DNA of 44,590 nt from an uncultured bacterium (GTDB taxonomy: Bacteria > Cyanobacteriota > Vampirovibrionia > Gastranaerophilales > Gastranaerophilaceae). The position numbers and the translations under genes are program-made. The stretch covers positions 1 to 44,590 of the forward strand of contig CASFGU010000052.1 of assembly GCA_949294395.1 (NCBI GenBank), written 5' to 3'. This document shows, one piece after another, positions 1-44,590 of this stretch. The notes under the pieces were generated by a model. It saw only the letters and a list, made by a program, of their open reading frames with translations, searched no databases and was not told the DNA's origin. Position 1 is the first letter of the stretch. The number at the start of each line of letters is the position of its first letter.

Positions 1-91
1 AAAAACCTTTGTTTAACAAGAAAAATTAAGAAAATGAAGCTGGAAGTTATAAAAAAGGGAGATAATAAAAAATGATAAGAAGGAAAATAAA

Positions 92-1477
92 ATGGCATTT
101 TATGAACAAATCAGTAAATTTACTTATAGATTAACCGTTTGCCAGGGTTACGACTCCAAAGGCAAAAAACTTCGCAAAAGAAAAACAATTAAACTAGACG
201 AAACATTAACTGCTAAGCAGGCTGAAAAAGAGCTTAACCGTCAAATGGTGATGTTTGAAAACGAAGTCTTAAACGGAGTTTACTTAGACGGCGAAAAGAT
301 AACATTTGAAGCCTTTACACAAAGGTGGTTAGAAGATTACGCAGAGAAACATCTTACACTTACAACATTACAATCATATAAAATTATGCTCAAACGGATT
401 TTGCCTGCTATCGGACATATTAAACTCGGCAAATTACAGCCTCATCACTTGATACAGTTTTACAACAATCTTGATGAAGCAGGAGTGAGATTAGACGGCA
501 GGTTTACCCCTACCAAAGCCCTGATAAAATATCTTGAACCATTGACAATTTCTCACATAATCAAAACTACAGGTATATCATCTAAAACTTGCAGAAGGTT
601 GAAAACCGGCATGGCAACAAATTACAGCACAGCTCAAAAACTCTGTAATTGCTATAAACTGGACTTTAACAGAATGTTTAAGGGAAATTCTGAAAAGAAG
701 TTAAACCGAAAAACAATCAAAAATCATCACATTGTAATTCACTCAATACTTTCAACCGCTGTAGATTGGAACATCTTAATGAATAATCCTGCTGAAAGAG
801 CCAAACCACAGAAAGCAACAAAACCCAAAGCTAAGTATTACAATGATGAACAGGTGGCAGATATGTTGGACTGCTTGAAAAGTGAACCATTAATGTATAT
901 GACAATGATTTATCTTGCAATAGATATCGGTTTAAGAGAGGGTGAACTTACAGGCTTGAAGTGGGAAGATATAAATTTTGACACCTGTGAAGTGAATATC
1001 AATAAGCAACGACACTATATTGCAGGTTATGGCAATATTGAAGGTAAACCAAAAACAGAGGCAGGTATCAGAACCGTTACAGCCTCAAAAACGGTTATAT
1101 CTCTATTAAAGGAATACAAAAAGCAACAGAATGAAAACCGATTAAAATTTGGTACTGCTTGGCAAAACGGTAAATATGTATTCCTGCATGAGGATAGGAA
1201 GCCGATAAGTACACAGCTTCCTTATAAGTGGTTTACAAAATTCTTAAACCGCCATAACTTACCGAAAATAACATTCCACCAACTCCGCCACACAAATGCA
1301 AGCCTGCTGATTTCATCAGGCGAGGATATTGTAACAGTAAGCGGTCGACTCGGACACGCTGATAAAAATGTAACCTTGAACACTTACTCTCACATTATCA
1401 AATCAAAAGAAGCACAGGTCGCTAATAAAATGGATGAGTTTTATGCGAGATTACAAGTTTGTAATGTTAAATCTTAA
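92..1477 (+). CDS. Tyrosine-type site-specific integrase of the island
   Basis: This phage-integrase-family recombinase (461 aa) would insert and excise the island at a tRNA 3' end. An arm-binding N-terminus (about 1-65) and SAM-like core-binding region (about 70-230) precede the catalytic domain. That domain shows R282 in GLREGEL, a likely lysine at K321, HQLRH (H396, R399), H422 in GHA and the nucleophile Y432 in TYSH. All core catalytic residues are therefore present and the enzyme should be active. An oddity is a segment of about 50 residues (145-195) inside the core-binding region that reads like a Cro/CI helix-turn-helix (TISHIIKTTGISSKTCRRL), so the protein is longer than the usual 360-400 aa. 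The ATG follows the Shine-Dalgarno AGAAGGAAA. The gene sits at the left end, as expected next to attL, which would lie just outside the window. The family call is firm; the target tRNA is inferred from 6314-6334. Confidence 0.95.
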   Translation: MAFYEQISKFTYRLTVCQGYDSKGKKLRKRKTIKLDETLTAKQAEKELNRQMVMFENEVLNGVYLDGEKITFEAFTQRWLEDYAEKHLTLTTLQSYKIMLKRILPAIGHIKLGKLQPHHLIQFYNNLDEAGVRLDGRFTPTKALIKYLEPLTISHIIKTTGISSKTCRRLKTGMATNYSTAQKLCNCYKLDFNRMFKGNSEKKLNRKTIKNHHIVIHSILSTAVDWNILMNNPAERAKPQKATKPKAKYYNDEQVADMLDCLKSEPLMYMTMIYLAIDIGLREGELTGLKWEDINFDTCEVNINKQRHYIAGYGNIEGKPKTEAGIRTVTASKTVISLLKEYKKQQNENRLKFGTAWQNGKYVFLHEDRKPISTQLPYKWFTKFLNRHNLPKITFHQLRHTNASLLISSGEDIVTVSGRLGHADKNVTLNTYSHIIKSKEAQVANKMDEFYARLQVCNVKS

Positions 1478-1516
1478 TTTTTAATTAAATTTTATTAAAT
1501 CTTTTCTTATACAGGT

Positions 1517-1522
1517 TATAAT
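1517..1522 (+). promoter_or_regulatory. Candidate -10 box of the defence-like cluster
   Basis: A TATAAT hexamer lies in the 94-bp AT-rich gap between the integrase stop and the first cargo gene. No convincing -35 is visible. It would give a transcript starting near 1529 that covers the three closely spaced cargo genes 1572-4788. Confidence 0.4.
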
Positions 1523-1571
1523 TTAAATGCATATTAGATTCAAAAATTATTATAAGTATGGAAAGGATGCA

Positions 1572-2921
1572 ATGACAATTAAAGATATTTTTGTAGCTAT
1601 GCCATTTGGTATAAAACAGGCTAAGAAAAGACGTTATAAAATAGATTTTGATAGAGTTTATGATAAAGCTATAAGACCAGCTACAGAAGAATTGGGGTTA
1701 CAAGTTATGCGTGCCGATGAAGAACAGGATGGAGGTATTATTCATGCTTTAATGATTGAACGGCTAATTTGTACTGATATTGTAATTGTTGACATTACAA
1801 ATGAAAATCCTAATGTATATTATGAGCTAGGTATTCGTCATTGTGCTAGACCTTATTCTACAATACTTATTTATGATAAAAATACAAGGTTACCATTTGA
1901 TATTCAACCGCTTAGAGCAATTCCTTACGAACTTGACAAAGGAGTAATAACAGAAAAAGCTGCTATAAATTTAAAAGATAAATTAGTAGAACGACTCAAA
2001 AATGTAATTAGTTGCGACTGTAAATGTGATAGTCTTCCGTTTGCATTGATAGATAATTTTCCTAAAACAGAACTTGATGATACAAAACTACATATATATC
2101 AAGACTTACAAAAACAAAGAAACGCATTTAAATCACAATTAGAAAAGATAGAAGATATTAATAACCTTTATTCTATAATTAAATCAATGCAAGACACCTA
2201 TTTCCCTTTTAAGTATTTAATTTTTGAAATCATTAAAGGTTTTCAGAAAATAAAAGCTTGGAATGAATTACTTGATTTTATTCATAATAGTTTAGACAAT
2301 GAGGTCAAGAACTATGTATATGTCCGTCAACAAGAAGCTTTAGCTTATAATAAGAGGGGACAAGAAGGAGATGAAAAGACTTCTTTATTCTTATTAGAAG
2401 AAATCTTAAAGGATTATGGTGAATCAAGTGAAACATATGGTTTAATTGGTAGTGCTTATAAAAAACTTGCAATAAAATTTCAAGAAACAATTTCATTTCC
2501 AAGTTATTTAGAGAAGGCGATAAATGCATATCGAAATGGTTTTGAAATGGATTCAAGAAATTATTATACAGGTATAAATTTAGCAACTCTGTTACTTGTA
2601 CAGAATAAGGATGAAGCAGAAGAAGAACTTACTAAGATTTTACCTGTCATAACGTATAATATAGAACTTAATGATTTCTCAATAAGCAACGATTATTGGT
2701 TACTTGCAACTGCTTACGAGTTATATATACTCAATAAAGACTTTGCAAAAGCTGAAAATGTTTTAGGCATTATATCAACCTTACAAACTCAACCTTCAAC
2801 ATGGATGTATGAAACAACGATAAAAAATCTCACTTTAATAAAAAAAGTTTATGAAAATTATAAAATTAAAACCGATTGGTTTGATATGTTTATTACAGTT
2901 TTACAAATTAAGGAGAATTAA
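1572..2921 (+). CDS. DRHyd-like / TPR protein (TRAFs-binding-domain type)
   Basis: This 449-aa soluble protein has two parts. Residues 1-125 read as a nucleoside deoxyribosyltransferase-like (DRHyd) domain: FVAMPFG at 7-13, RADE at 47-50, IVIVDIT at 70-76 and NPNVYYELGIRH at 79-90, with E85 the likely catalytic acid. Residues 130-449 are helical and TPR-like, as in bacterial proteins labelled TRAFs-binding/DUF4071, which have been related to the N-terminal half of animal ASK1 kinases. Start 1572 is chosen because GGAAAGGA sits just upstream; an in-frame ATG at 1527 lacks a ribosome binding site. One base separates its stop from the next start, so the three genes 1572-4788 form an operon. The role is inferred: a nucleotide-processing effector or TPR scaffold in a TIR signalling system. 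The domain call rests on motifs only. Confidence 0.72.
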   Translation: MTIKDIFVAMPFGIKQAKKRRYKIDFDRVYDKAIRPATEELGLQVMRADEEQDGGIIHALMIERLICTDIVIVDITNENPNVYYELGIRHCARPYSTILIYDKNTRLPFDIQPLRAIPYELDKGVITEKAAINLKDKLVERLKNVISCDCKCDSLPFALIDNFPKTELDDTKLHIYQDLQKQRNAFKSQLEKIEDINNLYSIIKSMQDTYFPFKYLIFEIIKGFQKIKAWNELLDFIHNSLDNEVKNYVYVRQQEALAYNKRGQEGDEKTSLFLLEEILKDYGESSETYGLIGSAYKKLAIKFQETISFPSYLEKAINAYRNGFEMDSRNYYTGINLATLLLVQNKDEAEEELTKILPVITYNIELNDFSISNDYWLLATAYELYILNKDFAKAENVLGIISTLQTQPSTWMYETTIKNLTLIKKVYENYKIKTDWFDMFITVLQIKEN

Positions 2922-2922
2922 A

Positions 2923-3327
2923 ATGTCAAGATTAAGAAAAATTTTTATTTCACACTGTTGGGATTATGATAATGACTACAATACAATAAAAACGTGGTTA
3001 GATAATGCGTTATACTATACATTCTCAGATTACAGTATTTCTATAGAGAAAAAATTATTAGGGCTTAATAATTCAGAACTAAAGACTGCTATTGCAGAGC
3101 AAATTAGGCAATGTAGTGTATTTATTGTTCCAACTGCAGTATATTCTTCATGTAGTGACTGGGTAAAGTTTGAAGTTCAAACCGCCGTAAATATGGGTAA
3201 ACCTATTTTAGCAGTTGTTCCATGGGGGCAAAAACATAATTCAGTATTGGTAACAACCTGTGCAGATAAAACCGTTGGTTGGAATTCTAATAGTGTTATA
3301 GAGGGTATTAAAGAATTAACAAAGTGA
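2923..3327 (+). CDS. ThsB-like TIR protein (MTH538/DUF1863 family)
   Basis: This 134-aa single-domain protein resembles the ThsB TIR sensor of Thoeris antiphage systems, which makes a cyclic ADP-ribose-type signal from NAD when it detects infection. Visible family marks are KIFISHCW (6-13), SISIEKKLL (38-46), the block SDWVKFE (78-84) with conserved E84, GKPILAVVPWG (92-102) and the C-terminal VGWNSNSVIEGIKEL. The start follows AAGGAG at about 10 nt, with one base between it and the upstream stop, so translation is probably coupled. It is flanked by a DRHyd-TPR gene and a second TIR gene. No SIR2-SLOG or macro-domain ThsA partner is found in the island as seen. The family call is strong; antiphage function is inferred from the family. 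Confidence 0.85.
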   Translation: MSRLRKIFISHCWDYDNDYNTIKTWLDNALYYTFSDYSISIEKKLLGLNNSELKTAIAEQIRQCSVFIVPTAVYSSCSDWVKFEVQTAVNMGKPILAVVPWGQKHNSVLVTTCADKTVGWNSNSVIEGIKELTK

Positions 3328-3345
3328 TAACTTGGAAGGATAAGT

Positions 3346-4788
3346 ATGTCAAACATAAGTGATGAAGCTAAAAAATATGACTGTTTCATTTCTCATGCCT
3401 CAGAAGATAAACCTGATTTTGTGGAGGCTCTTGTTAATAATCTGGAATCAAAGGGAATAAAAGTTTGGTATGATGCTCATATCATGAATATTGGAGATAG
3501 TCTACGCGAGTCTATTGACAAGGGATTAAAAAATTCTTTATGTGGTGTTGTTGTTTTAAGTAAAAAATTTTTTGCAAAACAATGGACGGATTATGAATTA
3601 AATGGATTAGTCGCAAGACAAAATAGCGATGGTAAAAAGACTATATTACCTATTTGGCATAATGTTACAGTTGAGGAAGTAAGGCAGTATTCTCTCTCTT
3701 TATCAGATATATTTGCGGTGGATTCTAGTTCAGGAGTAGAAACTGTTGCAAGAAGTATTATAAAAACAATAAACAATTTAAAATCTACAGAAAATCAAGT
3801 AGAAGAGAAAATTTACAGTGATGTTGGCAAGGAGTCTTCAGCTTTAATCGAAAAATATGAGAATGACAATAGTCATAATATTCAAACAAAAGATGCAAAG
3901 CAAATAATAGAAGATTTAATTTTAGATGATAAAAACATCATTCGTGTTCATAAATTTATAAATGGACAAGCAGAAGAATTAATAAATACATTGACTGACG
4001 ACTTCTCAAATTTAGCTAAAATTCAACAACCTTTATATAACATATTTTATGAAAGAACATTGGCTTATGATTCATATTGTGAAAAAATACTTTCAATAAT
4101 AATCACTGGTGCTTATTGGGGAAGTGAAAAATATAATAATTTATGGATTAATTTATTTAAACGTTTTGCAAATCTTAAAGTAATTGAATCAGGGTATACT
4201 TCACTAATAGATTTTCAAAAATATCCATCATTATTAATTTATTATGCTTTATTAATAATTGAACTTATTAAAGAAGATTATGAAATGTTATATAAAATAT
4301 TTCATGGATTTGACATAAATGATTATAATACCAATAATAGTACAGAACCTATAGGGATATATAATCCTAATAATATTGTTCGTCCAGAAGTCTTTAATAA
4401 TATTTTACAGCAACGCTATAAAACTCCTATTAATGACCATTTACATGATGTATTACGACCATTATTTGCTGATATTATTCCCGATGACAATGAATTTGCA
4501 AATATCTTTGATAGAGTAGAATATTTTATAGGCTTAGAATTTAGTAATGTTAGATTAGATAGTTCATATGGATTTTGGGCTCCTACAGGACGTTTTTTAT
4601 GGCGATATAATAATTTCTATGGAATAGATTCTGATTATACAAGTAAATTGCATCCTGCTAAATTTATTGATAAGTTGGCACAACAAGGAACTGTTTTTAG
4701 TTACAACCTTTTGGGAAAAACAGAAGAAAGATATAATAAAATATCTGAAAAATACATAGAATTTATTAAAAGAATTAATTTTTATTAG
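3346..4788 (+). CDS. TIR domain protein with large unassigned C-terminal region
   Basis: This 480-aa protein has a typical bacterial TIR domain at about 11-143: YDCFISHASEDK (11-22), KVWYD (39-43), GDSLRESIDKGL, and the catalytic-type glutamate E84 in WTDYELNGL, followed by KKTILPIWH. These are the marks of NADase-competent TIR proteins. Residues 145-480 are a mostly helical, acidic and AT-codon-rich region that I cannot assign. The gene starts 18 nt after the ThsB-like stop, with GGAAGGA before the ATG. Together the neighbours suggest a relay: the small TIR as sensor/cyclase, and this protein as NAD-degrading effector or second sensor. Which TIR signals and which kills cannot be read from the sequence. 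Confidence 0.85.
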   Translation: MSNISDEAKKYDCFISHASEDKPDFVEALVNNLESKGIKVWYDAHIMNIGDSLRESIDKGLKNSLCGVVVLSKKFFAKQWTDYELNGLVARQNSDGKKTILPIWHNVTVEEVRQYSLSLSDIFAVDSSSGVETVARSIIKTINNLKSTENQVEEKIYSDVGKESSALIEKYENDNSHNIQTKDAKQIIEDLILDDKNIIRVHKFINGQAEELINTLTDDFSNLAKIQQPLYNIFYERTLAYDSYCEKILSIIITGAYWGSEKYNNLWINLFKRFANLKVIESGYTSLIDFQKYPSLLIYYALLIIELIKEDYEMLYKIFHGFDINDYNTNNSTEPIGIYNPNNIVRPEVFNNILQQRYKTPINDHLHDVLRPLFADIIPDDNEFANIFDRVEYFIGLEFSNVRLDSSYGFWAPTGRFLWRYNNFYGIDSDYTSKLHPAKFIDKLAQQGTVFSYNLLGKTEERYNKISEKYIEFIKRINFY

Positions 4789-4806
4789 TTCAATAGTATC
4801 TTTTTA

Positions 4807-4815
4807 TGCTATAAT
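4807..4815 (+). promoter_or_regulatory. Extended -10 promoter of the DUF3800 gene
   Basis: TGC followed by TATAAT (4810-4815) forms a consensus extended -10 element 29 bp before the DUF3800 start. No good -35 is present, as is usual for extended -10 promoters. It suggests that this gene is transcribed separately from the TIR operon. Confidence 0.6.
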
Positions 4816-4843
4816 ACCAATAAAATCAGTATAAAGAGGTCGC

Positions 4844-5680
4844 ATGTTCTTATTCTATATAGATGAATCAGGGGAGATTGCATATAATTCAGGTTCAAAG
4901 TATTTTGTATTTAATGCGTTAGGCATAAATGCAAATGACTGGAAGGCAATTAACCATAAAGTTAATGTGTTAAAAACGGCTGTTTTCAAAACTAACTCTG
5001 CTCCTATCTTAGAAGTCAAATCTAACTGGATAAGATTTCCAAAAGAAAGAGAAAAACATAAATATCTTGCAAACTTGTCTAAAGAAGAATTAATACAACT
5101 TTCCTGCGGATTAATGGATATTATTATCAATAATAACTGTACTTTAATTTCTACAGTTATTAACAAAGATTCTCTTCTTCGCCATTATGGAATAAATAAG
5201 CCTGAACCGAATATTTTTGCTATTCAGTATTTGTTAGAAAGAATTTCACTCTTTATGGCGTTTAACCACCCTGATAAACAAGCAATTGTCATAATGGATA
5301 AATGCTCAGACAGCATAGAAAAGATGCTAAACAGAACTCACACATTGCAGGTTGAAGAAGGTTATTCTTGGAAAGGAATCAAAAATATTATTGAAAACAT
5401 TATGTTTGTTGATTCACAATATAATAATTTCATTCAATTAACAGACTTATGTGCATATAATGTAAATCGTGCTTTCAAGGATGATAACCCTGATTATCCA
5501 TTCTTCAAAGCATTATTGCCGAAGTTTGCTTATAATCAGAAAACAAGACGTTTGAACAATGCAGGTATAACATATAAATTGAAAGAGTTCTTTGATAAAG
5601 ATAATCCTAAAATGTATCAATTCTTAAATACTTATAAAAATGAAAACAGTGTACTGCCAAATGGCAAGTACACCGCTTAA
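4844..5680 (+). CDS. DUF3800 domain protein
   Basis: This 278-aa protein is a DUF3800 family member, a group with a predicted RNase H-like fold common in defence islands and mobile elements. The family signatures are the opening FLFYIDESGE (D7, E8), KYFVFNALGI, a central helical region, VIMDKCSD, and the closing block FVDSQYNNFIQLTDLCAYNV, where the late aspartates complete the acidic set. It begins with ATG after AGAGG and has its own promoter, 55 bp after the TIR operon. A nuclease or nucleic-acid-processing role is a family expectation, not something shown. It may be an accessory of the TIR cluster or an independent passenger. Confidence 0.85.
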   Translation: MFLFYIDESGEIAYNSGSKYFVFNALGINANDWKAINHKVNVLKTAVFKTNSAPILEVKSNWIRFPKEREKHKYLANLSKEELIQLSCGLMDIIINNNCTLISTVINKDSLLRHYGINKPEPNIFAIQYLLERISLFMAFNHPDKQAIVIMDKCSDSIEKMLNRTHTLQVEEGYSWKGIKNIIENIMFVDSQYNNFIQLTDLCAYNVNRAFKDDNPDYPFFKALLPKFAYNQKTRRLNNAGITYKLKEFFDKDNPKMYQFLNTYKNENSVLPNGKYTA

Positions 5681-5731
5681 TTATATTATACCCTATTTTT
5701 GTAAAATTTCAACACAGAATCATATAAATAA

Positions 5732-5758
5732 TTTACAAAATTTAATTTGTGCTATAAT
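5732..5758 (+). promoter_or_regulatory. Promoter of the small secreted-protein gene
   Basis: TTTACA at 5732-5737 and an extended -10 TGC-TATAAT ending at 5758 lie 27 bp before the 5786 start. The spacer is only 15 bp, so recognition probably depends on the extended -10. Confidence 0.6.
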
Positions 5759-5785
5759 TAACACGTTAATTAAATGAGGTAAGTA

Positions 5786-6148
5786 ATGAAAAAAGTTGTA
5801 TGTATCTTAAGTATTTTTATTGGTCTTGGAATGTTTAATGTTTGTTTTGCGGAAAAGAATCCTGCTTGTACATCAGGCTCAAAAGTTTTGATACTACAAG
5901 TATTGGATGAAGGAGCTCTTGGATTTATATGTCCTCGTGTTAATTGGAGTTATAGCAATTACGAAACAGCTTGCAAGTTAGATGGAAGATTGGTCTATTT
6001 AATTCAAAATAATAATTATGTTGACGAACAAATTGTTAAAATCAAAAGAAGTGAATGTTTTGCAGAAAGCGGAACTTATAAATATTTTAATAAAGAAGGC
6101 GATAGAAAAACTGTTAGAGCGATTGATATAATCAATAAAAAATTATAA
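5786..6148 (+). CDS. Small secreted protein of unknown function
   Basis: This 120-aa protein has a clear signal peptide: positive MKK, a hydrophobic stretch at about 4-18, and a probable signal peptidase I site after CFA (about residue 22). The mature part of about 98 residues has four cysteines (C28, C50, C64, C92 approximately) that could form disulfides, and is rich in N, Y and K. ATG follows TGAGGTAAG. I do not recognise the family. It is the last gene before the right end of the island and has its own promoter. Possible roles include a periplasmic inhibitor or surface modifier carried by the element, but nothing in the sequence decides this. Confidence 0.7.
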   Translation: MKKVVCILSIFIGLGMFNVCFAEKNPACTSGSKVLILQVLDEGALGFICPRVNWSYSNYETACKLDGRLVYLIQNNNYVDEQIVKIKRSECFAESGTYKYFNKEGDRKTVRAIDIINKKL

Positions 6149-6178
6149 ATCTTGATTTTACAGATTAAATATTTTTCA

Positions 6179-6214
6179 GGGGACTAAAAAGGGACTAATT
6201 TTACAAATAGTCCC
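6179..6214. repeat. GGGACTA direct and inverted repeats near the island end (arm-type site candidate)
   Basis: GGGACTA occurs at 6180-6186 and 6191-6197, 11 bp apart, and as the inverse TAGTCCC at 6208-6214. The pattern lies about 100 bp inside the att core. It fits integrase arm-type or excisionase binding sites and could also fold as a hairpin. Confidence 0.5.
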
Positions 6215-6313
6215 TAAAAATTATTAAAAGTTACTAAAAGAAGGAACTTCCAAGATTAAATAATACTAGAGGTTACGGGATGAAATTTGAAACTACAAAA
6301 AGCAAAAATATTT

Positions 6314-6334
6314 GTTCGAATCCCACCTCCTCCA
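6314..6334 (+). other. att site: tRNA 3' end left at the island boundary
   Basis: The 21 bases read as a T-loop (TTCGAAT), T-stem 3' half (CCCAC), acceptor 3' half (CTCCTCC) and discriminator A. No matching T-stem or acceptor 5' strand lies upstream, so this is a tRNA tail rather than a tRNA gene. A tRNA beginning GGAGGAG is expected left of the window. The identity is not determined; the A discriminator would fit Tyr or Leu types. Confidence 0.75.
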
Positions 6335-6336
6335 AT

Positions 6337-6370
6337 AAAAACGGGCTGACTTTTGCCAGACCCGTTTTTA
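6337..6370 (+). terminator. Terminator that probably belonged to the tRNA gene
   Basis: AAAAACGGG pairs with CCCGTTTTT around an inner CTG/CAG stem, followed by a T run. It starts three bases after the tRNA tail, so it is probably the original tRNA terminator pushed away from the gene by island insertion. Confidence 0.8.
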
Positions 6371-6461
6371 TTTAGTTTGGTGAGGATGAAAACCCATTTC
6401 AAGACGTTAGTCTTGATTGGTTCGAGCGCGAGGCGGCAGAGGGCGAAGGCTTGACGACAAA

Positions 6462-6998
6462 ATGCCAACGGCATTGACGGCGTCAACCGTAGACCTGTTT
6501 ATCGCCGCCGAGCAAAACAATCCCACCTCCTCATCCATTTTGAAAGAACCTGAAAAGGCTCTAAAAGATACAAAATTTTTAGATTTATATATAAATGCTG
6601 AAGGAAGGGTTGGAATAGTTGATAAAAATGGTGAAGATATTATGAATACTATGAATAAGTTTATATATGAGCCTTTTCAACATTCGTCGGGTTCTAAATA
6701 TGGCTACATGGCACCTAGCTATAATAGCATTCAAATTAAATTGAAGCCAATGAATGATAGGTATGACATGTCTAGTCAGGAGTTGTGGCTTGACTTTGAA
6801 GATGCTCAGGTTGCTGAAGATATAGCAGATAGTTGGAATAAAGATTTATCTAATAAATGTATTTACGGGCAACCGATAGGTATTATAAACAGAATGGTAG
6901 AATATCTGAAAATAATTGAAAGATCTATGTCATATATAGAAAGAAATTCAAAAGTCGATGATTTTATTAAGGAAAATCTTAATGAATTTATTATATAA
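6462..6998 (+). pseudogene. Hypothetical gene, probably truncated at its 5' end
   Basis: The reading frame is open from 6417 (TTG) with an in-frame ATG at 6462. Up to about 6530 the sequence is GC-rich, low-complexity and unlike a coding start, and there is no ribosome binding site. From about residue 25 it becomes a normal soluble polypeptide (FLDLYINAEGRVGIVDKNG..., ending KENLNEFII). The join falls at 6519-6532, which repeats 14 bases of the att core exactly 200 bp downstream of the first copy. I infer that the true N-terminus was lost in an older recombination event. The remaining 150 residues match no family I recognise. If it is expressed, the start is uncertain. Confidence 0.45.
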
Positions 6999-7012
6999 AA
7001 TTAGTAAATTTT

Positions 7013-7032
7013 GTCGGATTAGTAAATCCGGC
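7013..7032 (+). repeat. Palindromic repeat, family A
   Basis: The core GTCGGATT...AATCCGGC lies inside a longer inverted repeat (AAATTTTGTCGG / CCGGCAAAATTT), 20 bp after a stop codon. Related copies occur at 13158, 13323, 16874, 33949 and 34712. Here it may also act as a transcription end for the truncated gene. Confidence 0.7.
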
Positions 7033-7144
7033 AAAATTTAAATGATAGCCTGAAGTTTTGGAGTGGATCTATCTCAACTTTACCCCTAAATAGTTAAAAT
7101 ATCTGAACTAAAAAATCAAACCTGTGGTTCTTTACATCTATATT

Positions 7145-7291
7145 ATGTATGAAACTCCGGATGATATGAAAATACCGGGGATTGAATACTACAAAGCCGT
7201 TATAACAGATAAAATAACTACATTACCAGAGCTTATAAACCTGCACAATAAATATTGCAATTCCGGAAATATAATTGAATGGCAGCACTGA
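7145..7291 (+). CDS. Possible 48-aa ORF or 3' gene remnant
   Basis: The reading frame (MYETPDDMKIPG...NIIEWQH) is the only coding-looking piece of the 347-bp gap 6999-7345. The frame is open further upstream from about 7106 without a start codon or ribosome binding site, so it may be the tail of a lost gene. I recognise no family. The rest of the gap holds the family A palindrome and the promoter at 7311. Confidence 0.3.
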   Translation: MYETPDDMKIPGIEYYKAVITDKITTLPELINLHNKYCNSGNIIEWQH

Positions 7292-7310
7292 ACACATATA
7301 ATTATAATGC

Positions 7311-7339
7311 TTGACAATATTCAAAAAAAAATGTAGTAT
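7311..7339 (+). promoter_or_regulatory. Consensus promoter giving a leaderless transcript
   Basis: TTGACA (7311-7316), a 17-bp spacer and TAGTAT (7334-7339) are followed after 6 nt by the ATG at 7346. The expected transcription start is the A of the start codon. Confidence 0.8.
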
Positions 7340-7345
7340 ACCAGT

Positions 7346-8065
7346 ATGAATAAGAATATTAAAAAATATGTATATACTCCTATAGTGTTTATAATACTTG
7401 GAATATGTGTTTTGTCGTTACCGTATTATTACCAGTATAAAGCATACCTTTCATACGCCAACCCTAGTATGGAATTTGCTTACAGAAACTCTGCAATAGG
7501 AACGTCTATCCTTCCTGCAACAAAAGCTGAAATGATACGCGACAGGGCAATGTGGTTTTACGTTAACGGTCAGCATGAGAACTGCATAAAAGACCTGTTG
7601 AGAATTGACCGGATGAAGCTTGCGTCGGCGGATGATTACGCATTACTTGCAAACTGCTATATGTCTAAAAAGAACTGGACAGTAGCGCTTGAATATGCAC
7701 AAAAATCCGGCAGACCGAACGAGATTGCAAAAGTTTATCTTGGAATGAACGAACTTGATGTGGCGTTAAAGTTTTCAAATAGTGCGGTAGATGATGATAC
7801 AAATAAACAGTATTCAAAATACCTTACAAGGGCAAAAATCCAGATGCAAATGGGCAGATACTATGATGCACTGATGGATTTGAATAAGCTTGTAAGCTAC
7901 ATTCCTGATGAAGCGTGGCCTTATTATGAAAGAGCCAAACTGAAACGTGCTTTAAAAGATTACAAGGGTGCGGATGAGGACTTGAAAAAGGCGCGTGAAC
8001 TCGATAAAAAAATCGAAAAAGCCGAACAGGATTTTAAAGATTCAATGTTAGCGGAAAAGATGTAA
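7346..8065 (+). CDS. Membrane-anchored TPR protein
   Basis: This 239-aa protein has one N-terminal transmembrane segment (about 9-28, VYTPIVFIILGICVLSLPYY) with positive residues before it, so most of it should sit outside the cytoplasm. The rest is a helical repeat: at least four TPR-like units between about 60 and 225, including ADDYALLANCYMSKKNWTVALEYAQ and AWPYYERAKLKRALKDYKGADEDLKKAREL. TPRs scaffold protein complexes; the partner is unknown. The start has no Shine-Dalgarno and lies 6 nt after a strong -10, so translation is probably leaderless. The flavodoxin-like gene follows three bases after the stop and should be co-transcribed. Confidence 0.8.
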   Translation: MNKNIKKYVYTPIVFIILGICVLSLPYYYQYKAYLSYANPSMEFAYRNSAIGTSILPATKAEMIRDRAMWFYVNGQHENCIKDLLRIDRMKLASADDYALLANCYMSKKNWTVALEYAQKSGRPNEIAKVYLGMNELDVALKFSNSAVDDDTNKQYSKYLTRAKIQMQMGRYYDALMDLNKLVSYIPDEAWPYYERAKLKRALKDYKGADEDLKKARELDKKIEKAEQDFKDSMLAEKM

Positions 8066-8068
8066 ATT

Positions 8069-8692
8069 ATGAAAGTATTGTTATTTAACGGCAGCGCACA
8101 CAAAGAGGGCTGCACATTTACGGCACTGACAATTGCGGCAAAAGAATTAAACAATGAGGGTGTCGAAACAGAGATAATTCAGCTTGGAGCGGAGTCAATT
8201 CGTGACTGCACAGGCTGCGGGGCGTGCAAAAAGAACGGCGCGGGCTGCGTATTCAAAGATGACCTCATCAACGAAATAATAGAAAAAGCCCGAACAGCCG
8301 ACGGATTTATATTCGGATCACCGGTATATTATGCACATCCGAGCGGGCGGCTGCTTTCTGCAATGGACAGACTTTTTTATGCCGGAAGTTCTGCCTTCAG
8401 ATATAAGCCGGCGGCGGCTGTGGTTTCAGCAAGACGTGCGGGAACAACCGCATCGCTTGAGGCTATCACAAAACATTTTACGATAAATGAAATGCCGGTA
8501 GTATCTTCAAATTACTGGAACATGGTGCACGGCAACAGACCGGAAGATGTTCTGAAAGATGAGGAAGGCTGTCAGATAATGCGGGTTCTGGGGCATAATA
8601 TGGCGTGGATACTTAAATGTATTGAAGCCGGCAAAAATGCAGGAATCCTTCCGCACACAGAAGATAAGGTCTGGACTAATTTTATCAGGTAA
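8069..8692 (+). CDS. NAD(P)H-dependent FMN reductase / iron-sulfur flavoprotein family
   Basis: This 207-aa flavodoxin-fold protein opens with KVLLFNGSAHKEGCTFTAL, the phosphate-binding loop for FMN. It continues with a cysteine cluster (IRDCTGCGACKKNGAGC, about 46-62) as in iron-sulfur flavoproteins and related NADPH-dependent FMN reductases, then DGFIFGSPVYYAHPSG, the usual flavin-contact stretch, and AAAVVSARRAGTTASLEAI. It probably reduces quinones or other small acceptors, or carries electrons. The cysteine spacing might hold a 4Fe-4S cluster, but it could also be structural. ATG is 3 nt after the TPR gene's stop, so expression probably depends on that gene. Confidence 0.88.
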   Translation: MKVLLFNGSAHKEGCTFTALTIAAKELNNEGVETEIIQLGAESIRDCTGCGACKKNGAGCVFKDDLINEIIEKARTADGFIFGSPVYYAHPSGRLLSAMDRLFYAGSSAFRYKPAAAVVSARRAGTTASLEAITKHFTINEMPVVSSNYWNMVHGNRPEDVLKDEEGCQIMRVLGHNMAWILKCIEAGKNAGILPHTEDKVWTNFIR

Positions 8693-8806
8693 TAGCCTGG
8701 TAGGCTGAGCTATTAGAGTTATTTGGGAGTCGGAACTCCATTCTCCGGTCAATTGTAATCAGCCGTAAAACTGAATGACAGCCATTAACCATTATTTTCA
8801 TATAAT

Positions 8807-9001
8807 TTAAAAAAAATCACTTAATTTTATCTCAAGCGTATTGCAAATTTTTTCCAGAGTAGAAAGTTTTATTTCCCGCAAACCTCTTTCTACTTCACTT
8901 AATCCGCCTTTAGAAAAATTACTTTCATAAGCAAGTTTTTCTAAGGTTTTATGCTTGCGGGTTCTTAATTCTTTGATTAATGCACCAATTTTTTTATCCA
9001 T
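8807..9001 (-). CDS. Small XRE-family (Cro/CI) DNA-binding protein
   Basis: This 64-aa protein is almost only an HTH_3 domain: IGALIKELRTRKHKTLEKLAYESNFSKGGLSEVERG, then LSTLEKICNTLEIKLSDFF. It will bind DNA as a dimer. Its ATG lies three bases after the stop of the ribbon-helix-helix gene at 9005-9157, so the two form an operon. The pair resembles phage, plasmid or toxin-antitoxin control modules, yet no toxin is evident next to it. Confidence in the fold is high; the target is unknown. Confidence 0.85.
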   Translation of the reverse strand: MDKKIGALIKELRTRKHKTLEKLAYESNFSKGGLSEVERGLREIKLSTLEKICNTLEIKLSDFF

Positions 9002-9004
9002 AAT

Positions 9005-9157
9005 TCAATTTTTTGTTTCGTTATTTTTTACGTATTCCTTAATCAGTGTTGCCCCCAAATTTCCAGCAGTACGGTTTTGCTCTTTAGCCAGCATTTTAAA
9101 CTTTTCATAAATTTCATCTTCAATAAGTAATACAAACCTTTTTTTCTTCTCGCCCAT
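9005..9157 (-). CDS. 50-aa ribbon-helix-helix (Arc/CopG-like) repressor
   Basis: The short protein reads MGEKKKRFVLLIEDEIYEKF and then KMLAKEQNRTAGNLGATLIKEYVKNN. A basic start, one beta strand (RFVLLIED) and two helices, with the N-R-T-x-G-N-L-G turn, is the ribbon-helix-helix pattern. Such proteins bind as dimers of dimers to closely spaced direct repeats. It heads the operon with the XRE gene and faces an array of five 11-bp-phased TTGTAA motifs (9180-9263), its likely operator. No strong Shine-Dalgarno is seen before the ATG. It is a good candidate for an autoregulator that also controls the divergent 9285 gene. Confidence 0.75.
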   Translation of the reverse strand: MGEKKKRFVLLIEDEIYEKFKMLAKEQNRTAGNLGATLIKEYVKNNETKN

Positions 9158-9179
9158 TTATACCTTTATTATAATTTTA

Positions 9180-9263
9180 TTGTAACAATATTGTAATTTT
9201 ATATGCTTATAACACAAATTTCAATTGCAAAAAAGTTACAACTTTATTACAATAAAATTACAA
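9180..9263. promoter_or_regulatory. Array of five TTGTAA operators on 11-bp spacing
   Basis: TTGTAA occurs at 9180 and 9191, and its complement TTACAA at 9236, 9247 and 9258. The distance within each group is exactly 11 bp, one helical turn. The two groups flank the divergent start region between the 9157 (minus) and 9285 (plus) genes. This fits cooperative binding by a ribbon-helix-helix repressor. Confidence 0.65.
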
Positions 9264-9284
9264 TCAATTTTGGAGTTAAACAAC

Positions 9285-9485
9285 ATGGACAAAGACCTGA
9301 CAGACTTTCACGCGGATATGCACGAAATAAAAACAATTTTCACAATACTTAACCACACCTACAACTGGTGCGAACAGGAGGACATTTACCCGTATCACCT
9401 CGCCTACCTTCTGGAAATCCTCGACGCAAAAATCAAAGGATTAACACGGGAGTACGACAGATACCTCCTCCAGCATAATCTGTAA
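9285..9485 (+). CDS. 66-aa protein of unknown function
   Basis: The protein MDKDLTDFHADMHEIK... is acidic, helical and soluble, with LNHTYNWCEQEDIYPYHLAYLLEILDAKIKGL in the middle; I do not recognise it. The start is set by TTGGAG 8 nt upstream; the frame is open from 9225 but that part lies in the operator array. It is divergent from the RHH-XRE pair and ends one base before the convergent decarboxylase stop. It may be the regulated partner (antitoxin, toxin or copy-control-like factor) of that module; this is inferred from layout only. Confidence 0.6.
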   Translation: MDKDLTDFHADMHEIKTIFTILNHTYNWCEQEDIYPYHLAYLLEILDAKIKGLTREYDRYLLQHNL

Positions 9486-10916
9486 CTACTTAATCACTTC
9501 CACAGAGTCGTAATCCGCAAGATACGGCAGATGCGCTTCCGTAATCAACTCTCCCGGAAGAAGCACCGCAATCCCCGGAGGACATTCAGCTATGACTTCT
9601 CCTGAAATCCTGCCTACAGCAAGCTCCTTCGGTATTGTTTCCTTCGGCGAATAGTACGCATCACGCAAACTCATCTTTATTACAGGGGTAAGCATCGGCA
9701 TGTGCTTTTTATTCTCAAGGTAACAAATGTCTGAATACTTTGTCTTATCAATCTTTTGAAGGCATTTGACCAGATATTCCATATCGCGTCTTGTGTTTCC
9801 GATGTTTGAAAGCAAAAGCAGCCCTGCATCAGAAGCGCTTTCCACCTCTATGTTAAAATCAATCTCTAAAATTGATTCCAGCCTTTTGCCCGAAAGTCCG
9901 TCCGCCCTGATAAACACCTTTGTAACATCGGTCATATACCCGAAATCAGGCTTCAAATCGTGAATATGCTCAAGTTTTTCAATTTCGCGGCGGAGATATT
10001 TGGCATTGGAAATTGCACGCTCAAGCTGTTTTTTCCCGCGCGGACTGTCAAGGTTTGCCCTTGCAGCATCCAGACTTGCAAGAAGCATTAATGAAGGGCT
10101 GGTTGTGTGAAGCAGTTTCAGAGCTTTTTCAACAGCATCCGCATCAATCATAGAGTTTTCCGCAATATGAAGCATTGAACTCTGACTCATGCTTCCGCCT
10201 GTTTTGTGAAGCGAATGAACAACCGCATCAGCACCGAGCTGCAACGCCGGCACAGGCAAATGTTTGCTAAAATTCCACAGGCAAGCATGCGCTTCATCAA
10301 CAATTAACGGCACACCGTAACGTTTACAAACTGCGGAAATAGATTTTATATCAGATACAACGCCCTCGTAAGTCGGGTTTGTAATCCAAACCATTGCTGC
10401 ATCTTTATTTTCTTTAAGCATCCGCTCAACACTTTCAGGGGTAACATTTCCCCAGATGCCCCATTCCTCAAATTTTTCAGGAATAAGCCACACAGGCTCG
10501 GCTCCGGAAATTATCATGCCTGTTAAGATTGAGCGATGACAGTTTCTGTTTGTAATAATTTTTTGTCCTTTTTTAGTCAACCCCATTGCAAGCGCAAGGT
10601 TTCCGGCAGTTGAACCGTTCAGAAGGAAAAATGTCTTTTTAGCCCCGAACGCTTTTGCAGCAAGTTCCTGAGCCTCTTTTATCGGGCCTGTGGCAGGATG
10701 AAGCGTTCCGAGATTGTCAAATTCATCGGTTGTATCTACAGACAGCGCCTTTTTACCTATGAGTTTTTTAAACTCCGGCAAAGCACCGCAGCCTTTTGTG
10801 TGTCCCGGAATATGAAACTGGTATGTCGGGTTTTCACAGGCTTGTTTCAGGGCATCTACTATCGGGGTTTTTACTTTAAGCTTAACAGCTTTTTTATTTT
10901 TTATTACATTTGTCAT
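9486..10916 (-). CDS. Orn/Lys/Arg decarboxylase family protein (PLP-dependent, fold type I)
   Basis: The 476-aa enzyme belongs to the short (SpeA/YaaO-like) group of Orn/Lys/Arg decarboxylases and should decarboxylate a basic amino acid to a polyamine precursor. Visible marks are QFHIPGHTKG (33-42), TDEFDNLGTLHPATGPI (63-79), LNGSTAGNLA (99-108), VDEAH (206-210, cofactor aspartate), HSLHKTGG (234-241) with PLP lysine K238, and a C-terminal domain ending in RISGEVIAECPPGIAVLLPGE. Substrate cannot be fixed from sequence; arginine or lysine is likely. ATG 10916 is chosen because similarity begins here and a -10 lies 6 nt upstream. The longer frame to 11123 runs over the divergent porin start and is rejected. 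It shares a 61-bp divergent promoter region with the porin gene. Confidence 0.9.
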   Translation of the reverse strand: MTNVIKNKKAVKLKVKTPIVDALKQACENPTYQFHIPGHTKGCGALPEFKKLIGKKALSVDTTDEFDNLGTLHPATGPIKEAQELAAKAFGAKKTFFLLNGSTAGNLALAMGLTKKGQKIITNRNCHRSILTGMIISGAEPVWLIPEKFEEWGIWGNVTPESVERMLKENKDAAMVWITNPTYEGVVSDIKSISAVCKRYGVPLIVDEAHACLWNFSKHLPVPALQLGADAVVHSLHKTGGSMSQSSMLHIAENSMIDADAVEKALKLLHTTSPSLMLLASLDAARANLDSPRGKKQLERAISNAKYLRREIEKLEHIHDLKPDFGYMTDVTKVFIRADGLSGKRLESILEIDFNIEVESASDAGLLLLSNIGNTRRDMEYLVKCLQKIDKTKYSDICYLENKKHMPMLTPVIKMSLRDAYYSPKETIPKELAVGRISGEVIAECPPGIAVLLPGELITEAHLPYLADYDSVEVIK

Positions 10917-10922
10917 AATAAA

Positions 10923-10952
10923 AATATACAATAAAAAAATAATGTTTTGCAA
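10923..10952 (-). promoter_or_regulatory. Promoter of the decarboxylase gene
   Basis: On the minus strand TTGCAA (10952-10947), an 18-bp spacer and TATATT (10928-10923) are followed after 6 nt by the ATG. The transcript would be leaderless. Confidence 0.6.
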
Positions 10953-10960
10953 GTGTTTTA

Positions 10961-10969
10961 TGGTATAAT
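10961..10969 (+). promoter_or_regulatory. Extended -10 of the porin gene
   Basis: TGG-TATAAT ends at 10969, 8 nt before the GTG start at 10978, and no Shine-Dalgarno lies between. The mRNA is probably leaderless or nearly so. Confidence 0.65.
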
Positions 10970-10977
10970 TAATATTT

Positions 10978-12267
10978 GTGAACAGTATTTTCAGAATAGC
11001 ATTGATATTTTTTGCTGTAATGCTTGCGCCGACAGTGTTTGCGGCAGAGGAGCTCCAAGACGCGGATGAAGAAAAAAACAAAAAATCCGATGTAATTTTG
11101 CTTGATGTTTCAAAAGACGACATTCATTCACTGCCCAAAAACTCATTCACCCCTAGAAATGATGATGATGTTCTGGATAACACAAATGTTGAATTTTCAA
11201 TATTTGACAGTCTTATAGATACAAATAAAGAGGACGAACACCCGTTTAAGATAGAAGAAGAATCCCTTTTCGGCAGGATTTACAAAAAGAAACTCGAGAG
11301 AACTTCAATCCCGTCTTATCTTCTTGAAGATGAACTGACACATAAATTTGAAAAAGGGCCTGTGGATAAAATAAGGTTTTACGGGGCATTTCAGGGGAAT
11401 TTCAACAGCTTTTTTGAAGGAAGCGATTACGATACCGAATACGATTTAAATATTCTGGAAGCTGGTGTTGTCGGAGATTTCAAAGATCAGAATACCGATT
11501 TCAAACTGCAGTTTAACTTTAAGCCCGCAAGCGACCGCAGCTTTATGCAGAATTTAATAACAGACGCTTATATTGTTAATTCAAAGATACCGCACCACAA
11601 GGTTATTGTCGGGAATTCCCGCAATCAGGTAGGTGTTGACGGCGGCGCAAGCTCTTACACACTGCCTTTTGCTTTCCGCTCTCAAATTGCAAGGAATTTT
11701 GCAAACACAAGAGCGCTCGGTGTCCGTGTTGTCGGGAATTATGACCTTGTAGACTACAGCCTTGCACTGAACAGTTCAGGAAGATTCTGGCGGCAGTTTT
11801 TTCCGGGTGCTGAATTTACAGGCTGGATGAACTTCAAACCTCTCGGCAAGACCGACGGACGCTACGGAACTTTAATTCTCGGCGGAGGCTTAAATGCCGG
11901 ACACAATGATTTTACCTATACGACAACCGGTTTTTACGCAGCATATCACTACAAAAAATTCATGGCAAACTTTGAATACTCTTACGCGGACGGTTACAAC
12001 GGGAGAACTCTGAGTCCGAACAGGGCTGACGGCTTTTACAGCACAATAAGCTACAGGATTACGCAGAAACTCCATGTTCTTGCGCGCTACGACCAGTTTG
12101 ATCCGAATATGGACACAGGAGGCGACCTGAGGCGGGAATACACTGCCGGCATAAATTATTTTATCAAAGGACAGGCGCTCAGATTAATTTTGAATTACGT
12201 ATTCTGCCAGAACGAACGAGAACAGGACAGCCACAGAATTATCCTTGGCACCCAGATTTTGCTGTAA
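10978..12267 (+). CDS. Outer-membrane porin-like beta-barrel protein (phosphate-selective porin O/P type)
   Basis: The 429-aa protein starts with a signal peptide (hydrophobic FRIALIFFAVMLAPTVFA, cleavage near residue 23). An acidic linker follows to about 120, then a series of alternating strands rich in aromatic residues (FYGAFQGNFNSFF, DFKLQFNFKPASD, TLILGGGLNAG, FMANFEYSYADGY, HVLARYDQFDPN), ending in a strand that closes with a hydrophobic tail (ILGTQILL). That is the layout of OprO/OprP-type porins. It implies an outer membrane. Start is GTG at 10978, directly after an extended -10. The acidic periplasmic segment before the barrel is longer than usual. The ligand is unknown. Confidence 0.8.
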   Translation: MNSIFRIALIFFAVMLAPTVFAAEELQDADEEKNKKSDVILLDVSKDDIHSLPKNSFTPRNDDDVLDNTNVEFSIFDSLIDTNKEDEHPFKIEEESLFGRIYKKKLERTSIPSYLLEDELTHKFEKGPVDKIRFYGAFQGNFNSFFEGSDYDTEYDLNILEAGVVGDFKDQNTDFKLQFNFKPASDRSFMQNLITDAYIVNSKIPHHKVIVGNSRNQVGVDGGASSYTLPFAFRSQIARNFANTRALGVRVVGNYDLVDYSLALNSSGRFWRQFFPGAEFTGWMNFKPLGKTDGRYGTLILGGGLNAGHNDFTYTTTGFYAAYHYKKFMANFEYSYADGYNGRTLSPNRADGFYSTISYRITQKLHVLARYDQFDPNMDTGGDLRREYTAGINYFIKGQALRLILNYVFCQNEREQDSHRIILGTQILL

Positions 12268-12305
12268 GACGGGACAATAGGGCGATGAGGCGATAAGTGC
12301 AATAA

Positions 12306-12378
12306 AAAAGTAAAAGGTGAAAGGCGGAGGGTGCATTAGTCGAACTCTTCTCGCCTTTTTAGCACCCCTTCACTTTTT
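12306..12378. repeat. Inverted repeat after the porin gene (terminator-like, family D arms)
   Basis: GTAAAAGGTGAA near 12308 pairs with TTCACTTTTTAC near 12367, with a GC-rich inner part (GGGTGC / GCACCC). The arms resemble the TTCACCCTTCACTTTT repeats found at 13376, 17001, 25023 and 35046. It may end porin transcription. Confidence 0.55.
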
Positions 12379-12391
12379 ACAAGGTTCATGG

Positions 12392-12419
12392 TTGACATTT
12401 TCCGAAAAATCATTAAAAT
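12392..12419 (+). promoter_or_regulatory. Promoter of the EF-hand gene
   Basis: TTGACA (12392-12397), 16 bp, TAAAAT (12414-12419). The ATG at 12452 has the ribosome binding site GAGGAGAG. Confidence 0.65.
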
Positions 12420-12451
12420 AGTCATGACTTAAAATATGAGGAGAGCTTATT

Positions 12452-13012
12452 ATGGCAAACTTAAACGGAAACTCATTACTCACAGGAATTTATGCGGGTC
12501 TGACAAACACATATTCATATCTTGCAGCCCAGTATCCTGACGGTCTAACTCTGGATAACATAACCGAGGCAAGAACAGATACAACCAAAACCCCGTACCT
12601 GAACCAAACTTTTGCATCTTACCTGCAGACAAACTTTAACAGTATAGATAAAGACAATGACGGCATAATTTCTGCTGATGAGATGACAAATCTTACCAAC
12701 CGCATGTCGAGTCAGGGGCTCACAAGACAGGAGCTCACACAGATGTACGCCTCCGGTGCCAGCGGGATCTCTACGGATACGATGAGCAACATCCTTGAAC
12801 ATTTTGACGAAATTGATGCAAATAAGGACGGAAGGATTACCAGTGAAGAAATCACTGCTTATAACGTTGATTCCGCAAAACAGGAAAAAATGGATGAATA
12901 CGCTAACAGACGTGCAACTGATATGTCTGTATTCTACGGAAGCGAATCAAGTTCCGATGACAGCTACAGTATCCTGAGCTACAAATACAGCAAGAACAAC
13001 AGTTCTTCATAA
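12452..13012 (+). CDS. EF-hand calcium-binding protein
   Basis: The 186-aa protein carries two canonical EF-hand loops: DKDNDGIISADE (about 69-80) and DANKDGRITSEE (about 120-131). Both have acidic or polar residues at loop positions 1, 3, 5 and 12 and glycine at 6, so both should bind calcium. The rest is polar and helical with a serine-rich tail. No signal peptide or membrane segment is visible, so it is either cytoplasmic or exported by a non-Sec route. It has its own promoter and stands alone between repeat-rich regions. The specific role is unknown. Confidence 0.85.
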   Translation: MANLNGNSLLTGIYAGLTNTYSYLAAQYPDGLTLDNITEARTDTTKTPYLNQTFASYLQTNFNSIDKDNDGIISADEMTNLTNRMSSQGLTRQELTQMYASGASGISTDTMSNILEHFDEIDANKDGRITSEEITAYNVDSAKQEKMDEYANRRATDMSVFYGSESSSDDSYSILSYKYSKNNSSS

Positions 13013-13063
13013 AGCTTTATTGTCGGGCAGGTATGTCCGAACGACATCACCGGTTATTCGGGA

Positions 13064-13134
13064 ACAGTAGTATTGATTTTCGAAACGATAGCGGGAGCAG
13101 CGCGGGAGCGTGTTGAGAAAATTGATACTACTGT
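13064..13134 (+). repeat. 71-bp inverted-repeat element, family B (copy 1)
   Basis: The element runs from ACAGTAGTATTGATTTTC to GAAAATTGATACTACTGT, with an inner segment including GATAGCGGGAGCAG. A second 71-bp copy, in the opposite orientation, is at 33854-33924, and a right half is at 34677-34692. It looks like a MITE or REP-type unit and is followed after 23 bp by a family A palindrome. Just upstream, 13021-13046 forms another small hairpin (TGTCG / CGACA). Confidence 0.75.
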
Positions 13135-13157
13135 GCCTGATTAAAAAGCAATCTTTC

Positions 13158-13187
13158 GTCGGATAGAAAATCCGACCTACGTTACTA
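13158..13187 (+). repeat. Palindromic repeat, family A
   Basis: GTCGGAT...ATCCGAC is followed by CTACGTTACT, 23 bp after the family B element. The linking sequence AGCAATCTTTC also occurs beside the second family B copy (33830s, reverse strand). Confidence 0.7.
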
Positions 13188-13250
13188 AGGCGGTGGCTGC
13201 ATGAAATAAAATCCCCCCCTACCCCCCTTTAAAAAAGGGGGTTAGAGTAA

Positions 13251-13292
13251 CTCCCTCCCTTGTAAGGGAGGTGGCGCGAATGCGCCGGAGGG
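13251..13292 (+). repeat. Double-hairpin repeat, family E (copy 1)
   Basis: CTCCCTT/AAGGGAG is followed at once by GTGGCGC/GCGCC and GGAGGGTTT. Similar double hairpins lie at 34746-34786 and 34842-34886. The stretch CCCCCTTTAAAAAAGGGGG (13222-13241) precedes it, as it does in the second locus. Confidence 0.7.
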
Positions 13293-13322
13293 TTTACCCT
13301 CACCCGAATTTAGTAAAATTTT

Positions 13323-13352
13323 GTCGGATTGGTAAATCCGACCTACGTTACT
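13323..13352 (+). repeat. Palindromic repeat, family A
   Basis: GTCGGATTGGTAAATCCGAC plus CTACGTTACT, 31 bp after the family E unit. It is a further copy in the 13013-13541 intergenic region, which contains no credible gene. Confidence 0.75.
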
Positions 13353-13375
13353 CCTTATCAAATGATAAGCCTTTA

Positions 13376-13463
13376 AACCATTCAACTATTCACCCGTTCA
13401 CCCCTTCAACCTTTCAACTTTGTCGAACCCTTCACCCCTCACTCTTCACCCTTCACTTTTTTG
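13376..13463 (+). repeat. Degenerate TTCAACC/TTCACCC array, family D
   Basis: Short units (ACCATTCAACTATTCACCC, then CCTTCAACCTTTCAAC, then CCCTTCACCCTTCAC) are strung without fixed spacers. Similar arrays are at 17001-17074, 25023-25163 and 35046-35073. It is not a CRISPR, since there are no regular unique spacers. Confidence 0.6.
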
Positions 13464-13541
13464 TTGCACTTAACGTCTTATAACATTTAGTGACATATTC
13501 TGATACGGCACTCTATGTGCTGAGAAAAAGGGAAAATTTAG

Positions 13542-13570
13542 TAAGATTTATCTTTTTAAGATAAATCTTA
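13542..13570. terminator. Hairpin terminator at the 3' end of the FtsH-like gene
   Basis: TAAGATTTATCTT (13542-13554) pairs perfectly with AAGATAAATCTTA (13558-13570). The right arm overlaps the FtsH-like stop codon. The T run follows on the plus strand, so it may also stop plus-strand readthrough. Confidence 0.65.
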
Positions 13571-16500
13571 TTTTTTACTTACCGCAATCCCTTTTTTAGT
13601 GCAGTCCATAATCCTCAGCAGCATTTCATCACAGAGCCGTAACTCTTCCTGTTTTTCTGTACTTTGACGGGCTTTCCAATTTTTCAGAGCCTGCCTGAAC
13701 TCGTCGCCGTCAATCAGACAGTCGCCTGTTCCCACAAGCGGAGCGTACTTTTTAGTAAATTCTCTGTTAAAGTCCGCATAAACTTCTGTAATTAAATCCG
13801 ACGCGATTTTGGCATTGTTGATAATTACACGTTCATCATCTTCTATGATAGACTTCATTTTGTCAGACAGATTTTCATCATCCCCTATAGCCATTTTACC
13901 GGTTTTTGCACCCATACCCATGACCTTAACCATAGTTTCCGCGCAATCCCTGACACTTTCCATATCACAGCTTATACCGTAAGAGCCTTCCATACCGTAA
14001 AACAGGCTTTCAGCAGAGTTCCCTCCAAATGAAGTTACAATAGTTGAAAAGATTTTTTCAAAAGAAATTTCTTTATTTGTATCTTTGCCGTGGTAAACAG
14101 CACCGCCGTAGAACCCCCGCGGATCAAGCGTTACAAAGTTTACTTTGTCCGGAACATGCCACGGTCTGCCCATTGTTTTGGCAAGATTATTCATAACCTC
14201 AATATTTGTTGCATGACCGCATTCGTGAGAGGTCGTAATTAATTTTTCGTGTTCGTTAATTTTTGATATAGCAGGTCTGCCGGTAGTAATCTGAAGATAG
14301 GCTTCCGTAAAATCAGATTTTTCAATCGCCCTGTGACCTCTTTCCATAGCGACCGACTGCGCCTTTTTAATCAGATTCTTCAGGTAAATAAACGGGAATC
14401 CTATGGTTATATGCGCTGCAGAATCTATTGCAGCGTTCTGCTCCTCTTGAGTTCCGGCTAGCTTATATTTTTCATCCTTAAGCGCTCTTTCAATAATTCT
14501 TGCACGTTCTTCTTCATTAAATGCAGGAGAGGCAACCTCCATACTGTCAACAAACTTGAAAGATTTCATTGTTGCCTGTCCTATCAGATTAGGATTTGCG
14601 ACAGAACCTATTACAAGAATATTTAAGCCGGCCTCATCGGCTTTTTCCATTTCTCTTAAAAGCTGCGCCATGGCTTTCTGGTGGTACATCGAAATCATCT
14701 CGCCTATTGAAAAATATTCAAAATTGTCGATAAACAGAACCGCAGACTTATTAGCATTTGCCTCTGCCTGAGTAGTTACAATAGAGAATAATTTTTTCAT
14801 AGAAGCTTCCGGAGAGAGTGAACCGCCGCCAAAGAGGTCAACTTCTTTGGTGCCGAAGTCCATTGTATTCATCTCTATATACGGAACACGCGCAGCTCCG
14901 GCTATAGCCTTTGCAGTGTATCTGCGTCCGCTTCCCGGAGAGCCGTCCTGCGAATAAATTACAACTCCTTTTGTGCCCATTTTGTTTGACTTAATCTGTT
15001 TTACTATTGCAGCTGCTTCTTTTTTGGTAGAAGTTTTGCCTATTATATCATTAAGCTTCTTGCCTGTGTCAAAGATTACCTCGACCGAACTGTCGTCATT
15101 GTTCTTTTTAAACAGACTGGTGGCTTCTTTAAGATAGTTAAGGACATCTTTGTCATTAATATCTTTTTTATCAATATAATATGTGACAATTTTTTTCATC
15201 AAATTCTGCGTCTTTTCCGGAAATGCCCCGTCAAGCCGTGCGGAAGCTTCAACAGTTTTTTCAACGGCATTTCTTGAAAACGGCTTTTGTATGTCCTTCA
15301 TCAAAACAGGATTTTCCTTAAAGGATTTTATCATCTGCTTTGTGCTCAAAGACGGTACCGACGCTTCTTCAAAGTCTGCGTAAAAAGGTGCAAAATTTGA
15401 TGCCATTATTGTATAATAGTTATTTTTTGTATCATAAAAAAGGAATTTTACGTTAGACGGCGGATTAAGCATTATGTCGGCAAATTCCTGTGACAGATTA
15501 TAAACACCATTATTGAGCTGTTCCGCAGTACTGTCTCTCATAAGCATCATCAGAGGACTTGCTGCTACTATATGCTGCCTTGACTTGTCTTTTGCAAGAG
15601 TTTTAACAACATGATTAAAATAGTCAGGCTTAGCAAGCGTGTTCAATTCTGTATATGTTACTTTGTCGCTGTTTTTCTGATTAACTTTATAAACGGTATC
15701 CAGAAAATTCTCCGGAGATTCTTTTGATCTGTCGAATGTCAAAAAAATGTTTGTACCCAGAGAGAGATTTTTCAAAACATTTTCTGCTTTTTTTTCATAC
15801 TCACTGAAAGGAGCTCTTTCTCCAAGGGATTTATTATTTTGCATCAAAACATTCTCCAGTTCAATAACAAAATCATCTACTGTCTGACTGGTAATTTCAT
15901 CAGAGCTTGCCAGCGCACCATGGATAAATGTGTAGTCATCAACAGGTTCATTTTCCTTACGCATACTCCAGATAGAATCGATTAAATCATCAGAAAGTGT
16001 TATTTCATCCTCGGTAGTGTTTAAAAACCCGGGCTTTAAAGTATAAAGCAAATTATCAAGAAGCTCTATTTCCTGCTTAATAACCGGTTTGACAAGCTCA
16101 CGCTGGGAGGGTTCTACAAGCATTTTATCAGAAGTTTCATACACTAAGAACAACCCGAGCGGAGGAACGGTTTCTGCATTATAATCTTTCTTACCGCTGT
16201 CAAGATCTTCTATGTGCCTGTCCAGTTCAGCAAGACCGTATCTAATTACATGCAGCGTTGTAATCTTATCAAAACCTGATTTTTGTGCCTCCTTTTTCAG
16301 GGTATTAATCATATTTTTGGTAGGGGTGTCAGCATAATACATAATATTTTCTAGCTTTGACATCCGGTGCGCATTGGCTTTTTTATCATTTACACCGCCG
16401 GTAAACGGAATATAAAAGCTTTGATAAGCCAGCCCCTCCCCCTGAAAAGTTTGATTAGACAACATTTTAGAGTTATTACCTCCGGTTCCGGCTTGTCTGT

Positions 16501-16573
16501 TATTAGACGGCTTTTTGTTGCCGCAATTTTTATATCTTGTGCCAAAATCAATACCTGTTTTATTAACAATCAT
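13568..16573 (-). CDS. FtsH-like AAA/M41 protein with a degenerate ATPase site
   Basis: The 1001-aa protein has an unassigned N-terminal region (1-500), an AAA domain (about 505-765) and an M41 zinc-peptidase domain (about 770-1001). The peptidase site looks intact: HECGH at 783-787 and the third ligand D870 in GISCDMESV. The AAA part is altered: Walker A reads GSPGSGRR (544-551) with arginine for the essential lysine, and Walker B reads AVLFIDNF (611-618) with asparagine for the catalytic glutamate. It also lacks the two N-terminal membrane helices of true FtsH. It is therefore probably a soluble, ATP-independent or regulatory paralogue, not the housekeeping protease. Start 16573 follows AGGAGAAG. 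Near the N-terminus are QTFQGEG and IPFTGG, motifs shared with other proteins of this window. Confidence 0.85.
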   Translation of the reverse strand: MIVNKTGIDFGTRYKNCGNKKPSNNRQAGTGGNNSKMLSNQTFQGEGLAYQSFYIPFTGGVNDKKANAHRMSKLENIMYYADTPTKNMINTLKKEAQKSGFDKITTLHVIRYGLAELDRHIEDLDSGKKDYNAETVPPLGLFLVYETSDKMLVEPSQRELVKPVIKQEIELLDNLLYTLKPGFLNTTEDEITLSDDLIDSIWSMRKENEPVDDYTFIHGALASSDEITSQTVDDFVIELENVLMQNNKSLGERAPFSEYEKKAENVLKNLSLGTNIFLTFDRSKESPENFLDTVYKVNQKNSDKVTYTELNTLAKPDYFNHVVKTLAKDKSRQHIVAASPLMMLMRDSTAEQLNNGVYNLSQEFADIMLNPPSNVKFLFYDTKNNYYTIMASNFAPFYADFEEASVPSLSTKQMIKSFKENPVLMKDIQKPFSRNAVEKTVEASARLDGAFPEKTQNLMKKIVTYYIDKKDINDKDVLNYLKEATSLFKKNNDDSSVEVIFDTGKKLNDIIGKTSTKKEAAAIVKQIKSNKMGTKGVVIYSQDGSPGSGRRYTAKAIAGAARVPYIEMNTMDFGTKEVDLFGGGSLSPEASMKKLFSIVTTQAEANANKSAVLFIDNFEYFSIGEMISMYHQKAMAQLLREMEKADEAGLNILVIGSVANPNLIGQATMKSFKFVDSMEVASPAFNEEERARIIERALKDEKYKLAGTQEEQNAAIDSAAHITIGFPFIYLKNLIKKAQSVAMERGHRAIEKSDFTEAYLQITTGRPAISKINEHEKLITTSHECGHATNIEVMNNLAKTMGRPWHVPDKVNFVTLDPRGFYGGAVYHGKDTNKEISFEKIFSTIVTSFGGNSAESLFYGMEGSYGISCDMESVRDCAETMVKVMGMGAKTGKMAIGDDENLSDKMKSIIEDDERVIINNAKIASDLITEVYADFNREFTKKYAPLVGTGDCLIDGDEFRQALKNWKARQSTEKQEELRLCDEMLLRIMDCTKKGIAVSKK

Positions 16574-16730
16574 TATACTTCTCCTAAAAAAATACTTTCT
16601 ATTAGGAAAGCACAAAAATTAAGCTTTTTGCTACCTGCGTAATAAAAATTTACAAGAAGAATTTTTAATGATACTTTACCACCCCATCACACGAACCCTC
16701 AGCACATACATGGTCACCTCGAGCACGGGC

Positions 16731-16767
16731 ACCCCCTCTCCCGCCTGCGGCACATTCCCCGCAGGGA
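16731..16767 (+). repeat. CCCTCTCCCGCCT repeat, family F (copy 1)
   Basis: CCCCCTCTCCCGCCTGCGGC is followed by CCCGCAGGG, which folds back. A second copy is at 25079-25117, again next to a family D array. Confidence 0.6.
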
Positions 16768-16873
16768 GGCGTCTGTTAATTTTTCATTGTGATAACCCCT
16801 CCTCGAAATCCAAGAGCCGTTACCAGCCAGTTGAACAGTTTAATGGTTGAAGGGGTCAAAGGAGTAAAATTTT

Positions 16874-16903
16874 GTCGGATTAGTAAATCCGACCTACGTT
16901 ACT
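16874..16903 (+). repeat. Palindromic repeat, family A
   Basis: GTCGGATTAGTAAATCCGAC plus CTACGTTACT. It lies in the 16630-17120 intergenic region, in which I see only repeats and no credible gene. Confidence 0.75.
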
Positions 16904-16926
16904 TTGCGTATTATCTTCTTTTTAAC

Positions 16927-16987
16927 AAAGAGATTCTGAACAGCGGCAACTCATGCGAGCCTCAACGATTAATGTTTCAGAATGACA
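16927..16987 (+). repeat. 61-bp repeat, family C (copy 1)
   Basis: It starts AAAGAGATTCTGAACAG and ends TTTCAGAATGACA, so the ends are partly inverted (TTCTGAA / TTCAGAA). A 61-bp copy of the same layout lies at 24950-25010. Confidence 0.7.
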
Positions 16988-17000
16988 TATCAAAAGATGA

Positions 17001-17074
17001 ACCTTTCAACCGTTCGCCCGTTCAACATTTCAACCTTTTAACTTTGTCGAAACCCTCACCCTTCACTGTTTTTT
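17001..17074 (+). repeat. Degenerate TTCAACC array, family D
   Basis: Units such as ACCTTTCAACCGTTC and CGTTCAACATTTCAACC are followed by CCCTCACCCTTCACTG. It follows the family C copy, as at 25023. Confidence 0.6.
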
Positions 17075-17160
17075 GCGGCTCTTATCGCCTCATCGCCGGA
17101 TTTCCTTATCGCCTTTTTTAATTTTTTGTGGTACGATAAAGAAAAGACTGGGGCAGGATA

Positions 17161-19530
17161 ATGACTTTTAAGGAATGGATTTATAATACGGATACAACCG
17201 GCGAAAAGTCTTTGATAAAAAGACTTCTGGCGTCACGCGGAATTAACGGAGAAAAAGAGGTTGAGGAATTTTTAAACCCGCTTTCTGTAACCCCTTCCTC
17301 TCCGGAGGTGTTCACGGATATGCCAAAATGTGTTGAAAGGCTCGCTAAAGCTATTGATAATCACGAAAAAATCGTTATCTACGGGGACTTTGACGCAGAC
17401 GGAGTAACATCAACCTCGCTTCTGTACAGAACTTTTTCATACCTCGGGGCTGACGTAAGCTACTTTATCCCTGACAGGGAAAAAGAAGGCCACGGTTTTG
17501 ACACAAAAGCTCTCGTAAAACTTATGACCGCACTAAAACCAAAACTTATAATTTCTGTCGACTGCGGAATTTCTGATGTAGATGCGGTAAATTTTATAAA
17601 CAGTTTCAAAATTGATGTCATCATAACAGACCACCATGAAGCGCCGGAAGAACTTCCCCGCGCATACGGAATTATAAACCCGAAAGCACAAAATGCACTG
17701 GACGAAAATCTTTCCGCAAAAGAAATTACCTCTCTTACATCGCTTGCAGGTGTCGGGGTAGCGTTTAAAGTCGCGACAGCAATTTTGCAGCACTACGGGA
17801 AAACTGAATTTATCTCATCAATATTGCCTTACGCCGCAGTCGGAACCGTTGCCGACGTTGTGCCGCTTGTCGGTGAAAACCGATATATTGTTGCAAAAGG
17901 TCTTGATTTAATCTCTGAAGGCAAGCATTACGGCCTTAAAAGACTAATTGAAAACGCAGGCTACAGCGTTGAAAAAGGACTTACCGCAGAAACCATAGCC
18001 TTTGGCGTTGCACCGAGAATTAACGCCTCAGGCAGACTGGATACCGTAGAACAGGCAATTAAAGTTATGATTTCCGACAACCCTCAGGAAATAGATATGG
18101 CCATACAGAACCTTGAAGAATTTAATAAAATTCGCCAGACACTCTGTCAGGACACTTTCCTTGAAGCTGATGAGATGGTACAAAAAGAAGGAAACCGCAA
18201 TCCGGCTATTGTTCTTTTTAATTCCAAATGGCATGTCGGCATAATCGGAATTGTTGCCTCAAAACTTGTCGAAAAATACTACAAACCGGCATTTCTAATG
18301 ACTTATTCCGAAGAAACCAAACAGATAAAATGTTCCGCAAGAAGCATTGAAGGCGTTCACCTTTATGAGGTAATAAGTTCAATTTCGGAAGTTCTAGACG
18401 GATTTGGCGGTCACTCGCTTGCTGCAGGGCTGTCATTTACGCCTGATAAGACCCCTTTCAAAAACGTAAAAGAACTTCTGATAAAAACTGTAAAAGAAAT
18501 GACAACCGGAAAAGAACTGAAACCTTTTCTGAAAATAGACCTTGAACTTATGCCGGATGACATAAGCACGGATTTAGTGGAAGAAATCTCGCGTCTTGAG
18601 CCTTTCGGCGCCTCAAACCCGAGCCCTGTCTTTGCTATGAGAAATCTCAAACTCAAAGAAAAAAAACTTATGGGGGAAAACAAAAACCACCTGAGGCTGA
18701 CAGTTCAGAAAGACGGTTCCGAATTCAACGGTATCTGGTGGCAGAAAGGCGATATTTCGCTTGTTAACGGGGATACCCTGGATGTTGCCTTCCACCCGCA
18801 GATTAACGAATTCAGGGGAAACACAAGCGTCCAGCTTATTATTGATGATATTCATTCGGAATACCTCAAAGAAGAAGAACCCGAAACCGCAAACAAAATG
18901 AAGATTTATGACCACAGAAAGAAAACAGGAATCCTTCCGCAGGTCAATGATTATATAAAAAATACAAAACAGAATATTATGGTATTTGCCGAAAGCAGGC
19001 AGATAATTGAAATGCTCAAACCGTTCAAAAATATTACCGAAAAAATCTTCACCCGCGAAGAAGCCCCGCATTGTGACGCCGTAATGTTTTTTGACTACCC
19101 TGCAGACAGAGAAACATTTGAAAATATTATAAGAGAAACCTCGCCTCAAAGCATTCATCTTATGAATTACACAATAAAATACTTTGATGAAAAAGAGTTT
19201 CTGAAAACTTTCACGGGAATGCTCCGTTATGCCGCCCACAACAATGCAGGCAAAGTGGATTTAAGACGCTGCGCAAGCCACCTAGGGAAATCTATCCCGT
19301 TAATTACAGAACTTCTGGATTTGTTTGACGAATGCGGATTTATAAAAATAAATGAAAAAACTCCGTCATTTTTTGTAATAGAATTTATCGGCGTTGAAAA
19401 TTTTGCAAAAATTTTACATAATCCGAAATACGCTGAAATCCTTGATATGGCAGAAGAATGCGAACTTTTTCAGAAAAGTATTATGGAAGATGATATTTCT
19501 GAAATTGACAATTTGTGCAATATTAGTTAA
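17161..19530 (+). CDS. recJ: Single-stranded-DNA exonuclease RecJ
   Basis: RecJ degrades single-stranded DNA 5' to 3' in recombination and mismatch and base-excision repair. The DHH motifs are in place: YGDFDADG (74-81), SVDCGISD (132-139), TDHH (156-159), GTVADVVPL, and APRINASGRLD, followed by the DHHA1 block with CSARS...GGHSLAAGLSF and an OB-like domain. At 789 aa it is about 200 residues longer than E. coli RecJ, with a C-terminal extension (about 590-789), as in several Gram-positive and cyanobacterial RecJ proteins. Its ATG has GGGCAGGA upstream and an extended -10 (TGGTACGAT) near 17130. It stands upstream of a small membrane-anchored protein. Confidence 0.96.
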   Translation: MTFKEWIYNTDTTGEKSLIKRLLASRGINGEKEVEEFLNPLSVTPSSPEVFTDMPKCVERLAKAIDNHEKIVIYGDFDADGVTSTSLLYRTFSYLGADVSYFIPDREKEGHGFDTKALVKLMTALKPKLIISVDCGISDVDAVNFINSFKIDVIITDHHEAPEELPRAYGIINPKAQNALDENLSAKEITSLTSLAGVGVAFKVATAILQHYGKTEFISSILPYAAVGTVADVVPLVGENRYIVAKGLDLISEGKHYGLKRLIENAGYSVEKGLTAETIAFGVAPRINASGRLDTVEQAIKVMISDNPQEIDMAIQNLEEFNKIRQTLCQDTFLEADEMVQKEGNRNPAIVLFNSKWHVGIIGIVASKLVEKYYKPAFLMTYSEETKQIKCSARSIEGVHLYEVISSISEVLDGFGGHSLAAGLSFTPDKTPFKNVKELLIKTVKEMTTGKELKPFLKIDLELMPDDISTDLVEEISRLEPFGASNPSPVFAMRNLKLKEKKLMGENKNHLRLTVQKDGSEFNGIWWQKGDISLVNGDTLDVAFHPQINEFRGNTSVQLIIDDIHSEYLKEEEPETANKMKIYDHRKKTGILPQVNDYIKNTKQNIMVFAESRQIIEMLKPFKNITEKIFTREEAPHCDAVMFFDYPADRETFENIIRETSPQSIHLMNYTIKYFDEKEFLKTFTGMLRYAAHNNAGKVDLRRCASHLGKSIPLITELLDLFDECGFIKINEKTPSFFVIEFIGVENFAKILHNPKYAEILDMAEECELFQKSIMEDDISEIDNLCNIS

Positions 19531-19563
19531 AATATTAACAGGGTACGGAATTTTGGAGTGATT

Positions 19564-20052
19564 ATGAAGATAAAAAATCCTAGACTTTTCTTTTTGACTG
19601 TAACAACAATAGTCTTAGCTATTATATACATAATAATAGCAACACCGTTTTCATCGGTAAGTGTTAATAACATCTGCATGGATACCGAGCTTGCAAATGA
19701 ACATTACACAAAAGATAAAGACGATATTCTTGCGCTGAAAGCTTTTGCTCAGAAACGCACAGATCAGTGCAAAATTCTCCTAAAAGCGCACAAAAATGAA
19801 ACAAAAATCTATAAAAAAATGGAAAATTGCGATATGTTTGCATCAGCAGCAAGCGCTTCCGGATTTTTAATTAACCTGTCCGCGCAGTATCAGGATTACA
19901 AAACACTGAAAAAAGAGCTCGAGGATGCTGAAAAATATATGAAACCGTACGCATACTGCCCGCAGTATAACGGTGTAAAAATTCTTTTTGACAGCATTCG
20001 CCAGAGAAACGCAGATAATCTTAAAAAATATGAAGAAAGCTTAAAAAAATAA
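19564..20052 (+). CDS. Membrane-anchored protein of unknown function
   Basis: This 162-aa protein has one N-terminal hydrophobic segment (about 8-28, LFFLTVTTIVLAIIYIIIA) and a soluble, lysine-rich helical remainder with four cysteines in the outer part (NNIC, DQC, MENC, AYC). ATG 19564 has TTTGGAG 7 nt upstream; the GTG at 19558 overlaps that site and is less likely. It lies 33 bp after recJ and is probably co-transcribed with it. It converges on the 20054 gene with only one base between the stops. I recognise no family. Confidence 0.65.
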   Translation: MKIKNPRLFFLTVTTIVLAIIYIIIATPFSSVSVNNICMDTELANEHYTKDKDDILALKAFAQKRTDQCKILLKAHKNETKIYKKMENCDMFASAASASGFLINLSAQYQDYKTLKKELEDAEKYMKPYAYCPQYNGVKILFDSIRQRNADNLKKYEESLKK

Positions 20053-20053
20053 C

Positions 20054-20707
20054 TTAAGCTTCCACATCAAATTTTTTTGCAAGATTTATAAACCTGTGGA
20101 CGGTATTTTCTTTGATGTCTGCCCGAAGTGCTTTTTCGGCAGCCGGAATAGTATCGTCTAATCTGTCAGCGTCCACCATGAGGTCTCTGTTGCCGAATTC
20201 CCGTGGAGTTTTGAAACCAAGCCTCCTGAAATAAGCTTTTACATTAGAAGGACGCTCTGCTGTAGGCAGGATTAAGGCACAAAAATTACTATATCTGTCA
20301 CGGGTATCTTTTAGAGCGGATACAACAAGACTGTCGCGTGTTAAATTGTCATTATCCCATACGGCAAGCCCTTTTACATACATGTCACCGCCATCCTTCA
20401 CCTCGATAATACCTGTAATCTTTTTTCCGTTTTCAACAGCAAGTAAAACCCGGTCACGGGCATATTTTCCGAGACGGCCGGCAGTTTTCAAGGCAGAGTC
20501 AAAAACTTCCCTGACAGTTTCACCGCCGAGAATTTTGCTGTCAGAAGGGAAAGCCTGCCCCTTTGCGGAATTCAACATTTTTTCCGTAAAAAATCTGTCC
20601 TGTTCTCCGAGTGAATAAATATCAATCTGCCGTGTTCCTCTTGTAATTGTGCTTAATTTTATTGCCTGAAAAGCCGGCGCGTTAAAGTTTTGCTGCTGTA
20701 TCTGCAT
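20054..20707 (-). CDS. GNAT-like acetyltransferase-fold protein
   Basis: The 217-aa protein has features of the GNAT fold: KKITGIIEVKDGGDMYVKGL (strands 2-4), a following helix, then FCALILPTAERPSNVKAYFRRLGFKTP, which resembles motif A/B with the N-x-x-A-x-x-x-Y-x-x-x-G-F ending. The usual acetyl-CoA loop (Q/R-x-x-G-x-G/A) is not clear, so activity is uncertain. The N-terminus (MQIQQQNFNAPAFQAIKL) carries the aromatic-type motif seen in other lineage proteins here. ATG follows AAAGGAGAATT, a strong ribosome binding site. The substrate is unknown. Confidence 0.5.
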   Translation of the reverse strand: MQIQQQNFNAPAFQAIKLSTITRGTRQIDIYSLGEQDRFFTEKMLNSAKGQAFPSDSKILGGETVREVFDSALKTAGRLGKYARDRVLLAVENGKKITGIIEVKDGGDMYVKGLAVWDNDNLTRDSLVVSALKDTRDRYSNFCALILPTAERPSNVKAYFRRLGFKTPREFGNRDLMVDADRLDDTIPAAEKALRADIKENTVHRFINLAKKFDVEA

Positions 20708-20848
20708 CCTGAATTCTCCTTTTTAATCTTTACCTGCGCAGCCGTAAAAACCGCACAAGTAATATTTATATAAATCCGGACAAAAAATTTTTTGCGCGGA
20801 AAGTTTTAAAAATCCAATTTATTTAAACGCGGCTGCCCTGAATATTTA

Positions 20849-20857
20849 TGCTATAAT
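20849..20857 (+). promoter_or_regulatory. Extended -10 of dapF
   Basis: TGC-TATAAT (20852-20857) lies 25 bp before the dapF ATG. AAAGAGG provides the ribosome binding site. Confidence 0.65.
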
Positions 20858-20881
20858 TATTTCCGGAAAAGAGGTTATTAT

Positions 20882-21715
20882 ATGTCAACTATAAAGCTTA
20901 CGAAAATGCAGGGCTGCGGCAATGATTTTGTGATAATAGATTACGCGGAATACGAAAAGACCGGAATGGCTATGGAAGAACTTGCGAAAAAAGTTTGCGA
21001 CCGCCACTTCGGTGTCGGAGCCGACGGAATGATTATCCCGAAAACAGATACTGCAAACTCAGACATTGGGTGGTATTTTTACAACTCTGACGGCTCTATC
21101 GCCCAGATGTGCGGCAACGGTATGAGATGTTTTGCACGGTATGTATATGATAACGGGCTTGTTAAGAAAAAAGAGTTTTCAGTAAAAACCGGTGCCGGCA
21201 TAATAAGCCCGCAGCTTTTAGAGGATGGAAACGTCAAAGTTAATATGGGCATACCTGTTCTGGAAGATGCAAAAATTCCTTTCAAAGGAGAAAGAAAATT
21301 AAAAGCGCTTGATAGAGAATTTGAAATTACACCTGTTTCAATGGGTAACCCGCACTGCGTAATAGTAGTAGAGGATAATCCTATGGATATGGCATTAAAA
21401 TACGGGCCGGTTATAGAAAGACACGAATACTTTCCGGAAAAAACTAACACCGAATTTGTAAAAATAATTTCAAAATCAGAAATAGAAATGTGTGTGTATG
21501 AGCGCGGATGCGGCATAACTTTAGCCTGCGGAACAGGTGCATGCGCGTCGGTTGTTGCTTGTGTTTTAAATAACTTAACAGAACAGAATGTCAAAGTTAA
21601 CCTTCCTGGCGGGTCTGTATTTGTTGAATGGCAAGGGAATAAGGACAACCCGAGTAAAAATATTTTTCTCACAGGCCCTGCAAATTACAGTTTTCGTGCG
21701 GAATACATGTTGTAA
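20882..21715 (+). CDS. dapF: Diaminopimelate epimerase
   Basis: DapF interconverts LL- and meso-diaminopimelate for lysine and peptidoglycan synthesis. The substrate and catalytic motifs are KMQGCGNDFVIID (8-20), MCGNGMRC with catalytic C77, MGNPHCV (154-160), YERG (206-209) and ACGTGAC with the second catalytic C216. The length of 277 aa is normal. It has its own promoter and lies 57 bp upstream of rpsF. The enzyme implies DAP-type peptidoglycan. Confidence 0.97.
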   Translation: MSTIKLTKMQGCGNDFVIIDYAEYEKTGMAMEELAKKVCDRHFGVGADGMIIPKTDTANSDIGWYFYNSDGSIAQMCGNGMRCFARYVYDNGLVKKKEFSVKTGAGIISPQLLEDGNVKVNMGIPVLEDAKIPFKGERKLKALDREFEITPVSMGNPHCVIVVEDNPMDMALKYGPVIERHEYFPEKTNTEFVKIISKSEIEMCVYERGCGITLACGTGACASVVACVLNNLTEQNVKVNLPGGSVFVEWQGNKDNPSKNIFLTGPANYSFRAEYML

Positions 21716-21772
21716 TAATTTCTCTTTTCATGTTATCATTGCAACAGACACTAAATACAAAAGGAGAAAAAG

Positions 21773-22072
21773 ATGAAAACTTATGAATTATTAACTGTAT
21801 TTAAACCGAATTTAGATGCAGAAGAAGTAGATAAATTAATCGCAAAAATCAGCGACACAATCGTTGAATTCGGCGGAAAAGTAGAATCTACAGACAAAAT
21901 GGGCAGAAAAAAATTGGCTTATGAAATCCAGAATTTCAGAGATGGATTTTTTGCCGCAATGGTGCTTGCACTTCCGGCTGACAAAGTTGCAGAGTTCAAA
22001 AGGCAGTTGAGATTAAGCGACAACATCATCAGAACAATGTTTATGGAAACTGCGGCTAAAGCGAATGCCTAA
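21773..22072 (+). CDS. rpsF: 30S ribosomal protein S6
   Basis: S6 (99 aa) pairs with S18 on the platform of the small subunit. It opens with MKTYELLTVFKPNLDAEEVD and contains GRKKLAYEIQNFRDGFFAAM and the ending LRLSDNIIRTMF, all typical. The ribosome binding site AAAAGGAGAAA is strong. It begins the usual rpsF-ssb-rpsR run. A hairpin with GCTGCTTCC/GGAAGCAGC arms (22090-22127) fills the gap to ssb. Confidence 0.97.
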   Translation: MKTYELLTVFKPNLDAEEVDKLIAKISDTIVEFGGKVESTDKMGRKKLAYEIQNFRDGFFAAMVLALPADKVAEFKRQLRLSDNIIRTMFMETAAKANA

Positions 22073-22159
22073 CCGCCTCTAATAAGGCGATGCTGCTTCC
22101 GGCGAAATAAAGGCTGAAGGGGAAGCAGCCCCTGAATTCTTAGACTGAAAGGAAATAAA

Positions 22160-22573
22160 ATGTCATTAGCAAAAGCAGTAGTTACAGGTACAGTATACAG
22201 ACAGCCGGAGAAACGTTTTACACAGAATAACGTAGCTGTATCTGCATTTGTACTTAACATAGGCGAAAGAGAAGAAACTCTTTTAAGGGTGCTTTCAAAA
22301 AGAACCGCACTTGACGAAATTGTTTCATCGCTTTCAAAAGGCGACAGGGTGCTGGTGGAAGGCAGACTTCAAACAGCCTCGGTCAAAATGGACGACGGAA
22401 CCGAAAAGCGCATATACGAGATTGATGCTAACACAGTAGAAAAACTCGGCGGTGAAAGCAGTTCCGGCGCCGCATCAGGCGGGAATTCGAAATTCGGCAC
22501 CGAAGAAATAGTTAAGTTTGAATCGGACGACTTTTCAAATGAACTAATCGGTGAGGACGAAATTCCGTTTTAG
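22160..22573 (+). CDS. ssb: Single-stranded-DNA-binding protein
   Basis: SSB (137 aa) protects single-stranded DNA during replication and repair. It has the OB-fold start LAKAVVTGTVYRQPEKRFTQNN, the strand KGDRVLVEGRLQTASVKMDDG, a short glycine/serine linker and the acidic protein-docking tip EDEIPF. It sits between rpsF and rpsR as in many bacteria, with AAAGGAAAT before the ATG. Confidence 0.95.
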   Translation: MSLAKAVVTGTVYRQPEKRFTQNNVAVSAFVLNIGEREETLLRVLSKRTALDEIVSSLSKGDRVLVEGRLQTASVKMDDGTEKRIYEIDANTVEKLGGESSSGAASGGNSKFGTEEIVKFESDDFSNELIGEDEIPF

Positions 22574-22914
22574 CGGATTTGCACTCTGCCGAACAAAACA
22601 ATCCGGTGAATTGTTTTGTGAGAGGGGATGGAGTGAAACGAAATCCGGAAAGCGAACAGATTAAGCCGGCAAAGCGAAAGCTCGAAGGCAAAACTCTGAA
22701 AGCATAGAGCAAATCCAAGACAGCACGAGCGGGTTTGGGGGCGCAGGGCAGAATAAATCAAGTTTTATGAAACCGGCTTACAGAAACCCGCTAAACAAAG
22801 GTAAATAAAAACAAAATATGCCGGCTGAGAGACTTTCCGGCGTAAAGGTATAAATTAGTATAACAACAAGGTCGAGCCGGTAAACCGGCACAATAGAAAG
22901 GTAACAACAAAAAC
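22574..22914 (+). other. 341-bp structured non-coding spacer before rpsR
   Basis: No credible reading frame is present. Hairpins seen are CAAAACAAT/ATTGTTTTG (22593-22617, loop CCGGTGA), a long-range stem AGCGGGTTT/AAACCCGCT (22727-22793), GCCGG/CCGGC near 22821-22845, and GCCGG-TAAA-CCGGC near 22876-22890. The RNA is purine-rich. It could be a leader that tunes S18 synthesis or a repeat element; neither is established. Confidence 0.5.
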
Positions 22915-23148
22915 ATGGCAAGACAGGACATTCAGGACAAGAAAAAGCGCAAAAACTGCAGTCTTTGCGCAGACAAAGTAACTGAAATCGATTACAAAGA
23001 TGCAGCGAAACTAAAAAGATACCTGACTGAAGCAGGAAAAATTATTCCTCGCAGAATTACAGGCAACTGCGCAGAACACCAGAGAATGATTGCTAAAGCA
23101 ATCAAACGCGCAAGAGAAGCTGCTATCATCAGCTACACTTTTGATTAA
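22915..23148 (+). CDS. rpsR: 30S ribosomal protein S18
   Basis: S18 (77 aa) binds S6 on the small subunit. It shows [15 protein letters not shown] (with the CxxC-like start of zinc-type S18 proteins), [18 protein letters not shown], and [22 protein letters not shown]. It is separated from ssb by an unusually long spacer, and the AGAAAGGT ribosome binding site lies about 14 nt from the ATG, farther than usual. Confidence 0.97.
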
Positions 23149-23175
23149 TATAAAATCAAAAGCAGCAAATTTGCA

Positions 23176-23207
23176 AAAAAGGAATCGCTTGAGGGCGGTT
23201 CCTTTTT
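23176..23207 (+). terminator. Terminator of the rpsF-ssb-rpsR unit
   Basis: AAAAAGGAA pairs with TTCCTTTTT around GC/GC inner pairs and ends in a T run. Confidence 0.85.
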
Positions 23208-23310
23208 GTTGTCAATCGAAAACTGCCGTTCCCCACCACTTTTGCCGGCCTCCGGTAAAAGTATTCTTTACTAAATATTTCCTGTTTCAGGTGCATAGTA
23301 AGAATTTTCA

Positions 23311-23319
23311 TGTTATACT
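23311..23319 (+). promoter_or_regulatory. Extended -10 of der, leaderless layout
   Basis: TGT-TATACT (23314-23319) is followed after 6 nt by the ATG of der. No Shine-Dalgarno lies between them. Confidence 0.6.
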
Positions 23320-23325
23320 TGTCGT

Positions 23326-24663
23326 ATGAATAGGAAACCTGTAGTTGCAATAGTAGGGCGCCCGAATGTCGGCAAATCGACATTCGTAAACCGTCTTGCT
23401 GGTTCAAGGAACTCAATAGTCGATGACCAGCCCGGGGTTACACGCGACAGAATTTACTTTGATGTTGAGTGGATGAATAAGGTTTTCACAGTAATCGACA
23501 CAGGCGGAATTGTTCCGGGTGATGAAGATGAAATTATGGTTTCAATATTTGATCAGGCAAAGATTGCCTGCGACGAAGCCGATAAAATAATTTTTCTTGT
23601 TGACGGGAAAGACGGCGTAAACCCTGTAGATTACGATATTGCAAATATTCTAAGGCAGTCCGGAAAACCGGTTTTCCTTGCTGTAAACAAGCTTGACAAT
23701 CCGGAATCCTACCTGATGGTGAACGATTTTTACTCGCTTGCACTCGGGGAACCGCTCGGAATTTCAGCACTCCACGGCAGCGGCGGTGTTGGGGATTTGC
23801 TGGATTTGATAACAGAAGATTTTGAAGAAGCCGGTGAAAATGATACAGACAATTCGACTATAAAAATTGCAATAGTAGGGCGCCCGAATGCCGGTAAATC
23901 CTCTATTGTTAATGCGCTTTTGAATGAGGACAGGGTAATCGTGTCCGACATATCAGGTACAACCCGCGACAGCATTGACAGCACCCTGACATACAAAGAC
24001 AGAGAGTTTATCATTGTGGATACCGCAGGTATCAGAAAAAAATCAAAAGTGGATTACGGCGTTGAAAAATTCGCGGTGGACAGGGCAATCCGTTCTATCA
24101 GAGATTGCGATGTGGCTCTTCTGGTCATTGATGCGGCAGAAGGGATTTCCGATCAGGACAAGAAGATTTCCTCAATAATAACAGAAGCCGGCAAAGGGCT
24201 TATCATTGCAATTAACAAATGGGATTTGATTGAGGACAAAAAATCAAATACAATTAATCAGTATGACAAAAAACTTGCAAATGATATTCCGTTTCTGGAA
24301 TTTGCGCCGAAAATTTACATAAGCGCAAAAACAAAGCAGCGGCTTAACCAGATTTTTGACAGAGCGGCAGAAGTTTACGAACAGTGCACAAAGCGGGTTT
24401 CAACAGGACTTCTGAACAAAGTCGTGAAGGAGCTTTACGCGCTGAACCCTCCGGCAACGGTAAAGGGCAAACGGCTGAAAATTTTATACGCAACCCAAAT
24501 TGGGATAAAGCCGCCGGTGTTTGTACTATTTGCAAACAATTCTGACCTTTTGAAAGACCACTATAAAAGATATATTGAAAACAAACTGCGTGAGGCGTTC
24601 GGATTTTTCGGCACTCCGATAAAGATTTTCGTACGCGAACGCAGCGAAAAAGATAAAAGATAA
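23326..24663 (+). CDS. der: Ribosome biogenesis GTPase Der (EngA)
   Basis: Der (445 aa) has two tandem GTPase domains and is needed for 50S assembly. Domain 1 shows GRPNVGKSTF (11-20), DTGG and NKLD; domain 2 shows GRPNAGKSSI (about 186-195), DTAGIRKK and NKWD; a KH-like domain closes the protein with PPVFVLFANNSDLLKDHYKRYIENKLREAFGFFGTPI in split motifs. Length and order are normal. The start codon lies 6 nt after a -10 and lacks a ribosome binding site, which suggests leaderless mRNA for an essential gene. A strongly marked start codon follows 16 bp after its stop (24679). Confidence 0.97.
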   Translation: MNRKPVVAIVGRPNVGKSTFVNRLAGSRNSIVDDQPGVTRDRIYFDVEWMNKVFTVIDTGGIVPGDEDEIMVSIFDQAKIACDEADKIIFLVDGKDGVNPVDYDIANILRQSGKPVFLAVNKLDNPESYLMVNDFYSLALGEPLGISALHGSGGVGDLLDLITEDFEEAGENDTDNSTIKIAIVGRPNAGKSSIVNALLNEDRVIVSDISGTTRDSIDSTLTYKDREFIIVDTAGIRKKSKVDYGVEKFAVDRAIRSIRDCDVALLVIDAAEGISDQDKKISSIITEAGKGLIIAINKWDLIEDKKSNTINQYDKKLANDIPFLEFAPKIYISAKTKQRLNQIFDRAAEVYEQCTKRVSTGLLNKVVKELYALNPPATVKGKRLKILYATQIGIKPPVFVLFANNSDLLKDHYKRYIENKLREAFGFFGTPIKIFVRERSEKDKR

Positions 24664-24678
24664 AAGGAGGATAAATTT

Positions 24679-24732
24679 ATGCAAAACACAATTATAGCTT
24701 CAAAACTCAGAAGGGGGGGGGGGGCTTGTTAG
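24679..24732 (+). pseudogene. Start of a pilin-like gene interrupted at a 12-G tract
   Basis: AAAAGGAGG lies at ideal distance before ATG 24679. The peptide is MQNTIIASKLRRGGGAC and stops at TAG 24730. A short basic peptide ending in RRG is just what a prepilin leader looks like. The frame breaks because of the G tract: with one more G or two fewer it would enter the frame that is open without stop to the pilin end at 25897. It is thus either a phase-variable switch in the off state or the cut-off leader of the gene that follows. Confidence 0.5.
24713..24724 (+). repeat. Homopolymer of 12 G
   Basis: Twelve consecutive G lie 12 codons inside a well-marked start. Tracts of this kind change length by slipped-strand replication, and are also prone to read error. 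Confidence 0.8.
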
Positions 24733-24949
24733 CCTAAAATTCGCTCAGGACAAGGATTTTTGGCATTCACTTTTAAGTAACATTAGATGGCGCGGGGATT
24801 TTTTAAAATCTTTTTCCTTTGCGGGCGCTATTAGAAATGCGATTGGGCTTTTGAAGGACTATAAGCACTGTCATCCTGAATTTATTTGCCTTCTTTTGCC
24901 GAAAACTTGTTTTCGTGCAAAATGGCTCCTGGTGACAGGATCTCATTAC

Positions 24950-25010
24950 AAAGAGATTCTGAACAGTCACAATTCATGTGCGCCTAAACAATTAACGTTT
25001 CAGAATGACA
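24950..25010 (+). repeat. 61-bp repeat, family C (copy 2)
   Basis: It shares the ends AAAGAGATTCTGAACAG and TTTCAGAATGACA with the copy at 16927-16987, with the same length. It is read in frame as part of the pilin-like open frame. Confidence 0.7.
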
Positions 25011-25022
25011 CGTCTATTGTTA

Positions 25023-25163
25023 ACCTTTCACCACTTCAACCCTTCAACCATTCAACTTTTCAACCGTTCAACTTTACCGCCCCCTCTCCCGCCTCCGGCA
25101 CCATACCACGCAGGGGAAGGGAATTAGTTGAACCCTTCACCCCTCACCATTCACGCTTCACCC
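25023..25163 (+). repeat. Family D array with a family F insert
   Basis: TTCAACC-type units (25023-25076) are followed by the family F unit (25079-25117), then CCCTTCACCCCTCACC units up to the pilin codons. The same order C, then D, occurs at 16927-17074. Confidence 0.6.
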
Positions 25164-25164
25164 G

Positions 25165-25897
25165 CAGAAAAGCCGCTTTCACCTTAGCGGAGGTGCTGAT
25201 TACCCTCGGGATTATAGGAGTTGTGGCAGCCATGACATTGCCGGCACTGGTTAACAAATATCAGGAACGCGCCTGGCTGACCGCGTTTAAAACAAATTAT
25301 TCCATCCTCTCACAGGCATACTTAAGAGCCTATCAAAAATACGGAATACCGGAAGAATGGGGTCTGCCTGACGATAATCAGGAGGAAAGCTGTAAAAAAG
25401 CAGCAGAGTATCTGCTCCCGTATCTTAATCTGGCAAAAGATTTCAAGCAAAATGACAAACGCAGCACTCATAGACTGCCGGTGAATTATCTCGGACTAAA
25501 CGGCCGGAAGTTAAGTGATAACTGGAACGGCTGGAAGGAAACCCACTACATTTTTGCACTGGCTAACGGTGCAACCGCGGGCATTTCGCAAACAGGCTTG
25601 CTTGGTAAAGACGGGGTTGACGACAGATACCTTATCGAGATTTATCTTGATACAAACGGCGCAAAAGGCCCGAACCAGTTCGGCAAAGATTTCTTTATGC
25701 TTTTTCTGAATACAAAAAACAATTCTCCGATAGTAACAGGCTATCCTAAATGGTGGGTAAGTGAAAAAAGCTGTTCAATAGATTCTGACAGCACAAGTTA
25801 CTGGGGGAATGGCGGAGGCTGTGCCATCTGGCTGATAAACCACGGAAACATGGATTACCTTCACCGTCCGATTACGGCAGATGAATGGGCTAAATAA
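25165..25897 (+). CDS. Type IV pilin-like (pseudopilin) protein, start uncertain
   Basis: The recognisable protein begins at about 25165 with RRKAAFTLAEVLITLG: a basic leader end, then the conserved N-methylation helix with glutamate at +5 of the mature form, as in type IV pilins and type II secretion pseudopilins. About 230 residues follow, with a cysteine pair near the end (CSIDSDSTSYWGNGGGC) and calcium-loop-like DTNGAKGPN. The start is odd: no usual start codon or ribosome binding site lies nearby. The frame stays open back to the G tract at 24724 (TTG at 24851 is only a formal start) but runs through intergenic repeats C, D and F. The leader was probably displaced by repeat insertion, or the long form is made when the G tract changes length. 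Confidence 0.7.
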
Positions 25898-25928
25898 AAA
25901 AGGCGGGAATTTTGAATTCCCGCCTTTT
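25898..25928. terminator. Bidirectional terminator
   Basis: AAAAGGCGGGAATT (25898-25911) pairs perfectly with AATTCCCGCCTTTT (25915-25928). It separates the pilin-like gene from the convergent 25933 gene and serves both. Confidence 0.9.
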
Positions 25929-25932
25929 AAAA

Positions 25933-26313
25933 CTATTCTTCTTCTTGATACTTAACCAACCCTGACGTTACTGCATACATTGCTGCCGAAATATCACGTA
26001 CCGATTCAAACGGGCCGTAATCTTTGATAAACTTCGCCACATCAAAGGTATCAAGGTATCTTTGAAGCTGTTCTCTTGACGCATCTGTAATATTAGATGC
26101 TGCAATTAAGTTCTGAACAAATCCAGTTACCTTATCGTTAACTGTTGACTCGTCCAAATCCCCGGAAGCAAAAGAAACTTTGTCGCCTTCATCTTTTGGT
26201 TTTACCGCAGGTTCCTGTTCTTCCTGAACTTCTTGTTCTTCATTCTCTTCTTCTTCATCGTTAAGGCCTTTCACATAAGTCGCTTTTGCGCTTGTTGCAC
26301 TTGTAATTTCCAT
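25933..26313 (-). CDS. Acidic protein of unknown function
   Basis: The 126-aa protein starts MEITSATSAKATYVKG, runs through a glutamate-rich low-complexity stretch (about 20-35), and ends in a folded-looking helical part (VNDKVTGFVQNLIAAS...YAVTSGLVKYQEEE). ATG 26313 has AAAGGACGG upstream; the longer frame lacks such a site. No membrane segment is visible. I recognise no family, though this kind of short acidic N-terminus plus helical tail looks lineage-specific. Confidence 0.6.
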   Translation of the reverse strand: MEITSATSAKATYVKGLNDEEEENEEQEVQEEQEPAVKPKDEGDKVSFASGDLDESTVNDKVTGFVQNLIAASNITDASREQLQRYLDTFDVAKFIKDYGPFESVRDISAAMYAVTSGLVKYQEEE

Positions 26314-26399
26314 AAAGTCCGTCCTTTCTAAAACTTTTACACTATGGTTAACGGACATGAAGTTTGAAAACTTTAAAGTTGTTAAGGAAAATTAAGGAA

Positions 26400-26423
26400 G
26401 GCGCCGGCTGTAATGCCGGCGCC
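26400..26423. terminator. Terminator of the endonuclease IV-like gene
   Basis: GGCGCCGGC (26400-26408) pairs with GCCGGCGCC (26415-26423) as a perfect 9-bp GC stem, 27 bp after the 26450 stop on the minus strand. Confidence 0.75.
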
Positions 26424-26449
26424 TCAAAATTACAAATCCATAATAATTG

Positions 26450-27295
26450 TTACAAAGAACAGTAGTAATCCTTTAAAAGCTTTGCGTCATCTTCTATATT
26501 CGGGCTTTCGCAGACAAGCGCGCCTTTCACATTAAATTCTTTCATAACTTTGAGCAGGTCTTTGTAGTTCATATCGGATTCTTCCAGAATAAGATGTTTT
26601 TTCTCGCCTTTAACGCCGTAATCTATACCTGCAAGGTGTCCGTGAAAATTATCAATTGCATACTGACCGAGTTCTTTGCCTAACTTTTCAAAAATTTCGC
26701 AAAACTCATCGTAGGTATTGTATATTCCCGCAAAACGCGCATGGAGATGTGAAAAATCAATACACGGCAGGACATTCTCAACCTCTTTTGAAAGCTTTAT
26801 TATCTCATCCAGATCACCCCACTGCGTACCTTTGCCGGTAGTTTCAGGTCGAACCCAGACGTTAACTTTCTCCTGCTTCAAAACTGCCACAATCTTTTCG
26901 ACTTTTGATTTCACCTGATAAAAGACTTTTTCCTTATCATGCCCGTGATAGTATGCAGCGTGAAATGTTATGCTAAAAGCGCCTGCCGCTGCTGCCGTTA
27001 TACCTGTTTCCACAATCCTCTGCACACTTGCATCAACCTTTTCCGGTTCAAGAGAATTCAGGTTAATATAAAAAGGGGCATGCGCGGTTATAACAAAATT
27101 TTTATCACTGTGCATACGCGCCGTAAACTCACTGTTTTCATCACTCATTCTGACGCCGTGAACAAATTCCAGCTCCATACCGTCAAGATTCATATCTTCA
27201 AGAATTTCAAACGCCTTCGGGTAGCTCCCTTTACCTGTTCTTAGCGGCATGCCGGCTGTTAGGAAATTCAATTTATCAAATACAAAGTTTTGCAC
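26450..27295 (-). CDS. Endonuclease IV-like TIM-barrel protein (AP endonuclease family 2)
   Basis: The 281-aa protein is a TIM barrel of the endonuclease IV/xylose isomerase-like superfamily, which acts at abasic sites or on sugars. Metal-site motifs seen are ITAHAPFYIN, ITFHAAYYHG, VWVRPETTGK, CIDFSHLHAR, NFHGHLAGI and GALVCESPN, in the order found in Nfo. That makes DNA repair more likely than sugar isomerisation, but the sequence is divergent and I do not give it the nfo symbol. GTG 27295 is chosen for its TTGGAG site at 7-8 nt; the TTG at 27307 overlaps that site. Confidence 0.75.
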   Translation of the reverse strand: MQNFVFDKLNFLTAGMPLRTGKGSYPKAFEILEDMNLDGMELEFVHGVRMSDENSEFTARMHSDKNFVITAHAPFYINLNSLEPEKVDASVQRIVETGITAAAAGAFSITFHAAYYHGHDKEKVFYQVKSKVEKIVAVLKQEKVNVWVRPETTGKGTQWGDLDEIIKLSKEVENVLPCIDFSHLHARFAGIYNTYDEFCEIFEKLGKELGQYAIDNFHGHLAGIDYGVKGEKKHLILEESDMNYKDLLKVMKEFNVKGALVCESPNIEDDAKLLKDYYCSL

Positions 27296-27461
27296 AATTA
27301 ACTCCAATCCTGTTTTTATTTTACATTTAAAATTATACCCTGTAAAATTTCAAAAAGGTAAATTTTTGTAACAGTACTATGCAAAATTCTAAAGTTTTAC
27401 CGCAGATGCTCCGATATAAAAAATGTTGAAATATTTTAGTCACATTGAAAAGGAGTGTGTA

Positions 27462-27671
27462 ATGAAAGACAAAAAAGTTCTTGATATGGAAGATTTGATG
27501 GTCGATTTTGCGGAAATGACAAGCTTCAATTTTGATTCACTTGACTACAGACAGATGCAGGATTTGCAGAAAATCACAGGCAGTGAATATGACAACCAGC
27601 CTATTCCGTTTAAATACGGCAAATTTGACTTAGTTGATTTATTCCATTCATTTATCTCCCAGAAAGACTAA
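27462..27671 (+). CDS. 69-aa acidic protein of unknown function
   Basis: The protein MKDKKVLDMEDLMVDFAEMT... is small, acidic and soluble, with DYRQMQDLQKITGSEYDNQP in the middle. AAAAGGAG lies 9 nt before the ATG, a strong start. I do not recognise it. A second small gene follows 70 bp later and may share the transcript. Confidence 0.6.
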   Translation: MKDKKVLDMEDLMVDFAEMTSFNFDSLDYRQMQDLQKITGSEYDNQPIPFKYGKFDLVDLFHSFISQKD

Positions 27672-27741
27672 CTGAAGAATTTTTACGCCGGCTCCACTGC
27701 GGAATAAAGCTGTGCAGCCGTAAATATGAGGGTATGTGCTT

Positions 27742-27963
27742 ATGGATATGAAAGAATTATTTGAAAACAACTGTTTTCCGATGAGCTGGTCGTCGGAGGA
27801 AGAAGATGTTCGGGAATACACACCGCTTCCGCAGCGCAAAGACCTGAACACCCTGCTTGCAGAGCTTGAGGACATAAAAAATCATATTGAAGATATTAAA
27901 GCAAAACAGTGGTACCTTGCAAAGCTGATGAAATTTCACAGAGAAGGTATCCCCGAAGGGTAG
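27742..27963 (+). CDS. 73-aa protein with a coiled-coil-like helix
   Basis: The protein MDMKELFENNCFPMSWSSEEED... continues into a long helix with heptad-like leucines and isoleucines (LNTLLAELEDIKNHIEDIKAKQWYLAKLM), so a coiled-coil dimer is likely. ATG 27742 is preceded by GAGGG at about 10 nt; GTG 27736 is in frame but closer to that site. The function is unknown. Confidence 0.6.
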   Translation: MDMKELFENNCFPMSWSSEEEDVREYTPLPQRKDLNTLLAELEDIKNHIEDIKAKQWYLAKLMKFHREGIPEG

Positions 27964-28008
27964 AACTTCTCCCTGTTAAGATGACAGGCCGAAACAACCA
28001 TAAAATAA

Positions 28009-28036
28009 AAAGCAGATAAATATCTTTATCTGCTTT
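28009..28036. terminator. Bidirectional terminator
   Basis: AAAGCAGATAAA (28009-28020) pairs perfectly with TTTATCTGCTTT (28025-28036), loop TATC. It lies between the convergent genes ending at 27963 and 28055. Confidence 0.88.
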
Positions 28037-28054
28037 AAACGAAAAAAGGAGTTT

Positions 28055-28288
28055 CTATGCCATATCAATTCGGGGTTTGCCGATTAGATTAATCAGTGCG
28101 TCAATAACTCTGGGCATCTGGCACACGAAGGAATAGCCGCCTCTGGAAAGCGAACATCTACGGCAGTCACAGCCGATAGAATAGCATTCCAGCGCCTGTT
28201 CTGTCCAGCTCTGAGTAATAGAGGGAGAAATTTCGCCGTTTGTATCCGGATAATAATTCTCTCCATCCTTTAAAAAAGACCTTTCCAT
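28055..28288 (-). CDS. Small cysteine-rich protein
   Basis: The 77-aa protein has SITQSWTEQALECYSIG, then CDCRRCSLSRGGYSFVC, i.e. a C-x4-C-x-C-x2-C-x10-C cluster in one region, ending in VIDALINLIGKPRID. The cysteine spacing suggests bound zinc or an iron-sulfur cluster. ATG 28288 has GGGAGG upstream, so the longer open frame to 28471 is not used. I believe similar small proteins occur in this lineage but cannot name a family. Confidence 0.65.
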   Translation of the reverse strand: MERSFLKDGENYYPDTNGEISPSITQSWTEQALECYSIGCDCRRCSLSRGGYSFVCQMPRVIDALINLIGKPRIDMA

Positions 28289-28409
28289 GCTAACCTCCCG
28301 CCCCTTACGTTTCCGGTGCAAGGGTTGTTCCATACCCATTTTTATTATAAACATAATAAAGTCAGATTTAATCCTCTGTTTGATGTATTTAATACAGCTC
28401 AGACCTCTC

Positions 28410-28438
28410 TTGTCAAAATTCAGAAATAAGATTATCAT
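28410..28438 (+). promoter_or_regulatory. Promoter of the methyltransferase gene, leaderless layout
   Basis: TTGTCA (28410-28415), 17 bp, TATCAT (28433-28438), then 6 nt to the ATG at 28445. Confidence 0.7.
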
Positions 28439-28444
28439 CATTAT

Positions 28445-29209
28445 ATGAAATGCAATGTCTGTTCCAATCAAAACAGCTTAGTTTTCGAGGGAAAAATTCT
28501 TGGTAAATATAATATTAAATATTATCTATGCCCTGACTGCGGTCATCTGCAGACCGAAAAACCCTACTGGCTGGAGGAAGCGTATTCAACCCCTATTGCA
28601 GCAGAAGATACCGGAATTTTGAAACGAAATTACGATAACAGAATTATCACCGCTGCTGTTATAGAAGGCTTTTTCAATGCCGGCGCACAATTTCTTGACT
28701 ACGGCGGAGGATGGGGAATACTAACACGACTTTTGCGCGACGACGGATACGACTTTTTCAGGTATGATAAATATGCAGAAAACCTTTTTGCGCGGGGGTT
28801 TGACTACCGTCAAGGGTGCAAAACGGAACTTCTCACAGCTTTTGAAGTTATTGAGCATCTGCCGTCTCCCTTACAAACCTTTGACGAAATGTTTAAACTA
28901 TCACCGAACGTTCTTTTTTCACAGCCTTATCTTCCTGCCCCCTTTCCCCGAATAGGGGACTGGTGGTATTACGCTCCGGAAACAGGCCAACACATAAGCT
29001 TTTACCGCAAAAAAACTCTTGAATATATTGCACAAAAGTTCCGCAAAAATTATGTTTCATTTAATGATATTCACCTGATGTCGGATAAAGCAGTTACGCA
29101 GGAAGATTTTGAAACAGTAATAAAAAATTCACAGTATATATATCTCACGCAAACACAAAAACGCCGCAGCAAAATTGCAGAGGATATTGAATATCTTAAA
29201 AATTGTTAA
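28445..29209 (+). CDS. Class I SAM-dependent methyltransferase with N-terminal zinc-ribbon motif
   Basis: The 254-aa protein starts with a C-x2-C / C-x2-C pair (MKCNVCSNQN, YYLCPDCGHL), probably a zinc ribbon, then a Rossmann methyltransferase domain: QFLDYGGGWGILTRLL (SAM loop, motif I), YDKYAENL (motif II acidic residue), LLTAFEVIEHLPSP (motif IV). The C-terminus follows the type-11/23 methyltransferase pattern including GQHISFY. The substrate is unknown; sugar or surface-polymer methylation is common for this layout. Translation probably starts without a leader. Confidence 0.85.
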   Translation: MKCNVCSNQNSLVFEGKILGKYNIKYYLCPDCGHLQTEKPYWLEEAYSTPIAAEDTGILKRNYDNRIITAAVIEGFFNAGAQFLDYGGGWGILTRLLRDDGYDFFRYDKYAENLFARGFDYRQGCKTELLTAFEVIEHLPSPLQTFDEMFKLSPNVLFSQPYLPAPFPRIGDWWYYAPETGQHISFYRKKTLEYIAQKFRKNYVSFNDIHLMSDKAVTQEDFETVIKNSQYIYLTQTQKRRSKIAEDIEYLKNC

Positions 29210-29242
29210 CCTTTTTTCTGCTTAAAAATTTTTTCTAAATAC

Positions 29243-29372
29243 TGGACAAATGGCTATTATTATTTTATAATATAATTTATAAGTTAATAAAATAGTCCCA
29301 AAAAGGATATGGAATTAATAATACTGGTATATGAACAGATATTTAAGCAGACTTAACAGTCTGCCTTTTTTT
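29243..29372 (+). ncRNA. Candidate small transcript ending in a strong terminator
   Basis: TGGACA at about 29243, a TATAAT-like box near 29268 and a terminator (GCAGACT 29347-29353 / AGTCTGC 29358-29364, then TTTTTTT) frame about 90 nt without a credible gene. The terminator itself is clear. The RNA is only a suggestion; it could be the end of an unrelated readthrough product. Confidence 0.35.
29347..29372 (+). terminator. Intrinsic terminator
   Basis: A perfect 7-bp stem GCAGACT/AGTCTGC with loop TAAC and a T7 tail, 140 bp after the methyltransferase gene. Confidence 0.85.
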
Positions 29373-29477
29373 ATAATTCGTGGTACAATAAAATCAAAGG
29401 GCAGTGTATATTCTATAAATAACGCAAAAATTTTTATTTACGGGGTTTAAAACAAAAATAAAACACACTATTTGAAC

Positions 29478-30860
29478 ATGCAATTAAGTATAAATACACC
29501 AAAACTGCATTCATACTACAATAAAAGCGCAATTTTAAAATCACAAAACAGGAATTGCGCCGGTAATGCTGCCCAACCGGAGATGCCGGCACATAAAAGC
29601 AGCCCTTTTAATCCGGAGGTTTTTGCAGTATCATTCAGCGGAGAACGGATTTATATGCTGGACGGCGGGCAGCATGCTGATGATTTGTATTATTTTGCAA
29701 AAGCAATAGACAGTGATTTTGACCTTCAAATCATGCCGCTTGAACTGAACCCGAAAGACAAAAGGATTAAACAGCTTAAAAGTCTTAAGGAAAGCCTCGA
29801 AAAAATCAACAGCCTTCCTGAAGAAAAACGTCCGGACTACATTGCCATACCGATGGGCGTTCATGTCGCGCTCCAGAACCTTTCCAATCAGATGAGCAAA
29901 ATTTTTGAAAAAGATATAAAGCTTACCCCTGAGAAAACAGACATGCAGCATGACGGCAAATTGATTTTAAAAATGCTAAAAATTCTATCGGATTACCCTG
30001 ACGATAACCGTCACTATATAAGGGCGCTTGACCCTCTCGGACAGGGAATTGAATATACCTATCCTATTATACAGGAAATAAACAAAGCTGTTGCTGGCGG
30101 AATTAAAGTTTACCTTCCATCAGGACACCCTACTGAAAATTCAATAAAATGGCTTGCGCGCGACAGGAAACTAAAACCGGAATTTTACTACTACATCTCT
30201 CACGGTCAGGATATTAACGGAACCGTCGCAGGAATGAAAAAATTTGTAAAAGATCGCAACTGGTATGATTTCAACCTTCTCGCGCTTTCAAAAGCCGACA
30301 AAGTGGCACTGAAAGACAAAAACAATAATGATCACCTGTTTTCCTCCTACGATACCTGCATAACCCGCGGTGCCAGAGGGGTTTACAATTTTACTCCCGT
30401 AAGAGAAAACGGTGAACTCAAAGGATTTAGCTTTACTGACGAAACAACCGTCGAGTATCCGGTTGACAAATATAAGATGATAAAAAATATTGAAAATCTT
30501 CTTGTCTATGTGGGTAAAAATATTAATGAAGTAGAAGCAAGTCCTGAAGAAGTAAAAAATTTCAAATCATTCCTGAAAGGAGATAACCTATTTAAACCTG
30601 AGGATTTTAAAAATAGACTTTTCCCTGTAGAAGAAGTATTTTCACCTGAGGAAATCAAAAATCAGAGGATTTATCTTCAGGGCGAATACACTGACGCGGA
30701 AAGAAAATTATTTTTCACCACAAGGGACGACGGCACTGTTTTGTTTAACAAGTGTAACTACGAACAAACGGCTAAACCCAGTGTTGTATCAATGTGGGGC
30801 TGTTGCTTTTCTCTGTTTAATGCCATAAAAGAAGATATAGAAAAAAGTAAACAGGAATAA
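29478..30860 (+). CDS. Lineage-type protein of unknown function
   Basis: The protein (about 460 aa) is soluble, without signal peptide or membrane segment. The first 55 residues look unstructured and end in FAVSFSGERIYMLDGGQHADD, an aromatic-glycine motif at the border to a folded domain. Inside are IAIPMGVHVALQNLSNQM, KVYLPSGHPTENSIKWLA and WYDFNLLALSKADKVAL. I recognise no fold with confidence; an alpha/beta nucleotide- or sugar-binding fold is possible. ATG 29478 is used rather than TTG 29472. No Shine-Dalgarno is visible. Confidence 0.6.
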   Translation: MQLSINTPKLHSYYNKSAILKSQNRNCAGNAAQPEMPAHKSSPFNPEVFAVSFSGERIYMLDGGQHADDLYYFAKAIDSDFDLQIMPLELNPKDKRIKQLKSLKESLEKINSLPEEKRPDYIAIPMGVHVALQNLSNQMSKIFEKDIKLTPEKTDMQHDGKLILKMLKILSDYPDDNRHYIRALDPLGQGIEYTYPIIQEINKAVAGGIKVYLPSGHPTENSIKWLARDRKLKPEFYYYISHGQDINGTVAGMKKFVKDRNWYDFNLLALSKADKVALKDKNNNDHLFSSYDTCITRGARGVYNFTPVRENGELKGFSFTDETTVEYPVDKYKMIKNIENLLVYVGKNINEVEASPEEVKNFKSFLKGDNLFKPEDFKNRLFPVEEVFSPEEIKNQRIYLQGEYTDAERKLFFTTRDDGTVLFNKCNYEQTAKPSVVSMWGCCFSLFNAIKEDIEKSKQE

Positions 30861-30928
30861 ATACACATGCCGCAAAAAAATAAAAATATAAGTTTTGTAA
30901 ACTTCACGACAAAAAAATATAAAAATTA

Positions 30929-30934
30929 TATAAT
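30929..30934 (+). promoter_or_regulatory. Candidate -10 with a ~170-nt leader before the amidohydrolase
   Basis: TATAAT at 30929-30934 has only a weak -35. The leader that would follow holds two hairpins, GGGGA/TCCCC (30989-31005) and CGCCA/TGGCG (31071-31089), the second 25 nt before the start codon. Confidence 0.4.
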
Positions 30935-31113
30935 AGAACAACAAAAAAATTAAGAATAAATCAAAAAGCCGCTGGAATTATGAAATAAGGGGAATTGCAC
31001 TCCCCGCATAAAAATCAAAATATAAACAACAAACAACTAGCACTAAAAAACAAAAAAATAAATATAAATCCGCCACAGGTCTCATGGCGTAAAAAAAGCA
31101 CAAGAGGTTTTCC

Positions 31114-32277
31114 ATGAAAGTTCAAAATGTACAACTTCACAATCAACGGGTATCCCCGTCATTTAACGGCAGAATAATTGATGCACACACACACGTAGGA
31201 ACATTTACAGACGGTCTTTTCGGCACATGCGACAAGTTTGAAATACGCCACTTCAAAGATATACTCTCACACCCGATAAGCGGAGGAGAAGATACTGTAG
31301 AAAAAATTATCGTATCAAATCTCGATTGCATAGATAACACAATCCCTGAATTGCGAGAAAAAGCAAAACGAAAGGGTCTGCAGCTAAAATATCTGAACGA
31401 ACTTGACGGAAACCGCGAAATGTTAAAAATTGCCGGACAGTTTCCGATTTTAAAACCGCTCGCCGTATGCCAGCCTAATGAAACACAGAACGCAAATCAG
31501 ATACGACAGGTTATAAGAGAAGGAAAATTTTACGGACTGAAATTCCATCCACTGCACATGAAACTTGCAGCAAGCAGCCCGAAATATGATGACTATATGC
31601 GTGTAGCAGAAGAAAACAACTTCCCGTGCCTTTTCCACACAGATGCGGTGAGATGTCCGTATTCATCACCGGAGCAGGTCTATGAACTTGCAAAACGCCA
31701 TCCGAAAGTTCCAGTAATCCTTGCACACATGGGCGCCGGTGAAGAAAGCCATTCAAGAGCCCTTAAAGTTATGCTGGAATCTATTGAAAAAGGAGATGCA
31801 CTGATTTACGCCGATATTTCGTGGGTTGACGACGGCAAACCTGATAAAAAAGTTATACTTCATACTCTCGAAAAACTTCAGCACACTTCAAAAGGCGATA
31901 AGACAGACCGGCTTCTTTTCGGCACAGACGCCCCGCTCGGAAAATTCGGTGCTGACGGGATGAAAGATAAAAACTATTACGCTTCAAATATTGAACAAAT
32001 CAAAAAAGCGATAAGAGGCAGATTTAAAAACGCAGAAACTTTGATAAACAAATTATTCTACGAAAACGCACAGGAGCTTTTCTTCACAAAGAACTGGGCA
32101 AGAAAACCAAAAGGCGGCGGCATAACAGGAGCTATCAAAAAGTTTGCGGCAAGCAAAGCTGGTGCACTGATTATAGGAGGTGCACTCGCGCTTGGAACCG
32201 GTATAAATGCCGGAGTTCAGGCACTCAAAGCCAACCCGGAACTTGTCACCCAACAGTCTTTAAAAATTATGGCTTGA
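31114..32277 (+). CDS. Amidohydrolase-family metal-dependent hydrolase with C-terminal hydrophobic tail
   Basis: The 387-aa protein contains an amidohydrolase (TIM-barrel) domain with IDAHTHVG (the H-x-H metal pair, about 22-29), GLKFHPLHMK, CLFHTDAV, VILAHMGAG and LLFGTDAPLG, the usual series of metal ligands. It probably hydrolyses or decarboxylates a small carbonyl compound; the substrate is not readable. Residues 345-375 (AGALIIGGALALGTGINAGV) form a hydrophobic glycine/alanine-rich tail that could insert into a membrane, unusual for this family. The N-terminus has VSPSFNGRI. The start has AAGAGG upstream. Its stop codon overlaps the -35 of the DtxR-type gene. Confidence 0.82.
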   Translation: MKVQNVQLHNQRVSPSFNGRIIDAHTHVGTFTDGLFGTCDKFEIRHFKDILSHPISGGEDTVEKIIVSNLDCIDNTIPELREKAKRKGLQLKYLNELDGNREMLKIAGQFPILKPLAVCQPNETQNANQIRQVIREGKFYGLKFHPLHMKLAASSPKYDDYMRVAEENNFPCLFHTDAVRCPYSSPEQVYELAKRHPKVPVILAHMGAGEESHSRALKVMLESIEKGDALIYADISWVDDGKPDKKVILHTLEKLQHTSKGDKTDRLLFGTDAPLGKFGADGMKDKNYYASNIEQIKKAIRGRFKNAETLINKLFYENAQELFFTKNWARKPKGGGITGAIKKFAASKAGALIIGGALALGTGINAGVQALKANPELVTQQSLKIMA

Positions 32278-32302
32278 CAAAATGTTAGGCTTACCTTACA
32301 AT
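32274..32302 (+). promoter_or_regulatory. Promoter of the DtxR-type gene with an embedded operator
   Basis: TTGACA (32274-32279), 17 bp, TACAAT (32297-32302). Between and over the -10 lies TGTTAGG-CTTA-CCTTACA (32283-32300), a palindrome of the DtxR/IdeR box type. Repressor bound here would block RNA polymerase. Confidence 0.75.
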
Positions 32303-32333
32303 TGTTTTACAGGTAAACAACGGAGTAAAAATT

Positions 32334-32759
32334 GTGCGGGAAAAATTATCATCCAGCCTTGAAGATTACCTTGAAACAATCTATAACTTTATTGAAGAAA
32401 ACAAAAGCATACGCGCCGTAGATATAGCAAAGAAACTTAACGTAAGCAGGGCGTCAGTAACAGAAGCGTTAAAAAAGCTTGCGTCCAAAAATTTAATAAA
32501 CTACGGCAGATATGACGTAATTTCAATGACAGAAGAAGGCAAAAAACAGGCAGCCGGAGTGATTGCAAAACACAGAGCTCTGCATCATTTTTTTGAAAGC
32601 GTCCTCGGGCTTGAACCGGAGGAGGCTTCTGAAAACGCCTGCAGGATTGAACATGTTATTTCCGAAAACGCGCTTGAAAGGATTATAGAGTTTACCCGCT
32701 GCCAGCTTGAACACTCCGGAGATACCGCATCATTTAAAAATACATCTATAGACAGGTAG
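32334..32759 (+). CDS. DtxR/MntR-family metalloregulator, iron-type metal site
   Basis: The 141-aa repressor has a winged helix (1-70: LEDYLETIY, VDIAKKLNVSRASVTEALKKL) and the dimerisation/metal domain (70-125), but no SH3-like third domain, so it is MntR-sized. D11 and E14 match metal ligands of the family, as do H80 and E106-H107. At position 103 it has cysteine (NACRIEHVIS), as in iron-sensing DtxR/IdeR, where MntR has glutamate. I therefore infer Fe(II) sensing. GTG start with CGGAG upstream. Its promoter carries its own box, so it is autoregulated. It is followed 12 bp later by a membrane-protein gene. Confidence 0.87.
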   Translation: MREKLSSSLEDYLETIYNFIEENKSIRAVDIAKKLNVSRASVTEALKKLASKNLINYGRYDVISMTEEGKKQAAGVIAKHRALHHFFESVLGLEPEEASENACRIEHVISENALERIIEFTRCQLEHSGDTASFKNTSIDR

Positions 32760-32771
32760 GTAAAAAATATT

Positions 32772-33806
32772 ATGAATACCCTGAAAATAGCGGGCAAGTT
32801 TCTTGACCAGCCGGTTCTGGTTGCAAAATTTCGACGTGCCGTTCCGGCAATATTAACTGCGGGTGCAGCAGCTTACGGGATAAAAGAAGTTCACCAAGCC
32901 CCGCAGTATAAAAAGAAAAAATCAGCCGTTAGAACAGCCGCAATTCTTGCATTTACCGTTGCGTCAGCGCTTGCGGCTCCGAAGATTACAGATAAACTGT
33001 TTAAACACGCAGACGAAATCCCCCAACCCCTCAAACAAATTAAAAACCGGAATAAAGAGCTGATTAATGAGTTTTTAGAGCTAAACAGCGTTGATGAAAA
33101 AACGGGAAAAATTCTCGAAAAGGCAAAAGAAAAAATCCTTAAATACAAAGAGGTAAAACATTTATTCAAAACTTTCAAAAACGATTATGCGGGCAAAAAA
33201 TTTTTAAACAAACTTATACCTGATCCTGAAAACGTAACCTCAAAAGAAATTTTTTCGGAAATAGGGCGGCTTTCCGTATTCGGTCTTATACCGGTACTCG
33301 GAGGAATTGCCGGCGGAATAACCGGCGACAGGTTTACAGATAAACACTGGAAGTCCAAAATTCCGGATAAGATAAAAGAAGGTTCTTACCAGTATCTTGC
33401 AAACATTTTTCTATGCAATATAGGAGCGGGCGGAGCACTTGCTATTATGGAAAAGTACAGGGTTAAATCAAAAGCACACCGCGCAATTGGCATGATAGCA
33501 GGAATTTTAGCGACAGGAGTAATAGGCGGAAGCGCAATCGCAAATTACATAGGGAACAAAATTATCAATCCATGTTTTGAAAAGCACGGCACGCGCGGCA
33601 AACAAAAAAGTGAACACCTGTTTGATGAACGCAGACCGGAACCGCTGGATATTGGACTTCATACGGATGACATAGCAACCGTCGCAGTAATGTCAGGGTT
33701 GAAATGGATAGAGCCTGCGCTTCCGGTATTGTACGCAATATCGGGCTACAGGGCTGGTATAGGCTACCGCAACGGGCAAAACGCCCATACAGTTAATCAA
33801 AAATAA
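32772..33806 (+). CDS. Membrane-associated protein of unknown function
   Basis: The 344-aa protein has several hydrophobic segments: about 25-40 (AVPAILTAGAAAYGI), 53-70 (AAILAFTVASALAAP), 170-187 (LSVFGLIPVLGGIAGGI), 210-225 (LANIFLCNIGAGGALAI) and 238-258 (IGMIAGILATGVIGGSAIANYI). A charged helical region lies between 85 and 160. I do not recognise the family. It is likely co-transcribed with the DtxR-type gene (AGGTAGG before the ATG) and so may respond to iron. Confidence 0.65.
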   Translation: MNTLKIAGKFLDQPVLVAKFRRAVPAILTAGAAAYGIKEVHQAPQYKKKKSAVRTAAILAFTVASALAAPKITDKLFKHADEIPQPLKQIKNRNKELINEFLELNSVDEKTGKILEKAKEKILKYKEVKHLFKTFKNDYAGKKFLNKLIPDPENVTSKEIFSEIGRLSVFGLIPVLGGIAGGITGDRFTDKHWKSKIPDKIKEGSYQYLANIFLCNIGAGGALAIMEKYRVKSKAHRAIGMIAGILATGVIGGSAIANYIGNKIINPCFEKHGTRGKQKSEHLFDERRPEPLDIGLHTDDIATVAVMSGLKWIEPALPVLYAISGYRAGIGYRNGQNAHTVNQK

Positions 33807-33853
33807 ACAGGTCAAATTTACTAATCCGACGAAAGATTGATTTTAATTTGGAA

Positions 33854-33924
33854 ACAGTAGTATTAATTTTCTCAACACGCTCACGCTCTGCTCCCGCTAT
33901 CGTTTCGAAAACTAATACTACTGT
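33854..33924 (-). repeat. 71-bp inverted-repeat element, family B (copy 2)
   Basis: The ends ACAGTAGTATTAATTTTC and GAAAACTAATACTACTGT match copy 1 at 13064-13134, and the inner part matches it on the reverse strand (GAAACGATAGCGGGAGCAG). It is flanked by a half family A unit at 33813-33830 and a full one at 33949-33968. Confidence 0.75.
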
Positions 33925-33948
33925 TCCGGTATGTCAGAGAAAAAGTAG

Positions 33949-33968
33949 GTCGGATTTACCAATCCGAC
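33949..33968 (-). repeat. Palindromic repeat, family A
   Basis: GTCGGATTTACCAATCCGAC preceded by GTAG, i.e. the reverse orientation of the 13323 copy. Confidence 0.7.
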
Positions 33969-33989
33969 AGGCAAGACTGAATTTACCTC

Positions 33990-34040
33990 TTGACAAAAAG
34001 TTAGGCATGCCTTACAATAAAAATGTTAGGCACAACTAAC
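33990..34040 (+). promoter_or_regulatory. Promoter of the DUF2023 gene with two DtxR-type operators
   Basis: TTGACA (33990-33995), 17 bp, TACAAT (34013-34018), the same layout as at 32274. The box TTAGGCATGCCTTA (34001-34014) sits in the spacer and a second palindrome GTTAG-N6-CTAAC (34025-34040) follows the -10. Confidence 0.78.
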
Positions 34041-34052
34041 AGGATGGGTTAA

Positions 34053-34520
34053 ATGAGAGTAAATTCAATTTCTTATATGGCGGTTCCGCATTATAATACA
34101 GGAATAAAAAACTTTTGCAGCAATGTGCCGCAAGCTTTTACTTCCGCCTATCCGTCACGAGAAAATTTAAAAGAACAGATTTCGGATTTGAGAGTATTTA
34201 ATCATCATATTTATGAGTATGAAAAAGGGCTTAGAAATCTCGTTCTTACAACAGAGAAAGGAAAGTACAGAGATTATATAGAAAATAAATTGAAAAACCG
34301 TAAAATTGCCTATGCGATAAATGCTGTAGGTAACGGTAAAATTAATGTCTTTTTTGGTGAAAAGAGCTGTGTTGACGTTGTTAAAACATTTAACCCGAGG
34401 TTAAATGAACTCTCTCCGGAACAGGATTTTATACTCGGGATTATGCTCGGATATGACAGAGTTAAACAGTGCGACAGATATTTAAAGCTTAAAAATAAAG
34501 TTATTACACTGCGAAATTAA
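34053..34520 (+). CDS. DUF2023 family protein, predicted iron-regulated
   Basis: The 155-aa protein matches the DUF2023 pattern: LRVFNHHIYEYEKGLRNLVL, then RKIAYAINAVGNGKINVFFG, then LSPEQDFILGIMLGYDRVKQC. The family is uncharacterised. To my knowledge its genes often sit near iron-uptake or flavodoxin genes, but I cannot check that here. The first 35 residues (with QAFTSAY) are an extra N-terminal segment before the family domain. Two DtxR-type boxes in its promoter put it in the same predicted iron regulon as the regulator at 32334. TTAAATGAG gives only a weak ribosome binding site. Confidence 0.8.
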   Translation: MRVNSISYMAVPHYNTGIKNFCSNVPQAFTSAYPSRENLKEQISDLRVFNHHIYEYEKGLRNLVLTTEKGKYRDYIENKLKNRKIAYAINAVGNGKINVFFGEKSCVDVVKTFNPRLNELSPEQDFILGIMLGYDRVKQCDRYLKLKNKVITLRN

Positions 34521-34676
34521 AAACGAACCCTTTTTTGTTTATCATATTATTTATACTTAATTACTACTTGTTTATTGAAAGATAAGCAAGTTTTTTATTT
34601 GCAGGAAGCCGACCCTGAAGTATTTCGCATGATAAATTCTGATTTAAAGAAATTTAATCTTCAGGTAATGCTGATA

Positions 34677-34731
34677 AAATTAATACTACTGTTCCTCTAT
34701 AAATATGTTTTGTCGGATTAGTAAATCCGAC
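34677..34731 (+). repeat. Half family B element followed by family A palindrome
   Basis: ATTAATACTACTGTTCC (the right end of family B) lies 20 bp before GTCGGATTAGTAAATCCGAC (34712-34731). It opens the gene-free region 34521-35138, which otherwise holds repeats only. Confidence 0.65.
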
Positions 34732-34745
34732 CTACCTTTGGCTAA

Positions 34746-34786
34746 CCTCCCTTTTTAAGGGAGGTGGTGCGCAGCACCGGTGGGTT
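34746..34786 (+). repeat. Double-hairpin repeat, family E (copy 2)
   Basis: CCTCCCTTTTTAAGGGAGG followed by GTGGTGCGCAGCACC and GGTGGGTTTT. Confidence 0.65.
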
Positions 34787-34841
34787 TTAATTGAAAATCC
34801 CCCTTTGATTCCCCCTTTAAAAAAGGGGGGGGGAGGTTTCT

Positions 34842-34886
34842 GCCTCCCTTCATAAGGGAGGTGGCACAGAAGTGCCGGAGGGTTTA
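34842..34886 (+). repeat. Double-hairpin repeat, family E (copy 3)
   Basis: CCTCCCTTCATAAGGGAGG followed by GTGGCACAGAAGTGCC and GGAGGGTTT. A run CCCCCTTTAAAAAAGGGGG lies just before it (34810-34830), as in copy 1. Confidence 0.7.
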
Positions 34887-35045
34887 GAAGAAAAACCCTC
34901 TCCCGAATTTGTAAATTCGCTCACGCTCATTAACAAATTCTGCCCTCTCACAAAGAGAGAGGGCAAATGCCCAAGGCATACAGTGTCACTCGATTAGCAA
35001 AGCTCAGCGGTTCCCTTTGTATCCCGTAGGTCGAGGGAAATAGAA

Positions 35046-35073
35046 AACCCTTCACTCTTCACCCTTCACTTTT
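35046..35073 (+). repeat. Short family D array
   Basis: AACCCTTCACTCTTCACCC and CTTCACTTTTTTG, followed within 40 bp by the promoter region of the ABC-F gene. Confidence 0.55.
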
Positions 35074-35138
35074 TTGTCACATCTAACGTCTTTTTGTGAT
35101 ATAATACAGAAAGATAGCCGTAATATAAGGGAAAAACA

Positions 35139-36767
35139 ATGATAACAACCGATAAATTAACCGTTCGATTTGGCTCACAGACTTTATTTGAAAACGTAAG
35201 CATAAAATTTGTACCCGGATGCTGCTACGGTGTAATTGGTGCAAACGGAGCAGGCAAAAGTACACTTTTGAGAGTAATCTCAGGCGAAATTGAACCGACA
35301 TCCGGAGAAGTTCATATCTCCAAAGGTCAAAGAATCGCAGTTTTAAAACAGAATCACTTTGAATTTGATGATTTCAGTGTTCTTGATACAGTAATTTACG
35401 GTCATAAAAAGCTTTATGACCTGATGAAAGAACGCGACGCGCTTTATGCAAAACCTGACTTCAACGATGAGGACGGAATTAAGGCGGCGCATCTGGAAGA
35501 AGAATTTGCCGGACTCGACGGCTGGCAGGCTGAATCCATGGCAGCGAGTCTGCTCTCGGAACTCGGGATTCCGGATGAACTTCATTACTCTCAGATGAAA
35601 GATTTAGCCGGAAGCGAAAAAGTGAGAGTGCTCCTTGCTCAGGCTCTCTTTGGAAATCCGGACATTTTGCTTCTTGACGAGCCTACCAACCACCTTGACC
35701 TCAACACTATTTCGTGGCTTGAAGAATTTTTGATAGACTTTCCAAACCTTGTTATTGTTGTTTCGCACGACAGAAAATTTTTGGACAAAGTCTGCACCCA
35801 TATTGCGGATATTGATTACAAAAACATTCAACTTTACACCGGAAACTACACATTCTGGTCACAGGCAAGCCAGCTGATTAAGAAACAAAAAGAAGAACAG
35901 AACAAGAAAACAGAAGAAAAAATGGAAGAATTGAAAGCCTTTATTGCAAGATTCAGCGCAAACGCGTCAAAAGCAAAGCAGGCAACTTCCAGAAAAAATA
36001 TGCTGGATAAATTATCGCTTGAAGAAATCAAACCGTCCTCCCGTCAGTATCCGCGCATAAGATTTAATTACCAGCGTATTCCGGGCAAAGATGTTGTGCA
36101 GGTCAAAGGTCTGACAAAATCAATTGAGGGAGAACTTCTGTTTAAGAACATGAGTTTTGAAATTAATCAGGGGGAAAAAGTTGCATTTATTTCAAGAAAC
36201 CCGCTCACTGTATCAACCCTTTTTGATATTATAGAAGGCAAAACTTCTCCCGATGCCGGAAGCGTTGACTGGGGAGTGACCGCAACTCATTCGTATTTTC
36301 CGAAAGACAACAACTTCTATTTTGAATCGAACTTAACAATAATGCAGTGGCTGGCACAGTATTCTCCTGACCAGCACGTAAATTTCCTGCGCGGGTATCT
36401 CGGAAGAATGCTTTTTTCGGGAGAAGATGCGGATAAAAAGGTTAACGTACTCTCCGGAGGCGAAAAAGTCAGATGTATTTTAGCCAAAATGATGATTGAA
36501 GAAGCCAATGTTCTTATAATGGACGAGCCGACAAACCACCTTGATCTGGAAGCTATTACCGCGCTGAACAATGCAATAATCGACTATACAGGAACGGTAC
36601 TATTCACATCACAGGACTATCAGTTTATAGACACAGTTGCGGACAGAATTATAGAAATTGCGCCGCAGGGCTTCATAAACGTAAAAAGCAGGTACACAGA
36701 CTACCTTGAAAATCCTGCAATGATTAAAAAGCGGGAAGATTTGTACAGGATGGTTGTGAAGAAATAG
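35139..36767 (+). CDS. ABC-F family ATPase (YbiT-like)
   Basis: ABC-F proteins bind the ribosomal E site and adjust translation or antibiotic tolerance; they have two ATPase domains and no membrane part. Domain 1 has GANGAGKST (about 35-43), a divergent signature LAGSEKVRVLLAQ, and LLLDEPTNHLDL; then the linker, rich in K and E. Domain 2 has LSGGEKVRCILAK and LIMDEPTNHLDL, but its Walker A position reads FISRNPLTVSTL, without the glycine-rich loop or lysine. I have seen similar loss in the YbiT-like branch, so this may be normal there. The 542-aa length fits. The ATG follows AAGGG at about 7 nt. Its 3' end overlaps the convergent PPTase gene by 44 bp. Confidence 0.92.
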   Translation: MITTDKLTVRFGSQTLFENVSIKFVPGCCYGVIGANGAGKSTLLRVISGEIEPTSGEVHISKGQRIAVLKQNHFEFDDFSVLDTVIYGHKKLYDLMKERDALYAKPDFNDEDGIKAAHLEEEFAGLDGWQAESMAASLLSELGIPDELHYSQMKDLAGSEKVRVLLAQALFGNPDILLLDEPTNHLDLNTISWLEEFLIDFPNLVIVVSHDRKFLDKVCTHIADIDYKNIQLYTGNYTFWSQASQLIKKQKEEQNKKTEEKMEELKAFIARFSANASKAKQATSRKNMLDKLSLEEIKPSSRQYPRIRFNYQRIPGKDVVQVKGLTKSIEGELLFKNMSFEINQGEKVAFISRNPLTVSTLFDIIEGKTSPDAGSVDWGVTATHSYFPKDNNFYFESNLTIMQWLAQYSPDQHVNFLRGYLGRMLFSGEDADKKVNVLSGGEKVRCILAKMMIEEANVLIMDEPTNHLDLEAITALNNAIIDYTGTVLFTSQDYQFIDTVADRIIEIAPQGFINVKSRYTDYLENPAMIKKREDLYRMVVKK

Positions 36768-37248
36768 TTTCCGGCGAAACAACAGTAAGCATAAATCTGT
36801 CCTGAAATTTCTGTGTAAATTTACCTTTGACAGGCATTTGAAGCTTTATGCGTGCCTCAAATTCAGTCCAGAAGGCGTAAAAATCTTCCGCCTCCGTCAG
36901 AATTTTTCCCCAACGTTCCGAGAGCGACTTAAAGTCACGCGGCTTCATAATTTCAATATCAAGACCGCATGGATTTTTGTCAAATGCAGCCATGACAATT
37001 CCCGCAGAATGCGAAATACTGAAATGTATCCTGCCGGATTTAAATTCAGGTTTTGAATTGTTTATCACAATTTCTGTATCCTTAATCCCGTAGAATTTTT
37101 CACCTGCAGTTTTAACAAGAAACCGCCCGAGCGAAAATTCAACAAAGCGTTTTTCGGATTTAAAATTACGCCCCTCAGCATAAGGTTTCAAAAAATCTAA
37201 ACCAAATGTATGTAGAAATTCTTGAGAATTAATGTAAAATAGTTCCAT
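36724..37248 (-). CDS. 4'-phosphopantetheinyl transferase (Sfp-type)
   Basis: The enzyme moves phosphopantetheine from CoA to carrier proteins. Seen are FSLGRFLVKTA (CoA contact), IHFSISHSAGIVMAAF (SISHS motif), GLDIE (metal aspartate and glutamate) and AFWTEFEARIKL, where the canonical W-x-x-K-E-A reads W-T-E-F-E-A. At 174 aa it is shorter than Sfp. ATG 37248 is chosen over 37254; a -10-like TATGAT lies 6 nt upstream with no Shine-Dalgarno. It is divergent from the alpha/alpha-barrel gene and overlaps the ABC-F end. Whether it serves fatty-acid or secondary pathways is not visible. Confidence 0.85.
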   Translation of the reverse strand: MELFYINSQEFLHTFGLDFLKPYAEGRNFKSEKRFVEFSLGRFLVKTAGEKFYGIKDTEIVINNSKPEFKSGRIHFSISHSAGIVMAAFDKNPCGLDIEIMKPRDFKSLSERWGKILTEAEDFYAFWTEFEARIKLQMPVKGKFTQKFQDRFMLTVVSPETISSQPSCTNLPAF

Positions 37249-37342
37249 ATACAAATCATACTATAAATAGATTACTTTGCCCGAACATGCCGGCAACTCT
37301 GATGCCGCAGCCATTTCAGGACAGGTAACACGGGGAAACACC

Positions 37343-39286
37343 ATGGATTTTAAGCTGGCAAACGGAATAGAGAGAAACTTTTACAAACAGGATTTCACCC
37401 CTGTAAATGAACTGCTGAAACGCATCAGACACGGGCTTGTGACAGGCGACCGGATTGACATCAGCGACCTCGATTTTGAAGGCATCTGGGATTACGACCA
37501 GTACCTTTCAATGACATACATAAGTCTTTTCCAGAGCGGGATTGCGCCGATACGCTTCGGCAACCGCAAAAAAAATCTCATGATGACCATTAACAGAAAC
37601 ATTGAAATGCTGAGAAACAATAAGTTTTTTGACAAATTTGATGTTGCAGACCCGAATAAATGCAGAATTCTTCTTGAATACGTAATTGAGCGCCAGCCGG
37701 TGCTTCTGGAACAGCTGCAGCAGGAAAGGTTTGACAAATACAGATTTGAAATAGGCATAAACGGCCTCGAGTTGAAACACAAAAAAGACAAAATTTCATA
37801 CTACTATATGCCTACAGATGCCACAATCAACAGCCACATGGGGCTGCAGGCAGCGCTGAGGCTTGCTGTTAGTCGTACACCTATAAGACTGCTTTCCGAT
37901 AAAATTCCTGTACGCATGCAAATCTTCAGAACCTGCGGGGAATATGAAATCTTTAAACTCAGAAGCAGGGCTTTTGTAACCTACAAAGATGAATGCGTTC
38001 CGCTCTACCGCGGAAATATTCTCTATGATGATTTCAGCTACGACACCGTCCTTTACCAGTTTTTAAAATCTTCCGACTGGCTTATTGAAAACATGCTGGA
38101 GGACGGAAGGTTTATGTACTACTACGACTGCTCTCAGGACAATAACAAAGACCACGAGCACCCGAACAGAAAGCCTGACAACCTTTATTACAATGACTTA
38201 AGGCACTGCGGCGGCGCAATTACCCTGATTAGAGCCTACACGCAGACCGGCAACAAAAAATATCTTGACGCGGCAAAACGCGCAATTGATTTTACAACCT
38301 CAATATCAAAAGAACATACCTATCATAAGAAAAAAGCCATGTATGTTCACTATAACAAAAAAGGGAAACTCGGCGGAACAGGGCTTGCACTGATTATGAT
38401 GATGCAGTACAGAATTGCCTCGGGCGACAGGTCTTACGACAAATATATAAAAGGTTACGCACGCCATATTATGAGCCGTATGACAAAAGAAGGCGAACTT
38501 ATGGGATATTACATTCACCCGATGTACAATGACGGCAAGCCGCTTATAAGATTAACCGATCAGGAACGCCGCGAAACCTTCTCATTCTATTATCCGGGAG
38601 AAGCGCTCCTCGGGCTTGCACTTTTTGCAAACCATTTCCTCAAACCTTTGAAAACTTCAAAAAAATCCCGCAAAAAACAGGAAGAACCGGATGAAGAAGA
38701 TAAACAGCTTGTAGAAGAAGTCCGCGCAATGGCGAAAATTGCACTCGACTGGATTGTAAACGAACGCCCTAAATTCTACAAGGAACTATTTACAGCCCTT
38801 CCGTCAGACGCGTGGCTTATGCAGGCAATCGAAGAGTGGGCGGAGGATGAAGAATTCCGAAAACAGGACTGGCTGAACTTTGTCTACACCGACGCAAAAG
38901 CCATGATGGAACGCTGTTACCAGAAAAACGACAACCCTTATATAGACTACGAAGGCGGATATTACTACAACTACGGCGACCATTTTTACCCTGACGGCGC
39001 ACGTTCGGAAGGTTTAATCGCTGCATATTACCTTGCTAAAAAACAGGGAGAAACAGAACTTGCCGCACAAATTCTCGACACCGCCAAAAAAGCTGCCAAA
39101 AGCCAGTTCCAGCTTTTCAACGACGAGAAATCCGGCTTCTCGCACAGAAACCCTGAAAAATCCGCACACGGCATCAGGTTCAAGGCAACCCGCCAGTGGG
39201 TAAGAGTGGATTCAGTCCAGCACGTTGACTGTTTCTTTATTCGACTCTACTGGGCTGAGAATCCCGTTGGTAGCGGTACTTTGTAA
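37343..39286 (+). CDS. Alpha/alpha-barrel (six-hairpin glycosidase-like) protein
   Basis: The 647-aa soluble protein has a distinct N-terminal domain (about 1-190) and a C-terminal helical barrel (about 230-640) with repeated motifs of six-hairpin glycosidases and epimerases: YYYDCSQDNN, LYYNDLRHCGGAITLIRAY, ETFSFYYPGEALLGLALF, YEGGYYYNYGDHFYPDG and VDSVQHVDCFFIRLYW. Such proteins cleave or epimerise glycans, but catalytic residues cannot be assigned. No signal peptide is visible, suggesting a cytoplasmic substrate. ATG 37343 has CGGGGA upstream. The last 50 bp overlap the convergent gene at 39237. Confidence 0.65.
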   Translation: MDFKLANGIERNFYKQDFTPVNELLKRIRHGLVTGDRIDISDLDFEGIWDYDQYLSMTYISLFQSGIAPIRFGNRKKNLMMTINRNIEMLRNNKFFDKFDVADPNKCRILLEYVIERQPVLLEQLQQERFDKYRFEIGINGLELKHKKDKISYYYMPTDATINSHMGLQAALRLAVSRTPIRLLSDKIPVRMQIFRTCGEYEIFKLRSRAFVTYKDECVPLYRGNILYDDFSYDTVLYQFLKSSDWLIENMLEDGRFMYYYDCSQDNNKDHEHPNRKPDNLYYNDLRHCGGAITLIRAYTQTGNKKYLDAAKRAIDFTTSISKEHTYHKKKAMYVHYNKKGKLGGTGLALIMMMQYRIASGDRSYDKYIKGYARHIMSRMTKEGELMGYYIHPMYNDGKPLIRLTDQERRETFSFYYPGEALLGLALFANHFLKPLKTSKKSRKKQEEPDEEDKQLVEEVRAMAKIALDWIVNERPKFYKELFTALPSDAWLMQAIEEWAEDEEFRKQDWLNFVYTDAKAMMERCYQKNDNPYIDYEGGYYYNYGDHFYPDGARSEGLIAAYYLAKKQGETELAAQILDTAKKAAKSQFQLFNDEKSGFSHRNPEKSAHGIRFKATRQWVRVDSVQHVDCFFIRLYWAENPVGSGTL

Positions 39287-40424
39287 ACAGGTTTGAAATC
39301 CCTGCAACGAAAAATCCCATAACCCCGATACTGAAAAGATACGGAACACCGGCAATAAGAACCTTTTGTTTTGCAAGCTTTTTAAACTCACCCTCAACCT
39401 TTGTACCGTTCTTTTTCGCGAGATTTTTTGCAATTTCTTCCAGCCTGTCGAACGTTGGAGTGTTAAGATTTTTGTCAATGGTTTCTTTGCATTTTCCTGT
39501 TTTTTGAAGCAGCTTTTTAAACCCTTTTTCAAAAAGTTCGCTGCCTGTTATTATGTAAAAGCCGACAATCGGGTATCTGAAAAGAGTTTCAAGAAAGTTT
39601 TGTTTTCCTCTGTCTTTTGAGGCGCCGAAATACCCTGCCCCGCCTATAAAAACACAGGAGGTAAGCTGCCCTTTGCTTAAAACGAGTTTGCCATTCTGGG
39701 ACGCAAAATCAATGCTTGCGTATTTGTCGAAAAATTTTCCGGCTTTTTCATTTTTTCTGAAAAGCTTTGAACCCGGAGCAAGAATAAGTTCAGACAAATT
39801 TTGAAGAAATTTTGAATTCTGCCCTCTTTTTGCAATCAAAGCTCCCAGCCCTAGGCAGCCGGCAAAAACCGCGCCCGCACGTTTTATGTTTTTGTAAGCG
39901 CTTTTTTCTACTTTTTTCTGTTTTGCTTTATCTTCCGGCGATTTGTCAAGTGCGGCAATCGTATTAAAATCACCTTTTTTAAAGACCTTCAGGGTAAAAA
40001 GGTTTTTAAAATAATTCAGTGTAAATTCTGTTAAAGGTATAAACATTGCAGTGAGCGCGATTGCGGCTTTTACCGGCAGAACCTTCTTGGCAGCAGGGCT
40101 TTTCATCTGCATCAAATCTTTTGCACTCATAGAAACCATTTCTTTTTCAGCCCTGTTAAGATTTTTTGAAAACGCTTTTCTGGCAATCTTTTCGCCGATT
40201 AAAGCCGGAGCAAAATACACAAGCGCACTCTCTGAAAGTTCAAGAACCGCATTTTCCGCTAAATCAGCCTTGCTCCTTGCAAAAGTAGCCTTCGGCACAA
40301 GACAGGTACCCGTATCCTGAATAAATCTTGAAGTCGAAAGCCCTGAAGCCTGTTCCTGTGAATTTACAAAACGTGCCGCGATTTTGAGGGGGTTGGATAA
40401 TGTATTTATTAAATTGGCCTGCAT
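39237..40424 (-). CDS. Multi-pass membrane protein of unknown function
   Basis: The protein (395 aa) has hydrophobic stretches at about 68-80, 120-145 (KAAIALTAMFIPLTEFTL), 185-200 (AGAVFAGCLGLGALIA), 260-275 (SCVFIGGAGYFGA), 290-302 and 365-385 (VLIAGVPYLFSIGVMGFFVAG in part), between basic loops. It resembles the protein at 32772 in style: basic, glycine/alanine-rich membrane segments and lineage-specific. ATG 40424 is preceded by AGAAAGG. A 144-nt leader with a terminator hairpin precedes it on the minus strand, so it is probably controlled by attenuation. Confidence 0.6.
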   Translation of the reverse strand: MQANLINTLSNPLKIAARFVNSQEQASGLSTSRFIQDTGTCLVPKATFARSKADLAENAVLELSESALVYFAPALIGEKIARKAFSKNLNRAEKEMVSMSAKDLMQMKSPAAKKVLPVKAAIALTAMFIPLTEFTLNYFKNLFTLKVFKKGDFNTIAALDKSPEDKAKQKKVEKSAYKNIKRAGAVFAGCLGLGALIAKRGQNSKFLQNLSELILAPGSKLFRKNEKAGKFFDKYASIDFASQNGKLVLSKGQLTSCVFIGGAGYFGASKDRGKQNFLETLFRYPIVGFYIITGSELFEKGFKKLLQKTGKCKETIDKNLNTPTFDRLEEIAKNLAKKNGTKVEGEFKKLAKQKVLIAGVPYLFSIGVMGFFVAGISNLFTKYRYQRDSQPSRVE

Positions 40425-40568
40425 AAAATTTTTAAACCTTTCTAAAAAACTAAAAAACCTGTACACAATTTATAGTACAGGTCTTTCATAAAAATTTTAT
40501 GCGTTATACACCTGTACTCTCTACAGGCGCCACCAGTTTCTATTCAGGTTTGATAAATTATTTCTCAT
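40425..40568 (-). promoter_or_regulatory. Candidate attenuator leader of the 40424 gene
   Basis: On the minus strand the leader contains hairpin 1, CCTGTA-GAGAG-TACAGG (40527-40511), and a terminator, ACCTGTAC/GTACAGGT (40482-40457) followed by TTTTT. The right side of hairpin 1 (GTACAGGT) can instead pair with the left arm of the terminator (ACCTGTAC), so the two folds exclude each other. The start codon lies 33 nt after the terminator. I match it to no known riboswitch class. Confidence 0.6.
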
Positions 40569-40574
40569 AAGTTT

Positions 40575-40603
40575 ACTATAAAAGTAACAAAAAATTTTGT
40601 CAA
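40575..40603 (-). promoter_or_regulatory. Consensus promoter for the attenuator leader
   Basis: On the minus strand TTGACA (40603-40598), 17 bp, TATAGT (40580-40575). The expected transcript starts near 40568. Confidence 0.8.
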
Positions 40604-40673
40604 GAGTAACGCTGAAACTTCTATTGCAAAGGCGCTTGATGTTGACTTAAATACATTAATCCCTTTAAAATAA
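40599..40673 (+). pseudogene. Remnant of an XRE-type regulator C-terminus
   Basis: The frame reads SNAETSIAKALDVDLNTLIPLK and then stops. IAKALDVDLNTL is the usual end of a Cro/CI helix-turn-helix domain. No start or N-terminal part is present; upstream sequence is the promoter of the minus-strand gene. It is a small decayed fragment. Confidence 0.45.
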
Positions 40674-40704
40674 AAAAGACCTCCCGAAACCCGAAAGGTC
40701 TTTT
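40674..40704. terminator. Terminator of pgk
   Basis: AAAAGACCT (40674-40682) pairs with AGGTCTTTT (40696-40704), 23 bp after the pgk stop on the minus strand. Confidence 0.85.
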
Positions 40705-40726
40705 ATTATTAAGTGTTTCAACCTGA

Positions 40727-41929
40727 TTACTTGTCATCAAGTGCTGCAACGCCAGGAAGAACTTTTCCTTCAATAAATTCTAATGAAGCGCCGCCGCCTG
40801 TTGATACGTGGGTGAAATCTTCAGCTTTGCAGAATTTTTTAGCTGCAGAAACTGAATCCCCGCCGCCGATTACAGAAACAGCGCCGTTTTTAGTTGCTTC
40901 AACAATTGCTTCCAGTACAGCTTTTGTACCGTCTGCAAATTTAGGGTTTTCAAATGCACCTACAGGGCCGTTCATCAGGATTGTTTTTGAATCTTTAAGA
41001 ACTTCTGCAAATGCTTTTCTTGATTCAGGACCTGCATCAACGCCTTCAAAGCCGTCAGGAATTTCGTCAATTTTTACGAATTTGTTTGTTCCGTTGCCTG
41101 AAAAATCATCTGCTGCAAGAACATCTGTTGCCATTACCAATTTGACGCCTTTGTCAGCAGCTTTCTTTTCAATAGCTTTTGCAACTTCAAGCTGGTCATC
41201 TTCGCAGATTGAGTTTCCGATTTTACCGCCGTTTGCTTTTACGAATGTATAAGCCATGCCGCCTCCGATAATAAGGTTGTCAACCTTATCAATCAAGTTC
41301 TCCAGAACACCGATTTTAGAAGAAACTTTAGCACCGCCAACAACTGCAGTAAACGGTCTTGTCGGATTGTCAAGTGCCTGTGAAAGGCATCTCAATTCTT
41401 TTTCCATCAACAAACCTGAAACAGCAGGTTTTAAAACTTTTGCGAGTTTAGCTGTTGAAGTGTGGTTTCTGTGTGCTGCGCCAAAAGCATCGTTTACATA
41501 GAAATCACCGAGTTTTGCAAGTTCGTTTGCAAAAGTCATATCATCGTCTTTTGCTTCTTCTGCTTTGTAGAAGCGGATGTTTTCAAGCAATGCAACCTGA
41601 CCGTCTTTCAGACCTTCAAGCGCTTTTTCAGCTCCTTCGCCTACAGGTTCTTTTACGAATAACACATCTTCACCGAGAACTTTTGACATGTATTTTGCAA
41701 CAGGTTCAAGTGAAAATTCAGTTTTCCACTCTCCTTTCGGTCTGCCAAGATGCGCCATCAAAATAATTTTAGCACCCTTTTCCTGCAATGCTCTGACTGT
41801 AGGAACAATTGCCTGAATTCTTGTGTCATCTGTTACGTTTTTGTTTTCATCAAGAGGAACGTTAACATCAACTCTGACTAACGCTCTTTTCCCTTTGATG
41901 TCGCCTAAATCTTTAATTGATTTTTTCAT
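40727..41929 (-). CDS. pgk: Phosphoglycerate kinase
   Basis: Pgk makes ATP from 1,3-bisphosphoglycerate in glycolysis. The 400-aa sequence is complete, with RVDVNVPLDENKNVTDDTRI (near 18-37), the substrate loop ILMAHLGRPKG, HRNHTSTA, LDNPTRPFTAVVGGAKVSSK, and the nucleotide-binding end MNGPVGAFE...GGGDSVSAAKKF...HVSTGGGASLEFIEG. AAGGAGAGG lies before the ATG. A promoter is seen at 41994-42022 and a terminator at 40674-40704, so it is a single-gene unit. Confidence 0.98.
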   Translation of the reverse strand: MKKSIKDLGDIKGKRALVRVDVNVPLDENKNVTDDTRIQAIVPTVRALQEKGAKIILMAHLGRPKGEWKTEFSLEPVAKYMSKVLGEDVLFVKEPVGEGAEKALEGLKDGQVALLENIRFYKAEEAKDDDMTFANELAKLGDFYVNDAFGAAHRNHTSTAKLAKVLKPAVSGLLMEKELRCLSQALDNPTRPFTAVVGGAKVSSKIGVLENLIDKVDNLIIGGGMAYTFVKANGGKIGNSICEDDQLEVAKAIEKKAADKGVKLVMATDVLAADDFSGNGTNKFVKIDEIPDGFEGVDAGPESRKAFAEVLKDSKTILMNGPVGAFENPKFADGTKAVLEAIVEATKNGAVSVIGGGDSVSAAKKFCKAEDFTHVSTGGGASLEFIEGKVLPGVAALDDK

Positions 41930-41993
41930 ATAGCCTCTCCTTTTGAATACCGGTCTAAATACCGGTAGTTCAATTTCTAATTACTGCATAATA

Positions 41994-42022
41994 ATCTTAC
42001 AAAAAAGATAATCTCTTTGCAA
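41994..42022 (-). promoter_or_regulatory. Promoter of pgk
   Basis: On the minus strand TTGCAA (42022-42017), 17 bp, TAAGAT (41999-41994). The short leader has the repeated unit ACCGGTATT twice (41947-41965), a possible operator. Confidence 0.6.
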
Positions 42023-42032
42023 ACAAAAAATA

Positions 42033-42065
42033 ACGCGCGGACTTTTTAATAAAAAGTCTGCGCGT
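42033..42065. terminator. Terminator of the GTPDLLP-repeat gene
   Basis: ACGCGCGGACTTTTT (42033-42047) pairs with AAAAAGTCTGCGCGT (42051-42065) with one G-U/A exception. It lies 63 bp after the 42128 stop on the minus strand. Confidence 0.8.
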
Positions 42066-42127
42066 CAGGTTTAGATTGATTAATAATCTGATAGTTTTAT
42101 TATTTATCACTCAAGGCCGCAAGCCAT

Positions 42128-42841
42128 TTATTTATCATTTTCCTCACGCCCGAGAGCTTTCTTTAATCCTTTCACAATTTCATCATTAATTTCAGGAATC
42201 TTGACATCGTCATTCTGTGGAGTAATACCTGCCTTTTTAACAAGATCTGCGTTTTGATTTTCTATTTCTTTTTTAGCTTCCATAGCTTCTTTGTACTCTG
42301 TTCTTGCAGGTTCAGGAAGTTTTGTCCAATCAAATTCTTTGCGCTGTGTTTCAATCCTATTCGGAAGCAGATCAGGAGTACCTCCTTTGTTATTAAAAAA
42401 CTCGCCATCCGGAACTATGAACGGAAGCTTGTCCGGAGTACCTCTTTTAAACATATCTTCCTCGGAAATCTTATCTGGAAGTAAATCAGGAGTACCTCCT
42501 GCGAACGGATCTATTTCTGTGATATTATAGTACTCATCGCCATTGTATTTCTCTCTGATTTCATTAACCTTCTTTTCCGCATCTGCATAAGACATACCGG
42601 ATGAGGATACTTTTTTATCTAACTCTGCTTTTGCCTCCTTTGCTTCCGTAGTTAGCTGTTCCAGTTTCACTCTGCAGCTCATAAGATCATCAAGACCTAT
42701 TTCCTTTTTATTTGAGGAACCCAGCAGTTTGCCGATGTCAATGTTAGTTGAATTATCAGACTTAATCCCTTTCTTTAAACCGCCGTTCAAATCCGCACGG
42801 TTAAATCTGACATCGCCGTTAAATTCGATACCTGTCATCAA
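42128..42841 (-). CDS. Protein with three GTPDLLP-type repeats
   Basis: The 237-aa soluble, charged protein starts MMTGIEFNGDVRFN (an aromatic-glycine motif at 6-9), has a coiled-coil-like stretch (about 55-100), then three short repeats: GGTPDLLPDKI (about 114), RGTPDKLPFIV (about 132) and GGTPDLLPNRI (about 153), then a helical C-terminus. The repeats are spaced about 18-21 residues. I recognise no family. They could be docking motifs for a repeated partner or a processing signal. ATG has AAGGAG at 7-10 nt; either of the two adjacent ATG codons could be used. Confidence 0.65.
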   Translation of the reverse strand: MMTGIEFNGDVRFNRADLNGGLKKGIKSDNSTNIDIGKLLGSSNKKEIGLDDLMSCRVKLEQLTTEAKEAKAELDKKVSSSGMSYADAEKKVNEIREKYNGDEYYNITEIDPFAGGTPDLLPDKISEEDMFKRGTPDKLPFIVPDGEFFNNKGGTPDLLPNRIETQRKEFDWTKLPEPARTEYKEAMEAKKEIENQNADLVKKAGITPQNDDVKIPEINDEIVKGLKKALGREENDK

Positions 42842-42932
42842 AATCTCCTTTCTCGTGTTTATACTCTTTTAAGCACACATTGCTTATGCTTTTAAAAAGT
42901 ATTTATCCCCGAAAAGATTGCCACACGCCCAC

Positions 42933-42957
42933 CCTATCCTATCCTATCCTATCCTAT
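42933..42957. repeat. Five tandem CCTAT units
   Basis: CCTAT is repeated five times without error, 92 bp upstream of the GTPDLLP-repeat gene on its promoter side. Confidence 0.9.
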
Positions 42958-43044
42958 TTCAGAGTATAATTGAACTTCAGGCAATTTCAAATTTATATTT
43001 ACATTTCGTTACAATTAGAGATTTACACATTTTTACACATGGAA

Positions 43045-43071
43045 AAAGCACCCCTTATAAAGGAGTGCTTT
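43045..43071. terminator. Terminator of the alcohol dehydrogenase gene
   Basis: AAAGCACCCCTT (43045-43056) pairs with AAGGAGTGCTTT (43060-43071) with one mismatch; it lies 20 bp after the 43091 stop on the minus strand. Confidence 0.8.
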
Positions 43072-43090
43072 CATAATATTTAACCTGACA

Positions 43091-44299
43091 TTATAAAGGT
43101 TTAATTGAATTTTTGTAAATTTCTCTCACAACCTCTCTGCCGTCGCCGCACGGTGAAATCTGTAAAAGTCCTTCTAGAGAAGGAGTTGCGTAGACTAAAT
43201 CTACAAGTTTGTCAACATCGGCATCAGAGAAACCTTCATCAGTTAATTTTTCGGTAACATCAACCGATTTAAGCCATGCCTGAACACCTTCTGCAGCTTT
43301 CAGATCTTCATCAGGCTCGCCTTTTAGCCCAGGAACAATCGGTGCAAGAATATCCGCTAAAATATGCGGTTTTTCTTTATAGATTTCTTTAATTACTGCC
43401 GGCAAAAGAATTGCAAGCCCCAACCCGTGTGCAAGTTCAGGTTTTACAGCGCTGAGCGGGTGTTCAAGTGCGTGAGTATAGTGAAGAAGCCCGTTATCAA
43501 AGCTTACACCGCCCATCATTGCAGCATAGGCAAGGAAGTATCTTGCTTCCAGATCCTCCGGATTTGCAATAGCTTTCGGAAGATATTTTGCAACAAGTTC
43601 AATAACCTGTTTTGCCAGAGAAATTGAATATGGCGAAGCGACAGCTGATGTTGCGGCTTCTACAACGTGGTTTACAGCATCAATTGACACGTATCTTGTC
43701 TGTTTCGGCGACAATTTTGTCATAAGCTGCGGGTCATCAATTGCAAACATTGGATAAATACAATCATAAGCGATAGCAGGTTTAAAGTTCTTTTTCAGAT
43801 TAGTAACAACAGCGAATCTGTTAGTTTCTGTGCCTGTACCGTGAGTTAAGTTAATAGATACAATCGGAGCGGCCTTTTCCGGAGCGAACTCAAAATCGTA
43901 AATATTTTCAGCGGTTTTATCCGGATATTCCAGAAGAATTGCAACAGATTTGCCGGCATCGGTAGGAGAGCCGCCGCCGATTGCGATAACGCCTTTTGCT
44001 CCGAAATCTTTTGCCATTTTAGCGGCTTCGTTAACGTGATCTGTTGTAGGGTTCGGTGTAACCTGTGCATAGTTAATATATTCTATGCCGTGGTCTTTTA
44101 AAGCTTTTTCCACGTAATCCCATGCGCCGGTTGCTTTGTAAGCATTGCGGCCCGACATTACAATAACTTTATCAATGCCTTTGTCTTTCAAAACTTTCGC
44201 AATATCGTCAATCTTTTTGATTGCACCAACACCAAAGTAAACTGTGGTTCTTGTGCGGATTTCTTTAATCTCGTTAATGTTAACATCCTTTTCCCACAT
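43091..44299 (-). CDS. Iron-containing alcohol dehydrogenase
   Basis: The 402-aa enzyme belongs to the group III (iron-dependent) alcohol dehydrogenases and should reduce an aldehyde to an alcohol with NAD(P)H. Markers are TVYFGVGAIKKI, GVIAIGGGSPTDAGKS (cofactor loop), NLTHGTGTETNRFAV, and the metal ligands D and H in SIDAVNHVVEA, HYTHALEHPLS and AHGLGLAILLP. Length and motif order are standard for butanol- or propanediol-type dehydrogenases. The substrate is not decided; ethanol formation in fermentation is the obvious role. AGAAAGGAGAG lies before the ATG. It has its own promoter and terminator. Confidence 0.95.
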   Translation of the reverse strand: MWEKDVNINEIKEIRTRTTVYFGVGAIKKIDDIAKVLKDKGIDKVIVMSGRNAYKATGAWDYVEKALKDHGIEYINYAQVTPNPTTDHVNEAAKMAKDFGAKGVIAIGGGSPTDAGKSVAILLEYPDKTAENIYDFEFAPEKAAPIVSINLTHGTGTETNRFAVVTNLKKNFKPAIAYDCIYPMFAIDDPQLMTKLSPKQTRYVSIDAVNHVVEAATSAVASPYSISLAKQVIELVAKYLPKAIANPEDLEARYFLAYAAMMGGVSFDNGLLHYTHALEHPLSAVKPELAHGLGLAILLPAVIKEIYKEKPHILADILAPIVPGLKGEPDEDLKAAEGVQAWLKSVDVTEKLTDEGFSDADVDKLVDLVYATPSLEGLLQISPCGDGREVVREIYKNSIKPL

Positions 44300-44451
44300 A
44301 GAAAACTCTCCTTTCTAATTCAGTATGGCTGCATTCGCATCTTACCATTCACAACGACAACCATCAGATATAAATTGCTTTCAGGCATAGTGCGGCTCTG
44401 CAGTTACTCTAAAATACCCGTATCCGGCCGGAACCGTTACGGAACATGGGT

Positions 44452-44480
44452 ATTATAGCGTTTTTTTGCATGCTTTGCAA
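44452..44480 (-). promoter_or_regulatory. Promoter of the alcohol dehydrogenase gene with a ~145-nt leader
   Basis: On the minus strand TTGCAA (44480-44475), 17 bp, TATAAT (44457-44452). The leader starts with a GC-rich palindromic stretch around CCGGCCGG (44425-44432), possibly an operator or hairpin. Confidence 0.7.
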
Positions 44481-44544
44481 GAGTATTCAAAAAGGGAATT
44501 CTATAAGCTTTCTATTTTTTATAACTTATGTATTATAATTTTAC

Positions 44545-44572
44545 TTGACAATTATAATATATATGTTATAAT
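44545..44572 (+). promoter_or_regulatory. Strong plus-strand promoter at the window edge
   Basis: TTGACA (44545-44550), 16 bp, TATAAT (44567-44572). It points out of the window, so the gene it drives is not seen. Confidence 0.7.
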
Positions 44573-44590
44573 ATAAATAATAAAATTTTA

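Follow-up and report, generated by a model that had tools for sequence, protein, structure and literature searches.

The closest described counterparts of the locus analyzed here are the sortase-pilus switches bbr_0113 and bbr_1889 of Bifidobacterium breve UCC2003, in which a short ORF led by a Shine-Dalgarno sequence (SD) runs into a G10-G11 tract, followed by an out-of-frame pilin ORF without an SD of its own (PMC9187656). Loss of one G turns these genes ON, a state that is enriched in mice, where it reached about 30% of the cells at one locus (PMC9187656). Our locus, from an uncultured member of the Gastranaerophilaceae, shares with them the short SD-led ORF, the G-tract, the out-of-frame pilin, the gut commensal lifestyle and, presumably, the ON state reached by loss of one G. 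It differs in encoding a prepilin-type pilin with a removable, repeat-filled leader, in belonging to another phylum, and in having tens of counterparts per genome, whereas the B. breve pili are sortase-dependent, carry Sec signals and occupy two loci.

Campylobacter and Neisseria have many poly-G contingency loci per genome, with the homopolymer located early in surface genes. Those of Neisseria are covered, at least in part, by a survey (PMC5084427). The early tract and the high number per genome recur in the present case, where glycan-type genes are affected as well. Here, in contrast, MutS1 and MutL are present, one OFF setting dominates, and the scale is that of a single pilin family. In Rickettsia and Wolbachia, palindromic interspersed elements are found inside ORFs and read in frame. 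One repeat of our locus (repeat D) is likewise palindromic, interspersed and in frame within a coding region, but here the repeats cluster within the predicted cleavable leader that separates the start from the mature pilin. Finally, transcriptional slippage decodes genes such as Thermus dnaX, which combine a homopolymer, a conserved out-of-frame setting and an early stop in the default frame. The homopolymer and the early stop are seen here too, and an out-of-frame setting is conserved within genera; however, the run consists of G instead of A or T, the direction of the offset differs by genus, and some copies are in frame. No paper on phase variation in this uncultured gut lineage was found in the open-access literature searched.

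Organization of the pilin locus

The window (the whole analyzed stretch of 44,590 nt, contig CASFGU010000052.1) contains the pilin gene behind der (Table 1). ATG 24679 is preceded by an ideal SD and opens MQNTIIASKLRRGGG, with 12 G and a stop following, as an earlier note on this DNA had described. That note expected the pilin frame to be joined with 10 or 13 G, but translation gives 11 (8, 14); it also let a prepilin-like leader end in RRG, while the predicted prepilin peptidase site lies between KAA and FTLAEV at 25178. Its proposal of a frame unbroken from the tract through repeats C, D and F into the pilin agrees with our translation, in which no stop occurs across 151 spacer codons, through FTLAEV and up to the stop at 25895-25897. 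The two other forward frames contain 8 and 10 stops over 444 nt of the spacer, and the chance of one given frame staying open over this length is about 0.007 (Markov model). Openness by chance, already doubted in the note, was thus rejected for the window repeats.

Table 1. Features of the der-pilin region, with positions in the window
Feature	Position	Strand	Remarks
der (EngA-type GTPase)	23326..24663	+	Conserved upstream neighbor; stop 15 nt ahead of the pilin leader ATG
Shine-Dalgarno AGGAGG	24665-24670	+	8 nt upstream of ATG 24679; from the sequence
Short default ORF (as assembled), MQNTIIASKLRRGGGAC then TAG	24679..24732	+	Family-A leader; stop at 24730
G12 homopolymer	24713-24724	+	Pilin frame joined at 11 (8, 14) G
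Spacer module C (LVSLKFAQDKDFWHSLLSNIRWRGDFLKSFSFAGA...)	24725..24869	+	The sister-species orthologue has a related spacer
Repeat D, palindromic, interspersed, terminal inverted repeat GTCATCCTGAA/TTCAGAATGAC	24870..25010	+	Further copies at other genomic sites
Repeat F, 8-nt TTCAACC-type units, then leader end ...SRFTRRKAA	25027..25177	+	
Mature pilin FTLAEVLITLGIIGVVAAMTLP...	25178..25897	+	N_methyl PF07963; TIGR02532
Inverted repeat AAAGGCGGGAATT...AATTCCCGCCTTTT and T run	25896..25928	+	Likely terminator, read by eye

The leader was assigned on the basis of SD and frame. In the window, no SD-led start codon in the pilin frame was found close to the pilin; the earliest candidate, TTG 24851, has no SD, and an internal start was therefore rejected for this gene. 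A related idea, in which the short leader ORF acts as a regulatory uORF and the pilin is made from its own start, has some ground at L074, L117, L122, L248, L290, L291 and L297; there, an ordinary pilin of the MKKG-FTLAEV type, equipped with its own SD, lies behind a short ORF that bears a tract. Given that the window has no SD-led start between tract and pilin, and that many gated loci have 6-20 codons from tract to pilin, all open from the tract, we consider it highly improbable. The loci just listed, together with L247 (minus strand), come from four species and share the short MKKG-type pilin leader; in their SSLSSIQRF copies a terminator-like hairpin follows the short tract-bearing ORF.

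The window pilin contains the N-terminal methylation and cleavage domain (PF07963, 24.7 bits with a cut-off of 21.2; TIGR02532, 19.4 bits with a cut-off of 16.3). Like type IV pilins, it has Glu at position +5 of the mature protein (FTLAE) and a predicted long N-terminal hydrophobic helix. AlphaFold places this helix at residues 5-57, at low model confidence (mean pLDDT 43.8; four sequences in the input).

The der neighborhood and the sister-species orthologue

Close der homologues are present at 80 Gastranaerophilales loci, four of which have a G-tract directly behind der, followed by a pilin in three of the four. The positional orthologue in a sister species (L133/L280) shares the leader of the window gene and has G11, but its spacer is 52 codons long and lacks repeats D and F; the L133 pilin is 85% identical to that of the window. 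A further short-form copy, L254 in G008, has the mature sequence of L133 and was not regarded as independent. Because L133 lacks them, either the window lineage acquired D and F or the sister lineage lost them. As alternatives, the earlier note had named a phase-variable pilin whose leader is oddly long and an insertion of repeats that separates the leader from the mature pilin. Both appear to be true together, given the orthologue without D and F and the tract lengths of 9-16 at the corresponding place in dozens of paralogues, with the switching put forward as probable and the ON lengths corrected as above.

Comparison of the window with L133 yields a dN/dS of 0.075 for the mature pilin and 0.023 for der. 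As judged from these substitutions, the mature pilin is under purifying selection although it is out of frame.

Three other loci near der (L153, L156 and L188) encode acyltransferase-like membrane proteins, judged by eye, with an SD-ATG-G-tract start (n = 10, 14 and 13); two of the three are in frame.

Spacer modules and repeats

Module C is weakly constrained among paralogues (pN/pS about 0.66). Repeat D has a single open frame out of six, which is the pilin frame, and combines inverted ends with a fold z of -3.46; it is thus a palindromic, interspersed element read in frame. The layout of leader, tract, spacer and pilin recurs in the genome and its relatives. Spacers of 80-200 codons are open at 22 loci, in the one useful frame; six other loci (L079, L103, L241, L256, L260 and L261) have closed spacers.

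The prepilin peptidase would take off everything before FTLAEV, the long leader included, and the leader should for this reason tolerate in-frame insertions. In-frame repeats could then pile up between leader and mature pilin and leave the filament unaltered, which would account for the 151-codon spacer of the window copy. The closed spacers and the weak constraint on module C might also be taken to mean that most copies are decayed pilins, with tract and repeats as debris and nothing expressed. Such relics would hardly combine a mature dN/dS of 0.075, 22 long spacers open in the single useful frame, an ideal SD and the uniform offset described below, and we regard this reading as very unlikely.

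A family of putatively tract-gated pilins

The genome of the window (Candidatus Gastranaerophilales, 2.1 Mb) contains 72 distinct tracts of at least nine G (G9+) and 127 strong matches to the pilin N-terminus; the leader-to-pilin stretch described above, used as query against this genome, gave 71 matches. About 40 of the tracts are preceded by one of two leaders feeding pilins, MQNTTIASKLR-GGGG (family A) or MENASIARIY-GGGG-SSLSSLTGTEQG (family B). Many family-B copies sit at contig ends and consequently miss their downstream parts. Complete loci of both families usually run in one frame into FTLAEV-type pilins; the shortest spacers measure 18-21 codons (L101, L075), and other loci pass through mosaic repeats. 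The G-tract is found 15-50 nt after the SD-led ATG, early enough for its length to set the frame, as in phase-variable genes. The window gene thus appears, from its sequence, to be one of dozens of pilins gated by a run of roughly 10-13 G, which puts nearly all of them a single base out of frame, and to have extra repeats inside a removable leader.

Relatives were Candidatus Gastranaerophilales MAGs, mostly drafts, with one genome per species. Across 59 genomes (own included), the number of G9+ tracts per genome reaches 116 in the same family as against 0-6 in the other families sampled. Among these, the enrichment is confined to this family.

Frame setting and early stops

For loci with an open pilin frame, we expressed the setting as an offset, defined as tract length minus ON length, modulo 3. 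In the genus of the window (63 loci in eight species, window included), the offset is +1 in 51 loci, +2 in seven and 0 (ON) in five. Tract length tracks ON length, with n = 10, 11 and 12 at ON lengths of 9, 10 and 11, respectively. Shuffling n among the genus loci placed a mean of 25 and a maximum of 38 at +1, versus 51 observed, and +1 still accounts for 49 of 61 after merging loci with identical leader and post-tract bases; these counts are not independent draws, because loci within a genome are related by duplication. What carries more weight is that leader length, tract length and downstream frame compensate for one another. Both the window and its orthologue L133 are at +1 despite unlike n and downstream frame.

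In a second genus (G033) 31 of 39 loci are at -1, seven are ON and one is at +1, while a third (G021) has 26 of 39 at +1, ten ON and three in the remaining state. The out-of-frame setting, a strong bias that the earlier note had not foreseen, is thus conserved within genera, reversed in G033, and accompanied by 8-26% of loci that are already in frame.

This setting could be suspected of being an assembly error, in which homopolymer miscalls create an apparent frameshift, since the genomes are mostly drafts and contigs often break at these repeats. Most non-pilin tract genes of the own assembly, and most of those with G11-G13, are in frame (they are mostly glycosyl-, acyl- or acetyltransferase-like, by eye), which disfavors a general assembly error as the source of the offset; n tracks ON length, and the direction is opposite in G033. 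We therefore give this explanation very little weight.

At the usual setting, translation meets a stop no more than five codons past the tract at 58 of the 63 loci of the genus (25 on average after synonymous shuffling) and at 38 of the 39 G033 loci (15.7 on average), compared with 33 and 3, respectively, for the other OFF frame. The pattern is less marked in G021, with 24 of 39 loci for the +1 frame and 14 of 39 for the -1 frame. Common ancestry of the bases behind the tract plays a part in these early stops, yet the same result is reached with different stop codons and at different positions.

Probable phase variation or possible programmed slippage

The simplest and, in our view, probable explanation is slipped-strand phase variation in which OFF is the default, comparable to that of the Bifidobacterium sortase pili but on an unusual scale. 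The window gene would belong to a large type IV pilin-like repertoire, each member gated by a G-tract a few codons past its start. Replication slippage would alter the tract length. A ribosome translating an ON-length tract would continue from the leader across a stretch of glycines and the spacer to the pilin; with the tract one G off, as it usually is, translation would end just past it. Most genes would then be OFF in most cells and a few ON, giving cells differing pilin sets, and each gated gene looks like an on/off switch for a surface filament that is normally off. We infer slippage in living populations, ON/OFF expression and surface function from the sequences.

This explanation is in line with the wealth of tracts, leaders and pilin N-termini in the genome, the restriction of the enrichment to the family, the range of 9-16 G in the paralogues, which includes the ON, +1 and +2 states, the selection on the mature pilin and the 22 open long spacers, and the B. 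breve pilus genes provide a measured precedent (PMC9187656). Free, unbiased switching, however, which is not a strict requirement for phase-variable genes, predicts about one third of loci ON and the rest split between the two OFF states, and instead one OFF setting dominates each genus. Such a distribution could still arise from selection for OFF or from directional mutation. The presence of MutS1 and MutL also speaks against phase variation, as the tracts may be fairly stable; loss of mismatch repair was accordingly rejected as a cause.

Alternatively, the tract may be kept one base out of frame on purpose, with RNA polymerase (or the ribosome) slipping so as to yield a small constant fraction of full-length pilin while the DNA seldom changes. 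The constant, compensated offset, shared by window and orthologue, together with the early default-frame stop, the presence of mismatch repair and strong purifying selection on an out-of-frame gene, keeps this programmed slippage in play as an unlikely contender. The stops, though, lie 0-5 codons past the tract and not at the fixed position required by a stop-driven ribosomal shift, and the preference of G033 for the other direction (-1, against +1 in G021 and the window genus) and the 8-26% of loci in frame make us lean towards phase variation.

A broader proposal, advanced tentatively and with rather more doubt than confidence, is that each Gastranaerophilaceae genome has tens of prepilin-type genes whose G-tract is deliberately kept one base off the pilin frame, with a stop close by and a direction that is specific to the lineage. 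Slippage of DNA or RNA would free small, varying subsets of pilins, and the cleavable leader would serve as landing site for in-frame interspersed repeats. The pilin loci suggest that this uncultured gut lineage, related to cyanobacteria, has an unusually large surface repertoire gated by homopolymers, which would explain how its cells could diversify their filaments in the gut. With dozens of loci per genome, the conserved off-by-one setting would be a natural experiment for replication slippage versus programmed slippage. Annotation pipelines would label such genes truncated or misplace their starts.

Further tract-bearing loci

Several additional arrangements were seen. Contigs of G000 (C4, C8, C10, C15, C16, C28, C33 and others) often end in or just after family-B leaders, which may reflect either repeat-mediated recombination or assembly collapse between pilin loci. 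Within the window, a G9 at 34825-34833 lies in an intergenic repeat, outside a gene-start context. In genus G025 (tiles L322-L337), a repeated leader MADTEIKNGQ is followed by G10 and directly by TAA in the default frame, with no clear pilin downstream, and this genus was excluded from the counts for that reason. The G021 tiles L341-L360 contain 39 sampled pilins with a near-identical N-terminus (FTMAEILLSLTIIGVVAAITLPSLTGNINERTWNTQRKAL) and differing C-termini, each with a G-tract leader ahead of it.
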